The position numbers and the translations under genes are program-made. The notes beneath the pieces are model-generated. The model did no database searches. It was not told the DNA's origin and saw only the letters and a program-made list of their open reading frames with translations. Below, one piece after another: positions 1-64,000 of a stretch of DNA of 64,000 nt. Source of the DNA: Cetobacterium sp. 8H (GTDB lineage: Bacteria; Fusobacteriota; Fusobacteriia; Fusobacteriales; Fusobacteriaceae); NCBI RefSeq assembly GCF_014250675.1, contig NZ_JACHTG010000003.1, forward strand, positions 1 through 64,000, read 5' to 3'. Each line of letters starts with the position of its first letter. Position 1 is the first letter of the stretch.

Positions 1-73
1 TTGGATTTTCTTCAGAGTATACATTGATTGAAGAAATAGTCATAAGAGAAAATATAAGAAAATACTTGTTCAT
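1..73 (-). CDS. Exported protein, N-terminal fragment (runs off window)
   Basis: An ATG at 73 follows a strong AAGGAGG-type ribosome site (about 77-86) and opens a frame with no stop to the window edge. The 24 visible residues begin MNKYFLIFSLMTISSINVYS and then EENP, which looks like a signal peptide (one Lys, hydrophobic stretch, small residues before an acidic mature start). The rest of the gene lies outside the window, so the product cannot be named. The hydrogenase gene upstream on the same strand ends at 136 with a hairpin in between, so this is probably a separate or partly read-through unit. Confidence 0.6.
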   Translation of the reverse strand, partial: MNKYFLIFSLMTISSINVYSEENP

Positions 74-101
74 TGTTCTCCTCCTTTTTAAATAAAAAGT
101 A

Positions 102-127
102 AGAAGCCTCTTTAGAGGCTTCTTTTT
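102..127 (-). terminator. Intrinsic terminator after the hydrogenase gene
   Basis: A 9-bp perfect stem AGAAGCCTC/GAGGCTTCT with a 4-nt loop lies just past the stop codon at 136. T-rich sequence follows it on both strands, so it may work in both directions. Confidence 0.75.
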
Positions 128-135
128 AGTATGAA

Positions 136-2067
136 TTATCTGTGAGTTTTAATTTTTGGAAAATATTTAGTATGTAGTAACTCATGAGCTTTTCTACTCA
201 AAGGATAGTCTAAATATTTGTCATAAATAGATAATACTTGAGGATTTTCATGAGATCTTCTGTGCTCAGATATCTTATCAATATTATTAAGACCTTCGGC
301 TCTTTTTTCTAAAGTTTCTTGTTTTTTAATGGCTTTTGGTTGACCACCACCACCAATACATCCACCTTTACATGCCATGATTTCGATAGCATGATAGAAC
401 TCATCACCACTTCTAATTTTATCTAGCATTTTTTTAGCTTCTTCTAAACCATGAGCGATTCCAATTCTAAGTTCAATATGACCAATTTTAAGATCGCAAC
501 TTCTAAAACCATCCCATCCTCTAAGAGCTTCAAATTCAATGTTTTCAATTCTTTCACCAGTAATCATTTCAATAGTAGTTCTAGTAGCAGCTTCGATAAC
601 TCCTCCAGTTCTACCAAAAATAATACCAGCACCTGAGTATTCTCCAAGAGGATTGTCAAATTCTTCATCTTCAACTAAATTTAAATCAATTTCAGTTTCT
701 TTAAAGATTTTAATTAATTCTCTAGTAGTTATAACATAATCCGTATCATAGTTATCACCTCTAGAAAATTCAGGTCTAGCAGCCTCATATTTTTTAGCCA
801 GACAAGGCATTAATGCAACAGTAGTAATTTCGTCTCTTTTATATCCTTTTTCTTTAGCCCATATATCCTTAGCTATTGTTGAAAAAATTTGCATAGGAGA
901 TTTAACAGTAGAAGGTACATCTAGCATATCAGGATAACTTTGCTCTATGAACTTAACCCAAGCAGGACAACAAGAAGTAAGGATAGGTAATCTAACATTA
1001 TCATCTCCTTTAAAGAAAGCTTCTAATCTGTGCTGGAACTCAGTAGCCTCCTCCATAATAGTTAAATCGGCAGCCCAAGTAGTATCAAAAACATGGTCAA
1101 CACCTAGCATTCTAAGAGCTCCATTAATTTTCTTTTCAATATTAGTTCCTGGTTCAAAACCAAAAGCTTCTCCTAAAGCAACTCTAACTGCTGGAGCCAT
1201 TTGAGTAATAACAACTTTTCCAGGAGTAGCTAAATCTCTTAAAAACTTTAAGCTATTATCCCCTTCGTTGATTGCATTAACTGGACAAACTGCTACACAT
1301 TGCCCACAGTGAGTACATCTTTCAATATCTATGCTATGTCTTTCTTTTACTTTTCCTTTAATACAATGTACGGGGCAAACTCTTGAACAAGCAGTACATC
1401 CAATACATTTGCTTGTAATTCTAAATCTAACAAGTTGAGGGCATTCTCCTGTGTAACATCTATGCTCTTCTATATGTTCTTCAAACTCTTTATAAAAAGC
1501 ATCGATAGTTTCTTCTATTAAATTATGCTTTTGATGAGTGGTATCTTTGATTAATTTTGAAAGTTGTCTTAAAAGATAGATATCTCTCATATTAGCTTTT
1601 CCTTTAGAGATTCTATCTAAAACTCTCCAAGATCTTTCAATTTCAAATTTAGCCATAAGGTACTCTCTATATTCACCTTTAGAAAGTTTACCTAAAATAA
1701 ATTCAATATAATACTTTGCAAACTGAACCATACAACTTTCACCAGATAGAATAATAAGTGTTTTTGGGTGGTTTGAGTCAAAGTAGTGTTCAAAATCAAC
1801 TATTTTATTCAAATCTTCTTTTGTGGCAAAACCACCAAAAGGTAAACCGAATTGAGCTGCTTTAAAATCTTTTCCAAGCTTCATTCCGCCAGCAAGATCA
1901 ATAATATTTTTTAAAGTTGCATTTTCAGGAATCTCGTAAATGCCTGGATTATTAACTTTTCCTGAGATAGTTATTAGTCTATTGTCTCCTATAAGTCCAC
2001 CCATTAAGTCGCTCTCCATAAAAACTGATCCTAGAGAAGTTCTTAGTAAATTTTGCTTCTTATTCAT
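136..2067 (-). CDS. [FeFe]-hydrogenase with NuoF/HydB-like N-terminal half
   Basis: Catalytic iron-only hydrogenase (proton reduction/H2 oxidation, cytoplasmic), 643 aa. All H-cluster motifs are present: TSCCPAW (~364-370), MPCLAKKYEA (~421-430), and MACKGGCIGGGGQP (~564-577), which supply the four cluster cysteines and the proton-relay Cys. Two ferredoxin-type 4Fe-4S motifs (CIGCTACSRVC, CTHCGQCVAVC) lie at ~221-261. The first ~210 residues match the C-terminal part of NuoF/HydB: an SLBB-like segment (GKVNNPGIYEIPENATLKNIIDLAGG; quoted motif positions ~36-61), then the helical N3-cluster region, then a CxxxxC (CYTGEC) before the ferredoxins. The usual ESCGxCxPCR cysteines are reduced to ESCMVQFAKYY, so the N3 cluster is probably lost. 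The FMN/NAD-binding part of NuoF is absent. Start: the ATG at 2067 has GGAG 5 nt upstream; an in-frame GTG at 2073 lies inside that site. It begins 11 nt after the stop of the ankyrin-like frame, so it may be co-transcribed with the helicase. Confidence 0.9.
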   Translation of the reverse strand: MNKKQNLLRTSLGSVFMESDLMGGLIGDNRLITISGKVNNPGIYEIPENATLKNIIDLAGGMKLGKDFKAAQFGLPFGGFATKEDLNKIVDFEHYFDSNHPKTLIILSGESCMVQFAKYYIEFILGKLSKGEYREYLMAKFEIERSWRVLDRISKGKANMRDIYLLRQLSKLIKDTTHQKHNLIEETIDAFYKEFEEHIEEHRCYTGECPQLVRFRITSKCIGCTACSRVCPVHCIKGKVKERHSIDIERCTHCGQCVAVCPVNAINEGDNSLKFLRDLATPGKVVITQMAPAVRVALGEAFGFEPGTNIEKKINGALRMLGVDHVFDTTWAADLTIMEEATEFQHRLEAFFKGDDNVRLPILTSCCPAWVKFIEQSYPDMLDVPSTVKSPMQIFSTIAKDIWAKEKGYKRDEITTVALMPCLAKKYEAARPEFSRGDNYDTDYVITTRELIKIFKETEIDLNLVEDEEFDNPLGEYSGAGIIFGRTGGVIEAATRTTIEMITGERIENIEFEALRGWDGFRSCDLKIGHIELRIGIAHGLEEAKKMLDKIRSGDEFYHAIEIMACKGGCIGGGGQPKAIKKQETLEKRAEGLNNIDKISEHRRSHENPQVLSIYDKYLDYPLSRKAHELLHTKYFPKIKTHR

Positions 2068-2078
2068 AAACACTCCTT

Positions 2079-2675
2079 TTAATCTTTATAATTTTTTAAT
2101 ATATTTTTAAATAATTTTAATTTTCTGTTGTTTATATCTAATTTATTATTTTCAGTTTCATGATTATTCAAAAAATCATTTACAATATTTAAAATTGAAT
2201 CAGTTTTAAATTGCTTAGCTTTTGCAAGAAGTTTAAAAGCATAAGGATTATTTAAAAAGACAGCTATATAGAAACCACGATCAAAATTAAAATTGTATTT
2301 TAGAAAAATTTTTACAAATTGTTCAGTTTTATTTTTAGACATTTTTAAGTTTCCTAAACAGTAAAGAGGGACTAAATCTTTTCCTTTAACATAAGAATTA
2401 AGATTTCCACCAAGAGTTAAAATCATATCAAAAAGTATGGGATCTTCTTTTAGAATAAGTGCCCTATGTAAAGGGGTTAATTTATCTTTTTTTCCAAAGC
2501 TATTTATATTTTTACCAGAAATAATCTCTTCTAATTCAATAACTTTATCTTCAAAGTTAGGTAGATAGCTAAAAGTTTCTGAAAGTAGACCTATTCGTGC
2601 AGCTCTCACACCAATCTCATTGTTTAAAGATTGGAAGATAGTTAAAGCATCATTAAATTTATTCATTTTTAACAA
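2079..2675 (-). CDS. Ankyrin-like tail of the helicase, in the -1 frame
   Basis: 198-codon frame with no convincing start of its own. The first possible start is TTG at 2675 and the first ATG is at 2666; neither has a good ribosome site. The open frame actually extends upstream to join the helicase at 2699 (residues DSNFVGDLLLKMNKFNDA...). It holds short helical repeats and a clear ankyrin-type segment (TPLHRALILKEDPILFDMIL). It overlaps the helicase stop. Read through a -1 slip at the A AAA AAG at 2705-2699, helicase and tail make one protein of about 949 aa. I therefore regard this as the C-terminal part of the helicase gene, split either by programmed frameshifting, by a one-base deletion in an A7 run, or by a sequencing error. 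A separate translationally coupled protein is the less likely option. Confidence 0.6.
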   Translation of the reverse strand: MLKMNKFNDALTIFQSLNNEIGVRAARIGLLSETFSYLPNFEDKVIELEEIISGKNINSFGKKDKLTPLHRALILKEDPILFDMILTLGGNLNSYVKGKDLVPLYCLGNLKMSKNKTEQFVKIFLKYNFNFDRGFYIAVFLNNPYAFKLLAKAKQFKTDSILNIVNDFLNNHETENNKLDINNRKLKLFKNILKNYKD

Positions 2676-4927
2676 TAAGTCACCAACAAAGTTAGAATCT
2701 TTTTTTCTTTAAAAAAATGCAGAATCTTTTGAAGTTCTTTGTGAGTGAAAATATTATTTTCAACCCCAATTTTAATACCTTCTTTAATCTCTTTTTCTTT
2801 ATATGAAATTCCAAAGATTTTATTACATTCTATTGCTTCTATAAATAATGAATTATCAATAGAAGTATCTATAATTAGTTTCTTATAATAATTTTGTTTT
2901 CCTTTTAAATTTGTTGAATTTATTTTTTTTATAGCATTTTTAAACAAAAATTCAGAAATATCATTTTCAATTTCCCTCTCTAAAATCCAAGTAGGTTCAC
3001 CAGCTTTCTCAAAAGCATATCTAGCTTCTTCAATCTTTTCAAGTTTAAATAGTTTAATACCTTCATTTAACCATTCAGATTTTTCTTTTTTTAAACTTTG
3101 GACTTTTTTATCAATAATAATGTTGTTATTTGGAGTTAAAAAATCATGTAGTTCTTTTAAAATTATATTGGAATCAATATTTTCTTCCATTATAATAAGT
3201 TTTTCTTGTGCTCTTGTGATGCCAACATAGAATATATTAAAATATTTTCTATATCGTTGATCATGCTTTGCTTCTTTAGAGAAAATTTTATTCCATTGAT
3301 TCTGATATGCAGAGGATAGATTGTAACAAATAATATTATTGTATTCTAATCCTTTAATCTCTTGAATAGTAAAGATTCTATGTTTATTTTTCAATTTTTC
3401 TAAAAGGTTATTTTTAATAATTTCATCTGGAACAACAATAGCATAAGTGACATCATTTTGAGCTTTCTCAATAAGAGGGAGATTAATCTGTGTAAGGTTA
3501 ACTTCACCATCTTTATGAATAGAAACCTCTTTATAGTCATCAATTCCTAAATTTCCAATATATTCAGTTCTAAGAGTTGAAAAATAATTGGCTAAGTCCA
3601 CAATTTTTTTACAACTTCTATAATTTTTAGAAAGTATTTTAATATTTATATTTTTTTGAGCTTTTGAATAGAAAAGATTTTTTATTCTCTCAAAATTAAA
3701 AAATGTAGAATTAACCATTTGATGAATATCACCAGCTAAAAATATATTATCTTTTGATTTTGCAAAAGATATTAAAGAAAATATCTGTATTTCTGTTAAA
3801 TCTTGAATTTCATCAATAATAATAAAATCAAAACTTAGTTTAAGATTTAAAGCTAGCCTAGCTAGATCATTTAAATCAAAATACTCTTTTTCTTTTAACC
3901 ACTGATTATAGTTTTGACAGATAGCAAACATTTTTTTTCTAGTTTCAATATCTAAGACAGAGTATTTAGAGCTTAAGTTTAAATAGTCTTCTAGTTCGAT
4001 TGTTGGTTTAGAAGTATCTCTATCCCAGTTATCTGCAATTCCTTTAATCATAAGACCTTTAATAATACCATTAATTTCAGAATATATCTCCTCGACAGAA
4101 ATAGGGAATTTTTTACGATTAGGATAGGAAAGAGAAAAAAAAGAATTAAATTCGTTAAATCCCACAATTCTATTTTTAGAAATCCCTAACTGTTTTGTAA
4201 AAAAATTTTTAAGCGTATAAAAATTTCCTATACTAGGGGATGAACTGCTTCTGAACTCTTGATATTGTTCAAAAGAGTTGTCTTTGAGATACTGGTTGGC
4301 AGTTAAATAAAGAACATTTTTATAATTATAACTAAAATAATTTTCTTCTAAATTTAAAAGCTTTCTAAGTGTAAGCGTACTTTTTCCACTTCCAGCACTT
4401 CCAGCAACGAAATATGGGGGTAAATCATTTAGACAGCTAAATTGCTCATCATTTAAATAATAGTATCTATATTTTTTATTAGAAAAGTTTTCAGAAAAAT
4501 CTTTATCATCTAACATTTCATAAGTAATTAAATTGTTCCAATTAAAATAAACTTCATCTAAAGTTTCAATATTATCTTCATTATCAAATGTAATAAATTC
4601 TTTTAAATTTGAACTCTGTAATTCTTTTCTTTTCGCTTTTTTTATAGCATTGTCGTGAGAAGAATATAGTAAAAAAATAATATTACCATCAATTTCTCTT
4701 GATAAATTATTTAATAGAAAAAAAATCCGGTCACCGCTATCAACTCTAAATTCAAACAGAGATGTAGTACCTTTAATTTTTTTTATCCAAAATCCTTTTG
4801 GTAAATCATATGATAAAAGCTTATTTTGCTTTATTGTATTATAAAAATAATAGAGTTTATTTAAAACCTTGTTATTTTTTTCATTGGGAACACTCTTAAA
4901 AAAATAATCTGTAATTAAAAATTTCAT
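2669..4927 (-). CDS. UvrD/Rep-type SF1 helicase with RelE-like N-terminus
   Basis: Superfamily 1 DNA/RNA helicase, 752 aa in frame 0. Seen in order: a small N-terminal domain (~20-105) with RelE/HigB-like strands (FEFRVDSGDRIFFLL, then IIFLLYSSHDNAIKKAKR); Walker A GSAGSGKST (~176-184); motif II IIIDEIQDL (~369-377); motif III LAGDIHQ (~397-403); motif IV NYRS (~435-438); motif V near IFTIQEIKGLEY (~518-529); motif VI VGITRAQEKL (~568-577). After that come ~170 residues of helical repeats (NEGIKLFKLEKIEEARYAFEKAG is TPR-like). Frame 0 ends in the abrupt tail ILTLLVTYC. I chose the ATG at 4927 because GGAG sits 7 nt upstream; the longer frame begins at a TTG (5029) with no ribosome site. A possible promoter is TTGAAT (4986-4981)-N17-TACCAT. 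DNA repair or phage-related roles are both possible; substrate unknown. Confidence 0.8.
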   Translation of the reverse strand: MKFLITDYFFKSVPNEKNNKVLNKLYYFYNTIKQNKLLSYDLPKGFWIKKIKGTTSLFEFRVDSGDRIFFLLNNLSREIDGNIIFLLYSSHDNAIKKAKRKELQSSNLKEFITFDNEDNIETLDEVYFNWNNLITYEMLDDKDFSENFSNKKYRYYYLNDEQFSCLNDLPPYFVAGSAGSGKSTLTLRKLLNLEENYFSYNYKNVLYLTANQYLKDNSFEQYQEFRSSSSPSIGNFYTLKNFFTKQLGISKNRIVGFNEFNSFFSLSYPNRKKFPISVEEIYSEINGIIKGLMIKGIADNWDRDTSKPTIELEDYLNLSSKYSVLDIETRKKMFAICQNYNQWLKEKEYFDLNDLARLALNLKLSFDFIIIDEIQDLTEIQIFSLISFAKSKDNIFLAGDIHQMVNSTFFNFERIKNLFYSKAQKNINIKILSKNYRSCKKIVDLANYFSTLRTEYIGNLGIDDYKEVSIHKDGEVNLTQINLPLIEKAQNDVTYAIVVPDEIIKNNLLEKLKNKHRIFTIQEIKGLEYNNIICYNLSSAYQNQWNKIFSKEAKHDQRYRKYFNIFYVGITRAQEKLIIMEENIDSNIILKELHDFLTPNNNIIIDKKVQSLKKEKSEWLNEGIKLFKLEKIEEARYAFEKAGEPTWILEREIENDISEFLFKNAIKKINSTNLKGKQNYYKKLIIDTSIDNSLFIEAIECNKIFGISYKEKEIKEGIKIGVENNIFTHKELQKILHFFKEKKILTLLVTYC
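2699..2705 (-). other. A AAA AAG slippery heptamer at the helicase frame break
   Basis: On the coding strand the frame-0 codons are gaA AAA AAG att. This is the same -1 slippery heptamer as in E. coli dnaX. Slipping back one base gives K-K-D-S-N-F-V and enters the open ankyrin-like frame with no stop. I do not see a strong upstream Shine-Dalgarno stimulator; a downstream stimulatory structure was not established. Confidence 0.6.
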
Positions 4928-5040
4928 AAATTCACTCCAAACATTTGACCTATCTAGATGGTATATTATTTTAATGGAAAATTCAAGGTCTTTAATTAAC
5001 AAATTAAAAAAAGAGTATAGTTTGACCAAATTATATTAGT

Positions 5041-5130
5041 TTAGTGTTTAGAGATCTTTCTTTTTTCCTCTTTTTCCTCTTTTTCTTTCCTTGCCATTAA
5101 ATCTTTAATTAAAAGAGCTTTTAAATTCAT
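5041..5130 (-). CDS. Small charged protein, 29 aa
   Basis: Short ORF beginning MNLKALLIKDLMARKEKEEK and ending ...KRKISKH. The ATG at 5130 has an excellent GGAGGTG ribosome site 5-6 nt upstream. A good promoter lies further up (TTGATT-N17-TATACA). The first half is a short amphipathic/hydrophobic helix; the second half is almost entirely Lys/Glu/Arg. Such a strong start with its own promoter argues for real translation. It could be a small membrane-binding or regulatory peptide, or a leader peptide for the helicase, which starts about 110 nt downstream on the same strand. I do not recognise a family. Confidence 0.5.
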   Translation of the reverse strand: MNLKALLIKDLMARKEKEEKEEKRKISKH

Positions 5131-5162
5131 TAAAACACCTCCGAAATCTATTTCTTATAATA

Positions 5163-5191
5163 AATGTATACTATATATATTTTTATAAATC
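5163..5191 (-). promoter_or_regulatory. Promoter for the 29-aa ORF/helicase unit
   Basis: On the minus strand TTGATT, 17 nt, TATACA, located about 35-60 nt upstream of the ATG at 5130. It would also serve the helicase. Coordinates are read by eye and may be off by one or two bases. Confidence 0.5.
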
Positions 5192-5305
5192 AATATATTC
5201 AAGGTAAATATATCGTAAAAGGAGTATAAAAAAGAGATTTTTAGATTATTTTTATCAAGAAAATGCTAAAGTGAACTAGAATTTAAATTTATGAGGAGGG
5301 AATTG

Positions 5306-5416
5306 ATGAAAAGAAAATTATTAACAATGGCCTTAGGAAGTTTATTTTTTATAGGGATGGAATTGGAAAGTTTAGCATTCTTTAGAAGATATAAAATTAT
5401 TAAAAAATATAGCTAA
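5306..5416 (+). pseudogene. Orphan signal-peptide start fused to out-of-frame sequence
   Basis: An ATG behind a strong GAGGAGGG site begins MKRKLLTMALGSLFFIGMEL, a typical secretion signal, but no mature protein follows: the frame enters unrelated sequence and stops after 36 codons. From about 5376 the DNA codes, in another frame, for the tail of a PHP-domain protein. I read this as the 5' end of an exported-protein gene joined by deletion to the 3' end of a PHP gene. A 36-aa peptide could still be made, but I doubt it has a function. Confidence 0.5.
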
Positions 5417-5546
5417 AAAAAATAATCTTTTAATAACAGGTGGGACTGATTTTCATGGTGAGATGGATAACAGTTATGTTGAGCTTGGAAGTTTTTATTG
5501 TGATAATGAAAGTTTAAAAAAAATCTTTACTAATTTTAAAGACTAA
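5376..5546 (+). pseudogene. 3' remnant of a PHP-domain phosphoesterase gene
   Basis: 56 codons reading HSLEDIKLLKNIAKKNNLLI, then TGGTDFHGE and ...ELGSFYCDNESLKKIF. This matches the C-terminal end of TrpH/YciV-type PHP metal-dependent phosphoesterases, where 'LLITGGSDFHG' carries metal-binding Asp/His. A TAG lies directly upstream in frame (5373-5375), and there is no start or ribosome site, so the catalytic N-terminal part is gone. Confidence 0.65.
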
Positions 5547-5586
5547 TATATTATATAAGATAATAGAAAAATAATAAGGAGTATCT

Positions 5587-6315
5587 ATGATAAAAAATAT
5601 ATTAGTTATCTTATTTACTTTAGCTAGTTCTACTATGGCTTCAATGGGAAGTTATTCAATCAATGAAAAATTAAATTTAGATTCATCTCTTTCAATAGGA
5701 AATATTAAAGTAAGAAATAGCAGCAGCTTTACATTTCCATCAAATAATTCAATAGAAAGTTTATATAAAGAATTAAATTTAATAAATAAAATGGATTTTA
5801 CAACATTTTATAATGCGGTTTCTGGTATTAAAAAATTAAAGAATGTAAAAGAAGATATTATAACAATAATTGATTTTACAAAATCTTCGCTTAAAGAAAG
5901 ATTTTTTGTAATTGATCTAAAGAATAAAAAAACACTATTTTCAACATATGTAATGCATGGAAAAAATAGTGGTGGAAGTATACCAAGAGATTTTTCTAAT
6001 GCAGTAAACTCTTATAAAAGTTCACCAGGATTTTATAGAACAGAGAACACATATAATGGAGAGTATGGATACTCTCTGAGGTTGAATGGATTAGAAAAGG
6101 GAATTAATGACAAAGCTAAAGAGAGAGCTATAGTGGTTCATGGGTCTCAATATGCAAAACCAAAACCAGGTGCTGAAAAACTTGACAGAAGTTTAGGGTG
6201 TCCAGCTATACCAAAGGATATATCAGATAAAGTTATAAATAAGATAAAAGATGGTAGGCTACTATATATACACACTAATGAGAAAAGTTATATTCAGAAA
6301 AGTTCTATAATTTAA
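5587..6315 (+). CDS. Murein L,D-transpeptidase catalytic-domain protein (YkuD_2 type)
   Basis: 242 aa exported protein. The N-terminus (MIKNILVILFTLASSTMASM) is a signal peptide. The catalytic region holds HGSQYA with His ~185 and RSLGCPAIP with the nucleophile Cys ~205, the signature of the YkuD_2 family of L,D-transpeptidase-like enzymes. Expected role: cross-linking or trimming peptidoglycan stem peptides, or attaching proteins to them, in the periplasm. The start has an AAGGAG site. It stands alone behind the PHP scar, and the gap to the next gene (58 nt) has no obvious terminator, so tag may be co-transcribed. Confidence 0.85.
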   Translation: MIKNILVILFTLASSTMASMGSYSINEKLNLDSSLSIGNIKVRNSSSFTFPSNNSIESLYKELNLINKMDFTTFYNAVSGIKKLKNVKEDIITIIDFTKSSLKERFFVIDLKNKKTLFSTYVMHGKNSGGSIPRDFSNAVNSYKSSPGFYRTENTYNGEYGYSLRLNGLEKGINDKAKERAIVVHGSQYAKPKPGAEKLDRSLGCPAIPKDISDKVINKIKDGRLLYIHTNEKSYIQKSSII

Positions 6316-6373
6316 TTAAAAAGATAATCTTTAAGGTGAATTATGGAATAAAAATTAGGAGGTTGATTTTATA

Positions 6374-6922
6374 GTGAGATGCTCTTGGTGTGAAAGTAGC
6401 GATTTATATAGGAAATATCATGATGAAGAGTGGGGAAAACCTGTACATGATGATAGTGTTCATTTTGAATTTTTAGTTTTAGAGTCAGCTCAATCAGGGT
6501 TAAGCTGGATAACAATTTTGAATAAAAGAGAAAACTATAGAATAGAATATGATAATTTTAATCCTGAAATAGTGTGCTTATATGATGAAGATAAAATTTT
6601 AAAAATGTTAGCTAATCAAGGAATAGTAAGAAATAGAAAAAAGATAGAATCATCTATAAATAATGCGAAGGAGTTTTTAAAAATTCAAAAAGAATTTGGG
6701 TCTTTTGATAAATATATATGGTCTTTTACCTCAAATAAAATTATAAAAAATAGTTGGATAAATTTAAATGAGGTCCCGTGTAAAACAGATTTATCAGACT
6801 TGGTAGCAAAAGATCTTAAAAAAAGAGGATTTAAATTTTTAGGAAGTACAACAGTTTATTCTTATCTTCAAGCTATAGGAATAGTGAATGATCATCTGCT
6901 AGAATGTGAGTTTAGAGATTAA
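6374..6922 (+). CDS. tag: DNA-3-methyladenine glycosylase I
   Basis: 182 aa, the full family length. Removes 3-methyladenine from alkylated DNA as the first step of base excision repair. The zinc-binding snap is complete: Cys3 (MRCSWC), His16 (KYHDEEWG), His174 and Cys178 (DHLLEC), one residue offset from E. coli Tag. The ESAQSGLSW segment corresponds to the base-binding region. The start codon is GTG with AGGAGG 11 nt upstream. It ends in a shared bidirectional hairpin. Confidence 0.93.
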   Translation: MRCSWCESSDLYRKYHDEEWGKPVHDDSVHFEFLVLESAQSGLSWITILNKRENYRIEYDNFNPEIVCLYDEDKILKMLANQGIVRNRKKIESSINNAKEFLKIQKEFGSFDKYIWSFTSNKIIKNSWINLNEVPCKTDLSDLVAKDLKKRGFKFLGSTTVYSYLQAIGIVNDHLLECEFRD

Positions 6923-6948
6923 AAAAAGTGCTGAAGAGCACTTTTTAT
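6922..6948. terminator. Bidirectional terminator between tag and a small membrane gene
   Basis: Stem AAAAGTGCT/AGCACTTTT with a GAAG loop (6924-6945) and T runs on both sides; it lies between two convergent genes. Confidence 0.8.
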
Positions 6949-7151
6949 TGTTCTTTATTTCCTTTGATAATTGAGATTATTTGAAAGATAAATAAAGCTA
7001 TATCTCCAATTAAGAAAACAATAAATGTCATTAACTCTTCATCGGTAGATTCCATTTGAACTAAATGGAAAGAGATAAATAGAATTAATACTATGTTTGC
7101 AAAGAAAAGAGCTCTTTTTCTTTTATTTTTAAAAAAAGCATTGTTTTTCAT
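6945..7151 (-). CDS. Small two-helix membrane protein
   Basis: 68 aa, beginning MKNNAFFKNKRKRALFFANI. Two hydrophobic helices (about 17-33 and 42-61) flank a short acidic loop; the N-terminus is very basic, so both ends probably face the cytoplasm. The ATG at 7151 is preferred: AAGG lies directly on the earlier in-frame ATG (7160), leaving no spacing there. I recognise no family. Confidence 0.6.
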   Translation of the reverse strand: MKNNAFFKNKRKRALFFANIVLILFISFHLVQMESTDEELMTFIVFLIGDIALFIFQIISIIKGNKEQ

Positions 7152-7250
7152 AAAAACCATCCTTAAAGTATCATAATTAGTTTAAATCAAAATTATTATA
7201 ACATTATTAGGTAAAAAAGAAAACAAATTAAACTAAATGTTCGAAATAAA

Positions 7251-7290
7251 AGATGGCTATCAAATATTTTATTTGATAGCCATCTTTTTA
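7251..7290 (-). terminator. Strong terminator of the coiled-coil/alpha-CTD-like operon
   Basis: A 15-bp perfect stem AGATGGCTATCAAAT/ATTTGATAGCCATCT with a 5-nt loop (7251-7285), U-rich on both sides. Confidence 0.85.
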
Positions 7291-7318
7291 TGTTTTGAAA
7301 TTATTATAAAATCAAATT

Positions 7319-9151
7319 TTATTTAACGATAGTTTTATTACTAAGTAAGTTACATCCACCTTTGTATTCCGGGAAATGATATCTAACAAGAGAAGCAATA
7401 AAATATTTATTAATATTATTTCTTTTAACAAATGTTTTAAAACCTTTATTAAGTTTAATTTTACTTATTAAATCAGGTATAATAATACTACCGTCATAAT
7501 CATTATTCAAAACTAAATTTTTAAATAATTCTATTTCAACAGGAGTTATATTAACAAACGTTATTAATCCAATATAAGACCTATCAAAACTTATGATTTT
7601 ATTTGAATTATCGATAGCGTTGTTAAGAGAAACATTTGAATAGTTAAGTTTTTCTTGAATATAACTTTTTTCAAGAATTTTACCTTCAGACTCAATGAAT
7701 TTTTCAAGCTCTTCAACTCTATTAAAGCCTTGATCTCCAATTGTTAGAACTCTACTATTACCATTAGTAGTAAGATTTAGTTCTTGAGCAAAGTGATATT
7801 TGAAAAGAGAATAAAAAACATGATCTGAGTATACACCAATGTTATTTAATGTCTTTTCTAAGTTTTTATATACAGCAATACTGTCGATATAGTTATCATT
7901 AAATGATAGTATTTTATCTTTTAATGATAAAAATTCACTGACATTATATTTAATTTTATTTATATGAATATAGGTTCTAGAGTCAGTCATTATAATACCA
8001 TCTATTCTAGAAAGAAGACCTTCTAATCTACGCGCTAGATAAACAGCAGAACTATCATTTATATTTTCGATCTCTTCAAAATAAAGATTATAATCTAACT
8101 TAGAATTTATATCTTGAATGATTAATTTTATGGTATTTTCATCCACTCTTAAAGGGTGAGAAACAAGTTTTACAAAATAAAGTTCTAAAATATCTTTATA
8201 GCCATTATTTTGAACATAATATTTTCCGTGTTTTTCATAGCCAAGTTTTGATATAATTTTTTCAATCTCTACTTGAGTTATCCATTTGAAATTTTTAAAA
8301 CTACTTCTGATTGTTTTAACATTTTCAGTAGTTAAAATGTTTGTAAACTCAAGAGAATAGAATATTTTGAAAAAACGTTCTCTTTTATCAAATAAAAATA
8401 AATCTAGAAAATCAATGTAGAAAGGTCTAGAGAAAATTTCATTTCGCTTTAGAAAACTAACTAAGAAATGATACTCCTCTCCAAAAAGTTCTAACATCTC
8501 TTCGAGAGAAATTTCATCTTTAAAGTCAGATTCTATCTTTAGAGCGACATTTAAATTTGTATTCTTCAGGATGTTTCCAATAATTTGCTTAAGTTTTATC
8601 TCAATCTGTCTAGTTCTTTCTCTACTAATATTTCTTTGAGTTCCAATCTCTTCAAGAGTTTTATTATTATCAAGTCTATCTATTAAAAGTTGAATATCCT
8701 CTTCTGAAAGAGTTGTTTTAATTTTCTTTAAAGTCTCTTTTAATGGAAGAGTTGTTGTACATATTTCATAAATTCTTTCTAATTCACTATTAGAAAGATT
8801 TAGTTTTTCAATTTCTTCTCTATTGTAATTTAAAAATTCTCCTACAGTAATACCTTCAATATGTTTTATGTTAAAAATTATTTTATCTAAACGACAATCC
8901 ATAATTGTTTTAAATGTTTTTTGTCTTGAAAATCTTTCCTTAATTTCAGATAGATCATTTTTGATATCTGCAATTCTTCCAGGGCCAACTCCAGGTACTT
9001 TGGAATACTTAGATAATAGCTCCTCATTTATTTCTGAGAGATAGATTGCATTCTCCTCAATACAAAAGTTTAAAAATTTAGACTTTTTTTCATCAGCATA
9101 AATAAATCTATCAATTTTAAGGTAGTTGCACCATAAATTATATGTACTCAT
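7319..9151 (-). CDS. DNA-binding protein with HhH/alpha-CTD-like and sigma-region-4-like motifs
   Basis: 610 aa, function unknown. Around residues 50-65 is a helix-hairpin-helix (SKVPGVGPGRIADIK). Around 97-130 a second HhH (HIEGITVGEFLNYNREEIEKL) resembles the RNA polymerase alpha-subunit C-terminal domain. Around 145-192 (LEEIGTQRNISRERTRQIEI) closely resembles sigma-70 region 4.2 / sigma-like HTH. The remaining ~400 residues look like repeated small helix-plus-strand modules, perhaps winged helices (RRLEGLLSRIDGIIMTDSRTYIHI is one). No enzyme motif is seen. The ATG at 9151 with GGGGAGGG upstream is chosen over an in-frame TTG just before it. It is the second gene of an operon, 55 nt after the coiled-coil gene. 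It is likely a transcriptional regulator or nucleic-acid sensor; its target is not visible. Confidence 0.55.
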   Translation of the reverse strand: MSTYNLWCNYLKIDRFIYADEKKSKFLNFCIEENAIYLSEINEELLSKYSKVPGVGPGRIADIKNDLSEIKERFSRQKTFKTIMDCRLDKIIFNIKHIEGITVGEFLNYNREEIEKLNLSNSELERIYEICTTTLPLKETLKKIKTTLSEEDIQLLIDRLDNNKTLEEIGTQRNISRERTRQIEIKLKQIIGNILKNTNLNVALKIESDFKDEISLEEMLELFGEEYHFLVSFLKRNEIFSRPFYIDFLDLFLFDKRERFFKIFYSLEFTNILTTENVKTIRSSFKNFKWITQVEIEKIISKLGYEKHGKYYVQNNGYKDILELYFVKLVSHPLRVDENTIKLIIQDINSKLDYNLYFEEIENINDSSAVYLARRLEGLLSRIDGIIMTDSRTYIHINKIKYNVSEFLSLKDKILSFNDNYIDSIAVYKNLEKTLNNIGVYSDHVFYSLFKYHFAQELNLTTNGNSRVLTIGDQGFNRVEELEKFIESEGKILEKSYIQEKLNYSNVSLNNAIDNSNKIISFDRSYIGLITFVNITPVEIELFKNLVLNNDYDGSIIIPDLISKIKLNKGFKTFVKRNNINKYFIASLVRYHFPEYKGGCNLLSNKTIVK

Positions 9152-9206
9152 CAAATTTCCCTCCCCAAAAAACTCTGCTCCTAATGTAGAACTAGGTTAA
9201 AAGCTG

Positions 9207-9899
9207 TTATATTTTTCTTTCGGTGTTGTATGATTCATATCTTTCTTTAAACGTATCAATATCTTGTTGACTAAAACCATATTCGAGAAGACTTTGAAAA
9301 TCAAAGTTTTCTAACTCTATCATAAATTCAATATTATTTTCGGATAAAATATTCAAAAGTTTTCTAGATTTTTGGTATATTTTAGTTACTTTGTCTCCTT
9401 TCATCAAGAAAGTTTTAACATCCCACTCGATTATACCATTTTTATAGTCTAAAAATTTTTGTAGTCCTTCTTGAACATAACGCTCATCTTTTAAAATTGT
9501 TTTAAACATCTCTTCATCAATATTCTGAAGATATTTAACTCCAGATTCTAAAAGTTTTTCTCTAATTGTTACAAACTTATTTGCAGAATAAAAATAATGC
9601 AAGTCCACAAGAAAGGAGTATTGCCATTGTTCTTTAGGCACAATTTTATTTAGCTTAATAAAATTTTCTTTTAAAATTCTATTTTCTTCTTGTAAATTTC
9701 GGAGATTTTTTTCCATAAGCTGCCATTGCTTTGAGTAGTCAGTATTTGGTTTAGACTCTAAAGAAGAGTAGTTGGTTATGAGGCTATCTTTCTCCTCCAA
9801 TTCTTTCTGAAGATAGTTTAACTTTTCATTTAAAGATAAGTTAAGTTTTTCTAGCTCTTTTATATTTTTGTTATTAAATAGCTTAAATAAAAAACTCAT
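9207..9899 (-). CDS. Coiled-coil protein, first gene of a two-gene operon
   Basis: 230 aa. After a short hydrophobic start (MSFLFKLFNNK) residues ~12-95 form a heptad-rich coiled coil (ELEKLNLSLNEKLNYLQKEL and beyond). Residues ~105-230 are a mixed helical domain of no known family (EQWQYSFLVDLHYFYSANKF...). The ATG at 9899 has GGGGAGG upstream, with a leader almost identical to that of the next gene. A textbook promoter precedes it. The coiled coil suggests oligomerisation or membrane/partner binding; I infer that it works with the alpha-CTD/sigma4-like protein downstream. Confidence 0.55.
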   Translation of the reverse strand: MSFLFKLFNNKNIKELEKLNLSLNEKLNYLQKELEEKDSLITNYSSLESKPNTDYSKQWQLMEKNLRNLQEENRILKENFIKLNKIVPKEQWQYSFLVDLHYFYSANKFVTIREKLLESGVKYLQNIDEEMFKTILKDERYVQEGLQKFLDYKNGIIEWDVKTFLMKGDKVTKIYQKSRKLLNILSENNIEFMIELENFDFQSLLEYGFSQQDIDTFKERYESYNTERKI

Positions 9900-9960
9900 C
9901 AATTTCCTCCCCTTTAAAATTTAATACTCGTAATGCATTATATGCTACTAACCTATTATT

Positions 9961-9989
9961 ATTATAATTCATTTTGGATAAAAATTCAA
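9961..9989 (-). promoter_or_regulatory. Promoter of the coiled-coil operon
   Basis: Minus strand TTGAAT (9989-9984), exactly 17 nt, TATAAT (9966-9961), about 60 nt upstream of the ATG at 9899. Confidence 0.75.
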
Positions 9990-10015
9990 ATTAAAATATA
10001 GTATTCTTCAAATAT

Positions 10016-10044
10016 TTGACAATATATAATACATAAAGTAATAT
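10016..10044 (+). promoter_or_regulatory. Promoter for the 68-aa membrane protein
   Basis: TTGACA (10016-10021), 17 nt, TAATAT (10039-10044): a near-consensus sigma-70 promoter 33 nt before the ATG at 10077. Confidence 0.8.
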
Positions 10045-10076
10045 ATCATTATATAGAAATATTTTAGGAGGGACGA

Positions 10077-10283
10077 ATGGTTCAAAAAATAATAATTTAT
10101 AATTTTGTAGTACTAACTTTTGATGCTTTTACATATTTTTTTATGAACGATAAATATAGAGGGTATTTAGGTGTGAATGATTATTTAAGATTATTTAAGA
10201 ATCCAACCTATCGGAAAAGTTTACTTACAAAATTGTTTGTGGTAGATTTTATAGTAATCTTATTTTTCATTTTATTTAATTAA
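10077..10283 (+). CDS. Small membrane protein, 68 aa
   Basis: Begins MVQKIIIYNFVVLTFDAFTY with an AGGAGGG ribosome site. One hydrophobic segment at ~4-22 and a stronger one at ~51-67 (LFVVDFIVILFFILFN) flank a basic, aromatic loop. Strong own promoter. No family recognised. Confidence 0.6.
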   Translation: MVQKIIIYNFVVLTFDAFTYFFMNDKYRGYLGVNDYLRLFKNPTYRKSLLTKLFVVDFIVILFFILFN

Positions 10284-10314
10284 TAGAAGTAATTGATTTT
10301 GTACAAATTATGTA

Positions 10315-10343
10315 TTGATTTATATCAGAAAATAGACTACAAT
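10315..10343 (+). promoter_or_regulatory. Promoter for the Rrf2 regulator
   Basis: TTGATT (10315-10320), 17 nt, TACAAT (10338-10343), 34 nt before the ATG at 10377. Rrf2 proteins often bind their own promoter; no operator is assigned. Confidence 0.7.
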
Positions 10344-10376
10344 AATAGTATTGAAATTTATAAATTTGGAGGAAAG

Positions 10377-10793
10377 ATGTTAATAAGTAGAGAGGTTGAT
10401 TACGGTGTAAGAATCGTGCTTTTATTGTGTGAAGCTAATAGGAAAATGGATGCAAAAGAAATTTCAGAAATTTCAGGAGTTTCTATAAGATTTACACTAA
10501 AAATACTTGGGAAATTAACTTCGTCTGACCTAGTAGAATCGTTTCGTGGAGCAAAAGGTGGTTATATAATTTCTAAAAAACCTAAAGAAATAAGTGTATA
10601 TGATATAGTTAGAGTTTTAGAGGGTGGAATTAAGGTAAATGGTTGTTTTGAAGATAAGACAAGCTGTTCACCTAACAAAATAGCCTTGTGTGGATTAAGA
10701 TGTAAGTTAGAAGAAGTAAATTTAAAGATAGAAAAAGAGTTGCAAGAAATAACAATGGATAAGATAGAAAATTGTTCAGGATATAAGTGTTAA
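10377..10793 (+). CDS. Rrf2-family transcriptional regulator
   Basis: 138 aa from MLISREVDYGVRIVLLLCEA, the usual Rrf2 start. Winged helix at ~10-60 (DAKEISEISGVSIRFTLKIL, then the LVESFRGAKGGYIIS wing). The C-terminal half has a cysteine cluster (NGCFEDKTSC...ALCGLRC) consistent with an Fe-S sensing site as in IscR/NsrR; a further CSGYKC sits at the very end. The ATG at 10377 is chosen because GGAGG lies 5-6 nt upstream; 28 extra in-frame codons lie within the promoter. Ligand and regulon unknown; the TSCPD gene follows by 28 nt and may be co-transcribed. Confidence 0.85.
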   Translation: MLISREVDYGVRIVLLLCEANRKMDAKEISEISGVSIRFTLKILGKLTSSDLVESFRGAKGGYIISKKPKEISVYDIVRVLEGGIKVNGCFEDKTSCSPNKIALCGLRCKLEEVNLKIEKELQEITMDKIENCSGYKC

Positions 10794-10821
10794 TTATTAT
10801 TTTAAATAAAGGGGCAGTAGG

Positions 10822-11061
10822 ATGAAAATTTTAAAAACTAAAGGTGTTTGTGCAAAAGAGATTGGAATTAAATTAACAGGAAATGTAGTTGAAAAAATAG
10901 AGTTTTTTGGTGGTTGTGATGGGAACACAATAGCTATAGAAAAACTTGTTGAAGGAATGACTATAGAGAATGTAATAAAAAAATTAGAAGGAATTGATTG
11001 TTCTGAAAGAGGAACATCATGTCCAGACCAATTAGCTAAACTTTTAAAAGAGCTTAATTAA
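10822..11061 (+). CDS. TSCPD-domain protein (TIGR03905 type)
   Basis: 79 aa, a single TSCPD domain: MKILKTKGVCAKEIGIKLTG at the start, a GGCDGNT core, and GTSCPDQLAKLL at the C-terminus. The domain also occurs at the end of class II ribonucleotide reductases and as stand-alone small proteins. Conserved Cys residues (~10, 32, 60 and 67) could bind a metal. Its molecular role is not established. Probably in one transcript with the Rrf2 gene. Confidence 0.8.
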   Translation: MKILKTKGVCAKEIGIKLTGNVVEKIEFFGGCDGNTIAIEKLVEGMTIENVIKKLEGIDCSERGTSCPDQLAKLLKELN

Positions 11062-11133
11062 TAAAGAGTAAAGAAGGAATTCTTTAAATTGGAAAGTATA
11101 AAGATTATATTTTAGATTTAAGGAGGTCTTATA

Positions 11134-11358
11134 ATGAAAAAATTAATAGTAGCTTCATTATTAGGAATTTTACTAGTTGGATGTTCTAATATGACATCAA
11201 GAGAAAAGAGCACATTAGTAGGAGCAGGAGCAGGAGCTCTTGTAGGTTCAGTTATATCTGGAGATTCTAAAGGAGCTCTTATAGGAGCAGGTGTGGGAGC
11301 TTTAGGTGGAGCAGCAGCAGATAACTATAATAAAAAAGGAAATGTATTAGGAAATTAA
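11134..11358 (+). CDS. Glycine-zipper lipoprotein
   Basis: 74 aa. Lipoprotein signal with lipobox LVGC (Cys ~17). The mature part is a glycine-zipper (GAGAGALVGSVISGDSKGAL, then GAGVGALGGAAAD), as in small OsmB/SlyB-like outer-membrane lipoproteins. Strong AAGGAGG site. Single gene closed by a terminator. It probably sits in the outer membrane; exact role unknown. Confidence 0.8.
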   Translation: MKKLIVASLLGILLVGCSNMTSREKSTLVGAGAGALVGSVISGDSKGALIGAGVGALGGAAADNYNKKGNVLGN

Positions 11359-11366
11359 GTTTAAAT

Positions 11367-11396
11367 AAAAAAGTCGGTAAATCCGACTTTTTTTAA
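11367..11396. terminator. Bidirectional terminator
   Basis: Stem AAAAAAGTCGG/CCGACTTTTTT with a TAAAT loop (11367-11393) between the convergent lipoprotein and TauE-like genes. Confidence 0.85.
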
Positions 11397-11397
11397 T

Positions 11398-12186
11398 TTA
11401 AAATTGTTGTAAAAAAGTTAAGGCCATTTTAGCTGTAACAATAGTAGTGACAACTAAGAAAACTGGTCTAATAAATTTAGTACCTCTAGTAACTGCAACT
11501 TTAGCACCAGTTGTAGCACCTATTAACATAACTATACCAATTGTTAAAGAATATATATATGCAATTTTTCCAAAATATATGAAAGTTATAACACTAGCAA
11601 CATTGCTTGCAAGATTTAAAAACTTCGAATTTCCACTAGCTTGTATAAAATCAAGTTTAAAAATTTTAATAAAAGCAAAAATTATGAATGAACCAGTTCC
11701 AGGTCCAAAGAAACCATCGTAAAATCCTAATGCAAAAGCCATAAGCATACCAAGTTTTAAAGTTTTAGAAGTAGTTCCTTCAAAATTGCTAACATTTCCT
11801 AAAGTCTTATTCTTTAAAGTATAAATTAAAACGAAGACTAAAAGTCCAAATGCTAAAGGATAAAGGTACTTAGAATCAATAAGCATAACTGATTTTACAC
11901 CTAAAACAGCTCCTAAAAAAGAGAAAGGAATAAAATATTTAATTAAACTCCAATTGATCTTTCCAGAACGAGCAAATTTTAAAGCACTCCCAACAGTAGA
12001 AAAAGAAGCTGCTAATTTGTTGGTTCCAAGAGCCATATGTGGCTCTAATCCAGCAGCTAAAAATGCTGGTAGACTAATTAGTCCTCCCCCACCAGCAATA
12101 GCATCAACAAATGCAGCACAAAAGCATGCAGATGCTAAAAATAGAAAATTAATTAAACTAATTTCCGAAAAGAAAGTTTCAATCAT
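11398..12186 (-). CDS. TauE/SafE-family (TSUP) membrane transporter
   Basis: 262 aa with about eight hydrophobic segments. The family repeats are clear: DAIAGGGGLISLPAFLAAGL near the N-terminus and GFYDGFFGPGTGSFIIFAF in the middle. TSUP proteins export sulfite, sulfonates or related anions, or take up anions; the substrate here cannot be read. The ATG at 12186 has a GGGGGA site. It has its own promoter and a shared terminator, so it is a single-gene unit. Confidence 0.88.
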   Translation of the reverse strand: MIETFFSEISLINFLFLASACFCAAFVDAIAGGGGLISLPAFLAAGLEPHMALGTNKLAASFSTVGSALKFARSGKINWSLIKYFIPFSFLGAVLGVKSVMLIDSKYLYPLAFGLLVFVLIYTLKNKTLGNVSNFEGTTSKTLKLGMLMAFALGFYDGFFGPGTGSFIIFAFIKIFKLDFIQASGNSKFLNLASNVASVITFIYFGKIAYIYSLTIGIVMLIGATTGAKVAVTRGTKFIRPVFLVVTTIVTAKMALTFLQQF

Positions 12187-12211
12187 AAAATCCCCCTATT
12201 TTTTTTATTAA

Positions 12212-12240
12212 AGTATAGCATTATTTATTTTTTTTATCAA
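12212..12240 (-). promoter_or_regulatory. Promoter of the TSUP gene
   Basis: Minus strand TTGATA (12240-12235), 17 nt, TATACT (12217-12212) with an extended -10 TGC. Confidence 0.75.
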
Positions 12241-12257
12241 TTTTAAAATGGTATAAA

Positions 12258-12518
12258 TCAGGATTTTAGACATAATAATTCTTTTTTTAATTTTGGTAAT
12301 TTTTTTATTCGAATTTCCTCTTTTAAAGCTAGCGATTTAGTATCAAAAACGAAAAAAGTTTCAATTTTTATAGGTTTTTTAGCTCGTGTATATTTAGCTC
12401 CTTTACCAGAGAGATGAGTATTAAAACGTCTATTTACATCTGTAGTTATACCAGTGTATAGACTATTATCTTCACATCTTAAAATATATACAAACCATTT
12501 TTTATTTATTTTAGTCAC
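12258..12518 (-). CDS. GIY-YIG nuclease-superfamily protein (UPF0213/YhbQ type)
   Basis: 86 aa, a single GIY-YIG domain: FVYILRCEDNSLYTGIT supplies the paired tyrosines, followed by RRFNTHLSGKGAKYTRAKKP with the conserved Arg/His/Lys, and a Glu near the end of the fold. Members act on DNA, but their role in the cell is poorly defined. Start is GTG behind GAGAGG. It follows galT by 28 nt on the same strand with no hairpin between, so read-through from galKT is likely. Confidence 0.85.
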   Translation of the reverse strand: MTKINKKWFVYILRCEDNSLYTGITTDVNRRFNTHLSGKGAKYTRAKKPIKIETFFVFDTKSLALKEEIRIKKLPKLKKELLCLKS

Positions 12519-12546
12519 TTCAACCTCTCTTTATAAATAATATATA

Positions 12547-14040
12547 TTATAAAGTATTTATAAATTTATCGAAAGCTTTTTTTCCTGAGTCATCTCTTTT
12601 AAAAACACCAGCATGCTCTAAAACAATCGAAAAAGTTTTTCCAATTTCCTGTTTTAAAATTGAAAAATCAATTAAATCAGAATTGTTTTTTAGTACATTT
12701 TTAATCCAGTCGTAATGTTTAGATAAGTTGGGGTCATTTTTTAATTTTATTTCCCAATTATCCTCTTTTAGAAAAGCTTCAATAGATTTCATTTCATTTT
12801 CTAATCTTCCCGGTAGAATTGCTAGTCCCATTACTTCAATAAGTCCTATATTCTCTTTTTTTATATTATGCACTTCAGAGTGTGGGTGAAAAATTCCCAT
12901 AGGGTGTTCATCAGAACATCTGTTATTTCTAAGAGCTAAATCAATCTGAAAATTATTACCAACTCTTCTGGCAATAGGAGTTACTGTATTGTGAGGAGTA
13001 TTTTCAGTAAATGATAAAATATCACAAGAAGAATCGCTATATACTCTCCACTTTTCTAAAATATATTCAGAAGCTTTAGATAGAACAGCTTTATCTGGAG
13101 AAGTTAACCTAATAACAGACATAGGCCAATTAACAATGCCTGCTTCTAAATTGTTAAACTTTTTCATTTTAAATGTTTTTTCTATGCTTGCTTTTTCCAT
13201 TGGGAAAGTGTGCTTACCCGCTTGATAATGATCATGGGATAAAATAGAACCTCCAACGATAGGAAGATCAGCATTTGATCCTATACAATAATGAGGAAAA
13301 TTTTCCACAAATTCTAGAAGTCTATCAAAAGTATCAATACTCATTTTCATAGGTCTATGTTCCTCACAGAATACTATTGAGTGTTCATTGTAATACACAT
13401 ATGGAGAGAATTGGAAGTGCCAATTTTCATCTTTTAATCTCATTGGAATAACTCTGTGCGTTTGTCTAGCAGGGTGGTTTAATCTGCCTCTATAACCGAC
13501 ATTTTCTATGCAAAGTAAACAACTAGGATAAGAAGACTTTGGCATATTTTTTTCACGTTCAATATCTTTTGGATCTTTTTCAGGTTTTGCAAGATTTATA
13601 GTTATTTCAAAATCCCCATACTGTGTTGGTGAGAACCAATGTAGATTTCTTTCAATTCGTTTTTTTCTAATATAATTAGTATTTTCTGAAAAATTATAAT
13701 AGTTTTTTGTAGCTAACTCAGGAGATTCTTGAAAATCAGCATAAAATTTTCTTATAACTTCGCTTGGTCTTGGAGAAATACAATTCATAATTTTCGTATC
13801 TAAAAGCTCCATTTCGGCAGGAGAATTATTAATAAGATTATTTTCAATAGCCCATTGGCATATATCAATTAAGATATCTTCAATATCTCTATTTTTAAAA
13901 CTTATATTTTTCTCCTCCCAGTTGTCTAGATTAAAACAATCTAAAATTAAATTTCTAGAGTAAATTTCATCATGTTTATTGATAAGATTTTTATTTAGAC
14001 CATAGTTAATAACTTCTTGAATAAGAGTATAAATATTCAT
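12547..14040 (-). CDS. galT: UTP/UDP-glucose-hexose-1-phosphate uridylyltransferase, class II GalT
   Basis: 497 aa, the long class II form typical of Firmicutes and Fusobacteria rather than the short E. coli form. Converts galactose-1-phosphate plus UDP-glucose to UDP-galactose plus glucose-1-phosphate (Leloir pathway). Family landmarks are YPSCLLCIENVGYRGR, HPARQTHRVIPM, and GGSILSHDHYQAG near the nucleotidyl-transfer site. Its ATG shares one base with the galK stop (TAATG), which implies translational coupling. Confidence 0.93.
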   Translation of the reverse strand: MNIYTLIQEVINYGLNKNLINKHDEIYSRNLILDCFNLDNWEEKNISFKNRDIEDILIDICQWAIENNLINNSPAEMELLDTKIMNCISPRPSEVIRKFYADFQESPELATKNYYNFSENTNYIRKKRIERNLHWFSPTQYGDFEITINLAKPEKDPKDIEREKNMPKSSYPSCLLCIENVGYRGRLNHPARQTHRVIPMRLKDENWHFQFSPYVYYNEHSIVFCEEHRPMKMSIDTFDRLLEFVENFPHYCIGSNADLPIVGGSILSHDHYQAGKHTFPMEKASIEKTFKMKKFNNLEAGIVNWPMSVIRLTSPDKAVLSKASEYILEKWRVYSDSSCDILSFTENTPHNTVTPIARRVGNNFQIDLALRNNRCSDEHPMGIFHPHSEVHNIKKENIGLIEVMGLAILPGRLENEMKSIEAFLKEDNWEIKLKNDPNLSKHYDWIKNVLKNNSDLIDFSILKQEIGKTFSIVLEHAGVFKRDDSGKKAFDKFINTL

Positions 14041-15221
14041 TAAAAATCACCTAACTTTTTAGCCCCATCTCCAGGATTACCGATATAGAAAGAAGCTTCT
14101 AAACCAGTTTTATTTTTATATTTTTCTCCAACATTTTTGATAAAGCTATCGATATAGTCATTTTTTACTAAAGAAACAGTACATCCACCAAATCCAGCAC
14201 CAGTCATTCTAGAGCCTATAACTCCATTTTCTTCCCATGCAGCTTCAACTAAACTATCTAACTCTAGTCCTGTAACTTCATAATTATCTCTTAAAGATAT
14301 ATGAGACTGATTCATTAGTAATCCAAAATTTTCGATATCATTTTTTTCTAAACTATTCATTGCTTCTAAGACTCTTTGGTTTTCGGCAACGACATGTTTT
14401 GCTCTCATTCTAGCTTCATCAGATTTTATAAAATGTTTATACATAGCAAAAGTGTTATTATCTAAATCACAAAGAGCAGACAGTTCAACTCCATTGTCTT
14501 TTAAATCTTTTAGGGCTTCTTCACAAGAAGCTCTTCTTTCATTATATTTAGAGTCGCCTAGACCTCTTCTTTTATTTGTATTTGCAATAATTATAGAGGA
14601 ATCTTCAAGTAAAAATGGAGCATATGAATAATTTAAAGTGTTACAATCTAGGAGAATTGCATGATCTTTTTTCCCCATTCCAATAGAAAATTGATCCATA
14701 ATTCCGCAGTTAACACCAATAAATTCATTTTCAGTTTTTTGACTTAATTTAACCATTTCAATCATATCGACATTTAAGTTGAAAATATTTTTTAAAATAA
14801 CTGAAGTTAAAACTTCTATTGATGCTGATGAAGATAGACCAGCTCCGTTAGGAATATTACCAAAGAATAACACATCAAATCCAGTATCAATATTAAACCC
14901 AGAATCAATAAATGTTTTTATTATCCCTTTTGGGTAGTTAGCCCAATCATCAGATTTTTTATAAATAAGCTCTGCAAGAGAAAATTCAATAATACCTAAA
15001 TTTTTAAAATTTTCAGAAAACATCTTGAAGGTTTTGTCATTTCTTTTTTTAACAACTGCATAGGTACCAAAATCTAAAGCACATGGGAAAACCTTACCCC
15101 CATTATAGTCAATATGTTCACCTATTAAATTAACTCTTCCTGGCGCAAAAAAAACTTCAACTGAATCATTTGTATTGAATTCTTTTTTAAAATTTTGTAT
15201 TAAATTTTCTATAATTTTCAT
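14040..15221 (-). CDS. galK: Galactokinase
   Basis: 393 aa, GHMP kinase. Phosphorylates galactose at C1. Motifs seen: GRVNLIGEHIDYNGG (substrate binding), GAGLSSSASIEVLT (ATP loop) and RMTGAGFGGCTVSL near the C-terminus. The ATG at 15221 is chosen because GGGAGAG lies just upstream; the longer frame begins five codons earlier, inside that site. First gene of galK-galT(-GIY-YIG), divergent from the ROK regulator. Confidence 0.95.
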   Translation of the reverse strand: MKIIENLIQNFKKEFNTNDSVEVFFAPGRVNLIGEHIDYNGGKVFPCALDFGTYAVVKKRNDKTFKMFSENFKNLGIIEFSLAELIYKKSDDWANYPKGIIKTFIDSGFNIDTGFDVLFFGNIPNGAGLSSSASIEVLTSVILKNIFNLNVDMIEMVKLSQKTENEFIGVNCGIMDQFSIGMGKKDHAILLDCNTLNYSYAPFLLEDSSIIIANTNKRRGLGDSKYNERRASCEEALKDLKDNGVELSALCDLDNNTFAMYKHFIKSDEARMRAKHVVAENQRVLEAMNSLEKNDIENFGLLMNQSHISLRDNYEVTGLELDSLVEAAWEENGVIGSRMTGAGFGGCTVSLVKNDYIDSFIKNVGEKYKNKTGLEASFYIGNPGDGAKKLGDF

Positions 15222-15326
15222 AATTCTCTCCCTCATTGTTTTTTTATTTGAGTATACTTTAAAAGAGTTTATATTAGAAGAACGAAATTTAAAATTAGTA
15301 CAAACTTTTTTAAAAAAGTAAAAAAA

Positions 15327-15351
15327 GTCTTAAGTAAAGACATTGACTTAA
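15327..15351. promoter_or_regulatory. Candidate operator between galK and the ROK regulator
   Basis: Two nested inverted repeats: GTCTT-AAGTA-AAGAC (15327-15341) and TTAAGT...ACTTAA (15330-15351). The second overlaps the -35 box of the ROK gene. The position suits autoregulation by the ROK protein. Assignment is inference. Confidence 0.35.
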
Positions 15352-15371
15352 AAAAGTATAAAGGTTATTAT
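15343..15371 (+). promoter_or_regulatory. Promoter of the ROK-galM unit
   Basis: TTGACT (15343-15348), 17 nt, TATTAT (15366-15371), 28 nt before the ATG at 15400. Confidence 0.75.
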
Positions 15372-15399
15372 AGAGATAAGAATTAAGAAGGGGGAGTGT

Positions 15400-16566
15400 A
15401 TGGATTTTACCTATTCTCAGTTGAGAATTTTAGAGATGATAAAAAATAAAAAAAGGATATCTAGAAAAAAGATAGCCGAAGAACTTGGGTTAACTCCAGC
15501 AGCTATAACCAAATCTATAAGCCCTCTTTTAAAATCAGGTGTTGTTTTAGAAGATTGTGAGGGAGCGTCTACAGGTGGTAGAAAGCCTATCGAATTAATA
15601 TTAAATAGAGAGTCCTTAGGAAATATTTTGGGAATTTCTTTGACACCAACCTCTCTGGTTATTTCGGTTGGGGATATATTGGGGAATGTATTTAGCAGTA
15701 AAAATTATGAAATTTTGGACACAGATGATTTAGTAGAGTTTTTAAAAAAAATTATAAAAAATGAGTTATCGGATGAAAAAAAAATAAAAGTTATTTCTTT
15801 GGTTTTGACAGGATTAGTTAATTCTGATAATGGAGTTCTAATTTTTTCTCCTCATTATAAATGGAAAAAAGTAAATTTAAGAGATACAATAGAAAGAGAA
15901 TTTAAACTACCTGTGTTAGTAGAAAATGATGTTAGAGCTATGGCACTTAGTGAAAGATATTTTAATACTTCAAAAGCAACTAATAATTTTGTGGTTTTAA
16001 ATGTCTCTGATGGAATCGGAAGTTCTATTTTTGTAGGAGGAGATCTGTTGTCAGGTCATGGATTTATATCAGGTGAAATAGGTCATGTAGTAATGGATAG
16101 ATCAAGTTTAAGAAAATGTTCTTGTGGGAAAAGAGGGTGTTTAGAAGCAGAAGCATCAAATAAAGCGATAGTAAATAAGATGTTTTCAATGATTAAATTA
16201 AATAACTATAGTAGTTTAAAAGAAAAATTGAGCCAAAATGGAGTAATAAAAATAGAAGATGTTTTAGAAGCAGTAAATAAAAGAGATTTTTTAAGTACAA
16301 AAGTTGCGACAGAAGCTATGGTGACAATAGCTCATAGCATAGATATGATTATTTCTATATTAAATCCTGAAAAAATAATTTTAGTAGGTGAGCTATTTAA
16401 AGAAAAATATTTACTCAATACTTTAAAGTTAGAATTACAAAAGGTAACATTAGAGGAACAAAAATATGAGTTGGTTGTATCAAATCTACTAGACAAAATA
16501 CATATTTATAATCCTATATCTGTAGTAATACATAATATTTTTAGAAAAAATATCTGGAGGAGATAA
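15400..16566 (+). CDS. ROK-family transcriptional regulator of galactose genes
   Basis: 388 aa. An N-terminal winged helix (~5-60: RISRKKIAEELGLTPAAITK) is followed by a ROK kinase-like fold. The zinc motif CSCGKRGCLE starts at Cys ~240 after GEIGH. This is the NagC/XylR architecture, in which sugar binding to the ROK part releases DNA. The divergent position next to galK-galT and upstream of galM makes a galactose repressor the best reading. GGGGGAG ribosome site. Confidence 0.88.
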   Translation: MDFTYSQLRILEMIKNKKRISRKKIAEELGLTPAAITKSISPLLKSGVVLEDCEGASTGGRKPIELILNRESLGNILGISLTPTSLVISVGDILGNVFSSKNYEILDTDDLVEFLKKIIKNELSDEKKIKVISLVLTGLVNSDNGVLIFSPHYKWKKVNLRDTIEREFKLPVLVENDVRAMALSERYFNTSKATNNFVVLNVSDGIGSSIFVGGDLLSGHGFISGEIGHVVMDRSSLRKCSCGKRGCLEAEASNKAIVNKMFSMIKLNNYSSLKEKLSQNGVIKIEDVLEAVNKRDFLSTKVATEAMVTIAHSIDMIISILNPEKIILVGELFKEKYLLNTLKLELQKVTLEEQKYELVVSNLLDKIHIYNPISVVIHNIFRKNIWRR

Positions 16567-16568
16567 TA

Positions 16569-17585
16569 ATGAAGTTAAATGTATTAAAGTTTGGCCAAAC
16601 ATCTTTTGGAGAGGACGTTTTTCTATATAATTTTTCAAATAAATATATAGATATTGAAATATTATCATATGGAGGAGTTATAAAAAGTTTGAAAGTTCCA
16701 GATAGAAATGGAAATTTTGAAAATGTTGTTTTAGGATATAACTCTTTAAAAGAATATGAAAATGACCCTTATCATTACGCTTGCATAACAGGACGAATTG
16801 CAGGAAGAACAAAAGATGCAATCTTAAAAATAGATGGGATAGAGTATCAACTTTCTAAAAATAATGGAAAAAATAATCTTCATGGTGGAGATAAAACTCT
16901 TCATAATAGAAATTGGCAATCAAAAGCTGAAATTGTGGAGGGTGAAGGAGTTTTGACATTAGAAACTTTTAGTCCTCATTTAGAAGAAGGGTTTCCCGGG
17001 AATGTAAACTTTAAGGTAATTTATAGGATTAATAAAAACAAGTTAACTATTGAATACAATGGATTTTCAGATAGAAATACATATTTAAATTTAACAAACC
17101 ACGCTTATTTTAATCTTTCAGGGAACTTTAAAGAAACAGTTGCATCTCAAGATGTAAAGATAAATGCAGAGAGCTATGGATGGGTAAATGAAGAAACATT
17201 ACCAATCTCTATTGAAAAAGAAAATTTATTTATAAAAATGTCTGAATATTCAAACTTAAATGAGATCTTAGAATCAGAGCATCAGCAAGTGAAGATAGTA
17301 GGTGGTGGAATAGATCACCCGTTTATTCTATCTAAAGCTTCTGAATATGATGTGGAATTAAAAGATGAAAGAAATGGTAGAGTTTTATTTGTGAAAACTG
17401 ATCAACCAGTTGCAGTTATTTATACAGGAAATTTTTTAGAAAAAAAGTATAATGGAATTTGTTTTGAAATGCAAGATTATCCAGATATTCAAAATTTTAT
17501 GCCATCAAAATTAAAAATATATAATAAAATTGAAAAATATCAACAAAATACGGAATTTTTATTTGATATAATTTGTAAAAATTAA
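16569..17585 (+). CDS. galM: Aldose 1-epimerase (mutarotase)
   Basis: 338 aa. Interconverts beta- and alpha-D-galactose so that GalK can use it. Landmarks: GRIAGRTKDA, NNGKNNLHGG with the substrate-binding His, NLTNHAYFNLSG with the catalytic His, and a C-terminal GICFEMQDYPD holding the catalytic Glu. It begins 2 nt after the ROK stop with GGAGGAG upstream, so the two are co-transcribed. Confidence 0.93.
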   Translation: MKLNVLKFGQTSFGEDVFLYNFSNKYIDIEILSYGGVIKSLKVPDRNGNFENVVLGYNSLKEYENDPYHYACITGRIAGRTKDAILKIDGIEYQLSKNNGKNNLHGGDKTLHNRNWQSKAEIVEGEGVLTLETFSPHLEEGFPGNVNFKVIYRINKNKLTIEYNGFSDRNTYLNLTNHAYFNLSGNFKETVASQDVKINAESYGWVNEETLPISIEKENLFIKMSEYSNLNEILESEHQQVKIVGGGIDHPFILSKASEYDVELKDERNGRVLFVKTDQPVAVIYTGNFLEKKYNGICFEMQDYPDIQNFMPSKLKIYNKIEKYQQNTEFLFDIICKN

Positions 17586-17641
17586 AAAGACATGTATAAT
17601 ATCCTCATAGATTAGTGAGAGTAAGAGGAGAAATTGTTAAT

Positions 17642-18769
17642 ATGGCTAAAGTAATATTAAAAAATATAGAAAAAAGTTATCCTAATGGATTTAAAGCTGT
17701 TCATGGAATAAATTTAGAAATAAAAGATGGTGAATTTATGGTATTTGTGGGACCATCTGGATGTGCAAAATCAACAACACTTAGAATGATAGCTGGATTG
17801 GAAGATATTACAGCCGGAGAAATTTATATAGGAGATAAACTTGTAAATGAATTACCTCCTAAGGATAGAGGGATTGCGATGGTATTTCAAAACTATGCTC
17901 TTTATCCTCATATGACAGTTTATGAGAATATGGCATTTGGATTAAAAATGGCTAAAGTCTCAAAAGAAGAAATTGCTAAAAGAGTTAAAGAAGCAGCAGA
18001 AAAACTTGAGATAACAGATCTGTTATCTAGAAAGCCAAAGGAGATGTCGGGAGGACAAAGGCAAAGGGTGGCTGTAGGAAGAGCAATAGTTAGAAAACCT
18101 GATGTATTTCTTTTTGACGAACCACTATCAAATTTGGATGCGAAGTTGAGGGTTTCTATGAGAGTTAGGATCACCCAGCTTCATAAGCAATTAAAAGAAG
18201 AAGGGCAAAGTGCAACAATGATCTATGTAACTCATGACCAAGTTGAAGCTATGACTATGGGTGATAGAATTTGTGTTCTGAACTATGGGCAAATTATGCA
18301 AGTAGATACTCCGTTGAATCTGTATAATAAACCTGAAAATAAATTTGTAGCTGGATTTATTGGTTCTCCTGCAATGAATATTGTGAAAGCTAAATTAATT
18401 TCAAAAGACGATTCAACTTATATTGAATTATCAAATAAAGACAAGTTAAAGCTTCCAAAAGAAAAAGCAGAGAAGGTTTGTAATGATATAGGAAAAGAAG
18501 TGTGGTTTGGGATAAGACCGGAAAATATAGGAAATGAAAATATGGTATTAAATGAAAATGATAGACCTCTTTCTGGAAAGATAAATATAGTTGAAGAAAT
18601 GGGAAATGAAGAATTTATATATTTCATGCTAGGAGAGGTTCAATATACAGCTAGAATACCTGTAGATAAACTGACGACAGCTAGTTTTAATCAAAAAGAA
18701 AATTTTTATTTTGATATGAATAAGTGTCATTTATTTGACATTGAAACAGAAAAAAATTTGACTATATAA
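17642..18769 (+). CDS. MsmK/UgpC/MalK-type sugar ABC transporter ATPase
   Basis: 375 aa. ABC domain in the first ~240 residues: Walker [11 protein letters not shown]-loop [16 protein letters not shown], signature [14 protein letters not shown], Walker [14 protein letters not shown]-loop [12 protein letters not shown]; then a TOBE/MalK-type regulatory domain. The third glycine of Walker A is Ala here (usually GPSGCGKST). No permease or binding protein is next to it, so it is probably a shared ATPase for several carbohydrate transporters. The ATG at 17642 with GAGGAG is used; an earlier ATG at 17615 lacks a ribosome site. Follows galM by 56 nt. Confidence 0.9.
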
Positions 18770-18785
18770 CGGTTAAAATATAATA

Positions 18786-18819
18786 AAAAGGAGACTTTGA
18801 AAAAAAGTCTCCTTTTATT
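18786..18819 (+). terminator. Terminator of the ROK-galM-ATPase unit
   Basis: Stem AAAAGGAGACTTT/AAAGTCTCCTTTT (18786-18816) about 16 nt after the stop. Confidence 0.8.
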
Positions 18820-18850
18820 ATTAAATAAAAACCAAATGTTGATAAAGTGA

Positions 18851-18879
18851 TTGAAGTTTGAACAGGAAAATGATATAAT
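18851..18879 (+). promoter_or_regulatory. Promoter of minCDE
   Basis: TTGAAG (18851-18856), 17 nt, TATAAT (18874-18879), 42 nt before minC. Confidence 0.75.
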
Positions 18880-18920
18880 TCAGTAATTATGTAAAAAAAG
18901 ATAGTTAGGAGAGAGAACGT

Positions 18921-19610
18921 ATGAGCGACTGTGTAATTTTAAAAGGAAAAAAAGACAGATTAATTGTACAATTAGACAGCAACATTGATTTTGCTTCTTT
19001 AAAAGATAAATTTTCTGAAAAGATTAAACAGGCAGAATCATTTATAGGAAGCGCAAAAATAGCTATAGAATTTACTAATAGAAAATTAACTGAAGTAGAA
19101 GAAAATATTTTAATAAACATAATAAATAAAGAAACAAGTATAGACATAGCATTTGTTTTTTCAGAGAAATCAATTTTTTCAGAATTACCAATTTCACAAT
19201 TACCATTTAATTCAATAAAAGATGTAACAGATGAAGGAACTACAAAGTTTTATAAAGGGACTCTTCGTTCAGGACATAACCTTGAATTTGATGGAAATGT
19301 AGTTATTTTAGGAGACGTAAATCCAGGGGCTATTATTAGATCAAAAGGGAATGTACTTGTTTTAGGTTACTTGAATGGAACTGTTTATGCTGGAGAGGAT
19401 GATGGGACAGAAGCGTTTGTAGGAGCATTCTCATTAAATCCAATTCAAATAAAAATAGGACAGATAATAGCTAAAAATCCAAGTTCAAACATATTAGATG
19501 CAAATAAAGTGAAGAAAACCACAGATTTTGAGATTGCATTTTTAAAAAATGGAAATATATTTATAGAAAAATTTAACAAAACTACTTTAGAACACATGGT
19601 TAAAATATAA
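18921..19610 (+). CDS. minC: Septum site-determining protein MinC
   Basis: 229 aa. The N-terminal half is the FtsZ-antagonising domain. The C-terminal half is the beta-helix that binds MinD, recognisable by FYKGTLRSGHNLEFDGNVVI, GDVNPGAIIRSKGNVLVLGY and NGTVYAGE. Inhibits FtsZ rings away from mid-cell. First gene of minC-minD-minE. Confidence 0.94.
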   Translation: MSDCVILKGKKDRLIVQLDSNIDFASLKDKFSEKIKQAESFIGSAKIAIEFTNRKLTEVEENILINIINKETSIDIAFVFSEKSIFSELPISQLPFNSIKDVTDEGTTKFYKGTLRSGHNLEFDGNVVILGDVNPGAIIRSKGNVLVLGYLNGTVYAGEDDGTEAFVGAFSLNPIQIKIGQIIAKNPSSNILDANKVKKTTDFEIAFLKNGNIFIEKFNKTTLEHMVKI

Positions 19611-19627
19611 GGATAAAGGGAGGAATT

Positions 19628-20419
19628 ATGGGAAAAGTTATAGTAATTACTTCAGGAAAAGGTGGAGTAGGGAAGACGACTAGTAGCGCAAACCTAGGAG
19701 CAGCACTAGCTATGCAAAATCAAAAGACACTTTTAATTGATACAGATATTGGACTAAGAAATTTAGATGTTGTAATGGGATTAGAAAATAGAATTGTATA
19801 TGATTTAATAGATATTATTGAGGGGAACTGTAAACCAAGACAGGCAATTATTAAAGATAAAAGAAATGAAAACTTGCATCTTTTACCAGCAGCTCAGTCA
19901 AAAGACAAGAATGCAGTTACACCAGAACAGATGAAAGAATTAATAGAATCTCTTAAAGAGGAGTTTGATTATATCTTAGTTGATTGTCCTGCAGGAATAG
20001 AGCAAGGATTTAGAAATGCTATAGCAGCAGCAGAAGAAGCTTATGTGGTAACAACACCTGAAATTTCAGCAGTTAGAGATGCGGATCGTATTATTGGTTT
20101 ATTAGAAGCAAATGAAATAAAAAATCCTAAGTTAATAGTAAATCGTTTAAGAGTTGATATGGTTAAAGATGGAAATATGCTTAGTGTAGAAGATGTTACA
20201 GATATTTTAGGGATAAAACCTATAGGAATTGTTCCAGATGATGAAAATATAGTTATATCAACAAATAAAGGAGAGCCATTAGTTTATAGAGGTGAATCTT
20301 TAGCAGCAAAAGCTTATACAAATATTGCAATAAGAACTTTGGGTCAAACTGTAGAGTTTTTGGATTTAGATCCAAAAGTTGGGTTTTTTCATAAGATAAA
20401 AGAAATATTTAAAAAGTAA
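19628..20419 (+). CDS. minD: Septum site-determining ATPase MinD
   Basis: 263 aa ParA-type ATPase. Deviant Walker A GKGGVGKTT at ~9-17 with the signature Lys; switch II DCPAGIEQGF (~119-128). The C-terminal end (VGFFHKIKEIFKK) is the amphipathic membrane-targeting helix. Recruits MinC to the membrane and oscillates with MinE. Starts 17 nt after minC. Confidence 0.97.
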   Translation: MGKVIVITSGKGGVGKTTSSANLGAALAMQNQKTLLIDTDIGLRNLDVVMGLENRIVYDLIDIIEGNCKPRQAIIKDKRNENLHLLPAAQSKDKNAVTPEQMKELIESLKEEFDYILVDCPAGIEQGFRNAIAAAEEAYVVTTPEISAVRDADRIIGLLEANEIKNPKLIVNRLRVDMVKDGNMLSVEDVTDILGIKPIGIVPDDENIVISTNKGEPLVYRGESLAAKAYTNIAIRTLGQTVEFLDLDPKVGFFHKIKEIFKK

Positions 20420-20430
20420 GGAGGAGCAAA

Positions 20431-20685
20431 ATGGGATTTTTAAATTTCTTTAACAAGGAGAAATCAAGCTCAGTAGCTAAAGATCGTTTAAAATTAGTTT
20501 TAATTCACGATAGAGCAATGTTGTCTCCGAAAATACTTGAGATGTTAAAAGATGAATTGATTGCAGTTATTTCGAAATATGTGGACATTGATAGAGATGC
20601 TTTGAATATAGAGGTTTCTCAGGAGTCAGAAGTAGGAAGAGAAACAGCATTAGTTGCAAACATACCAATAAAAATAAAAAAATAG
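20431..20685 (+). CDS. minE: Cell division topological specificity factor MinE
   Basis: 84 aa. The N-terminus MGFLNFFNKEKSS is the membrane-binding helix; the anti-MinCD segment (AKDRLKLVLIHDRAML) and the C-terminal dimer domain follow. Stimulates MinD ATPase. AAGGAGGA site; 11 nt after minD. Confidence 0.95.
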   Translation: MGFLNFFNKEKSSSVAKDRLKLVLIHDRAMLSPKILEMLKDELIAVISKYVDIDRDALNIEVSQESEVGRETALVANIPIKIKK

Positions 20686-20710
20686 TACTTAGCAGTACTA
20701 TTTTTTTTTA
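20676..20710 (+). terminator. Terminator of minCDE
   Basis: Stem AATAGTACT/AGTACTATT with a TAGC loop and a long T run; its left arm includes the minE stop codon. Confidence 0.85.
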
Positions 20711-20732
20711 ATATATGATTGAGAGGTGAGTT

Positions 20733-22064
20733 ATGAATTACGATTGTATAGTAGTAGGAAGTGGAGCTGCAGGTTTAACTGTATCTTTTGGATTGAAAGC
20801 AACGGGGAAAAAAGTACTTTTAATTGAGAAAGATCAACCTGGTGGAGAATGTACTTGGAATGGATGTATTCCTTCTAAAAGTTTTATTTCTTATTCCAAG
20901 AAAGAGATAGATTTAAAAACAGCCTTAGAAAAAGTCAGAGAAAAAATATTGGAAGTAGCTAAAACGGAGGATTCAGAAACAATTTCACAAAAAGGCATTG
21001 ATTTTATTAAAGGAAAAGCTACTTTTGTTTCAAAAACGGAAGTAGAAGTTGCTGGAAAAATATATCAAGCAAAAAATATTGTTATAGCAACTGGAAGCAG
21101 AGCTTTTATTCCTAAAATAAAAGGATTAGAAAAAGTTGAATTTTTGACGAATGAAAATTTTTTTAAACAGACAAGTAATTTTAAAAGTATTATAATGATT
21201 GGTGGTGGAGTAATTTCTTTAGAATTATCTTTTGCTTTAAAACGACTAGGAGTTGAAGTAACAATACTAGAGTTAGGGAAAAAATTTCTTTCAATTGAGG
21301 ATCCTGAAATAGGAGAATTCTATAAAAAAAGATTAATACAAGAAGGAATAGAATTAGTATTGGATTGTGGCGAGATAACGATTGAGAAAATAAATAATAT
21401 GGTTGTTACAAAGTGCTCTAGAGGTGAATACCAAGCAGATAAATTATTTTTATCAGTTGGAAGAGCACCTAATCTAGAGGAATTAAATTTAGATAAAATA
21501 GGAATTTCTTTTGATAAAAAAGGTATTCTAACAAATGAATGTCTCCAGACAACAATAAAAGAGATATATGCAGTAGGAGATATTGTTGGACCTTATAGAT
21601 TCTCCCATATTGCAGGATATCATGGAGAAACAGTTGTGAGAAATATAGTATTTCCATATATAAAGAAAAAGATAGAGTATAAAAATATTTCGTGGACAAT
21701 GTTTAGTTCACCAGAGTTTGCAAGAGTGGGAATTAATGAAGAGGAAGCTAAAAATAAAGGATTAGAAATAAATATATACACTCTTTCGGAAAAAGAAAAT
21801 GATAGAAGTATTGTATCGCTTGAAGAAAAGTTTTATTTAAAAGTTATTTGTGACAAGAAGTTTAATATTTTAGGAGCTAGTTGTATTGGGGAAAGAGCTG
21901 GAGAGATAATTAATTTACTTCAAATTTTAAAAAGTCAAAATATAAAATTCTATAAAATGGTCAATTCTATTCAAGCATATCCAACATATGGGGATTCAGT
22001 AAGAAAACTTGCTAAAAAAGCTTATGGGGATTACTTGAAAAAAATATTTTCATTTAAATTATAA
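20733..22064 (+). CDS. Pyridine nucleotide-disulfide oxidoreductase (Lpd/MerA-like)
   Basis: 443 aa. FAD site VVGSGAAGLTVSFGLKATGK at the N-terminus; redox-active disulfide GGECTWNGCIPSKS (Cys ~48 and ~53); central NAD(P) site MIGGGVISLELSFALKRLG; second FAD motif IYAVGDIVGP; C-terminal dimer interface SIQAYPTYGDSVRK, which in Lpd/MerA carries a catalytic His-Glu pair but here has QAYPTY. The missing His (normally IHxHPT) is odd. No lipoamide enzyme or mercury gene is nearby. Substrate unknown. Confidence 0.82.
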   Translation: MNYDCIVVGSGAAGLTVSFGLKATGKKVLLIEKDQPGGECTWNGCIPSKSFISYSKKEIDLKTALEKVREKILEVAKTEDSETISQKGIDFIKGKATFVSKTEVEVAGKIYQAKNIVIATGSRAFIPKIKGLEKVEFLTNENFFKQTSNFKSIIMIGGGVISLELSFALKRLGVEVTILELGKKFLSIEDPEIGEFYKKRLIQEGIELVLDCGEITIEKINNMVVTKCSRGEYQADKLFLSVGRAPNLEELNLDKIGISFDKKGILTNECLQTTIKEIYAVGDIVGPYRFSHIAGYHGETVVRNIVFPYIKKKIEYKNISWTMFSSPEFARVGINEEEAKNKGLEINIYTLSEKENDRSIVSLEEKFYLKVICDKKFNILGASCIGERAGEIINLLQILKSQNIKFYKMVNSIQAYPTYGDSVRKLAKKAYGDYLKKIFSFKL

Positions 22065-22088
22065 ATTACTTAGATTTCAGGGGGAGAA

Positions 22089-22952
22089 ATGAAAAAAGAG
22101 AATTTAAGCAAATTATTATTACTTTTGGTAGCTATGATATGGGGAAGTGGTTTTCCTGCAACTAAAATTATTTTAGATACAGGGGTAAAACCTTTTGAAT
22201 TTTTAGCAATTAGATTTTTTGTAACAGCTGTAGTTATGCTTTTTATTATGAGAATAAAGAAGATAGATATAAAAAAAGAAGAGGTTATGATTGGAGCTAT
22301 TGCAGGAATAATATTGTTTGCAGCATTTAGTTTACAAACTATAGGATTAGTTTATACAACATCATCAAAAAATGCTTTTATAACAGGGGCAAATGTAATA
22401 TTTGTCCCTTATATAACTTGGATATTGACAAAACAAAAACCTAAATTGATATATTATATTTCTTCAGTAATATGTTTTATAGGAATAGGTATCTTATCTT
22501 TTGAAAAGAATCTTACAATTAATTTTGGTGATTTTTTAACATTTTTATGTGCTATATGTTTTGCTCTTCAAATATCAACAATTGGAAGTAAAATAAAGGG
22601 TAAAAATCCATTTTCAATAAACACTTTTCAAATGCTTTCTGCAGGAATAGTCTCAATTTTTGCGAATATATTTTTCGAGAACGCTACCATACTATCAAGA
22701 AGCTATGATTTAAAACAAGTTATAGCATTAGGATATATAATCACATTTAATACATTTATTTGTTATTCAATTCAAACATTTGCTCAAAAAGATATTGAAC
22801 CATCAAAAGTATCTTTAATACTTACAACAGAAATAATATTTGGAGCTATTTTTTCAGTTCTTATACTAGGAGACAAGCTAAATTTACAACTTATATTAGG
22901 AGGAGTTCTAATTTTCTTATCAATAATTTTAACGGAATTAAAAAAAAGTTAA
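22089..22952 (+). CDS. EamA-family (DMT) transporter
   Basis: 287 aa with ten hydrophobic segments arranged as two EamA repeats (first opens MIWGSGFPATKIILDTGVKP). Members export amino acids or small metabolites; substrate not predictable. GGGGAGAA site; 24 nt after the flavoprotein gene, and 14 nt before the next gene, so likely one operon. Confidence 0.88.
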   Translation: MKKENLSKLLLLLVAMIWGSGFPATKIILDTGVKPFEFLAIRFFVTAVVMLFIMRIKKIDIKKEEVMIGAIAGIILFAAFSLQTIGLVYTTSSKNAFITGANVIFVPYITWILTKQKPKLIYYISSVICFIGIGILSFEKNLTINFGDFLTFLCAICFALQISTIGSKIKGKNPFSINTFQMLSAGIVSIFANIFFENATILSRSYDLKQVIALGYIITFNTFICYSIQTFAQKDIEPSKVSLILTTEIIFGAIFSVLILGDKLNLQLILGGVLIFLSIILTELKKS

Positions 22953-22966
22953 AATAGGAGGTTAAT

Positions 22967-24235
22967 ATGAGCCACATAGTAGGTAAATCAGCATATAAAA
23001 GTTTAGAGGAAAGACTCAATAGATTCCCACAAGGAGCACCCCCATCAAAAGTTTTATACCAAATTTTAGAAATTCTTTTTTCAGAAAAAGAAGCATCTTT
23101 AGTAGCTCAACTTCCGATAAAACCATTTACTTTAAAAAAAGCAGCCTCTATATGGAGAATGTCGGAAAAAGAGGCTAAAAATATTTTAGATGGATTAGCC
23201 TCTAGAGCCATAATTTTGGATATTGTTCAAAAGGGAGTTCAAACTTATATATTACCACCACCAATGGCTGGGTTTATAGAATTTTCAATGATGAGAACAA
23301 GAGGAGATATAGATCAGCACCTATTAGGAGAATTGCTTTATCAATATATGAATGTTGAAGAAGATTTTATAAAAATGCTTTTCTTTAGTAGTGAAACAAA
23401 ATTAGGAAGAGTTTTTGTAAATGAAGAGGCATTAAAGAAAACTGAAGACTCAAAGGAGTTAGAAAATTTAGTTCAAATTTTAGATTATGAACGAGCTTCA
23501 CATATAATTGAAAGTTCTGAACATATGGGAATAAGTATGTGTTATTGTAGACATAAGATGCAACATGTAGGGAAAGCTTGTGACGCTCCGTTAGATATTT
23601 GTATGACGTTTGGAAACGTTGCCAATTCTTTGATAAATAATGGATATGCAAGAAGAGTGGATAAAATTGAAGGGATCGATTTACTTCAGCAAGCATATGA
23701 GAGTAATTTGGTACAATGTGGAGAAAATGTTAGAGAAGGAGTTACTTTTATATGTAATTGTTGTGGTTGTTGCTGCGAAGCGCTAGTAGCTGCTAAAAAA
23801 TTTGGGGTACTTCATCCAGTAGAAACAACAAATTTTCTACCTAAAATAAGCTATGATACCTGTATAAATTGTGGTAGGTGTTTGAAGGCCTGTCCAGTTA
23901 ATGCAATAAAGAAGGAGAATGGAATTATAGTTATTCAAGAAGAGCTATGCTTAGGATGTGGAGTTTGTGGAAGAAACTGCCCTAAGAGTTGTATACTATT
24001 GATGCCTAGAGAAAATAAAATTATTACTCCAGTAAATTCTGTCCATAGATCAGTGCTCATGGCAATAGAAAAAGGAATGCTACAGGAGTTAATTTTTGAT
24101 AATAAGGCTCTTTATAGTCATAGAGCGATGGCTGCAATATTAGGTGTTATTTTAAAGCTATCACCAGTTCAAAAGTTAATGGCAAGTAAACAGATGAAAT
24201 CAATTTATTTAGAGAAATTATTGAAGAATTATTAA
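22967..24235 (+). CDS. Cysteine-rich 4Fe-4S protein with winged-helix-like N-terminus
   Basis: 422 aa. Residues ~1-110 resemble a winged helix (PFTLKKAASIWRMSEKEAKN, then the ILDIVQKGVQTYILPPPMAG wing). The middle holds unusual motifs: CYCRHKMQHVGKACDAPLDIC and CNCCGCCCEAL. Two ferredoxin motifs follow (CINCGRCLKACPVNAI, CLGCGVCGRNCP), then a helical tail. The layout matches a family of uncharacterised anaerobe ferredoxin-like proteins. It probably carries two classic 4Fe-4S clusters and one more metal site. No signal peptide, so cytoplasmic. Redox partner unknown; it sits between the DMT exporter and the flavinylated reductase. Confidence 0.7.
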   Translation: MSHIVGKSAYKSLEERLNRFPQGAPPSKVLYQILEILFSEKEASLVAQLPIKPFTLKKAASIWRMSEKEAKNILDGLASRAIILDIVQKGVQTYILPPPMAGFIEFSMMRTRGDIDQHLLGELLYQYMNVEEDFIKMLFFSSETKLGRVFVNEEALKKTEDSKELENLVQILDYERASHIIESSEHMGISMCYCRHKMQHVGKACDAPLDICMTFGNVANSLINNGYARRVDKIEGIDLLQQAYESNLVQCGENVREGVTFICNCCGCCCEALVAAKKFGVLHPVETTNFLPKISYDTCINCGRCLKACPVNAIKKENGIIVIQEELCLGCGVCGRNCPKSCILLMPRENKIITPVNSVHRSVLMAIEKGMLQELIFDNKALYSHRAMAAILGVILKLSPVQKLMASKQMKSIYLEKLLKNY

Positions 24236-24305
24236 TTTTTTTGCTAAAACATTGATTGTTTTTTGATAAAATATTAATATATTGTTTTGAAATAAGGTAA
24301 AAACA

Positions 24306-24334
24306 TTGATAAAAAATTCATTATGTGCTATTAT
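24306..24334 (+). promoter_or_regulatory. Promoter of the flavinylated reductase
   Basis: TTGATA (24306-24311), 17 nt, TATTAT (24329-24334) with an extended -10 TGC. Confidence 0.7.
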
Positions 24335-24358
24335 AGTTTTTGAATAATAATTCAAAAA
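24335..24358 (+). promoter_or_regulatory. Inverted repeat at the transcription start of the reductase
   Basis: TTTTTGAAT-AATA-ATTCAAAAA immediately follows the -10 box, in the right place for a repressor operator; no T tract follows, so it is not a terminator. Confidence 0.45.
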
Positions 24359-24377
24359 ACAAAAAGAAGAGGTCGTA

Positions 24378-26060
24378 ATGAAAAGTAGAAAAATTAAATT
24401 ATCCATAGCTATAATAAGTTTGATAATGCTAGCTTGTGGATCGCAAGAAAAATCAATAATAGGAAAGGGAAACGGGTTTTCTGGAGAAATAAAAGTAAAT
24501 GTAGTGACAGAGAATAACAAAATAAAGAACTTAGAACTTGTTGAAGATAATGAAACTTCTCACATAATTTCAAGAGCATTCCCAATTTTAAAGGAAAGAA
24601 TATTAGAAGCACAATCACCAATTGTAGATAGTGTTTCTGGAGCAACATATACTTCTTTAGGAATAAAAAGAGCTGTAGCATCAGCTTTAAAAGAAGGTGG
24701 AAAAGATTTTGGTAGAATTACAATAAGAACTAAAGGTGTAGAAAAACCAGTTGCTCATTTAGAGCCTGTAAATACAGATTTAGTTATTGTTGGAGGAGGT
24801 CCAGCTGGATTAGCTGCAGCAATTAGTGCTAAGGAAGCTGGATTAGAGAAGATAATTCTTATTGAAAAATTAGATATATTAAGTGGAAATGGAAAATACG
24901 ATATGAATTTCTATGACCTTATAAATTCAGAGGCAGAAAAAAAAGCAGGAGTAGAAGATTCTGTAGAAAAATTAATAGCAGATAATACCAATCCTATGGA
25001 TACAGCAGAAAGAACAAGAGCCCAAGCTGAAGGAGCTTCAACTCTAGATTCTTGGTTAAGAAGTATGGGAATAAAGCTAAATCATTACTACGGTAAAAGA
25101 GGGCATATGGCTGAAAAAGATGCTTATGCAGGAGAAGAAGTTCAAGATGGAATGGAAGCTAAAGTAAAAAGTTTAGGAATAGACGTTAGAACAGGAACAA
25201 AAGGAACAGATTTTATAGTTCAAGATGGAAAAATTATAGGTGTGAAAGTACAAAATGGAAATGATTTTTATGATATAAATGCTAAGGCAATAATAGTTGC
25301 AACAGGAGGATTTTCTGCAAATAAAGAGTTACTTGCTAAGTACTCACCTGGAACAGAGAACTTCCAAACATCTAATCAATTAGGTGCAACAGGAGACTTT
25401 ATACCAGTATTTGAAAAAAATAATATAAAATTAGAAAATCTAGAAGAATTAAATTTATTCCCATTCATAATTAGATCTACAAGAGATTTAACGGGTGGTG
25501 GAGATGGATTTATGTTAGTTAACTCAAATGCTAAGAGATTTATGAGTGAAAACATATCTAAAAATAAAAGATTTGAGGCTGCAAATACAATTTTAGCTCA
25601 ACCAGAAGGAAAAGCTTTCTATGTATATGATCAGAACTTATATAATTCTAGTTATCGTTTACAAAAGCATGTGGCAAAAGGATACCATATAAAGGCAGAT
25701 ACACTAGAAGAATTAGCAACAAAATTACAAATTTCGTCAAATAATTTAATTGAAACTAGAGATAATTTTAACAGAGCTATCCGTGGAGAAGTAAAAGATG
25801 AATTTAGAGATAAACCATTTAAAAGAGAGTTTAAAATGGAAGGACCTTATTATGGAGTTCAAGTAGAATCGGCGGTTCATATGACTAGAGGTGGAGTTTC
25901 TGCCAATGAAAAAACAGAAGTTGTAGATGTTGAGGGGGATATTGTTCCTGGACTATACGCTGCTGGAGAAGTAACAAATAGTAGTGCAGCTTACAGTGCA
26001 TCGGTAATATTCGGTCGTATAGCTGGTGAAAATGCAGTAAAATATATAAATAATAAATAA
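24378..26060 (+). CDS. Lipoprotein flavin reductase (FMN-binding domain + FAD_binding_2; fumarate reductase-like)
   Basis: 560 aa. Lipoprotein signal with Cys ~20 (LMLAC). Residues ~34-115 are an FMN-binding domain with the ApbE flavinylation motif DSVSGATYTS (Thr ~90). From ~134 comes a FAD_binding_2 domain (DLVIVGGGPAGLAAAISAKE). The overall layout is that of extracytosolic fumarate/urocanate-type reductases, which take electrons from the quinone or RnfG-like flavin relay. The C-terminal active-site region differs: SAVHMTRGGVSANE is kept, but where fumarate reductases have a GANR-type Arg this has EVTNSSAAYSASVIFGR. Another alpha,beta-unsaturated acceptor is therefore likely. ApbE is not in the window. 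Confidence 0.82.
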   Translation: MKSRKIKLSIAIISLIMLACGSQEKSIIGKGNGFSGEIKVNVVTENNKIKNLELVEDNETSHIISRAFPILKERILEAQSPIVDSVSGATYTSLGIKRAVASALKEGGKDFGRITIRTKGVEKPVAHLEPVNTDLVIVGGGPAGLAAAISAKEAGLEKIILIEKLDILSGNGKYDMNFYDLINSEAEKKAGVEDSVEKLIADNTNPMDTAERTRAQAEGASTLDSWLRSMGIKLNHYYGKRGHMAEKDAYAGEEVQDGMEAKVKSLGIDVRTGTKGTDFIVQDGKIIGVKVQNGNDFYDINAKAIIVATGGFSANKELLAKYSPGTENFQTSNQLGATGDFIPVFEKNNIKLENLEELNLFPFIIRSTRDLTGGGDGFMLVNSNAKRFMSENISKNKRFEAANTILAQPEGKAFYVYDQNLYNSSYRLQKHVAKGYHIKADTLEELATKLQISSNNLIETRDNFNRAIRGEVKDEFRDKPFKREFKMEGPYYGVQVESAVHMTRGGVSANEKTEVVDVEGDIVPGLYAAGEVTNSSAAYSASVIFGRIAGENAVKYINNK

Positions 26061-26061
26061 A

Positions 26062-26101
26062 AAAAGAGAACCCATTTATTTTTGAAATGGGTTCTTTTTA
26101 T
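26062..26101. terminator. Bidirectional terminator
   Basis: AAGAGAACCCATTT/AAATGGGTTCTTTT hairpin between convergent genes; lies 2-40 nt after the reductase stop. Confidence 0.85.
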
Positions 26102-26102
26102 T

Positions 26103-29100
26103 TTAATTTTTAGGATATTCTAGTAATGATTCATCGTACTCATAGTCTTTAAAATCAGTACCATAAAATAGAGCATAAATTACTGGGATAACACCTAGAG
26201 CTAGGAAAGTATCCGTAACAAGACCAAATATTAAAACAACAGCTACTGGTTGGAATAAAGGTCCACCAAAGAAATATAGAGGAAGTAAACCAACTAAAGT
26301 TGTAGCAACAGTTAAAAATATAGGTCTAAGTCTAGATTGACATCCAAAGACAATAGCATTTTGATCACTTCTATTTAATTCATCTTTTTCAATAGTCATC
26401 TTATCGACCAGAATAATAGCATGATTTAGAACAACTCCTGCTAGAGAGATAATTCCAATCATAGCCATGAATCCTAAATCAGTCCCAGTTAAAAGAAGTC
26501 CAATAGCTACTCCTGGAATTGATAGTGGTATAACAAGCATAATACATAATCCTTTTTTTAGAGAGTTAAACTGCGCAACAACTAAGAAAAACATTCCAAG
26601 TATTGCTATAGGAACTTGCTGGAATAATGCTTGTTGGTTATCTTCAGAGGTTTGAGTTGTACCAGCAGAAGAGTATTTAACATCTGGACCCCATTCTTTT
26701 AATTTTTCTTCTAACCAAGGCATAAATACTTTATTTACTTCTAAAGGAGTAGTTGTAGACTTTACAGCAGCATCAATTTCGATAGAATAAGCCATATTTC
26801 TAGTACTAACCAAACTATCATTATATTCTAAAGATATATTTGCAATTTGTTTTAATGGAATATTTTCTCCTTTTGAATTTATTAGCTCAATAGATTGAAT
26901 CGAATTAATATCATCGTCATATTTATCTGTACCTCTTAAAACTATAGGAACTATTGTACTCTTAGGTGGAGCATCAAAATTTCTAAAAATACTAGCATTA
27001 TATCCTTGTAGAACAAATTGTAAGTCTCTACCAATAGTTTCATTTGAAAATCCAGCCATTTGAGCTTTCTCTGAATCAACTTCAACATATATTTTAGGAA
27101 CTTTTTCTCCCCAAGTATCTGTAACAGCAAATGTTCCATCAAGAGAAACTAATTTATTACGTACTTCTTCAGAAACTTTTTTAAGAAGTTCAATATCTCT
27201 TGAAGAAAAAATATATCCTAAGTCCTTGGCCAATGAAACTCCACTTCCAAGACCTTTTGAAACAACATCAATTTGAGGATATTTATTTAAAAGATAAGAA
27301 TTTACATCTTCACTAATTTTAGGTATAAGTTTATAATCTGTTAAATTATACATAACATAAGCATATTCAGGTAAGTTTGTCTGTGGAGAATAACCAGTTG
27401 AAAATCTAGGAGCACCTCCTCCAATAAAAGACCCCCAACTTAAAACACCTGCTTTCTCATAAGTTTTAGATGTTCCACCAGTAGTTATATAATCCCAAAT
27501 TCCAGGTGGGAGTCTGTCTTGTGGTCCAGTGCTATAATTAGTTTTGATGTATTTATTAAGGTCTTCTACAACTTCACGAGTGAAATTAACATCAGTTCCT
27601 TTAGGTAATGTTATATACGTTGACATAACAGGGTCAGTAGAGTTTGGCATAAAGTTACTAGGTGCTAATGTTAGCAACCAAAGTCCAAGTATAAAAGATA
27701 ATGAAGTTAATAACAGTGTTATTTTTTTCTTTTTCAGAACAGATATAAGTACAGTCCTATAGATAAGATATGGTTTACTGTTCAAATTTTGTTTTTTACC
27801 AGGATCAACTTTTATAAAATCATAACAAAGTAAAGGAATAAATGTTTGATTTATAATCCAAGAACCAAGAAGAGCTAGCATAACAACAACAGTTAACGGT
27901 CCTACATATTCACCCATATTTTCTTTATTTAAAATGATTGGTGAAAAGGCCATAATTGTTGTTAAAGAACTCACTAGTAGGGGAATTGCCAAAGTTCGCG
28001 AGGATTCTAAACAGGCATCCATTCTACTTTGTCCCTCTTCTAATAGAACCATAACATTTTCCGACATAACAACAGCATTATCAACAAGCATTCCTAATGC
28101 GATGATAAGACCTGCCAGAGTAATTTGATTTATTCCATAGCCCATATAATACAATCCTATAAGAGCAAAAGCTATTGATGTTGGCGTTAGTGCGGCTACT
28201 ATCAATCCAGAACGGATACCTAAGAAAACAAGCATTACTAATATTATAGTAAAAACAGCCTGAAAAAGATTGACAATAAAAGCAGTAACATTTGTTTGAA
28301 CTAGATCAGGAAGATAATAAATCTCTCCAACTTCTAATCCGATAGGGATATTATTTTTGAATTTTTTTAAAGTTTCTTGTATACCTTTTCCCATTAATAA
28401 AACATCTTCACCACTACCCAAAGAGATTCCTAAAACCAGAGATTGGTTTCCATTAAAATCTACTGAGTAAGGAGATGGGTCTTGATAACCTTTATATATA
28501 TTTGCAACCTCTTTAAGGTAAACACTCGATTTTCCATCAGGACTAGTTATAATTGTATTTGATATATCGTCAATATTTTTGAAATTTCCAGAAGGTGTAA
28601 TTTTCAAACGATTTTCATCAACAACTATATCACCACCTTTGATTATGACATTTAAACTGCTAAGTGTATTAAGTATATTATCTAAAGTTATACCAGTTTG
28701 CGAAAGCGTTTTATTATCAATATCAATATAAACTGCTTCATTTTGAACTCCTGTAATTTCAATACTACCTATTTGTGGAACATTAAAAAGCAAAATTTCT
28801 TTTAATTGATCTGCTGCTCGATAAAGTTCATCATAGGTGTAATCAGGTCCACCTATTGCAAGTAATGTACCATAGATATCTCCATAGAAAGTGTTTATCT
28901 GTGGAGTTTGCATTCCAGGAGGTAAGGAAGGAATAACAAAAGTATTTATTCTATCTCTTAGTTCTTGCCAAATGGGCTGAATATCTTTATATTCAGCTTT
29001 TATATTAACATATACATTTGATTGTCCGTCAGTATTTGTTGAGTTAACATACCAAAGTGAGTCCATATTTTGTACTTGCTCAGCAATTCGTTTACTAACT

Positions 29101-29285
29101 AAATCAGCCATTTGTTTAGCAGTAGCACCAGGCCAGTTTGTAGTTATAAGAGCAACCTTTATAGTAAACCCAGGGTCTTGAGATTTTTCAGATTGATCAT
29201 AAGATCTATATCCCATAAAAAGTAATAAGAAAATTATTAAATAGGTTGTAACTTTATTTTTAATCGCTAATTCGGTTAATTTCAT
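26103..29285 (-). CDS. RND multidrug efflux permease (AcrB/MexB-like)
   Basis: 1060 aa, usual length for the family, inner membrane, proton-driven. First TM helix near the N-terminus (VTTYLIIFLLLFMGY), large periplasmic loop, then TM2-6 (~335-500), a second loop and TM8-12. In TM4 the proton-relay pair is VDN (GMLVDNAVVMSENV) rather than VDD of AcrB, and in TM10 the AcrB Lys is Asn (GVVLNHAIILVD). Such variants are seen in other RND branches. Last gene of the tolC-like/adaptor/pump operon, starting 2 nt after the adaptor stop. Confidence 0.92.
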   Translation of the reverse strand: MKLTELAIKNKVTTYLIIFLLLFMGYRSYDQSEKSQDPGFTIKVALITTNWPGATAKQMADLVSKRIAEQVQNMDSLWYVNSTNTDGQSNVYVNIKAEYKDIQPIWQELRDRINTFVIPSLPPGMQTPQINTFYGDIYGTLLAIGGPDYTYDELYRAADQLKEILLFNVPQIGSIEITGVQNEAVYIDIDNKTLSQTGITLDNILNTLSSLNVIIKGGDIVVDENRLKITPSGNFKNIDDISNTIITSPDGKSSVYLKEVANIYKGYQDPSPYSVDFNGNQSLVLGISLGSGEDVLLMGKGIQETLKKFKNNIPIGLEVGEIYYLPDLVQTNVTAFIVNLFQAVFTIILVMLVFLGIRSGLIVAALTPTSIAFALIGLYYMGYGINQITLAGLIIALGMLVDNAVVMSENVMVLLEEGQSRMDACLESSRTLAIPLLVSSLTTIMAFSPIILNKENMGEYVGPLTVVVMLALLGSWIINQTFIPLLCYDFIKVDPGKKQNLNSKPYLIYRTVLISVLKKKKITLLLTSLSFILGLWLLTLAPSNFMPNSTDPVMSTYITLPKGTDVNFTREVVEDLNKYIKTNYSTGPQDRLPPGIWDYITTGGTSKTYEKAGVLSWGSFIGGGAPRFSTGYSPQTNLPEYAYVMYNLTDYKLIPKISEDVNSYLLNKYPQIDVVSKGLGSGVSLAKDLGYIFSSRDIELLKKVSEEVRNKLVSLDGTFAVTDTWGEKVPKIYVEVDSEKAQMAGFSNETIGRDLQFVLQGYNASIFRNFDAPPKSTIVPIVLRGTDKYDDDINSIQSIELINSKGENIPLKQIANISLEYNDSLVSTRNMAYSIEIDAAVKSTTTPLEVNKVFMPWLEEKLKEWGPDVKYSSAGTTQTSEDNQQALFQQVPIAILGMFFLVVAQFNSLKKGLCIMLVIPLSIPGVAIGLLLTGTDLGFMAMIGIISLAGVVLNHAIILVDKMTIEKDELNRSDQNAIVFGCQSRLRPIFLTVATTLVGLLPLYFFGGPLFQPVAVVLIFGLVTDTFLALGVIPVIYALFYGTDFKDYEYDESLLEYPKN

Positions 29286-29287
29286 AG

Positions 29288-30376
29288 CTATTCAGCCCCT
29301 TTTATGAGAGAGACTTTTTGGTTTTCAAGTACAGAATTACTTCCTTTGATTACAAAGTACTCTCCACTAGTCAATCCAGAAGTAACCTCAACCCCTTCTT
29401 TTGTATTTGTCCCAAGAGTAACAATTCTCTTTGTTACAACACCCATGTTATTTTGAATATCTTTAATAACAAAGACATATTTAGAACCATCAGGAGCTGT
29501 TAAAATAGAAGTTAATGGTACTGAAATAATTTTGTCTTTTTCGGCAAGTGTATTTACTGTGACCTTAGCAATCATACCAACTTTAACAAGATCTGACGCA
29601 TCAATAATTCTAGCCTTAACAGGATAAGTATTACCGTAACCTACAGACAAAGTACCAATATTTGTTATGATACCTTGAATATTAAGATTATTAAGTGAAG
29701 TTATTGTAATGTCTACATTATCACCTAATTTTAAATCTCCAACAACGGATTGGGAAACATTGAATTCAACGAATCTATCTCCAGAAGTATTTAAAACGAA
29801 TACAGTTGTATTAGGAGTTACACTCTGGTTAACTTCACTTTTAACTTCACCAATACTACCATCACTAGGAGCTATTAAATATGTATAACCCAATTGAATT
29901 TTGGCAAGATTAAATCCTTCTTGAAGAGCATTAACAGAAGAAATTGCAGATTTATAACTTGCAGTGGCGCTGTCATAAGAAGCCTTAGAAATACTATTTT
30001 CTAGATAAAGAGCTTCTGATCTTTTGAAATTAGCACTAGCTTCAGTCAATGAAGCCTTTCCTTTGTCTAAATCAGCCAATGCCTTTTGATAGCTAACCTG
30101 ATATTCGATTGGATCTAAGGTCGCCAGAATATCGCCTTTATAAACAGGATCACCTAACTGTGCAATTCTATTATTGATTGTACCAGAAACTCTAAAGCTT
30201 AAATTTGAAAGAGCTTCAGTATTGACAGTACCTGAATATGTTCTTTTTATCATATTAAATTTAGGTTCAACAATTTCAAATACTACAGGTTTGACTTCTT
30301 CTTGTTTATCATTTTTAGATTTACCACAAGCAAATAAAAGAATTACGCTGGTAAAAATTATAAATTTATTTTTCAT
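29288..30376 (-). CDS. RND efflux periplasmic adaptor lipoprotein
   Basis: 362 aa membrane-fusion protein. Lipobox LLFACGKS (Cys ~17). The lipoyl/hairpin/barrel order is clear: the VSGTINNRIAQLGDPVYKGD half-motif, an alpha-hairpin (~90-155) and LIAPSDGSIGEVKSEVNQSV. Links the inner-membrane pump to the outer-membrane channel. Sits 10 nt after the TolC gene. Confidence 0.92.
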   Translation of the reverse strand: MKNKFIIFTSVILLFACGKSKNDKQEEVKPVVFEIVEPKFNMIKRTYSGTVNTEALSNLSFRVSGTINNRIAQLGDPVYKGDILATLDPIEYQVSYQKALADLDKGKASLTEASANFKRSEALYLENSISKASYDSATASYKSAISSVNALQEGFNLAKIQLGYTYLIAPSDGSIGEVKSEVNQSVTPNTTVFVLNTSGDRFVEFNVSQSVVGDLKLGDNVDITITSLNNLNIQGIITNIGTLSVGYGNTYPVKARIIDASDLVKVGMIAKVTVNTLAEKDKIISVPLTSILTAPDGSKYVFVIKDIQNNMGVVTKRIVTLGTNTKEGVEVTSGLTSGEYFVIKGSNSVLENQKVSLIKGAE

Positions 30377-30386
30377 ATGTCCCCTC

Positions 30387-32567
30387 CTAATTTTCTATTT
30401 CACGCTGAAGTGTATTTAAAATATTTTTTCTTTCAGATTCGTCCATTGTTAAAGATGATTTTCCGTAAAGATTCTCTAATTGAAGAGTAGAGTTTATAAG
30501 GTTAAAATTATCAATAACATACTTAAGCTCTTGTGTTAAAGTACTAGTTTGGGCAGATAAAAAGTCCGTGATAGTAATATTACCCTCAACATAAAGATTT
30601 TTTACAATAGTTAAGTTTTTCTTTGCTACATCAGCTGAAATTCTTGTTGTATAACTCTGGACAAAATTTGTAAGTAGTTTTGTATATGTTTGTAAAACTT
30701 GTTGTGCTAATTCATTTTTTACAGATAGCTTATTGTATTCTAAAGATTTTAACTCACTTTCAAGTTTTTTATTGTTATAGTAAATCTCTCCGCCACTAAT
30801 TAAAGGTAAACTAACAGAGATTCCAGCTTCCCAATACTCATCTTGGAATTTTTGATTGGAATTTTGTCCCCAAGGAGTAATTAAATTATCTTTATTATAA
30901 TTTCCAAATGCTTGAACAGTTGGGAGATAACGTTCTCTTTTAGATGCTAGATATTGTCTTTCAGTACCTTTAATATTATTATCTATTTGTTGTAATGTAT
31001 TAGAGTTAGAAAGAGCTCCTTCAATTAAAAATTTTTCAATTTTCTTTGTTTTTTCAGATTCAAAAGAAAAGTTTTTACCTAAATTATCACTTAGTAAGAA
31101 AAGTGGTGCGATATCTTCTAAAGTTTGGTAAGTGTATGTATTTGCTTCAGGATAATTTAACAAATTATTAAGATATAACTCTTGAGAACGCAAACCTCCT
31201 TTAACATTAGCAATATCAGCAAGAGAACTAGCAACATCGGATTCTAATCTATACACATCTTGTAATCCACCAGAACCAACACGGTAGTTAATTTTTGCAA
31301 CATCTAAAGTTTCTTTTAAAAGTTTATAGTTACTTAATTGAATCTCTAGCTGTGCTTTTAACTGAAGTATATTAACATATGTTGAGGCAACATAATAAAT
31401 GACATTTAACTTCTCTTGTTCATATTGTTTTCTACTAGAATCAAGTGCTAATTTTTCAATATATACGCTAGCATTAATTTGATCACTAAATATGACTTGA
31501 GATAGCTTTAAAAACGAGTTAACACTATTTGTTGCAGCACCTTGATCGAAAGAAGGAGATCTGTCATCAAGTGCATTGTAATCCATATTGGCAGACAATT
31601 GTGGTAACCTTTGTGAGTTAGTAACTTTAACATTATAAAAACTTGTAAAAACATCTTGTTTAATTTGTAATAGATCTACATTTGAACTAAGTGCCCTTTG
31701 AACAGCACCTTTTAACGTAAGTTTTGGATTTTCAGTCTTTTTTAAATTAACTTGAGACATTTCTTGTAAAAAAATTAAGTTAGGATAAACTCCAATTGTA
31801 GCTGCTATCTCTGAATTAAGATAAATATCTTTTCTTGGTTCGTCGACTTCAATGATTTTCCCCATACCCTTTCCAGTTTTAAAAAACATGTAATTAAGTG
31901 ATGCAGCACGGAGTCTTTTTGTCATCTCTTTTTCTAGATTCAATCCAGAATAAGAAAGAGGTTTAATATTTTCATTAAAATCAATTAAGAAACTAGGAAT
32001 CTTTTTATTATTACTATCTATCAAATTTTGTTCACTTGAATTTAGAACATTAACCTTTAAATTATCAATTTTGGTAGTCTGTTCTAAATATCTTAGCTTA
32101 TCGGAGTTCATATTAGATATTAAAACATTGATTTCATTAACACCATCGATTTCTTTAAAGATTTCAATGTAGTTTTTCAAGTTAAGTTTACTGTAAATAT
32201 AATTGACATTTGGTTGATCAATGTGTTGTTTTTCTCCAAATCCAAAAGGAATAGAATAGAATTTACTTTCATTAATATTTTTAATATTTTCTAATGGAGC
32301 ACATGTTAAAACGAAAATAGCGTCTATTTTTTTATTCGAATTTAATTTATTTATACCCTCCTGTATATTATGATTGGTTAAATAAAATTTTTCTGTTATC
32401 TTTGGTGAATATTCTGTTCCAATAAAGTTTTTGTCAAGTTCTGCTTGTAAAACTTCTAAAGCATTATTTGAACAATTAGAGTTATTTTCTAGAATAACTC
32501 CAACATCAAGTACTTTAGAAAAAACAGAAATATTAATTAGAAATAACAATATTAAAATTTCTTTCAT
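30387..32567 (-). CDS. TolC-family outer membrane protein with extra N-terminal periplasmic domain
   Basis: 726 aa, about 280 longer than typical TolC proteins. After a signal peptide (MKEILILLFLINISVFS) residues ~18-250 form an alternating helix/strand domain: VLDVGVILENNSNCSNNALE, then INKLNSNKKIDAIFVLTCAP, INVLISNMNSDKLRYLEQTT. It resembles periplasmic ABC_sub_bind-type proteins. From ~290 on it is a standard outer-membrane efflux protein (LTLKGAVQRALSSNVDLLQI, two coiled hairpins, YRVGSGGLQDVYRLESDV). First gene of the efflux operon, ATG behind AGGGAGGG. The extra domain may sense or deliver a substrate; this is inference. Confidence 0.85.
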   Translation of the reverse strand: MKEILILLFLINISVFSKVLDVGVILENNSNCSNNALEVLQAELDKNFIGTEYSPKITEKFYLTNHNIQEGINKLNSNKKIDAIFVLTCAPLENIKNINESKFYSIPFGFGEKQHIDQPNVNYIYSKLNLKNYIEIFKEIDGVNEINVLISNMNSDKLRYLEQTTKIDNLKVNVLNSSEQNLIDSNNKKIPSFLIDFNENIKPLSYSGLNLEKEMTKRLRAASLNYMFFKTGKGMGKIIEVDEPRKDIYLNSEIAATIGVYPNLIFLQEMSQVNLKKTENPKLTLKGAVQRALSSNVDLLQIKQDVFTSFYNVKVTNSQRLPQLSANMDYNALDDRSPSFDQGAATNSVNSFLKLSQVIFSDQINASVYIEKLALDSSRKQYEQEKLNVIYYVASTYVNILQLKAQLEIQLSNYKLLKETLDVAKINYRVGSGGLQDVYRLESDVASSLADIANVKGGLRSQELYLNNLLNYPEANTYTYQTLEDIAPLFLLSDNLGKNFSFESEKTKKIEKFLIEGALSNSNTLQQIDNNIKGTERQYLASKRERYLPTVQAFGNYNKDNLITPWGQNSNQKFQDEYWEAGISVSLPLISGGEIYYNNKKLESELKSLEYNKLSVKNELAQQVLQTYTKLLTNFVQSYTTRISADVAKKNLTIVKNLYVEGNITITDFLSAQTSTLTQELKYVIDNFNLINSTLQLENLYGKSSLTMDESERKNILNTLQREIEN

Positions 32568-32591
32568 GAAAACCCTCCCTTTAAAAATATT

Positions 32592-32621
32592 TGTATAAGG
32601 AAATATTCAATTTTTTTTCAA
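32592..32621 (-). promoter_or_regulatory. Promoter of the efflux operon
   Basis: Minus strand TTGAAA (32621-32616), 18 nt, TATACA (32597-32592), 25 nt upstream of the ATG. Confidence 0.55.
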
Positions 32622-32641
32622 AAAATCCTTTAAATATAAAA

Positions 32642-32679
32642 AAAGATATCGATTTAAACATCGATATCTTTTTTTCTTA
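32642..32679. terminator. Hairpin terminator after the OYE gene
   Basis: AAAGATATCGAT/ATCGATATCTTT with a 6-nt loop, A/T runs on both sides. It includes the last codons of the flavoprotein gene, and separates that unit from the efflux operon. Confidence 0.8.
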
Positions 32680-33610
32680 ATTTATAACTAATTAAAGCTT
32701 GTTTTATCCATAATGGTTTCCCAATCATAGCTCTCCCAACAGCAACAAAATCGAGTAAATTATTTTCAACTAAATAACTTGCTTGATTTTCATTTGTTAT
32801 TTTTCGGACTCCTATGACTGGAATTTTTAAATGTTTTTTTATTTCACATCCCATGTAAATAACCCAATCAAATTTGAAATCTTTAGGGATTGGTATTTTT
32901 GCTTGACTTTTAAAGTTAGGATCAGGAATACCATGAGAAACGTGAATGATATCAACACCTAAACTCTCTAAATATTTAGCATTAATAATACCATTTAGTA
33001 GAGTGGGTTCATTTCCACCTATTCTACAACTTAGAATGAAATTGTCATCAAAAATATCTTTTGTTTCTATCAGAAGTTTCTCTATAAAAAACATTCTTTT
33101 TTCTAGAGAGCCTCCATACTTGTCAGTTCGCTGATTTTTAAGTTCAGACATTAATTGTGATAAAAGATAACCATGAGCAGCATGTAACTCAATACCATCG
33201 AAACCACAAAGTTTAGCGCGATGAAATGCTCTTATAAAATCTTCCAAGATAAAATCAATTTCTTTTTCAGAAACATCATTTAAGTTATTTAAAAATCCGG
33301 CATGATGAATTTGAACTAATGTTGCACAACCGTATTTTTTGCATCTTGTAGAAATTTCTTTAAGCCCAGGCATAAATGAATCGTTCCAAATTCCTAGCTG
33401 ATTATCTCTGAGTTTACCATTAGAAGAAACACAACAAGCTTCAACAATAATCATTCCAACACCATTTAAAGCGACAGATTCATACCAATCTAAAAGTGTA
33501 TTTGTGACAAAGCCATCTTTTTCAATCATAGAAAAACGAACCATAGGAGGCAATACAATTCTGTTCTTAATATTTATATTTTTTATTTGTAATTTGGTAA
33601 AGATATTCAA
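32654..33610 (-). CDS. Old Yellow Enzyme-family NADH:flavin oxidoreductase
   Basis: 318 aa TIM-barrel FMN enzyme. Landmarks: TKLQIKNINIKNRIVLPPM at the start, GVGMIIVEACCVSSNGK, VQIHHAG, FDGIELHAAHGYLLSQLMS with the conserved His-Ala-Ala-His, and DFVAVGRAMIGKP near the end. Reduces activated C=C bonds with NAD(P)H; natural substrate unknown. It has no C-terminal FeS/FAD extension. I prefer the TTG at 33610, because AGGAG lies 8 nt upstream and MNIFTKLQIKN matches family starts; the longer frame begins at an ATG (33625) that overlaps that site. Confidence 0.85.
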   Translation of the reverse strand: MNIFTKLQIKNINIKNRIVLPPMVRFSMIEKDGFVTNTLLDWYESVALNGVGMIIVEACCVSSNGKLRDNQLGIWNDSFMPGLKEISTRCKKYGCATLVQIHHAGFLNNLNDVSEKEIDFILEDFIRAFHRAKLCGFDGIELHAAHGYLLSQLMSELKNQRTDKYGGSLEKRMFFIEKLLIETKDIFDDNFILSCRIGGNEPTLLNGIINAKYLESLGVDIIHVSHGIPDPNFKSQAKIPIPKDFKFDWVIYMGCEIKKHLKIPVIGVRKITNENQASYLVENNLLDFVAVGRAMIGKPLWIKQALISYKLRKKDIDV

Positions 33611-33661
33611 AAGCAATCTCCTCATGTAGATAAAGTCCTATAATATTTTAATTACTAAAAA

Positions 33662-35356
33662 TTATAATGAGCTATCATCTACACTTTCTAAATATTTTTT
33701 TACTGGATCTAATATGTTTTTAATACAATTATTCTCAAAAGGAGAAGCCAAATTTGCATATTTTAATAGATTTAAAAATGATTTAGTTCCACCAATATTG
33801 CAAAGGTTAATATAATCTACCCAAGCTTCATTTCTATCTAATCTCATTTTTTTCCAAAATTGAAGAGCACAAACTTGAGCTAAAGTATAATCTATATAAT
33901 AAAAAGGTACTTCAAAAATATGAGCCTGCTGAATCCACCAGCCTCCATTTTCAAGAAATGGATTTTCAGAATAATCAGAGTGTGGCTTATATTTCTTTTC
34001 TAATCTTCTCCAAACTTCTTTTCTTTCTTTAGGAGTTAAATTCGGATTTTGATAAATCTCATGCTGAAATTCATCAACTAAAACACCATAAGGAATAAAT
34101 TTGATGGCACCACCAAGATGAGTATAGAAATATTTCTGTGTATCTTCTTTAAAAAAGTTTTCCATCCAATCCCAAGTAAAAAATTCCATACTCATAGAAT
34201 GAATTTCTGAACTTTCATAGGTAGCCCACAATAATTCTGGAATTTCAATCCATTTTGATCTATATACTTGAAATGCATGGCCAGCTTCATGAGTAAGTAC
34301 ATCAATATCCCCACTTGTTCCGTTAAAATTCGAAAATATAAAAGGAGATTTATAATCTGCAATAAAAGTACAATATCCCCCTCCTGCTTTTCCTTTTTTA
34401 GTAGTTAAGTCCATTAAATCGTTATTGATCATAAAGTCAATAAATTCAGATGTCTCCAAAGACATTTCATGGTACATTTTTTTACCTTGATCTATAATCC
34501 AGTTGGTGTCACCTTTTGGTGTAGCATTTCCACTATTAAATTCAAATTTTTCATCATAATAGCTTAGATTATCAAGCTTAAGCCTCTTAGCCTGTTTTTT
34601 ATAAAGAGAAGTAGCTACAGGAACAATTTCTTCTTGAACCTGTTTTCTAAAGTTAGCAACCATTTCACTAGAATAATCAATTCGGTTCATTCTAATATAT
34701 CCAAGTTCTATAAAATTGTTATATCCTAATTTTTTTGCGATACGATCTCTAATAAGAACTAAATTATTAAAAATTTCATCAAATTCAATTTCATTTTGAA
34801 GGAAGAATGAATATTTTGCTTCTTGAGCTCTCTTACGAGTATTTCTGTCTTTTGATAAAAGAAAAGGAGTCATACCAGAAAGATTTCTTTCTTTTCCTTC
34901 AAAAATAATTTTAGCTGAAGCTAAAAGTTTAACATATTTTGATATCTCTTTATTCTCCTCTTGTAAATCTGGAATAATCTCTGCAGAAAATGATTTTAAA
35001 CTATTTTCCATAATTTTAAATAATTGTTCTCCAAGATGGTTTTTTACATTATCCTTATTTGGATGTGAGATTAGAGATTTATAAAATAGTGTATCTAATT
35101 CATGATACATAGGTCCCATTTCATCCCAGTAATCTTTTTCCTCATTATAAAAAGAGTCTTCAGTATTAATAGTATGTCTAATATGAGATAAATTTGACAT
35201 TGTATCAATTGAATTTCTAATTTTATTAATTTTTTGTATAAGTTCCAGTTGTTCGACTAAGTCTTTTGATATTTCAATTTTTTCAATAAGATTAATAAAA
35301 TCAGCTTTAGTTTTGTTATAATCAGGTCTTTCGTATTTATAATCTGAAAATTTCAT
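33662..35356 (-). CDS. M3-family oligoendopeptidase (PepF-like)
   Basis: 564 aa zinc metallopeptidase, cytoplasmic. Zinc motif HEAGHAFQ with His ~356, Glu ~357, His ~360 and the third ligand Glu in ESSEIHSMSMEFF. A helical N-terminal part covers the active site. Cleaves short peptides. GAGGAGG site. The OYE gene follows at ~50 nt, so they may be co-transcribed. Confidence 0.92.
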   Translation of the reverse strand: MKFSDYKYERPDYNKTKADFINLIEKIEISKDLVEQLELIQKINKIRNSIDTMSNLSHIRHTINTEDSFYNEEKDYWDEMGPMYHELDTLFYKSLISHPNKDNVKNHLGEQLFKIMENSLKSFSAEIIPDLQEENKEISKYVKLLASAKIIFEGKERNLSGMTPFLLSKDRNTRKRAQEAKYSFFLQNEIEFDEIFNNLVLIRDRIAKKLGYNNFIELGYIRMNRIDYSSEMVANFRKQVQEEIVPVATSLYKKQAKRLKLDNLSYYDEKFEFNSGNATPKGDTNWIIDQGKKMYHEMSLETSEFIDFMINNDLMDLTTKKGKAGGGYCTFIADYKSPFIFSNFNGTSGDIDVLTHEAGHAFQVYRSKWIEIPELLWATYESSEIHSMSMEFFTWDWMENFFKEDTQKYFYTHLGGAIKFIPYGVLVDEFQHEIYQNPNLTPKERKEVWRRLEKKYKPHSDYSENPFLENGGWWIQQAHIFEVPFYYIDYTLAQVCALQFWKKMRLDRNEAWVDYINLCNIGGTKSFLNLLKYANLASPFENNCIKNILDPVKKYLESVDDSSL

Positions 35357-35389
35357 AATTCCTCCTCGTATAATAAAGTTTTATATATT

Positions 35390-35418
35390 ATTATAGTTTA
35401 AAAAATAAATATCATCAA
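35390..35418 (-). promoter_or_regulatory. Promoter of the M3 peptidase
   Basis: Minus strand TTGATG (35418-35413), 17 nt, TATAAT (35395-35390). Confidence 0.75.
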
Positions 35419-35503
35419 CCTATATTTATATAAAAATAATATGGTACTTTATTTAGAAATAGTGTAAAATATAGTGCGAATACTTATATTAAAGGAGAAT
35501 AAC

Positions 35504-36007
35504 ATGAAAAAAGGAATTTTAGCATTATTTTTATTAGGAGCAAGTTCTGCATTTGCTTTGGATGCACATGTGAGATTTGGAGCGATAACAAATGCTAACT
35601 CATATAATAAAGAGGAGAAAACATTTGAAAATTATGCTCCTACAGCAAGTTTAGAATTAACTCAAACTTTATTATTAGCAGACGTTGGTGTTGGAATAGC
35701 TTATAACGGAAAAACTTCAGGAACAGATATTGAAACAATACCAGCTTATGGATTAGTAAAAATGAATTTATTCCCAATTGCTATAAAACCATATCTAGTA
35801 GGAAAAGCTGGAAAAGTATTATATACTCGTGATAGTGTTTCTAGATCAAATCCTGATGGAGATTACTTCTATGGAGCTGGAATTGGTATGGATATATTCT
35901 CTTTACAAGGTGAAGTACTATACTCAGTAACTAAAATTGATGGAGATAGAAGAGGAAATGATGATTTAAAGCAAGTAAGCTTTACTTTAGGTTATAACTT
36001 CTTTTAA
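35504..36007 (+). CDS. Small outer-membrane beta-barrel protein (YfaZ-like)
   Basis: 167 aa from MKKGILALFLLGASSAFA, a classic signal peptide with AxA-type cleavage. The mature part alternates polar and hydrophobic residues in strands (VRFGAITNANSY..., ADVGVGIAYNG, KPYLVGKAGKVLY, GAGIGMDIFSLQGEVLYSVT) and ends VSFTLGYNFF with the terminal Phe needed for barrel insertion. The ATG at 35504 has AAGGAG; ten upstream codons lack a site. Function unknown. Confidence 0.8.
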   Translation: MKKGILALFLLGASSAFALDAHVRFGAITNANSYNKEEKTFENYAPTASLELTQTLLLADVGVGIAYNGKTSGTDIETIPAYGLVKMNLFPIAIKPYLVGKAGKVLYTRDSVSRSNPDGDYFYGAGIGMDIFSLQGEVLYSVTKIDGDRRGNDDLKQVSFTLGYNFF

Positions 36008-36016
36008 TTAAAAAAT

Positions 36017-36058
36017 AAAACCACACTTGAATTTTTTTATTTCAAATGTGGTTTTTCA
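36017..36058. terminator. Bidirectional terminator
   Basis: AAAACCACACTTGAA/TTCAAATGTGGTTTT, one mismatch, between convergent genes. Confidence 0.75.
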
Positions 36059-36060
36059 AT

Positions 36061-36849
36061 TTAAAGATTAAATATCGTAGATAAGTAACTAGCAACACCA
36101 TTATCATCATTTGTTAGTTCTAATGTTTCAAATTCATTTTTCAACTCATCAAATCCGTTGGCCATAACAATTCCTTTACCGGCTAATTTAAGCATTTCAT
36201 AATCATTGAATGCATCTCCAAATGCAAGAGTATATTTCAAATCAATATTTTTTAAATCGGCTAAAAATTTAAGAGCTGCTCCCTTTGAAGTTTCGTGGTG
36301 CACAATATCTAAATAATAATCCTGTGAAATGAATGCATTTACATCCTCTATTTTATTAAAATTTTCAGATAGTTCTTTAAGAGTATTATTGTCTCGATTA
36401 ATTATAACAATTTTTTCAAAGATAAAAGAATCCACATTATTAATAGTGATTTCAATAGGGTTTTCGGGTGGTGATAGAAGAAATTTAGATGCCTTTTCAA
36501 ATTTTCCCTTTTGAATATAAGTATTGTTTCCATAACTTGCAAAAAAAATACTTTTTGTATTCTGTATTTCTAAAAATATTTTTTTGGCTACAACACTAGA
36601 AATTGTTCTTTGGAATATTAAATGTCCTTTATGATCATATATTGTAGAACCATTATTACAGATTATCTCATTATTTAAATTTAAAGAATCCGCTACTTTT
36701 TTAGCGCCTTTATAATTTCTACCAGTAGCGATAATAAAATAAATTCCTTTTTCTTTAAGTTTGCCTATAACTTCCTTAGTATATTCAGAAAGATTCTTAT
36801 TACTATCCACAAGAGTACCATCTAAATCTGAAATGATCAGTTTATACAT
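36061..36849 (-). CDS. Cof-type HAD phosphatase
   Basis: 262 aa. HAD motif I ISDLDGTLVDSN at ~6-17 with the nucleophile Asp, motif II IIATGRN, a C2 cap in the middle, motif III Lys (GAALKFL) and motif IV AFGDAFNDYEML. Cytoplasmic phosphatase of sugar phosphates or flavin/PLP precursors; substrate not predictable. Own promoter. Confidence 0.9.
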   Translation of the reverse strand: MYKLIISDLDGTLVDSNKNLSEYTKEVIGKLKEKGIYFIIATGRNYKGAKKVADSLNLNNEIICNNGSTIYDHKGHLIFQRTISSVVAKKIFLEIQNTKSIFFASYGNNTYIQKGKFEKASKFLLSPPENPIEITINNVDSFIFEKIVIINRDNNTLKELSENFNKIEDVNAFISQDYYLDIVHHETSKGAALKFLADLKNIDLKYTLAFGDAFNDYEMLKLAGKGIVMANGFDELKNEFETLELTNDDNGVASYLSTIFNL

Positions 36850-36880
36850 ATATTCCTCCTATTATAAAATTGTTAGTAAT

Positions 36881-36909
36881 ATTATAATATTAACTTAACC
36901 TAAATTCAA
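36881..36909 (-). promoter_or_regulatory. Promoter of the HAD phosphatase
   Basis: Minus strand TTGAAT (36909-36904), 17 nt, TATAAT (36886-36881). Confidence 0.75.
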
Positions 36910-37009
36910 CGTCATATTTTAGATTATAAAATTCATAAATCTTTCAAATGAATGAAAAGTATGATAAAATATAAAGGAAATAAATAAAAAATAGAAAAAG
37001 GAAACATAA

Positions 37010-39355
37010 ATGAAAAAATTAAAAATTTTGATTTTACAAGAAAACGAGACAACAGAGCAAAAAATGAGTGAATTAGGCTTATTTCTTTTAAAAGGATACT
37101 GTTTTGAGTTTATAAAATTTTCAGATTATCTTAAAGTTAATTTAAAAGATTTTGATTTTATAATTTTTGATACATATAATGAATATGTTTTGGAATGTTT
37201 TAAAATTAATCCTGAAAAATTGATAATATCAGTTGACATATTAAAAGAGGAAAGACCGTCAGACTATATAAAAAAAGGGGTAGTTAATTTTCTTTTAAAA
37301 CCGTATTCATTAAAAGAGATTAGACTAACTCTCGAAAAATTGAGAGAATCAATTATTATAAAGACTGAAGCTGATGAAAATAAACGTAATTTTTTTACAC
37401 TTTTAGATAATATTCCTTACATGGCATGGTTTAAAAATAAAAATAGTGAGTACATGATTGTAAATAATGAATTTAAAGAACACTGTGGAAAAGATCTTGA
37501 TACAATAAAAGGTAGAGGGGATCATTTTGTTTGGAATGGAATGATTGGAGAAAATTGTCGTCTATATGATTTACAAGTTATGAATGAACGAAAACAGATT
37601 GTCTTTGATGAAGTTATTCCTGGAAAAAAAGGATACAAACATTTTAATATATATAAAGTACCTGTAGTAGGTATGGATAATTCTATTATTGGAACAATGG
37701 GAATAGCTAGAGATATTACTGATTTAAAAAATAAAGATGTTAAATTTGATATAATGTTAGAAAATATGCCTTTTGCAGTTTTTACTAAAAATCGAGAGGG
37801 ATATATAATAAAAAGTAATAGCACATTTTTTAAATTAACTGGAACCGATAGATTAATGATAAAAGAAGAAGATTTTTTAGGAAAAGAAGATACTGAAAAT
37901 ATATTACAAGAGGATAAAGACGTAGTTTTTAATAAGAAAAGTATACAACTTGTAAAAACAATTACTACAAAAGAAGGAGAAAAGGTTTTAGAAGTTCACA
38001 AATCACCAATAATTGATATTTCTGGAGAAGTAATTGGAATTGTTTGTACAATGAGAGATATTACAGATATGAAAAATCAAGAAACTAAAATAAGAAAAAT
38101 GGCTTATACAGATTCATTGACAGGCCTTGCTAATAGGAGAGGGCTTTATAACTATATCGATTTAGAGTTAGTTTCTAAAAATCTAGATGCTACCATAATG
38201 TTTATGGATTTAGATAATTTTAAATATTTAAATGATAATTTTGGACATCTTTATGGTGATAAAGTATTGATTGACTTTTCAGAAGAATTACAAAAAGTTT
38301 GTAAAGATGGCTTTGTTTCTAGAATTGGTGGAGATGAATTTGTTATTGTATGGAAAGGAAAGATGTCTAATGATACAATAATAGAGATTGCTGAGAAAAT
38401 TTTGAATCTTTTAACAGGAAAAAAAAGTAAAATAAAATTTAGTAAAATCTCTGCTAGTATAGGTATAGTAAAAGGAAACACTGGAAGTGAAAGTACAGAT
38501 TCATTTTTAACTAAAGGAGACTTAGCTTTATACAAGGCTAAAGATCAAGGAAAAAATCAATATGTATTTTATAACTCTGATTTAGATAAAAAGAGATGTT
38601 TAGATGAAGAGATTGACCAAGATCTGAGGAATGCTCTAGAAAAAGAAGAGCTTGAACTTTATTATCAACCTCAATACACTGGAGATAAAAAATTATTTGG
38701 TCTTGAGGCTCTTTTGAGATGGAATAATGAAAAATATAAAAAAATTCCTATCATAGAAATTATAAGTATTATGGAAAAGTCTTTACTTATAGATGAAATA
38801 GGTGATTTCATAATAAGAAGTGCTTTCAAATTCAGCAAACAGATTAATGAGAATAGAAAAGATAAAATTTTGGTTTCTGTGAATATATCAGCAGTTCAAA
38901 TAATGAAAAATAATTTTGTTAAAAATATTAGAAGACAAATAGATGAAATAGGTGTAGATCCTAAAAACATAGGTTTAGAAATAACAGAAACTGTATTACT
39001 ACAAAATATAGAAGAAAATATACTAAAAATTAAAGAGTTAAAAGATATGGGATTAGAAATTTCTTTAGATGATTTTGGAACTGGATATTCTTCTTTTAGC
39101 TATTTAGTTAAGCTTCCTTTAACAAATATAAAAATAGATAAAAGTTTTATATGGGGAATGAAAGAAGCAGAAGAATATAGAACCCTTGTTAGACTTTGCA
39201 TAGATACAGCTCATGCTTTAAACTTAAAAGTTGTTGGTGAGGGTGTAGAGACTCAAGAAGAATTGGAGATTTTAAAGAATATGAAAATAGATTATGTCCA
39301 AGGATATCTATTTTCAAAGCCTCTTCCTAAAAATGAAATTTTAAATATAATATAA
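37010..39355 (+). CDS. Receiver-PAS-PAS-GGDEF-EAL cyclic-di-GMP protein
   Basis: 781 aa, no TM segments. Residues 1-115 look like a receiver (Asp54 in IIFDTYNE, Lys97 in FLLKPYS), though the acidic pair is reduced to QEN. PAS domains at ~122-245 (FFTLLDNIPYMAWFKNKNSE) and ~248-365. GGDEF motif intact at ~440-444 (SRIGGDEFVIVW); the inhibitory RxxD upstream is VCKD, so product inhibition is probably lost. EAL domain complete: EAL at ~566-568, LEITET, LDDFGTGYSS, IKIDKSFI, GEGVET. It could both make and break c-di-GMP; which activity dominates cannot be read. Single gene with its own terminator. Confidence 0.92.
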   Translation: MKKLKILILQENETTEQKMSELGLFLLKGYCFEFIKFSDYLKVNLKDFDFIIFDTYNEYVLECFKINPEKLIISVDILKEERPSDYIKKGVVNFLLKPYSLKEIRLTLEKLRESIIIKTEADENKRNFFTLLDNIPYMAWFKNKNSEYMIVNNEFKEHCGKDLDTIKGRGDHFVWNGMIGENCRLYDLQVMNERKQIVFDEVIPGKKGYKHFNIYKVPVVGMDNSIIGTMGIARDITDLKNKDVKFDIMLENMPFAVFTKNREGYIIKSNSTFFKLTGTDRLMIKEEDFLGKEDTENILQEDKDVVFNKKSIQLVKTITTKEGEKVLEVHKSPIIDISGEVIGIVCTMRDITDMKNQETKIRKMAYTDSLTGLANRRGLYNYIDLELVSKNLDATIMFMDLDNFKYLNDNFGHLYGDKVLIDFSEELQKVCKDGFVSRIGGDEFVIVWKGKMSNDTIIEIAEKILNLLTGKKSKIKFSKISASIGIVKGNTGSESTDSFLTKGDLALYKAKDQGKNQYVFYNSDLDKKRCLDEEIDQDLRNALEKEELELYYQPQYTGDKKLFGLEALLRWNNEKYKKIPIIEIISIMEKSLLIDEIGDFIIRSAFKFSKQINENRKDKILVSVNISAVQIMKNNFVKNIRRQIDEIGVDPKNIGLEITETVLLQNIEENILKIKELKDMGLEISLDDFGTGYSSFSYLVKLPLTNIKIDKSFIWGMKEAEEYRTLVRLCIDTAHALNLKVVGEGVETQEELEILKNMKIDYVQGYLFSKPLPKNEILNII

Positions 39356-39359
39356 AATT

Positions 39360-39393
39360 GAAAAAAGACAAATAGAAATTTGTCTTTTTTTAT
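39360..39393 (+). terminator. Terminator of the GGDEF/EAL gene
   Basis: AAAAAGACAAAT/ATTTGTCTTTTT with a 4-nt loop. Confidence 0.8.
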
Positions 39394-39467
39394 TTATAAA
39401 CTTATAGTATACTTTTAACGTCAAAAATAATAGTCATTTTATAATATTTTAAATTTAGGAGGAAGTA

Positions 39468-40397
39468 ATGGAAAGAATTAACACATTAAAAAAGGAGATT
39501 TCTAAAAAGGTCATTGGGCAAAAAAGTATGGTTGAAAAAATCTTAATAGGAATCCTTACAGGAAACCATATTCTTCTTGAGGGACTTCCAGGATTAGCAA
39601 AATCTTTAACTGTTAATACTATTGCGGATACATTGGGATTAAGTTTTTCTAGGATTCAATTTACTCCTGATTTATTGCCTAGTGATATTGTTGGAACAGA
39701 AATGTACAACGAAAAGACAGGGGATTTTCATGTTAAAAGAGGACCTATTTTTGCAAATATCATTTTAGCAGATGAGATAAATAGAGCTCCCGCTAAAGTT
39801 CAATCAGCTCTTCTTGAAGCTATGCAAGAAAAACAAGTAACAATAGCAAATGAGACATTCAAATTAGATAAGCCATTTATAGTACTTGCAACTCAAAATC
39901 CTATTGAACAAGATGGGACATATCCATTGCCAGAAGCTCAGCAAGACAGATTTTTAATGAAAGTAAAAATAGAATATCCTACTTGGGAAGAGGAGATGCA
40001 AATTTTAAATCTTTTAACAGGTGAATCTGAATTTTCAGATATATCTATAGAAAGAATAGTTTCAGCACAGGATTTAGAAGAGATTAAAGAGACTATAAAA
40101 AAGGTTTATATTGACGATAAATTGAAAAAATACATATTGGATCTTGTATTTAAGACAAGAGAAAAATCAGAATATATTGCTTGTGGGGCTTCGCCGAGAG
40201 CAAGTATAAGTTTAGTAATCGCCTCTAAAGCTTCTGCTTTTTTAGATGGTAGAGATTTTGTAATGCCAGAAGATATAAAAAAAGTTATATATGATGTTTT
40301 ACGTCATAGACTTATTTTAACTTATGAAGCTGAAGCAGAGGATAAAACTGTAGAAAGTATAATAGATGAGATATTAAAAACTATAATTTTACCTTAG
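39468..40397 (+). CDS. MoxR-family AAA+ ATPase
   Basis: 309 aa. Walker A GLPGLAKSLT (variant of GxPGxGKT), MoxR signature RIQFTPDLLPSDIVGTEMY, Walker B IILADEINRAPAKVQSALLE, sensor 1 LATQNPIEQDGTYPLPEAQQDRF. Chaperone-like ATPase acting with VWA proteins in the same operon. First of seven tightly spaced genes (moxR, DUF58, a membrane protein, two VWA proteins, a BatC-like protein, BatD). Confidence 0.93.
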   Translation: MERINTLKKEISKKVIGQKSMVEKILIGILTGNHILLEGLPGLAKSLTVNTIADTLGLSFSRIQFTPDLLPSDIVGTEMYNEKTGDFHVKRGPIFANIILADEINRAPAKVQSALLEAMQEKQVTIANETFKLDKPFIVLATQNPIEQDGTYPLPEAQQDRFLMKVKIEYPTWEEEMQILNLLTGESEFSDISIERIVSAQDLEEIKETIKKVYIDDKLKKYILDLVFKTREKSEYIACGASPRASISLVIASKASAFLDGRDFVMPEDIKKVIYDVLRHRLILTYEAEAEDKTVESIIDEILKTIILP

Positions 40398-40408
40398 GAG
40401 ATTAGAAG

Positions 40409-41224
40409 ATGGAGAATAAAAAAGAGCTTTTAAAAAAAATTAGAGCAATCGAAATAAAAGCTACTATATTATCGGATAATATTTTTTCAGGTCAATATCA
40501 GTCATGTTTAAAAGGTAATGGCATGGAATTTTCAGATATTAGAAGATATGCCCCTGGTGATGATGTTAAAAAAATTGATTGGAAAGTTACTGCTAAACAA
40601 AGAAAAGCTTATGTTAAAGAATTTGTTGAAGAAAGAGAACTGTCAGTATTTTTATTAGTTGATATATCTGCATCGAATAGATTTAAAGAAAAGCTAGATT
40701 TAATAACAGAGTTAGTTGGGAGTTTAGCTTTTAGTGCTAATAAAAATGGTGATCGAGTAGGAGCATTATTTTTTTCAGATAGAGTTGAAAAGTTAATTCC
40801 TTTAAAGAAAGGAAGAAAACATACTTTATCTGTCATAGAAAATATTTTAACTATAGAGCCGAAAGGTAAAAAAACAAATATAAATATGATTTTAAGATAT
40901 TTTGGTAAAATCTTTAAAAGAAGAGCTGTCATATTTTTAATATCAGATTTTTTAGATGATGGATATGAAAAAGAGATGAAAATATTAGGGCAAAGACATG
41001 AGTTAATTCCTGTTAGAATATCAGATAAGAAGTATGAGTCATTGCCTAAGGGTGCTATATTTACTTTAGAAGATTCAGAAACAGAAGAACGAATAGTTAT
41101 TGAAAACTATAAGGATGATATAAAAATAGGCCCCCCATCTTTACCAAATGGAATAAATATAGATGTTGGTGAAGATTATGTAAAAGAAATTTCTAAATTT
41201 TTTAATAAAGGAAGGATGAGATGA
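40409..41224 (+). CDS. DUF58-domain protein
   Basis: 271 aa. DUF58 signature GMEFSDIRRYAPGDDVKKID then WKVTAKQRKAYVKEFVEERE, and a VWA-like MIDAS LVDISASNRF. Almost always found directly after moxR. Soluble. Its stop overlaps the next start (ATGA). Confidence 0.9.
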   Translation: MENKKELLKKIRAIEIKATILSDNIFSGQYQSCLKGNGMEFSDIRRYAPGDDVKKIDWKVTAKQRKAYVKEFVEERELSVFLLVDISASNRFKEKLDLITELVGSLAFSANKNGDRVGALFFSDRVEKLIPLKKGRKHTLSVIENILTIEPKGKKTNINMILRYFGKIFKRRAVIFLISDFLDDGYEKEMKILGQRHELIPVRISDKKYESLPKGAIFTLEDSETEERIVIENYKDDIKIGPPSLPNGINIDVGEDYVKEISKFFNKGRMR

Positions 41225-41928
41225 AAAAAATAATATTTCTATTTATGTTACTCTCTCTCCTAAGTTTTAGTAAAGAGTATAATATTGGAGATGAAATAAC
41301 TATAAAAATATCTGGAGATATAACTAAAAATGAGATAGAAACTGCCTTTAAAGACTATAAAGTTAATAATATCAAAAAAGATAAAAATTTTTACATTGTA
41401 AATTTTACATCTTATAAAGTTGGAAAAAATGAAGTAGTAATTGGAAATAAAAAATTGAGCATAGATATTGTTTCTACAATTAACGATTCAGAAAATGAGA
41501 TTTATCAAGAATTAGCTAATCCTAATAATAGGTATATTGAAAAAGATTATCCACATATGTTTATTTTATCTGGAATAGCCGGATTATTAGCTTTTTTGGC
41601 TGGGGTTTTAATGATTATAGTTGATAGAGCTAAAGATCCATATATTATCTTTAAGAAAAGAATCTCTAAAATAAATGATACAAATTGGAGAGAACAAATA
41701 AGTCTTGAATTAAGAACTTTTATAGATAGTACTTTAGAAACCAATTTTTTAGGTGGTGAGTACATTTTAAAAAATCCAGTTACTGAAGAAGATATCAATT
41801 TCATTAAAAAGTTAGATTATATAAAGTTTTCATCAAATAAAGATGGAAACTATCTGGAGTATAAAGATCAAGCAATAGAAATAGTTGAAAGATTAAGAAA
41901 GGAGCTAAAAAATAATGCTAAGCTTTAA
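41221..41928 (+). CDS. Bat-operon membrane protein
   Basis: 235 aa. Signal sequence (MKKIIFLFMLLSLLSFS), a periplasmic ~100-residue part, one TM helix at ~119-138 (ILSGIAGLLAFLAGVLMIIVD), then a cytoplasmic tail (~140-235) with DxNWREQISLELRTFID-like helices. It occupies the slot of the small membrane protein between DUF58 and BatA in other Bat clusters. No catalytic motif; probably a structural partner. Confidence 0.7.
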   Translation: MKKIIFLFMLLSLLSFSKEYNIGDEITIKISGDITKNEIETAFKDYKVNNIKKDKNFYIVNFTSYKVGKNEVVIGNKKLSIDIVSTINDSENEIYQELANPNNRYIEKDYPHMFILSGIAGLLAFLAGVLMIIVDRAKDPYIIFKKRISKINDTNWREQISLELRTFIDSTLETNFLGGEYILKNPVTEEDINFIKKLDYIKFSSNKDGNYLEYKDQAIEIVERLRKELKNNAKL

Positions 41929-42874
41929 AATGCCGTATGTTCTACTAGTTCTTCCAATTATAGCGTATATTTTTTTTAGAAAAAAAAATTCTACTGCTAT
42001 AAAAATACCTGGAATTCATAACATTAAAAAGTATTCTAAGAAAACTAAAAAGCACCTTTTAGGTAAGATATTTTTATTTTTATCTTTAGCTAGTATGATA
42101 ATTGCTTTAGCTAGACCTCAACAGATATCTGAAGGTAAAATGATAAAAAAGAATGGAATAGACATTGTAATCGCCTTAGATCTTTCAAAATCTATGGAAG
42201 CAAAAGACTTCAATCCAAATAGACTTGAAAAATCAAAAGAGCTGTTAAATCAATTTATAGATAATAGGACAGATGATAGACTTTCTCTTGTCGTATTTGG
42301 AGGAGAGGCATATACAAAAGTCCCTTTGACATTTGATCATACTGTTTTAAAAAATATGGTTTCTACAATAACTACAGATGACATTACTAGTAATAATCGA
42401 ACTGCTATAGGGATGGGACTGGGTGTTGCTTTAAATAGATTAAAAGATTCTGAATCTAAATCTAAAGTTATAATATTAATGACAGATGGAGAAAATAACT
42501 CTGGTGAAATGAGCCCTATAGGTGCTGCAAAGCTTGCAAAAGATTTAGGAATCAAAGTTTATACTATAGGAATTGGAGCTAAAGAACTTCCTATTCCTGG
42601 ATTTTTTGGTACTTCATACATTAAAAATAATGAATTAGATGAAAATTTATTAAAAGAAATAGCTATAACAACAGATGGAAAATACTTTAGAGCTAGTGAT
42701 CAGAATGAATTCCAAAATATCTTTAAACAGATTAATGAATTGGAAAAAAGTAAAATAGATAGTAGAAATGTATATGACACTACCGAATACTTTGAACCAA
42801 TTTTAAAAATAGCATTGCTTTTTCTTATGCTAGGAATATTTTTTGAATATTTTAAATACATTAGGATACCTTAG
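41915..42874 (+). CDS. BatA-like von Willebrand factor A membrane protein
   Basis: 319 aa. Two N-terminal TM helices (~8-22, ~50-66), a VWA domain with MIDAS DLSKSMEAKDFNPNRLEKSK (DxSxS ~88-92) and the T/D partners (LTF, MTDGENN), and a C-terminal TM helix. The metal-binding site is intact. Overlaps the previous gene by 14 nt; GGAG site. Aerotolerance/envelope role is known for the Bacteroides homologues. Confidence 0.88.
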   Translation: MLSFKMPYVLLVLPIIAYIFFRKKNSTAIKIPGIHNIKKYSKKTKKHLLGKIFLFLSLASMIIALARPQQISEGKMIKKNGIDIVIALDLSKSMEAKDFNPNRLEKSKELLNQFIDNRTDDRLSLVVFGGEAYTKVPLTFDHTVLKNMVSTITTDDITSNNRTAIGMGLGVALNRLKDSESKSKVIILMTDGENNSGEMSPIGAAKLAKDLGIKVYTIGIGAKELPIPGFFGTSYIKNNELDENLLKEIAITTDGKYFRASDQNEFQNIFKQINELEKSKIDSRNVYDTTEYFEPILKIALLFLMLGIFFEYFKYIRIP

Positions 42875-42885
42875 GAGGATTAATT

Positions 42886-43845
42886 ATGGAATTTGGAAAT
42901 TTAAATAGTAAATACTATATAATTATTCCTTTCATTATAATCATATTTTTAATTATAGGTGGAGTTAAAAGAGAAAATATACTTAAAAAAATTGGATGGA
43001 AGGGTGATGGAATCTATACTATCATTAAAATAGTATTAATTTCCCTTGGCTCAATTTTAATTTTTATAGCTCTTTTATCACCACAAAAATTAAAAGAAAA
43101 AAGTAAAGTTGAAATTAACGGAAGTGATTTATATGTTTTAATGGATATATCTAAATCTATGTTAGCTGAAGATGTATACCCAAATAGATTGGAAATTAGT
43201 AAAAAAGAGCTAAAAACAATTCTAGAAAATTTAAAAGGCGATCGAATAGGGATAATACCTTTTTCTGATAGTGCATATGTTCAAATGCCTTTAACTGATG
43301 ATTACTTTATGGCAATTAGCTATATAGATGCTATTGATAGTAAGTTAACATCTGGTGGAGGAACGGACCTTTTAAGTGCATTACAATTGGCAAACAACTC
43401 TTTTGAAAGAACAGAATCCAAAGAGAAAAGTGTACTTATTTTTTCAGATGGAGGAGAAAAATCTCAAGAGATTATAGATTATGCTAAAAAAAATAATATA
43501 AAAGTTTTTATATTTGGTGTTGGGACAGATGAAGGGAGTGTAATCCCTATAGATGGTGGCTTTATAAAAGATAATAATGGAGATATTGTTGTATCAAAAA
43601 TAAATGATAAATTTTTAAAAGAATTATCTAAAGAAAGTAACGGTGATTATTATGAACTTAATAATTTAAATAGTAATTACGATAAATTTTTAAATGATTT
43701 AAATAAACTAGATAAAAAATCTCAAAGAGAAGATGAGATAAAAATATATACAAAATACTATCAATATCCATTAACTTTAGGAATTATTTTCATACTATTT
43801 GGTTATTTAATTAAAAGAAAAGTTAAGGAGGGAGAATATGTTTAA
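42886..43845 (+). CDS. BatB-like von Willebrand factor A membrane protein
   Basis: 319 aa, a paralogue of the preceding gene. MIDAS DISKSMLAEDVYPNRLEISK and FSDGGEKS are intact; TM helices at ~9-23, ~45-62 and ~297-312. AGGAGG site. Together with BatA-like it may form a heteromer at the inner membrane. Confidence 0.88.
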   Translation: MEFGNLNSKYYIIIPFIIIIFLIIGGVKRENILKKIGWKGDGIYTIIKIVLISLGSILIFIALLSPQKLKEKSKVEINGSDLYVLMDISKSMLAEDVYPNRLEISKKELKTILENLKGDRIGIIPFSDSAYVQMPLTDDYFMAISYIDAIDSKLTSGGGTDLLSALQLANNSFERTESKEKSVLIFSDGGEKSQEIIDYAKKNNIKVFIFGVGTDEGSVIPIDGGFIKDNNGDIVVSKINDKFLKELSKESNGDYYELNNLNSNYDKFLNDLNKLDKKSQREDEIKIYTKYYQYPLTLGIIFILFGYLIKRKVKEGEYV

Positions 43846-44383
43846 AAAAAGTTTAATATTTGTATTATCTTTCATTTTAATATTATTCTCTTTTATTGAG
43901 TATAATAAATGGAAAAAACCTATTGAAAATTCAGGTTATTCAAACTTTATTGAAGGAAATAAATTAGTAAAAGAAAAACCTCAAGAGGCTTTAGAACAGT
44001 ATAAAATAGCTATGGAATACAATAAAGATCTTAATATTAAAAAAAATTATGAAATAGCTAATAAACAAAATCAACAACAGAAAAAACAAGAAGAACAGCA
44101 AAAAGAGAAGGAAAAGCAAGATCAAGAGCAACAAAACCAAAAATCTAATAAACAAGATCAAAGTAATAATAAAAATACAAAACAAGATCAGAATTCAGAA
44201 CAACAACAACCGCAGCAGCAAAAACAAGGTCAGGACAAGGAAACAAATGAAAAGTATGATCAAAAAAAAGAAGAACTAAATAGTATCCTTCAAAGATTGG
44301 AAGGAAATGAAAAACAAGCTTTTAAAAATAACGAAAAAATTCTCAATTCAAGTGAAAATAAAGATAGTGAGAATAGATGGTAG
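43838..44383 (+). CDS. BatC-like protein with TPR-like part and Gln/Lys-rich region
   Basis: 181 aa. N-terminal TM helix (~4-21), a short TPR-like hairpin (NFIEGNKLVKEKPQEALEQY), then ~85 residues of extremely low complexity rich in Q, K, N, E, D, and a final helix (QKKEELNSILQRLEGNEKQA). The position fits BatC, which normally carries TPRs. Overlaps its neighbours by 8 and, through an upstream non-start, 7 nt. Confidence 0.75.
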   Translation: MFKKSLIFVLSFILILFSFIEYNKWKKPIENSGYSNFIEGNKLVKEKPQEALEQYKIAMEYNKDLNIKKNYEIANKQNQQQKKQEEQQKEKEKQDQEQQNQKSNKQDQSNNKNTKQDQNSEQQQPQQQKQGQDKETNEKYDQKKEELNSILQRLEGNEKQAFKNNEKILNSSENKDSENRW

Positions 44384-44391
44384 GAGTGAAA

Positions 44392-45759
44392 ATGAAAAAG
44401 TTTAACTTAATTATAATATTATTATTATTTTGTAAAATTGCATTAGCTGATTTGATAGTCGACACCTCGAATTCCTCTCCAACTATTTATGAAACGTTCA
44501 ATCTAGATATAGTTTTTAAAGATGAACGTAGAGGAGATTATAAAATAGAGGGATTGGATAATTTTATGGTTATATCTAAAGGCTCAAATAAAAGTTATAG
44601 CGTTATCAATGGAAAAACGACATCTTCTCATACAGATATATATAAAATTAAACCTAAAAAAATTGGTGAATATACATTGAAAGTTATAACTGATTCTGGA
44701 ATTGAAAAAGCTATTAAAATCAATGTTCTTGATGATCAAAAGATGGATTCATCTATAAATAATAAATTTACTATTGAAACTAAACTCCCAGAAAAAAAAT
44801 ATTATTTTGGAGAGAAAATTCCGTTTGAAGAAAGTTTTATAAGTACAGTAAATATTTCATCTTTTAATCAAATAAAGGCTCCTGATTTCAAAGATTTTTC
44901 TGTTAAAGATATTACACCATATTCAAATAATAGTTACGTTCAACAAAATACATCTTTCAAAGGCAAAAGTGCAATAGAATTAATTTTATACAAAGGAATT
45001 TTACAAGCTAATTCAAGTGGAGAAAAAACTATTCTATCAAGTGAAATTAAAGTTGGGGAACCAAGCAGAGACTTTTTTTATGAAAATTCAGCTTATTTAG
45101 GCCCTAAAGAAATAAAAATAGATATTGAACCCTTACCTTCTGGAGCACCTAAAGATTTTACTGACATAGTTGGATCATTATTTAGTGAAGTAAAATGGGG
45201 AAACACTTCGGTTAATATAGGACAAGCTTTGACACTTACGTTAAAATTATACGGTAGTGGTAATTTAGAACTTTTAGATAAAATATACAATGAAAATAAT
45301 CAAAATTTTAATATTTTTGAAAGTGTAAAAAAATATGATGAAAATATAGCCGAAGGTAAATATTATAATGAAAAAACATTTGAAATAGCATTTATACCAA
45401 AACAAAATGGAGAACAAGAAACACCAGAGTTAAAGATACCTTACTTTAACACAAAAAATTCAAAGTATGAATATCTGATTATTCCATCTCAAAAAATAAA
45501 TGTTATAGGTAAAAATCCAGCAATTTCTGATAAAGAAATTACTCAATCTGAAAAAAGACCTATACAAAAAAATATAGAAAATATATCGCAGGACAACAAA
45601 ATTAAAGAAGTTGATATAAAATTACTTGAGGTTGAATCTATTCCAGTGAAAAATATTTATAAACTAGTAGCTTTTATTTTAGGTTTTATTTCAATAGTCG
45701 AATTTTTAATTATTTTAAACTTTGTAATTAAACGTAAAAACGCAAATAAGCGTAAATAA
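44392..45759 (+). CDS. BatD-like protein
   Basis: 455 aa. Signal peptide (MKKFNLIIILLLFCKIALA), long periplasmic part of beta-sandwich repeats (PTIYETFNLDIVFKDE; KKYYFGEKIPFEESF; VNIGQALTLTLKLYGSGNLE), C-terminal TM helix (~431-450) and a basic tail. Matches BatD ('oxygen tolerance') proteins. The ATG at 44392 is preferred, with GGAG 7 nt upstream. No BatE follows. Confidence 0.85.
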   Translation: MKKFNLIIILLLFCKIALADLIVDTSNSSPTIYETFNLDIVFKDERRGDYKIEGLDNFMVISKGSNKSYSVINGKTTSSHTDIYKIKPKKIGEYTLKVITDSGIEKAIKINVLDDQKMDSSINNKFTIETKLPEKKYYFGEKIPFEESFISTVNISSFNQIKAPDFKDFSVKDITPYSNNSYVQQNTSFKGKSAIELILYKGILQANSSGEKTILSSEIKVGEPSRDFFYENSAYLGPKEIKIDIEPLPSGAPKDFTDIVGSLFSEVKWGNTSVNIGQALTLTLKLYGSGNLELLDKIYNENNQNFNIFESVKKYDENIAEGKYYNEKTFEIAFIPKQNGEQETPELKIPYFNTKNSKYEYLIIPSQKINVIGKNPAISDKEITQSEKRPIQKNIENISQDNKIKEVDIKLLEVESIPVKNIYKLVAFILGFISIVEFLIILNFVIKRKNANKRK

Positions 45760-45802
45760 ATACAAATTACAAATAGTCATAAATAATTTTTATTAACAAA
45801 AA

Positions 45803-45838
45803 AAACAGAGAGTTTTTTCATAAAAACTCTCTGTTTAA
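45803..45838. terminator. Bidirectional terminator
   Basis: A 15-bp stem AAACAGAGAGTTTTT/AAAAACTCTCTGTTT with a TCAT loop, between convergent genes. Confidence 0.85.
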
Positions 45839-46246
45839 TTATTTATTTTTTTTCATAAATTTTTGAAAATGATTGTTTTTAGAATCTTTATTAGATGTTT
45901 TTAATTCTTTTCCATATTCTTTTTCACCGGTCTTTTTTGTAGGAAGAGTCAAATTAGATTTAGGAAGTTTTGAAATTATTCTTTCTTTCACAAGATTATA
46001 ATCTTTTCCTGTTCCAATCTTAAATTCCTCATAAACTTCATCCTCATCATCAACATAAATAGTAACTTCAATTAAATCGCCGTTATTTATCTTAATAAGG
46101 TTAAAGTCTTTCAAATTTGTTATTAGGAATTCATCAGCTTCATCATCTATTTTATTTAAGATAACTAATTCCCCCCTCATTTTTTTTGCCAACTCTATAT
46201 ATCCTGCAATAACTTCAGTTAACATATCTTTAGTTAAATCGTACAT
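45839..46246 (-). CDS. Conserved-looking acidic protein of unknown function
   Basis: 135 aa from MYDLTKDMLTEVIAGYIELA. The first ~85 residues form a compact acidic domain (DLIEVTIYVDDEDEVYEEFK); the last 45 are a basic, probably disordered tail (TKKTGEKEYGKELKTSNKDS...). Soluble. The ATG at 46246 is chosen because GGAGGGAAA sits just upstream; the longer frame starts inside that site. Family not recognised. Confidence 0.6.
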   Translation of the reverse strand: MYDLTKDMLTEVIAGYIELAKKMRGELVILNKIDDEADEFLITNLKDFNLIKINNGDLIEVTIYVDDEDEVYEEFKIGTGKDYNLVKERIISKLPKSNLTLPTKKTGEKEYGKELKTSNKDSKNNHFQKFMKKNK

Positions 46247-46261
46247 ATACTTTCCCTCCAT

Positions 46262-46524
46262 TTGTAATTATTTATTTTTTTATATTATCTCATAATAGAT
46301 AAAAACTTACAATCATTACTTTTATATATAAAATAATAATTATTTCAAAATAACAAAACTACAGATAAGAGTTATTATACGCAGTTTTGTTAGTTTATTT
46401 TTTATAAAAAATTATTATTTTTAGAGTTTTATAATACTAATTTTAAAAGTTGTTAATAATATTTTTAGAGTTTTTATTCACTGTAAAATTAGATTTCATT
46501 TTTAAGCCTAAAATTAAATAAAAT
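46262..46524. other. Gene-free stretch with an unexplained hairpin
   Basis: No credible ORF. A 10-bp inverted repeat TAACAAAACT (46351-46360) / AGTTTTGTTA (46383-46392) encloses 22 nt. A 14-mer, ATTTTTAGAGTTTT, is repeated exactly at 46417-46430 and 46461-46474. The stretch is otherwise AT-rich filler upstream of the purine permease promoter. Confidence 0.5.
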
Positions 46525-46553
46525 TTGACAAAGTTTGTGAACTATAGTACAAT
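46525..46553 (+). promoter_or_regulatory. Promoter of the riboswitch-permease transcript
   Basis: TTGACA (46525-46530), 17 nt, TACAAT (46548-46553); RNA would begin near 46560, just before the aptamer. Confidence 0.85.
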
Positions 46554-46571
46554 ACCCTGTAAAATTTTTTA

Positions 46572-46634
46572 CTGATATAATCCTGAAATAAGGTCAGGAG
46601 TTTCTACAAACCACCGTAAATGGTTTATTATTAG
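46572..46634 (+). promoter_or_regulatory. Purine riboswitch, U74 (adenine-type)
   Basis: All core parts match the xpt/add aptamer: P1 CTGATA/TATTAG; J1/2 TAAT; P2 CCTGA/TCAGG with loop AATAAGG; J2/3 TTTCTAC; P3 AAACCA/TGGTTT with loop CCGTAAA. The specificity base after P3 (A-T-T here; A-C-T in guanine switches) is T at 46628, which in known members reads adenine. The 3' arm of P1 runs into the AGGAGG at 46633-46638, so control is probably at translation initiation. Confidence 0.88.
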
Positions 46635-46642
46635 GAGGAGTA

Positions 46643-47971
46643 ATGAAAAATATAAAACCAAAGAATAATAGTGTGCTAAGTGCTATCGATTCTTACTTTA
46701 AACTTAGCTATTATAATACAACTGTATCAACAGAGATTACAGCTGGAATAACAACATTTATGACAATGGCCTATATTCTTATTGTTCAACCTTTATTTAT
46801 GAGTGCAGCCGGAATGGATGTTAGAGCCGTAACTATTGTTACAGCTATTCTATCAGCTTTATTCTCTATAGTGATGGGACTTTATACAAATAGACCTTTT
46901 GCCATGGCACCTGCAATGGGAGGAAATGCATTTTTTGCTTATACCTTAGTTGCTGGAGGAGTTGTTGATTGGCAAACAGCAATGGGAATGGTATTTTTAT
47001 CTGGAGTTGGTTTTTTACTATTAACTATATTTGGTTTAAGAGGCCTAATTGTTGAAGCAATTCCAAAAAACTTAAAATTTGCTATAGGTGTAGCAGTAGG
47101 ATTTTTTATAGCTATGGTTGGATTTAAAAACGGCCAATTAATGGTAATTAACAACGGGACTATTTCTATGGGAAGTATAAGCAATCCAAATACCATATTA
47201 GCTTTAATCGGACTTTTTATCACAATAGCTCTTGTTCTGAACAAAGTTAAAGGTGGTGTTTTAATCGGAATTGTGGTTACCACTCTTTTAGGTATTCCTT
47301 TTGGAATCACACAAATCCCTGAATCATTTTTTTCTTTGCCACCATCGATTGAACCAATATTTTTAAAGCTTAATATTTTAGGAGCTTTAAAATTTGGATT
47401 TTTACCATTGATTTTTACATTCTTTGTAGGAGATTTCTTTTGTACTCTTGGAACTCTTTTAGGAGTTTCTGCTCAAGCAGGATTACTAGACGAAAATGGA
47501 AATTTACCTGAAGTTGATAAACCTTTTTTAGTTGATTCTATAGCTACCATTGTTGGAGCGCTATTTGGTTCTACAACAATTACAACATTCTTAGAATCTG
47601 CTGCTGGAGTTGAAGAAGGTGGAAGAACAGGACTAACAGCTGTATCAACAGGACTATGCTTTATATTTACAATTTTCTTGACCCCAATTGTTTATATAAT
47701 CCCGTCGGCAGCAACAGCACCTGCTTTAATATTTATAGGAATTTTAATGATGACAAGCATAAAGTTTATAGATATGGAAGATATGACTGAATTTGTTCCT
47801 GCAGTAATAACAATAATGTTTACAGTATTCACTGACAATATGGCAACAGGAATGAGTATGGGTATTATATCTCATGTAATTATCAAAATTTTAACTGGAA
47901 GATATAGAGAGTTAAATTTACCAGTATTAATTTTAACATTACCATTGTTAGGCTATTTTATACTTTTATAA
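46643..47971 (+). CDS. NCS2-family purine permease (AzgA/PbuG/PbuO type)
   Basis: 442 aa, 12-14 TM helices. Begins in the AzgA-like way (ITAGITTFMTMAYILIVQP, then MAPAMGGNAFFAYTLV), with the PFLVDSIATIVGALFGSTTITTFLESAAGVEEGGRTGLTA family signature (in two parts). Proton-driven uptake of adenine, guanine or hypoxanthine. The riboswitch upstream points to adenine as the sensed ligand; ending in a terminator, it is a single-gene unit. Confidence 0.93.
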   Translation: MKNIKPKNNSVLSAIDSYFKLSYYNTTVSTEITAGITTFMTMAYILIVQPLFMSAAGMDVRAVTIVTAILSALFSIVMGLYTNRPFAMAPAMGGNAFFAYTLVAGGVVDWQTAMGMVFLSGVGFLLLTIFGLRGLIVEAIPKNLKFAIGVAVGFFIAMVGFKNGQLMVINNGTISMGSISNPNTILALIGLFITIALVLNKVKGGVLIGIVVTTLLGIPFGITQIPESFFSLPPSIEPIFLKLNILGALKFGFLPLIFTFFVGDFFCTLGTLLGVSAQAGLLDENGNLPEVDKPFLVDSIATIVGALFGSTTITTFLESAAGVEEGGRTGLTAVSTGLCFIFTIFLTPIVYIIPSAATAPALIFIGILMMTSIKFIDMEDMTEFVPAVITIMFTVFTDNMATGMSMGIISHVIIKILTGRYRELNLPVLILTLPLLGYFILL

Positions 47972-47975
47972 ATTT

Positions 47976-48008
47976 AAAGAAATCTTTTTTAAGATTTCTT
48001 TTTTTTAT
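47976..48008 (+). terminator. Terminator of the purine permease
   Basis: AAAGAAATCTT/AAGATTTCTTT, T4 loop, long T run. Confidence 0.85.
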
Positions 48009-48090
48009 AAAAAAGGAAATAGTAGGTTAGTTCAGTAGAAACTCTTAGCTGCTTTTATTTTATAAAATTTTATACTGGGGGTAGATAAGA

Positions 48091-49254
48091 ATGATCGAAT
48101 TCAGAAATGTATCAAAATCTTATGATAAAAGAACACTTATATTAAAAAATATAGATTTTAAAGTTAAAACAGGAGAATTTGTTGTTTTGATAGGAGAATC
48201 TGGATGTGGTAAAACAACGACTATGAAGTTAGTTAACCGTCTTATAGATCCAACAGAAGGTAGTGTTATAATTGATGGTGAAGATATTTCAAAAGTTAAT
48301 CCTATAATACTTAGACGTAGAATAGGCTATGTTATACAAAAAGAGGGTTTAATGCCACATATGACAATCGGAGAGAATATAGAGATTGTTCCAAAATTAT
48401 TAAAATGGGATGAACAAAAAAGAAAAAGCAGAAGTTATGAACTACTTTCCCTTTTAAATCTTGATCCTGAAATATACTATAAAAAATATCCTCATGAAGT
48501 TTCAGGAGGACAAAAACAGAGAGTTGGAATTGCTAGAGCATTAGCTGTAAATCCGGATATCATTCTTATGGATGAACCATTTTCAGCTCTAGACCCAATT
48601 ACTAGAGAAAACATTCAAGATGAAGTTTTAAAATTACAAAAAGAATTAGGAAAAACTATTATTTTTGTTACTCATGATATGGATGAGGCTATAAAATTAG
48701 GAGAACGAATAGCATTTTTAAAAGATGGTGAAATTTTACAATTTGATACGCCTGATCAAATCCTAAAAAATCCAGCTTCTGAGTATATAGAGCAATTTAT
48801 TGGTAAAGATAGAATTTGGAAAACTCCAAATAAACTTTTAGTTTCAGATATAATGACAAAGCAATATTGGACTATTGAAAAACGAAGTAATATTTCAAGA
48901 GCTTTTAACTTATTAAAAACTCATGATATTGACTTTTTAATAGTTACAGAAATTGAAGGAGGAAAACATTTAGAGCCACTCGGAATTGTATTTAGAAAAA
49001 ACTTAATACATGCTATGGAAAATGGGTTATCAAGAGTTAGAGATGTTATGGATAAGGACTTTGTAACTATAGATAAAGATAGTAATCTATTGGATGTTTT
49101 AAATAAAATGTCTAGTATCAATGCTAAAGTTATTTCAGTGGTAGATAATAATAATCATTTAACAGGTGTAATCACAAATATAGGACTTTTAAATGCAATA
49201 AATAAAATTGCACCTACTAATTCTGATGAGAGTGAGGTGGATACTTATGAATGA
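48091..49254 (+). CDS. Osmoprotectant (OpuC/ProV-type) ABC transporter ATPase with CBS domains
   Basis: 387 aa. Walker A GESGCGKTTT (~36), signature VSGGQKQRVGIARA, Walker B IILMDEPFSALDP, then two CBS motifs (~250-375: VSDIMTKQYWTIEKRSN; RDVMDKDFVTIDKDS). CBS pairs in OpuA/OpuC sense ionic strength or nucleotides. Overlaps the permease gene by 8 nt, so translation is coupled. Confidence 0.92.
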   Translation: MIEFRNVSKSYDKRTLILKNIDFKVKTGEFVVLIGESGCGKTTTMKLVNRLIDPTEGSVIIDGEDISKVNPIILRRRIGYVIQKEGLMPHMTIGENIEIVPKLLKWDEQKRKSRSYELLSLLNLDPEIYYKKYPHEVSGGQKQRVGIARALAVNPDIILMDEPFSALDPITRENIQDEVLKLQKELGKTIIFVTHDMDEAIKLGERIAFLKDGEILQFDTPDQILKNPASEYIEQFIGKDRIWKTPNKLLVSDIMTKQYWTIEKRSNISRAFNLLKTHDIDFLIVTEIEGGKHLEPLGIVFRKNLIHAMENGLSRVRDVMDKDFVTIDKDSNLLDVLNKMSSINAKVISVVDNNNHLTGVITNIGLLNAINKIAPTNSDESEVDTYE

Positions 49255-50800
49255 TTTTATTAGATATTTCATAGAAAAAATTCCTGAAGTTAAAATTGCA
49301 CTGCTTCAGCATATAGAAATAACAGGATTAGCTGTATCACTAGCTATTTTAATAGGAGTTCCTTTAGGTATTGTTATTATAAAAAATGAAAAGCTATCTA
49401 AGGTAGTCTTGGCAATCGCTGGAATTTTCCAAACAATTCCCAGCTTAGCATTGTTTGGGCTAATTATTCCGGTTTTAGGAATTGGAATAACTCCTGCAGT
49501 TTTTGTTTTATTTTTGTATTCATTACTTCCTATAATAACAAATACATATATAGGAATAAAAGGTGTGGATGCTTCAATAATTCAAGCCGCTGTAGGAATG
49601 GGTATGACTAACTTTCAAGTTCTATTAAAAGTGAAACTTCCAATAGCCGTAGCCATTATAATGGGTGGAATAAGAATTTCTGCAGTTGCAACAATTGGAA
49701 CTGCAACAATAGCAGCTCTTATTGGTGCTGGTGGACTAGGAGAGCTTATCTTTAGGGGAATATCAACTAGTAATAATAATTTAGTGTTAACGGGTGCTAT
49801 CCCGACGGCACTATTAGCTTTCGTTATTAATTATATATTGGGAGTCTTTGAAAAAGCTTTGACACCAACAGGAATGCTAGAAAACTCTAAAGAAAAAAAG
49901 AAAAATGTTATAATTTCAAAAATTGTATTAGTTTTAATTATTTTAGGGGTTGGTTTTAGAACTTATAAGAATAGTGTTGAAAAAAATATACCTACTATTA
50001 TCGTTGGACATAAAAACTATAACGAACAAAGAATTTTAGGTATTATGATGGCACAAATTATAGAGTCTAAAACTGATTACAGGGTAAAAATGGTTGAACT
50101 TGGAACTGGAACTGTTATATTTGAAGCCATTAAAAATAAAGATATTGATGTTTATCCTGAATATACCGGCGTTGCTTATGCTGCCTACTTAGGGAAAAAA
50201 GAAAAAGCTGATGCTAAAACTGTTTTTGATATTATAAAGCAAGAATACAATGCAAATCATGATCTAGATATAAGAAACCCTATGGGATTCCAAAATACTT
50301 ATGCTTTTGCAATGAAACCAGAAACTGCTGAAAAATATGGAATAAAAAATATTAGTGATCTAAAAAGATATGCAGGAAATATGACTTTAAGTGGGCCTCA
50401 CGAATTTATGGAAAGAGAGGATGGATTAATAGGAATTCAAAAAACATATAATATAAAATTTAAAAATATATTATCAATGGATCAAGGACTCGTAATAAAT
50501 TCTCTTGTTTCAAATAAAATAGAAGTTGCACTTGTATATTCAACTGATGGTCTAATTGCTAAACATAATTTACTACTCTTAGATGACGATTTAAAGTTTT
50601 TTCCACCATATGAGGTTGTTACAACAATGAGAAAAGGTTATGAAAAAATGAAACCTGATGTTATATTAGCTTTAGATAGCATGGTAAATTCTTTGACTGA
50701 AGATGAAATGCAAAATTTAAACTTACTATCTATCGAAGGAAAAGAGCCGATTGAAATAATTATCAATAAATTTTTAAAAGAAAAACACTTAATAGATTAA
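49247..50800 (+). CDS. Osmoprotectant ABC permease fused to its substrate-binding domain
   Basis: 517 aa. Residues ~1-215 are an OpuCB-type permease (LIGVPLGIVIIKNEKLSKVV; GGIRISAVATIGTATIAALIGAGGLG). After one further TM (~225-245) a periplasmic OpuAC-like binding domain follows (TIIVGHKNYNEQRILGIMMA, DVYPEYTGVAYAAYLG). Ligand: glycine betaine, choline, carnitine or similar. The ATG at 49247 with GAGGTG is used in place of the earlier one at 49208. Confidence 0.92.
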   Translation: MNDFIRYFIEKIPEVKIALLQHIEITGLAVSLAILIGVPLGIVIIKNEKLSKVVLAIAGIFQTIPSLALFGLIIPVLGIGITPAVFVLFLYSLLPIITNTYIGIKGVDASIIQAAVGMGMTNFQVLLKVKLPIAVAIIMGGIRISAVATIGTATIAALIGAGGLGELIFRGISTSNNNLVLTGAIPTALLAFVINYILGVFEKALTPTGMLENSKEKKKNVIISKIVLVLIILGVGFRTYKNSVEKNIPTIIVGHKNYNEQRILGIMMAQIIESKTDYRVKMVELGTGTVIFEAIKNKDIDVYPEYTGVAYAAYLGKKEKADAKTVFDIIKQEYNANHDLDIRNPMGFQNTYAFAMKPETAEKYGIKNISDLKRYAGNMTLSGPHEFMEREDGLIGIQKTYNIKFKNILSMDQGLVINSLVSNKIEVALVYSTDGLIAKHNLLLLDDDLKFFPPYEVVTTMRKGYEKMKPDVILALDSMVNSLTEDEMQNLNLLSIEGKEPIEIIINKFLKEKHLID

Positions 50801-50801
50801 A

Positions 50802-50828
50802 AAAAAGGGATTACTCCCTTTTTTTTAT
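50802..50828. terminator. Bidirectional terminator
   Basis: AAAAAAGGGA/TCCCTTTTTT with a TTAC loop, between the ABC permease and the antiporter genes, which converge. Confidence 0.85.
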
Positions 50829-50829
50829 T

Positions 50830-52032
50830 TTAAGAATGTTTTAATAATTCTTTATATGTAGAATTTATCCCAATAGCTCCTAATGGTGCTGTTATAAGCA
50901 CACTTAAAATAGCTATTGCTTGCATTATCTCACCACCGGCAACACCCATCTGCAATGGTATTCCCGCTTTTGCTGATTGAACAGTCGCTTTTGGAAGATA
51001 TGCTATAACACAAAATAATCTTTCTTTAAAAGTTAAATCTGTTCCAATTAAAGATAAAAGAACACCTATTGATCTGATGCTTAATGAATAAAAAAGAATT
51101 GTTAACCCTATTAAAAAGTATCCTCCAACTAAAGCTGGATTTATAGCCATACCAACAAAAGTAAATAGGTATATTTTTCCATATTTCCATATTCTGTTCA
51201 TCCCAGCTTGTATATCTTTATATCCATTTTTATCATAAAATCTTATAAAAAATCCGAATGATATTATGCTCAATAAAGAGTTGTATAATTCAAAATGATA
51301 TTTATTTTCAACAAATCTTAATAATAAGCAACAGCTAAAAGATAAAAATATTTTAATAATGTGATTATCCTTTTTTAAGTATGTATATTTTCCTAAAAGA
51401 CTTATTGCCCATCCTATAAAAATACTAAAAATAATAGATACAGGGATAACTATAAGTTGTGACTTTAAATCAAATTCAATCCCTTCAATCTTTTGAAAAT
51501 ATATCGCTAAAAATGTAGTAAATAATGTTATTGCTATAGTATCATCTGCAGATGCTCCTACAAGCAATAACTGAGGAATAGATTTTTTTTGACCAATATT
51601 TTTATCTATTAGCTTAACCATAGATGGAATCAACACAGCAGGACTTACTGCAGCTATTATAAAGCCAAGAATAGCCCCTTGAACGAATGAAAAATTTAAA
51701 AATATTGTAGAAAGATAAGCTATTGCAAATCCTTCTAAAGTAGCAGGAACAATACTCAGTAAAATAGCAGGCCTTCCTATTTTTTTTACTTGATCAAATC
51801 CAATTCCAAGTCCTCCTATAAAAAGTACCGTTACAAGTGCAGTATCTTTTAATATTGGTGAAATTTTCAAGATGAGTTCTGGTGTCTTATCAAATCCAAA
51901 TGGCCCTAAAATAAATCCTGCCACCATCATTCCAATTAAAGAAGGTAATTTTATCTTTTCAAATAATACTCCTAAAAAATTAGAAAAAAATGTCAAAAAA
52001 ATTAAAAAAATAAAGGTAATAATTAGATACAT
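50830..52032 (-). CDS. CPA2-type cation:proton antiporter under fluoride riboswitch
   Basis: 400 aa, about 11-13 TM helices. Starts MYLIITFIFLIFLTFFSNFL; the Kef/CPA core is seen in GMMVAGFILGPFGFDK, FIGGLGIGFDQVKK and VGASADDTIAITLFTTFLAI (conserved Asp pair). No C-terminal NAD-binding domain. Exchanges a monovalent cation for protons; the leader suggests a role under fluoride stress. The ATG at 52032 with GGAGGGAG is used; the longer frame runs back through the riboswitch and is rejected. Confidence 0.87.
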   Translation of the reverse strand: MYLIITFIFLIFLTFFSNFLGVLFEKIKLPSLIGMMVAGFILGPFGFDKTPELILKISPILKDTALVTVLFIGGLGIGFDQVKKIGRPAILLSIVPATLEGFAIAYLSTIFLNFSFVQGAILGFIIAAVSPAVLIPSMVKLIDKNIGQKKSIPQLLLVGASADDTIAITLFTTFLAIYFQKIEGIEFDLKSQLIVIPVSIIFSIFIGWAISLLGKYTYLKKDNHIIKIFLSFSCCLLLRFVENKYHFELYNSLLSIISFGFFIRFYDKNGYKDIQAGMNRIWKYGKIYLFTFVGMAINPALVGGYFLIGLTILFYSLSIRSIGVLLSLIGTDLTFKERLFCVIAYLPKATVQSAKAGIPLQMGVAGGEIMQAIAILSVLITAPLGAIGINSTYKELLKHS

Positions 52033-52052
52033 AATTTTTCTCCCTCCTAAAC

Positions 52053-52088
52053 AAAAAATGACCCCTACCCAAAATGAGTAGGAGTCAT
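52053..52088 (-). terminator. Riboswitch-controlled terminator
   Basis: A 13-bp stem (two G-U pairs; arms 52088-52076 and 52070-52058 on the minus strand) followed by six U. Its 5' arm contains the ACTCC that forms the aptamer pseudoknot, so the two structures exclude each other. Confidence 0.85.
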
Positions 52089-52125
52089 TAGCATTTAGCA
52101 TTTAATGGCGAACTCCATCGCCTAT
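52077..52125 (-). promoter_or_regulatory. Fluoride riboswitch (crcB motif)
   Basis: Minus strand: hairpin GGCGA-TGGAGT-TCGCC (52122-52107), the ATTAAATGC linker and short stem, and the GCTAATGACTCCTAC block (52092-52078). Loop GGAGT pairs with ACTCC to form the pseudoknot. Fluoride binding would hold the pseudoknot and prevent the terminator, switching the antiporter on. Stem 2 is shorter than usual. Confidence 0.85.
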
Positions 52126-52139
52126 TTTTAATCTATAAT

Positions 52140-52152
52140 GTATTATAGCACA
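52140..52152 (-). promoter_or_regulatory. Extended -10 promoter of the fluoride-riboswitch RNA
   Basis: Minus strand TGC-TATAAT about 20-25 nt upstream of the aptamer; the -35 is weak. Confidence 0.6.
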
Positions 52153-52227
52153 ATATTATATAAATTAAAAATATTATTTTCATGTATATATTATAGCTGA
52201 ATTGTTCTATATAAATATAAATTGTGG

Positions 52228-52256
52228 TTGACATAATAATTCTTTTGTTATAAAAT
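52228..52256 (+). promoter_or_regulatory. Promoter of the PTS gene
   Basis: TTGACA (52228-52233), 17 nt, TAAAAT (52251-52256), 46 nt before the ATG. Confidence 0.8.
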
Positions 52257-52301
52257 TGGTTAGAAATAATATTTCAAAAAAAGAAAATAGGAGGGGTACA
52301 T

Positions 52302-53759
52302 ATGTTTAGTTATTTACAAAAAATTGGTAAGGCCTTAATGGTTCCAGTTGCTGTTTTACCTGCTGCTGCTATACTATTAGGATTAGGATATTTTATTGAC
52401 CCAGTTGCTTGGGGAGGGAATAGTGCTGTAGCTGCATTCTTTATTAAATCAGGAGCTGCTATAATAGATCAAATGCCGATATTATTTGCAGTTGGAGTTG
52501 CTTTTGGAATGTCTAAGGATAAAAACGGAGCTGCTGCATTAACAGGACTAGTTGGATTCTTAGTACTTACTAACTTATTATCACCTGGAGCTGTTGGGCA
52601 GATTATGAAAATTGATAATGTTCCTGTTGGTTTTAGTAAGATAAACAACCAATTTATAGGAATATTAGTGGGAGTAATTTCATCTGCTTTATACAATAGA
52701 TTTAGTGATGTTGAGTTACCTAAAGCAATGTCTTTCTTTAGTGGAAAAAGATTAGTTCCAATTATTACATCATTTGTTATGATAATAGTGGCATTTATAT
52801 TAATGTATATTTGGCCAGGTATTTATAACGGATTAGTAACATTTGGAGAATCTATAAGTGGCCTTGGAGCTGTTGGGGCAGGAATCTATGGATTCTTAAA
52901 TAGATTATTAATTCCTGTTGGATTACACCATGCATTAAACTCTGTATTCTGGTTTGATGTGGCTGGAATAAATGATATACCTAAATTCTTAGGTGGAGCT
53001 CAATCTATAGCTAATGGTACAGGAATCCCAGGAGTAACTGGGATGTATCAAGCTGGATTCTTCCCAATCATGATGTTTGGTCTTTTAGGAGCTGCTGCTG
53101 CTTTTGTTAAAACAGCTAAGCCAGAAAATAAAGATAAAATTAAATCTATTATGATTGCTGCTGGATTTGCTACATTCTTAACAGGTGTTACAGAGCCTTT
53201 AGAGTTTGCATTCATGTTCGTTGCACCAGGATTATATTTAGTTCATGCTATTTTAACAGGAATCTCTGTATTTATAGCTGCTAGTATGCATTGGATTGCT
53301 GGATTTGGATTCTCTGCTGGTTTAATAGATATGCTATTATCTTCTAGAAACCCTCTAGCTACTCAATGGTATATGCTTATTGTTCAAGGGTTAGTATTCT
53401 TCTTCCTATATTATTTTATATTTGTATTCGTTATAAACAAATTTAACTTAAAAACTCCAGGAAGAGAAACAGAAGATACAGATTCAACAGATTCAACTCC
53501 AAAAGCAAAAATAACTTCAAATGACGAGTTAGCTGCTGCTTTAATTCCTTTATTAGGAGGAGTAGATAATATTGTTTCTGTAGATAACTGTATCACAAGA
53601 TTGAGACTTGATGTTAAAGATTCATCTCTTGTTAATGATGCTGCAATCAAAAAAATAACTAGTGGTGTTTTAAAGCCAGGAAAAACTTCTGTTCAAGTTA
53701 TTATTGGAACACAGGTTGAATTTGTAGCTAATACTTTGAAAAAATTAACTAATAAGTAA
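52302..53759 (+). CDS. nagE: PTS N-acetylglucosamine-type EIICB component
   Basis: 485 aa. EIIC of the glucose/GlcNAc family (~1-385): KIGKALMVPVAVLPAAAIL at the start, GFLNRLLIPVGLHHALNSVF, GMYQAGFFPIMMFGL, and FLTGVTEPLEFAFMFV. EIIB (~410-485) holds the phosphorylated Cys ~430 in SVDNCITRLRLDV. No EIIA domain, so a separate EIIA must supply phosphate. The GHYQAGFFPIMMFG-like block favours GlcNAc over glucose or maltose, but the sugar is not certain. Confidence 0.85.
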   Translation: MFSYLQKIGKALMVPVAVLPAAAILLGLGYFIDPVAWGGNSAVAAFFIKSGAAIIDQMPILFAVGVAFGMSKDKNGAAALTGLVGFLVLTNLLSPGAVGQIMKIDNVPVGFSKINNQFIGILVGVISSALYNRFSDVELPKAMSFFSGKRLVPIITSFVMIIVAFILMYIWPGIYNGLVTFGESISGLGAVGAGIYGFLNRLLIPVGLHHALNSVFWFDVAGINDIPKFLGGAQSIANGTGIPGVTGMYQAGFFPIMMFGLLGAAAAFVKTAKPENKDKIKSIMIAAGFATFLTGVTEPLEFAFMFVAPGLYLVHAILTGISVFIAASMHWIAGFGFSAGLIDMLLSSRNPLATQWYMLIVQGLVFFFLYYFIFVFVINKFNLKTPGRETEDTDSTDSTPKAKITSNDELAAALIPLLGGVDNIVSVDNCITRLRLDVKDSSLVNDAAIKKITSGVLKPGKTSVQVIIGTQVEFVANTLKKLTNK

Positions 53760-53767
53760 TAAATATT

Positions 53768-53799
53768 TAGAGTTGAGATTATTCTCAACTCTTTTTTTA
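53768..53799 (+). terminator. Terminator of the PTS gene
   Basis: AGAGTTGAGA/TCTCAACTCT with a short loop and T7. Confidence 0.85.
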
Positions 53800-53883
53800 T
53801 TGTTAGCTTAAATTTGAATTTTTAAAGTTTCAATGGTAAACTGTAATAAGAATACAATATGATTTTAATATAAGGAGATGTTT

Positions 53884-55059
53884 ATGAAAATACTTCATAC
53901 TTCTGATTGGCATCTTGGTAAAAAATTAGAAGGCCAATCTAGACTTAATGAGCAAAAGAAGTTTATAGATGCACTAGAAACAATTGTAGACACTGAAAAT
54001 ATAGACTTGATATTATTAGCAGGAGATATTTACGATACATATAATCCATCAGCAGAAGCTGAAAAACTATTCTTTGATAGTATAAAAATATTATCAAAAA
54101 ATGGAGAAGTGGGTATAGTTATTATTCCTGGAAACCATGATAATCCTCAAAGATTAGCATCGGTTTGCTCTTTAGCTAAAGATTATGGTGTCATCATCTA
54201 TGAAAGAGCATTTCAGGAAATTCCTATTGGAAAATATGGGTGCTTCAATATATATAACTCCAATCAAGGTGGAATTTTCATAGAAAAAAATGGAGAGAAA
54301 ATATATATATATACTTTACCATTTCCTAGTGAAACTACTCTTAATGAAACATTTAATGATATAAAGTTTAATATAAGAATAAAAGAAATTTTAGAAGAAG
54401 GAGTTAATCAAAACAAAGATGGAATTCCAACTATTTTAATGACACATATATATGTTGCTGGCTCTATGGGTGAAGGAGATGTTGCTTTAGAATTAGGTGG
54501 TGCTAGAGCCATTGGTGTAGACGACTTACCCAAAGCTAATTATATCGCTCTTGGACATGTCCATAAACCTATGAGTTTTAAAAATAAAAATGCATACTAC
54601 TGTGGCTCACCTATTGAGTATAGAGTTACTGAAAATAAATTTGATAAAAAAGTTTTTGCCATAGATATTTCCAAAGATAAAACTACGGTTAAAGATATTT
54701 TATTAGAAAATTATAAACCAATTAGAGAATATACAGTTATGGGATCTGAAGAAGCAATTAAAAAATCTGAAGAGCTTTCAAATGCCAACGAATGGATTTA
54801 TTTATATGTAAAGTTAGATACCCCATTAACAAATTCTGAAATTAGAAAAATTAAAAACAATAAAAATATTTTAGAAATAATTCCAATAATCGAAACAAAA
54901 GAAAATATAATTGAAGTTTCAAATTATAACGAACAGAATTTAGAAGAGGCTTTTATTGAATTTTTCAAGGAAGAAAGTGATGGATTAGAGCCAAATAGTA
55001 ATCTAAAGAAACTTTTTTTAAGTCTTATAGAGGAGGGGGAAAAAATTGAGACCAATTAA
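53884..55059 (+). CDS. sbcD: Exonuclease SbcCD, nuclease subunit D
   Basis: 391 aa Mre11-type phosphoesterase. Metal-binding motifs: HTSDWHLGK (~4-12), LAGDIYD, IPGNHDNPQR, MTHIYVAG, LGHVHKP. Trims DNA ends and hairpins with SbcC. The ATG at 53884 is used because AAGGAG sits 6 nt upstream; the earlier ATG at 53878 overlaps that site. SbcC overlaps its end by 14 nt. Confidence 0.95.
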   Translation: MKILHTSDWHLGKKLEGQSRLNEQKKFIDALETIVDTENIDLILLAGDIYDTYNPSAEAEKLFFDSIKILSKNGEVGIVIIPGNHDNPQRLASVCSLAKDYGVIIYERAFQEIPIGKYGCFNIYNSNQGGIFIEKNGEKIYIYTLPFPSETTLNETFNDIKFNIRIKEILEEGVNQNKDGIPTILMTHIYVAGSMGEGDVALELGGARAIGVDDLPKANYIALGHVHKPMSFKNKNAYYCGSPIEYRVTENKFDKKVFAIDISKDKTTVKDILLENYKPIREYTVMGSEEAIKKSEELSNANEWIYLYVKLDTPLTNSEIRKIKNNKNILEIIPIIETKENIIEVSNYNEQNLEEAFIEFFKEESDGLEPNSNLKKLFLSLIEEGEKIETN

Positions 55060-58033
55060 ACTTGAAATAACAGGATTACAAAGTTTTTCTAAAAAACAAA
55101 GTATCGATTTTGATGAACTGACCTCTTTAGGCCTTTTTGGTATCTTCGGAGAAACCGGTAGCGGAAAATCAACGATATTAGACGCTATAATTCTGGCTAT
55201 TTTCGACGAGATTCCAAGAACAATGGGACGACAAGGTAAAAATATAAAACCTTGTTTAAACCAAGATAGTGACGTTTTAGAAGTATACTTAAAATTTGCC
55301 CTTGGAAAAGATATATTTGAAATAACCAGAGTTTATAAAAAGAAGTTTAACCGAAAGGGAGAAGAAAAATTTGATCAAATGAATCCAATTTTAATTTTAA
55401 ATGGAGATATTATAGCGGATACAGTAAAAAATGTAGAAACTAAGATTGGAGAATACTTTGGAATAGGTGTCAGTGATTTTACTAGATCTGTTGTTTTACC
55501 ACAGGGTAAGTTTAGTGATTTTCTAAAACTAAAAGGTGCCGAAAAAATGACAATGTTGGAAAATATATTCGATTTAGAAAAATATGGAACTCAAATCTCT
55601 GAAAAATTAAAATTTAAAAATAATCTATTAAAAGATAAGATTTCTTCTCTACAGAATCAAATTCAAGGCAAAGGAGACATCTCAGTAGAAGTTATAAACA
55701 ATTTAGAAAATGACTATGCTGAAAAAATATCAAGTTTAGATTCAATCAAAACAAGAAAAGAATCTCTTGAATCAATATATGAGGAAACTAAAGTTATAAA
55801 AGAGCTAACTCAAGATATAGAAAAGTACAATTTAAGTTTAAATAATTTAAAATTAAATGAATCCACTATTAAAAAATATGAATCGGATATTCAAAATCAT
55901 GAGAGTGCTCTACTTTTCAAAGAAAGAATAGAAGATATAAACCGATTAAAGAGTGACTTAGAAAGTAAAAATACTGAACTTATGAAGAGTAAAGAAATTC
56001 AAACTAAACTTGATATTCAAAATAATTCTTTAAAAGAAGAAGAAAACGAAAGAACTTACTCTTTAAACAGAGTATCAAGAGAGTTAGATACACTTAAGAT
56101 AGACTATAGAGAGTTGGATTCTTTAAGAATAGGGATTCAACTCTTAAACAATCTTCATTATAAAGAAAACCAACTGAAAGATTCAAGTATCTTATTAGAA
56201 GAGTTTGAGTGTCAACTGAATAAAAATAATAATTCCTTAAAAGATTTAAAAGAAACTCTTATGAAGAATGAAAAATCAAAAGAGCAATTAGAAAAAATTG
56301 ATAGTAATCAAATTGAAAGAAAAATGGAAGAAATTAGTAATTTAAAAAATGATATTGAAAGAAGTAGTGCTTTAAATAAGAGATTACAAGATTTAAAAAC
56401 TACTGAAGAAAATATAAAAAATAGTTTTAATTCTATAGATATTGAACTTGAAAATCTTGAAATTCTTAGCAGAAACAATCTTGCAGTTGAATTGGCAAAA
56501 CATTTATCTGATGGTAATTCTTGTCCTGTTTGTGGATCTATACATCATCCTCATATTGCAACTAGTCAAAGTGATTTTGACTCAAATAAATTAAAAACTT
56601 TAAGAGAAGATAAAGCAACTATTGAAAGAAACTTGATAGCTGTTCAAACACAGATAGTTCATATAAAAGATGAATTAAACTCCATACAAAACTTAAAAGA
56701 TATTGAAACTTTAAAAAATCTATTATTAGAAAAAATAGAAGAAGCTAATAGTTTAAAAGATTCGTTTAACAAAGCATCTATTGAAGAAAGAAAATTAGAC
56801 GAAATTATATTAACATGTAAGAATAATATTACACATATTCAAGGAGATAACAATAAAATTCTAGAAAGTATCTCAAAAGTAAATGATAAAATATTGGATA
56901 TCAAAAAACAAATTCTCGTTGAACAAGAAAAAATAGATACCCTTCATTTAGAAAATAAATCGTTAGATTATATGGAAAATAGAAAATATATTTTAGAACA
57001 GATGGATAGTCAAAGTAGAGAATTAATAAACATAAAAATAACTATAGATGAAGACTTAAAAAAAATTAAAGATCAGCTGTTTGAAAATCTAAAAAAAATA
57101 CAAGAAAGTACTTTGACCATAGGTCGATTAGAAGAAAATATAAGCATTTTAACTATTAAATTAAATTTAGATGAAACTTCTTTAAATGATGAAATAAAAG
57201 CTCAAGGATTTAACTCAGTAAACACAATCCTTACTTTTATATTAGATGATGTTTCTGCTATTGAATTGAAAAAGAATATTGAAACTCACTATAATGAAGA
57301 AATTAGGTTTAAAAGTTTAATGGATGAAGCTCTATTTAAACTAGATGGAAAAACCTTCTCTAAAGAAAAGTGGGAAAATCTTCAAAATGATTATTCTCAA
57401 ATTAAAGAGGATGAAAAAAAATTAAATGAACAGATAACAACTATTAAAACAAATTTAGAGAGATTAAAAACTCTTATTAAAGAAGCTGAAGAACTTTTAA
57501 ACCGAATAAGTATTCTCACTAAAGAGCAAGATGATATAGTTATGCTTCAAAAGAAAATGGAAGGTAAGAAGTTTGTTAAATTCTTAGCCAGAAAAAAATT
57601 AAATTATATTGTTTATCAAGCTTCAAAGAGATTGCAACAAATTACAAGAGGAAGATACACTATTACTGTTGATAACAATTGTGATTTTAATATTGTGGAT
57701 GCATTCAATAGTAACTTTACTAGAGAGTGCTCCACTCTTTCTGGCGGTGAAACATTTATTGTTTCATTAGTACTAGCTTTGGCTCTATCTAGCCAACTGC
57801 AACTAAAAGGAAAAATTCAATTAGAGTTTTTCTTTTTAGATGAAGGATTCGGTACTTTAGATAGTACTCTTTTAGATAGAGTTATTGAAATTCTTGAAGA
57901 GATAAAGTGGAAAGAAAAGATGAAAATTGGAATAATTAGTCATGTTGAAGATCTAAAAATTAGAATCCCTAGAAGGCTAGAAGTTTCAGCAGCTGTTCCT
58001 GGAGAAAAAGGAAGTACAATTAAATTAATATAA
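55046..58033 (+). CDS. sbcC: Exonuclease SbcCD, ATPase subunit C
   Basis: 995 aa SMC/Rad50-like ATPase. Walker A GIFGETGSGKSTIL (~30-43), two long coiled coils around the zinc hook CPVCGS (Cys ~493, ~496), ABC signature CSTLSGGETFIVSLVLAL, Walker B LEFFFLDEGFGTLD. Start is TTG with AGGAGGGG 7 nt upstream, inside the end of sbcD: translational coupling. Confidence 0.95.
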   Translation: MRPIKLEITGLQSFSKKQSIDFDELTSLGLFGIFGETGSGKSTILDAIILAIFDEIPRTMGRQGKNIKPCLNQDSDVLEVYLKFALGKDIFEITRVYKKKFNRKGEEKFDQMNPILILNGDIIADTVKNVETKIGEYFGIGVSDFTRSVVLPQGKFSDFLKLKGAEKMTMLENIFDLEKYGTQISEKLKFKNNLLKDKISSLQNQIQGKGDISVEVINNLENDYAEKISSLDSIKTRKESLESIYEETKVIKELTQDIEKYNLSLNNLKLNESTIKKYESDIQNHESALLFKERIEDINRLKSDLESKNTELMKSKEIQTKLDIQNNSLKEEENERTYSLNRVSRELDTLKIDYRELDSLRIGIQLLNNLHYKENQLKDSSILLEEFECQLNKNNNSLKDLKETLMKNEKSKEQLEKIDSNQIERKMEEISNLKNDIERSSALNKRLQDLKTTEENIKNSFNSIDIELENLEILSRNNLAVELAKHLSDGNSCPVCGSIHHPHIATSQSDFDSNKLKTLREDKATIERNLIAVQTQIVHIKDELNSIQNLKDIETLKNLLLEKIEEANSLKDSFNKASIEERKLDEIILTCKNNITHIQGDNNKILESISKVNDKILDIKKQILVEQEKIDTLHLENKSLDYMENRKYILEQMDSQSRELINIKITIDEDLKKIKDQLFENLKKIQESTLTIGRLEENISILTIKLNLDETSLNDEIKAQGFNSVNTILTFILDDVSAIELKKNIETHYNEEIRFKSLMDEALFKLDGKTFSKEKWENLQNDYSQIKEDEKKLNEQITTIKTNLERLKTLIKEAEELLNRISILTKEQDDIVMLQKKMEGKKFVKFLARKKLNYIVYQASKRLQQITRGRYTITVDNNCDFNIVDAFNSNFTRECSTLSGGETFIVSLVLALALSSQLQLKGKIQLEFFFLDEGFGTLDSTLLDRVIEILEEIKWKEKMKIGIISHVEDLKIRIPRRLEVSAAVPGEKGSTIKLI

Positions 58034-58056
58034 CAATTATGAAATGAGAGGTTTTA

Positions 58057-58836
58057 ATGAGAACAATTGGAGTATTTGATTCTGGGGTTGGGGGAATTTC
58101 AGTTTTAAAAGAGATTTTAAAAGAGTTTCCAAACGATAATATAATATATTTTGGGGATAGTTTACATGCTCCTTATGGGGATAGAAGCATAGAAGAAATA
58201 AGAAGATTATGTTTGAAGGTCTCTGATTTTTTGGTTTTTGACAAAGAGGTGGACGCTCTCGTTATTGCGTGTAACACTGCTACTGGAGCCGCAATTAATA
58301 TAATGCAAGAACGGTATAATATTCCTGTTGTAGGAGTTGTAGATAATGGCGTTAATGAAGCTATAAATAGTACCAGCAACAATCTTATTGGTATTATTGC
58401 AACTCCAGCTACAGTTAAAATGAACATATATCCAAATACAATTTTTAAATTGGCGCCCCAAAATAGTGTTTTTCAGGTTGAATGCCCATTATTTGTTGCA
58501 ATGATTGAAAATGGATGGGTAGATTCTATTGAAAGTGATAACTTAATTAAAAGTTATATCAGTAAGTTTTCTGAAAATATTGATACACTTATTCTAGGAT
58601 GTACTCATTACCCTTTAATAACTAAATATATATCAAGATATTTTTCAGGAAAAATAGTTAATCCAGCAAAAGAAACATCTAAATCTTTAAAAAAAATTAT
58701 TGGAGATGGAAAAGAAAATTTAAAATATAATCCTAGTAGAGTTTTTTTTGTAAGTGGAGAGCTACAAAAATTTAAAAAAGTAGCTGAAGAATTTTTAGAA
58801 CAACCAATCGAAGATATTAGAAAAATTATTTTATAG
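58057..58836 (+). CDS. murI: Glutamate racemase
   Basis: 259 aa. Supplies D-glutamate for peptidoglycan. The two catalytic cysteines are in VIACNTATGAA (~70-80) and LILGCTHYPLI (~180-190); IGVFDSGVGGISVLKE opens the fold. 23 nt after sbcC. Confidence 0.95.
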   Translation: MRTIGVFDSGVGGISVLKEILKEFPNDNIIYFGDSLHAPYGDRSIEEIRRLCLKVSDFLVFDKEVDALVIACNTATGAAINIMQERYNIPVVGVVDNGVNEAINSTSNNLIGIIATPATVKMNIYPNTIFKLAPQNSVFQVECPLFVAMIENGWVDSIESDNLIKSYISKFSENIDTLILGCTHYPLITKYISRYFSGKIVNPAKETSKSLKKIIGDGKENLKYNPSRVFFVSGELQKFKKVAEEFLEQPIEDIRKIIL

Positions 58837-58847
58837 GAGATGAATCT

Positions 58848-60341
58848 ATGAATACTCTAAAACTAATCATACTATTTGCTTTTATGATTAGCAATTTAAT
58901 ATTTGGAAAAGATATTTTGCATAAAAATGAAGTATTTAATATTGCCCAAGAATCCGACCCAAGAACATTTGATCCACACTTTGGAAACGATGGATTTTCT
59001 CTTAGAATAAATCGTTTAATCTACTCTAGATTATTCGAAAAAGATTCAAATATGAATACTATCCCAGGTGTTATAAAAAATTATAAAATTATAGATAATA
59101 AAAATATTGATTTTACTTTAAAAGATAATGTTCGTTTTCAAAATGGTGAAAATTTAACGTCTGAGGATGTTAAATTTTCTTTTGAACGTATGAAAAACTC
59201 TCCTAGGATTTCTGCGGTTCTTCCTCCTGTACAAGAAATTATAGTTAAAGATGAAAAGAATTTTACTATGAAATTATCAAAACCATTTTCACCTATAATT
59301 GATCAGCTTACCCATCCTGCACTAAGTATTGTAAGCAAACGATACCTCGAAGGAAATCCCAAAATTTTAATAAATAAACCTATGGGTAGCGGAAAATATA
59401 TTTTAAAAGAGTGGTCTCCTGGAGAAGGGTTAACACTTGAAAGGTTTGAAAATTATTTTAAAGATAAACCTAGTTATAAGACAATACATATAAAAATAGT
59501 GCCTTTAGCTACAAATAGAACTTTTACTTTAGAAACGGGAGAAGTAGATTTAGCTTTCGCTCTGCCAATTCAAGACAAAGAAGTTATTGATAGAAACCCA
59601 AACTTAACATATCTTTCAAAACCATCTTTTTCTTATACTTATGTAGGATTAAATTTAAATAAAGAAATTTTTAAAGATATGGATATTAGAAAAGCTATTA
59701 ATTTAGCTATTGATAAAAAAACGATATTAGATGTTGTTCTAAATGGACATGGTAAAATTGCTAATTCACCTGTTGCTGAGGGTGTTAATGGTTATAATAA
59801 AAATCTAAAGGAGATTTTTTATAATAAAGATGAAGCTATAAAATTAATGAAAAATCGAAATTTTAATCTTACTTTAGCCACAATGAATAACAATATTGAC
59901 ATTCAAACTGCTGAGCTTATTGCGGGTTATTTAAAAGAAATTGGAATATCTGTACAAATATATGTTTTAGAACCTAATATATATTGGACAAAGACAAACC
60001 AAGGTGAATTTGATATGTTCATTGGCTCTTGGGGAAGTGTCACAGGTGATTCCGATTATGCATTATACCCAACACACCATTCAACATCCTTTGGTGCTCC
60101 AGGAAACAGAACTTTTTTCAATGATAAAAAAGTAGATTTCTTATTAGATAAAGCTAGAAATACTCTAAATCAAAATGAAAGAAATGAAATTTATATGCAA
60201 ATACAAGAGTTAATTGTCCAAAGTCACAGTGAAGTTATGCTTTTTTACAGAGACTTAAATGGAGGAATCAATAACAAAATTAAGGGATTTGACCTATACC
60301 CTATTCCTATTCATGACTACTCATTAGGAACTATTCATTAA
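58848..60341 (+). CDS. Peptide/nickel-type ABC substrate-binding protein (SBP family 5)
   Basis: 497 aa. Signal peptide MNTLKLIILFAFMISNLIFG, no lipobox Cys. Family landmarks: ESDPRTFDPHFGNDGFSLRI, LTSEDVKFSFERMKNS, NKPMGSGKYILKEWSPGEGL, DIRKAINLAIDKKTILDVVL. Binds oligopeptides or similar in the periplasm; it has no permease or ATPase beside it and must use one encoded elsewhere. 12 nt after murI with AGGAGA. Confidence 0.88.
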   Translation: MNTLKLIILFAFMISNLIFGKDILHKNEVFNIAQESDPRTFDPHFGNDGFSLRINRLIYSRLFEKDSNMNTIPGVIKNYKIIDNKNIDFTLKDNVRFQNGENLTSEDVKFSFERMKNSPRISAVLPPVQEIIVKDEKNFTMKLSKPFSPIIDQLTHPALSIVSKRYLEGNPKILINKPMGSGKYILKEWSPGEGLTLERFENYFKDKPSYKTIHIKIVPLATNRTFTLETGEVDLAFALPIQDKEVIDRNPNLTYLSKPSFSYTYVGLNLNKEIFKDMDIRKAINLAIDKKTILDVVLNGHGKIANSPVAEGVNGYNKNLKEIFYNKDEAIKLMKNRNFNLTLATMNNNIDIQTAELIAGYLKEIGISVQIYVLEPNIYWTKTNQGEFDMFIGSWGSVTGDSDYALYPTHHSTSFGAPGNRTFFNDKKVDFLLDKARNTLNQNERNEIYMQIQELIVQSHSEVMLFYRDLNGGINNKIKGFDLYPIPIHDYSLGTIH

Positions 60342-60369
60342 AATAATGATTTAAATTTAGGGAAAGTAT

Positions 60370-60398
60370 TTGACTTTATTATATTCATGTTGTAATAA
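60370..60398 (+). promoter_or_regulatory. Promoter of the 121-aa protein
   Basis: TTGACT (60370-60375), 17 nt, TAATAA (60393-60398), before the ATG at 60433. Confidence 0.6.
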
Positions 60399-60432
60399 TT
60401 ATAATAATAAAATGAATAAAGGGGTTGATACC

Positions 60433-60798
60433 ATGATTATAGCTTATGAAAAACTTACAAACTCATATCAAAATATTATTAAAGAGAATCTTTTCCATAT
60501 AGGAGAGGGATTCATTCTTGATAATCAAAATAATGTACTTCATAAATTTAATAGTATTAACGATGTTACTCTTGAAGTTTTAGAAGGTTTAAATGTTTCT
60601 AAAGGCGAGATTGTCTTGGTTTATCCTTGTAATTTAAGAGATAAAAGAAAAACTTTAGATGTTTGTGTTGAATCTTACATAGTAAGAAATCATAACTTTG
60701 ATAAAATTTGTGAAGCTATTCATGGATGCCCTTGTACAAAACGAAATATAATTATACATTCAGATATTGATCTTAGAAATTGTAGAGTTCTTTTCTAA
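60433..60798 (+). CDS. Cysteine-containing small protein of unknown function
   Basis: 121 aa from MIIAYEKLTNSYQNIIKENL. Soluble, with a mixed fold; seven or so scattered cysteines in YPCNLRDKRKT, DVCVESYIV, ICEAIHGCPCTKRN and RNCRVLF could bind a metal. The ATG at 60433 has GGGG at 9-12 nt; upstream codons would lie over the promoter. Single gene ended by the 60855 hairpin. No family recognised. Confidence 0.6.
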   Translation: MIIAYEKLTNSYQNIIKENLFHIGEGFILDNQNNVLHKFNSINDVTLEVLEGLNVSKGEIVLVYPCNLRDKRKTLDVCVESYIVRNHNFDKICEAIHGCPCTKRNIIIHSDIDLRNCRVLF

Positions 60799-60854
60799 TC
60801 AATAATTAGATTATATTTTAATCTAATTACTAATATTTTTTATCCAAAATATTT

Positions 60855-60882
60855 AGGTGTGATTAAAGTCACACCTTTTTTA
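60855..60882 (+). terminator. Terminator
   Basis: AGGTGTGA/TCACACCT, 6-nt loop, T6. Confidence 0.85.
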
Positions 60883-60929
60883 TTTACATTAATATAAAAT
60901 ACTTGTATATTTAATTCTGGGAGGTATAT

Positions 60930-61706
60930 ATGTTTTTGGAAACAATTGAAAAAGTATCAAATGCTGGGAGTACCAAAGTTAAATTTTTAAAAAATAATTT
61001 TGGAAAATATTTTGTTTTATCAATGTTTGCAGGATTTTTTGTTGGATTAGGAATTCTTTTAATTTTTTCTATCGGTGGTCTCGCTGCACCTACACTTGGT
61101 CCTTTCGGGGCTAGAACTCTTATGGGAGTTGCATTTGGTGTCGCTCTTAGTTTAGTTATAATCTGTGGAAGTGAACTTTTTACAGGAAATAACTTTATCT
61201 TAACTATTTCTTCACTTAGTAAAAAAACGACTTGGGCAGAATCTATTCAATTATGGACAGTATGTTTTTTTGGTAATTTAGCTGGTTCTATTCTATGTGG
61301 ATATTTATTTTCTCTAACGAATTTAACAGTTCATTTTGTTCCTGGAGCTGAAAGTGTTGGTAAGTTCATGATTACAATAGCAACGTTGAAAGCTACAGCA
61401 CCATTCTGGGATCTATTTTATAGAGGTGTTCTTTGTAACATTCTAGTTTGCTTAGCTGTTTGGTGTTCTATAAAAATGACTTCTGAATCTGGAAAATTAA
61501 TTATGATTTGGTGGTGTTTATTTACTTTTATAACAGTAGGATTAGAACATAGTATTGCTAACATGACACTATTTTCCGCTCTAATGTTCAAAGATCCTCA
61601 GTTTTTCATGGGAATGATTACAAATTTAATCCCTGTTACTTTAGGAAACTTTGTAGGTGGAGCAGGACTTGGTGCAGCTTACTACTATGTATCAAAAAAA
61701 GACTAA
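60930..61706 (+). CDS. Formate/nitrite-family channel, candidate hydrosulfide channel
   Basis: 258 aa, six TM helices. FNT features: GFFVGLGILLIFSIGG, CGSELFTGNNFILTIS, GNLAGSILCGY, ATLKATAPFWDLFYRGVLCNILVCLAVW, and a pore His in FITVGLEHSIANMTLF. Could pass formate, nitrite or hydrosulfide. Its neighbour is the asrCBA sulfite reductase operon; an FNT member next to asrABC in Clostridioides difficile is a hydrosulfide channel, so export of HS- is the best guess. It is convergent with asr, not in the operon. Confidence 0.88.
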   Translation: MFLETIEKVSNAGSTKVKFLKNNFGKYFVLSMFAGFFVGLGILLIFSIGGLAAPTLGPFGARTLMGVAFGVALSLVIICGSELFTGNNFILTISSLSKKTTWAESIQLWTVCFFGNLAGSILCGYLFSLTNLTVHFVPGAESVGKFMITIATLKATAPFWDLFYRGVLCNILVCLAVWCSIKMTSESGKLIMIWWCLFTFITVGLEHSIANMTLFSALMFKDPQFFMGMITNLIPVTLGNFVGGAGLGAAYYYVSKKD

Positions 61707-61709
61707 AAT

Positions 61710-61746
61710 AAAAACTCTGCAAATTTAAGTTTGCAGAGTTTTTTTA
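61710..61746. terminator. Bidirectional terminator
   Basis: AAAACTCTGCAAA/TTTGCAGAGTTTT with a TTTAAG loop, between the FNT and asrC genes. Confidence 0.85.
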
Positions 61747-61747
61747 T

Positions 61748-62740
61748 TTATTTTCCTATATCATTTTCTGCTCCAGAATAAATAACACCATTCCAATTAA
61801 CTGTATTTCTTTGAATAGATATTGATTCTAAATTTACTCCTTCTAAAGCCATCTTTTTAAACTCTTGGAATCCTGTCCTGTCAACAATATAACCTATATG
61901 CTCTTTTGGTAAAGCTCTATTTATATATTTATCAACATATTTATAAGTATTTTTTATTATTTTTATAATACTCTCTTCATCTGCCCAAAGTAGCCAATCC
62001 TCAGCAAGTCTTGGATTTTTTTTACCTGTTCTTCCCATTATAGAAAGTCTATAGTACTTTTTCTCGTCTCTTACCCAAGCTGATGTAGGACAATTTATAA
62101 CACACTCTCCACAACCTATGCATTTAGAGTGCTCTCTTATAACTGTGTAATTTTCAGCTCTCAGAGCTCCTGTTGACAATCCTTTACATTTTTTAACACA
62201 TGCTCCACATGAAACACATCTCTCTTTTTCATATATAGGATGAGCCATTCCAATTATTCCAAAATCATGCATTCTTGCTTTTATACAATCATTAGGGCAA
62301 CCTGTTAAAGCTACTTTAAAGTGGAAATCATTTGGGAAAATTTCCTTTTCTATTTTCTTTGCAAACTCAGTTGTATTATATTGAGCTTTTGGACAAACAC
62401 CATTTCCTATACAAGCAGTGATGTTTCTCGTTCCTGCTGCTGGATAACCATTTCCCTCTCCATTTGGCTGATTAATTCCAAAACCATCAATTAGAATTTG
62501 AATCTCCTTATTAACTTCAGATATTTTCTCTATATCAATTCCCTTTATTTCAAATCCTTGACGAGTTGTTATGTGAACTTTTCCATTTCCATATTTTGAA
62601 GCTATTTCAGATATTTTTAGAAGCAGTTCAGCAGTTATTTCTCCTCCTGGAACTCTAACTCTAAGAGCTGTTTTTTTTCTCTCTTTTGTTATTCTATATG
62701 CATTTTTTGTAAAACTTTTTCTATTCAATTCTAAAGCCAT
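61748..62740 (-). CDS. asrC: Anaerobic sulfite reductase subunit C (siroheme)
   Basis: 330 aa. Siroheme/4Fe-4S ligands in TACIGNGVCPKAQY and ALTGCPNDCIKA; two ferredoxin motifs CVSCGACVKKCKG and CIGCGECVINCPTSAW at ~170-215. Catalyses the six-electron reduction of sulfite to sulfide. AGGAGG at 62742-62751; 8 nt after asrB. Confidence 0.94.
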   Translation of the reverse strand: MALELNRKSFTKNAYRITKERKKTALRVRVPGGEITAELLLKISEIASKYGNGKVHITTRQGFEIKGIDIEKISEVNKEIQILIDGFGINQPNGEGNGYPAAGTRNITACIGNGVCPKAQYNTTEFAKKIEKEIFPNDFHFKVALTGCPNDCIKARMHDFGIIGMAHPIYEKERCVSCGACVKKCKGLSTGALRAENYTVIREHSKCIGCGECVINCPTSAWVRDEKKYYRLSIMGRTGKKNPRLAEDWLLWADEESIIKIIKNTYKYVDKYINRALPKEHIGYIVDRTGFQEFKKMALEGVNLESISIQRNTVNWNGVIYSGAENDIGK

Positions 62741-62748
62741 TTTTCCTC

Positions 62749-63543
62749 CTAATCTAAAAGCTTTTTAGCTTTCACATAATTAAATATAGGTCCTTCTAAA
62801 CAAACATATGTTTCATCAATTTTACAATGTCCACATTTACCTACAGCACAAGACATATTTCTTTCAAAAGATACCCAAATTTTTTCTTCAGGAATTCCTA
62901 ATTTTAAAAATTCTAGTGCAGAAAATTTCATCATTAAAGGAGGCCCAACTATAATAATCTCTAAATTATCAAATTTATCTTGTAATTTTAAATGAGGAAT
63001 ATATTCTGTTACAAGTCCTGTACATTCTCCATCAATTCCACAGCCTTTATCAACAGTCAAAATCATAGGAACTTTTTTTCTCCACTCGTCTATCTCTTTT
63101 TTAAATAAAATTGAATTTTGATCTTTAAATCCAAAAATTAGCTCAACATTTGTATCTTTATTATCTATAAACTTTTTAATTAGAGGTCTTACAGGTGCGA
63201 CTCCACTTCCACCAGCAACTATAATAAGATTTTTCCCTAAATATTTTTCAAGTGGAAAACTATTTCCATAAGCTCCTCTTAAAAAAATTGAGTCTCCTAC
63301 TTTTAAATCAAATATTGAATCCGTAACTTTTCCGACTCTTCTTATTAAAAACTCTATCCAACCCTCTTCATGATTGTAATTAGCAACTGATATAGGAGCT
63401 TCACCAACCATTGGAATAGACAACTGAATAAACTGTCCAGGCTCTGGTTTTATATTTGTTTTTACTTTAAATAACCACTCAATTGAACTTTCTTGAACTA
63501 TTGATAAAATTTTACCAACTTCTGGCATGTATATATTATTCAT
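62749..63543 (-). CDS. asrB: Anaerobic sulfite reductase subunit B (FAD/NADH reductase)
   Basis: 264 aa ferredoxin-NADP reductase-type fold: FAD segment GQFIQLSIP..., nucleotide site IIVAGGSGVAPVRPL, and a C-terminal cysteine cluster MSCAVGKCGHCKIDETYVCLEGP for a 2Fe-2S centre. Passes NADH electrons to AsrA/C. The ATG at 63543 overlaps the asrA end; the longer frame begins at a GTG 9 nt earlier. Confidence 0.93.
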   Translation of the reverse strand: MNNIYMPEVGKILSIVQESSIEWLFKVKTNIKPEPGQFIQLSIPMVGEAPISVANYNHEEGWIEFLIRRVGKVTDSIFDLKVGDSIFLRGAYGNSFPLEKYLGKNLIIVAGGSGVAPVRPLIKKFIDNKDTNVELIFGFKDQNSILFKKEIDEWRKKVPMILTVDKGCGIDGECTGLVTEYIPHLKLQDKFDNLEIIIVGPPLMMKFSALEFLKLGIPEEKIWVSFERNMSCAVGKCGHCKIDETYVCLEGPIFNYVKAKKLLD

Positions 63544-64000
63544 TATTATCACCCAATTTTTTAGATAATTTATTTATACAGTTTATATAAGAAATGTACT
63601 CAGGACAAGCATCATCACATCTTCCACAACCTATACACATATGAGTTCCAAATCTTTTTTTATAATCTGAAATTTTATGCATAACCTTAAATCTCATTCT
63701 ATCTCCTGATTTTTGTCTAAACTCATGGCCACCAGCCATAGTTGTAAATCCGTCCACATGACAAGATGCCCAAACTCTTCTTCTTTCTCCCGTTTTTGAA
63801 TTATCTCTATTAAATATATCCTGTGTTGTAAAACATGTGCAAGTTGGACATACAAAATTACATCTTCCACACTTTATACATCTATCATAATCTCTCCATA
63901 ATTCATCATTTATGATATCATCTAACTCTATATTTTCAGGAATAGTTACTTTTTCTATATTTTCAGTTACAAACTCCATTTCGAACTCTTTATTTTCACC
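63536..64000 (-). CDS. asrA: Anaerobic sulfite reductase subunit A, C-terminal part (cut by window end)
   Basis: The last ~154 residues; the frame is open through the window edge at 64000 (GENKEFEMEFV precedes). Two 4Fe-4S motifs: CIKCGRCNFVCPTCTC and CIGCGRCDDACPEY. Electron-transfer subunit of the Asr complex. A full AsrA is about 340 aa, so roughly half is missing. Order asrA-asrB-asrC as in other asr operons. Confidence 0.93.
   Translation of the reverse strand, partial: GENKEFEMEFVTENIEKVTIPENIELDDIINDELWRDYDRCIKCGRCNFVCPTCTCFTTQDIFNRDNSKTGERRRVWASCHVDGFTTMAGGHEFRQKSGDRMRFKVMHKISDYKKRFGTHMCIGCGRCDDACPEYISYINCINKLSKKLGDNNE

What the first reader, a model, noticed from the sequence alone, without database searches (positions are those of the whole stretch)
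2666..2740. Helicase and ankyrin-like tail joined by a dnaX-type A AAA AAG heptamer
Frame 0 of the SF1 helicase ends 9 codons after gaA AAA AAG att. A -1 slip on that heptamer enters a 206-codon open frame with no stop. The break falls inside a region of helical repeats, the second frame has no proper start or ribosome site, and frame 0 ends in a short atypical tail. So the native product is probably ~949 aa, either by programmed -1 frameshifting (giving two proteins, as dnaX does) or by an indel in the A7 run.
Basis: partly seen in the sequence, partly recalled or inferred. Interest (0 to 1): 0.7.

Follow-up and report, generated by a model that had tools for sequence, protein, structure and literature searches.

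The report
One-base break in a helicase gene
A gene for a DNA helicase in a Cetobacterium-like gut bacterium is cut in two by one missing base in a run of A's, while every close relative has it whole; this is most likely a sequencing error or a fresh mutation, not a built-in frameshift switch, and so it is ordinary.

Summary
On the minus strand, an SF1 (UvrD-like) helicase frame (ATG 4927, stop 2669, 752 aa) ends nine codons after gaA AAA AAG (2705-2699). A -1 step there enters 206 open codons, and the fused product would be 949 aa. Alignment confirms that the two frames are one gene: all 11 congeners encode it in a single uninterrupted frame (the nearest is 949 aa, 86% identical), and so do more distant family members.

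The dnaX-like reading is not supported. The heptamer is not conserved as a frameshift site. Two relatives (L002, L010) carry the same A AAA AAG at the same place, read straight through in frame 0. The heptamer is common here (70 in-frame copies in 61 of 302 genes). There is no dnaX-like Shine-Dalgarno element upstream and no stable stem just downstream. The A7 run is shorter than the 9-A length that this genome's genes avoid.

The window is one nucleotide short at the A-run relative to every aligned congener. The tail shows no decay (no window-specific change at 102 conserved sites; dN/dS about 0.12), so the loss is recent or is not in the cell. In 113 kb of comparable coding sequence this is the only break found. 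Sequencing error versus recent mutation needs reads.

The parts
2669..4927 (-). Frame 0: UvrD-like SF1 helicase with the first part of the helical-repeat region, 752 aa; the last 9 codons (ILTLLVTYC) are out-of-frame sequence
   Evidence: ORF; start by alignment of N-termini; Pfam UvrD-helicase 5.9e-9, UvrD_C_2 6.4e-8, UvrD_C 1.9e-6
2699..2705 (-). A AAA AAG heptamer within an A7 run (2700-2706); the sequence is one nucleotide short here relative to all aligned congeners
   Evidence: sequence; codon alignment: relatives read GAA AAA AAG GAT (A7 then GG) or GAA AAA AAA GAC (A8 then G), the window reads A7 then a single G
2079..2699 (-). C-terminal 206 codons (DSNFVGDLL...KNILKNYKD) in the -1 frame, collinear with residues 744-949 of the nearest relative, 78% identical
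2664..2666 (-). ATG of the -1 frame two bases after the frame-0 stop; possible reinitiation start, internal Met in relatives
   Evidence: sequence; alignment

Best explanation
This is one gene encoding a 949-residue protein: an N-terminal segment, a UvrD-type SF1 helicase core, then a C-terminal helical-repeat region. In this assembly it is broken by a one-nucleotide shortfall at an A7-G tract. The shortfall is either a sequencing/assembly error (somewhat more likely, about 0.5) or a very recent slippage mutation in the sequenced strain (about 0.35). If it is a mutation, the cell makes mainly a 752-aa protein: the helicase core with the helical-repeat region cut between two helices. It would make at most traces of full-length protein by chance -1 slippage at A AAA AAG, or a separate tail by reinitiation at the ATG 2 nt after the stop. 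Shown here: single frame in relatives, one-nucleotide shortfall, intact tail with no decay. Inferred: error or mutation, and the expression consequences.
For: All 11 congeners and 8 aligned members of two other genera of the family have one uninterrupted frame of 953-1024 aa across this point. At the junction the congeners read ..KEKKDSNFVGD.. or a close variant, as A7-GG (L002, L010), A8-G (L005, L008) or interrupted runs; the window is one nucleotide short. Tail: 0 window-unique changes at 102 conserved sites, against 2 in the intact relative; dN 0.138, dS 1.14 between window and L002, close to intact pairs (L010/L011 0.128/0.93; L003/L005 0.158/1.00). It is an isolated event: the only frame break in the 113 kb of G000 coding sequence that could be compared with the nearest relative. 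PMC3711429 expects singleton frame transitions with an intact homologue to be mostly sequencing errors, with recent indels the alternative.
Against: No reads could be seen, so error and mutation cannot be told apart. The low break rate (1 in 113 kb) argues against systematic homopolymer error in this assembly, which leaves room for a genuine mutation. Tail conservation would also be expected if full-length protein were still made by frameshifting.
Confidence: 0.86

Rival explanations
1. Programmed -1 ribosomal frameshifting at A AAA AAG, as in E. coli dnaX, makes two products: a 752-aa short form and a 949-aa long form.
For: The heptamer is in the right phase, and a -1 slip gives exactly the conserved sequence EKK-DSNFVGD. 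The tail is undecayed.
Against: No congener has the frame break. The heptamer is not conserved, and two relatives (L002, L010) carry it in frame 0 of an intact gene, where a slip would truncate the protein. No purine-rich Shine-Dalgarno-like stimulator upstream (sequence CTGCATTTTTTTAAAG); no significant structure in the 55 nt starting 4 nt downstream (z -0.7), and the longer 85-nt fold reaches only z -2.1 through a hairpin about 60 nt away. The heptamer is in frame in 61 of 302 genes. Any one-base loss in an A-run makes a -1 slip there restore the product, so the exact fit is not independent evidence.
Confidence: 0.05
2. RNA polymerase slippage on the A7 run yields some mRNAs with an extra A, restoring the frame (rescue or regulation).
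For: Rescue of this type is documented at A-runs (PMC1088944). The genome is AT-rich, and the tail is intact.
Against: Selection against slippage-prone runs typically shows at nine A's (PMC1088944). In this genome's genes A7 (362) and A8 (132) are common and only A9 collapses (7), so A7 lies below the length that is avoided.
Confidence: 0.05
3. Contingency (phase-variable) switch: A7/A8 replication slippage turns the C-terminal region on and off between cells.
For: A homopolymer lies at the break, and relatives include both A7-GG and A8-G contexts. A second genome of the family (G073) has an independent break in the same gene.
Against: A7 is short and very common (362 runs in 302 genes). The run is not conserved in relatives (interrupted as GAA AGA AAG, GAA AAG AAG, GAG CGA AAA). 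The G073 break lies about 100 residues upstream and not at an A-run.
Confidence: 0.04

Closest known systems
Singleton indel frame transitions in prokaryotic genomes (GeneTack classification, PMC3711429)
   Same: Single occurrence, intact homologues in related species, no conserved frameshift site
   Different: Nothing; it fits the class described there as probable sequencing error or recent indel
E. coli dnaX programmed -1 frameshift (from general knowledge: A AAA AAG, upstream Shine-Dalgarno-like element, downstream stem-loop)
   Same: Same heptamer in the same phase
   Different: No conservation as a frameshift site, neither stimulator found, intact relatives read through the same heptamer in frame 0
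UvrD/Rep/PcrA and GajB-like SF1 helicases
   Same: Helicase core: Pfam UvrD families, PADLOC GajB models down to 1.1e-16, PcrA by phmmer for the intact relative
   Different: Has a long C-terminal helical-repeat region with weak TPR/ankyrin-like signals; NCBIfam equivalog cut-offs not reached

Membership tests
Programmed -1 ribosomal frameshift (dnaX type) | X XXY YYZ-type heptamer (A AAA AAG) in the zero-frame phase before a -1 open frame | tested here: met
   but such heptamers are common: 70 in 302 genes
Programmed -1 ribosomal frameshift (dnaX type) | Frameshift site and interrupted frame conserved among homologues | tested here: not met
   0 of 11 congeners broken; heptamer variable; L002 and L010 carry it in an intact frame
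Programmed -1 ribosomal frameshift (dnaX type) | Stimulators: Shine-Dalgarno-like element 10-14 nt upstream and stable stem-loop shortly downstream | tested here: not met
   upstream sequence is T-rich; fold z-score -0.7 for the 55 nt downstream
Programmed -1 ribosomal frameshift (dnaX type) | Both products made in the cell | not testable with these tools
   needs proteomics or reporter assay
Transcriptional slippage site | Homopolymer of a length that is slippage-prone in this organism | tested here: not met
   A7; avoidance in this genome's genes appears only at A9 (132 A8 to 7 A9); indirect test
Singleton indel or sequencing error | Intact single-frame homologues, break in one genome only at this site | tested here: met
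Singleton indel or sequencing error | Read support separating error from real indel | not testable with these tools
   no reads or conspecific genomes held
UvrD-like SF1 helicase | UvrD N- and C-terminal helicase domains above Pfam cut-off; Walker A GSAGSGKS, DEIQ box | tested here: met
   motifs read in the translation

The most novel reading that the evidence does not exclude
In this one species the full-length helicase is still made by -1 frameshifting or polymerase slippage at the A7 tract, so that a fixed one-base loss is tolerated and short and long forms coexist.
Probability: 0.06. Interest if true: 0.4.

Novelty: not a real feature. Interest (0 to 1): 0.1.

Why it matters
Mostly as an annotation caution. 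In AT-rich genomes, slippery heptamers sit in frame in about one gene in five, and a one-base loss in an A-run always looks like a perfect -1 frameshift site. Here homologues and the gene's own unmutated tail show a singleton break. If it is a real mutation, it gives a natural truncation of the helicase's C-terminal repeat region.

Tried and rejected
The reciprocal screen listed 5 apparent breaks in the relative G003, none examined individually; several are short segments at the ends of stop-to-stop queries. A search for suspect neighbouring frames in G000 gave mostly overlapping genes with GTG/TTG starts behind good ribosome sites. PADLOC GajB hits were not taken as proof of a Gabija system: they match the generic helicase core and no GajA was sought. 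The AlphaFold model (3-row alignment) is poor overall (pLDDT 54) and confident mainly over the repeat region 613-805, so no fold search was run on it. The organism's dnaX reads as a single 492-codon frame; it was not analysed further for recoding. The literature search for Cetobacterium plus frameshift found nothing relevant.

Full report
What is there. On the minus strand of the window a long frame runs from ATG 4927 to a stop at 2671-2669. Its last meaningful codons are GAA AAA AAG (2707-2699), followed by nine codons and TAA. The -1 frame is open from 2708 to the stop at 2079-2081. The start is set by alignment: relatives all begin at the Met of MKFLITDYFF, and the window has GGAGTGAATTTATG there. 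The frame-0 product is 752 aa and the joined product would be 949 aa. The nearest relative's protein from the same ATG is 949 aa. The one correction is that the second frame does have an ATG, at 2666, two bases after the stop.

One gene, not two. The window lies in a genome whose congeners include records named uncultured Cetobacterium sp.. A search of relatives found the gene in all 11 congeners, in a single open frame throughout, and in several other members of the family, nearly all in a single frame (the exception is G073, below, besides fragments at contig ends or weak matches that were not examined). Aligned, the frame-0 head matches residues 1-743 of the nearest relative and the -1 tail matches its residues 744-949, 86% and 78% identical. 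Codon by codon at the junction, congeners read GAA AAA AAG GAT TC (L002, L010), GAA AAA AAA GAC TC (L005, L008), or versions with the run interrupted (GAA AGA AAG GAT, GAA AAG AAG GAT, GAG CGA AAA GAT). The window has A7 and a single G where the others have A7-GG or A8-G: it is one nucleotide short.

Is it a programmed frameshift? The heptamer is in the dnaX phase, and a -1 slip gives exactly EKK-DSNFVGD. But any one-base loss in an A-run makes a -1 slip at that run restore the ancestral product, so the fit carries no extra weight. Against a programmed site: no congener is broken here; L002 and L010 carry the same A AAA AAG at the same place in an intact frame, where efficient slippage would cut the protein short; other relatives lack it. 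Among 302 ORFs of at least 150 aa in 400 kb of this genome there are 70 in-frame A AAA AAG sites, in 61 genes, and 274 A AAA AAA sites. The stretch upstream of the heptamer is T-rich with no Shine-Dalgarno-like element. The 55 nt starting 4 nt downstream fold no better than shuffles (z -0.7); a longer 85-nt window reaches z -2.1 because of a hairpin about 60 nt away. Of the features that define a programmed site, only the heptamer is met.

Polymerase slippage. The published threshold at which selection against A/T runs becomes visible is nine nucleotides in many genomes (PMC1088944). In this genome's genes A6, A7, A8 and A9 runs number 762, 362, 132 and 7, so avoidance sets in at A9. An A7 run is below that.

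Error or recent mutation. The tail has not decayed: at 102 sites conserved in nine outgroup relatives, the window has no change of its own (the intact relative L002 has two), and dN/dS between window and L002 in the tail is 0.138/1.14, close to intact pairs of similar distance. So the break is very recent, or is not in the cell, or is bypassed. In 594 kb of this genome compared with 1.18 Mb of the nearest relative, about 113 kb of coding sequence could be matched, and this was the only break on the G000 side. That speaks against an assembly riddled with homopolymer errors, but one residual error or one real mutation would look the same. PMC3711429 expects singleton frame transitions whose joined product matches an intact homologue to be mostly sequencing errors. 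I put error at about 0.5, recent mutation at about 0.35, and some form of functional bypass or switching at about 0.14. Reads would settle the first two.

Anatomy of the protein. The core is a UvrD-type SF1 helicase (Pfam; PcrA by phmmer for the intact relative; GajB models in PADLOC, reflecting the shared helicase core). An AlphaFold model of the nearest relative's intact protein from a three-row alignment is poor overall (mean pLDDT 54) but confident from about 613 to 805, a run of helical hairpins. The junction (743/744) lies in the turn between helices 729-741 and 745-754. 'Ankyrin-like' is weak: no Pfam ankyrin hit in the window tail or the nearest relative, only sub-threshold Ank hits in the more distant L023.

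A second, independent break. In genome G073, of another genus in the family, the same gene is split at a different place: about 100 residues upstream, not at an A-run. Two unrelated singletons in one gene do not make a conserved site. They may hint that the C-terminal part is dispensable, or simply reflect draft-assembly errors.

Noticed in passing
L072 (G073:C27), about 3174-3230 of the locus: The homologous helicase gene in another genus is split by an independent frameshift about 100 residues upstream of this one, not at an A-run.
   Followed up: partly
G000:C2:163234-164006 (L125 and the end of L124): Two overlapping frames read like pieces of a BREX PglX-type methyltransferase (...VGRVRADYLYRIKRY / SLPYQEILDNQRAYYERL...) near a contig end, possibly another frameshifted gene; named from memory of the motif only.
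   Followed up: no
G000:C2:161264-163188 (L125): A 126-aa frame followed by a 519-aa frame containing a P-loop (IIYGAPGTGKS) looks like a split McrB-like gene next to the possible BREX gene.
   Followed up: no
G000:C1:11681-12701 (-) and 28180-29200 (+) (L115, L116): A pair of overlapping frames of the same sizes (262 and 102 codons, 70-nt overlap) occurs twice in opposite orientation on a 29-kb contig, perhaps an IS element or a duplicated gene.
   Followed up: no
window 4627-4927 (-): The N-terminal segment of the helicase (FWIKKIKGTTSLFEFRVDSGDRIFFLL) resembles a RelE/ParE-type fold by eye; no Pfam hit and no confident model.
   Followed up: no
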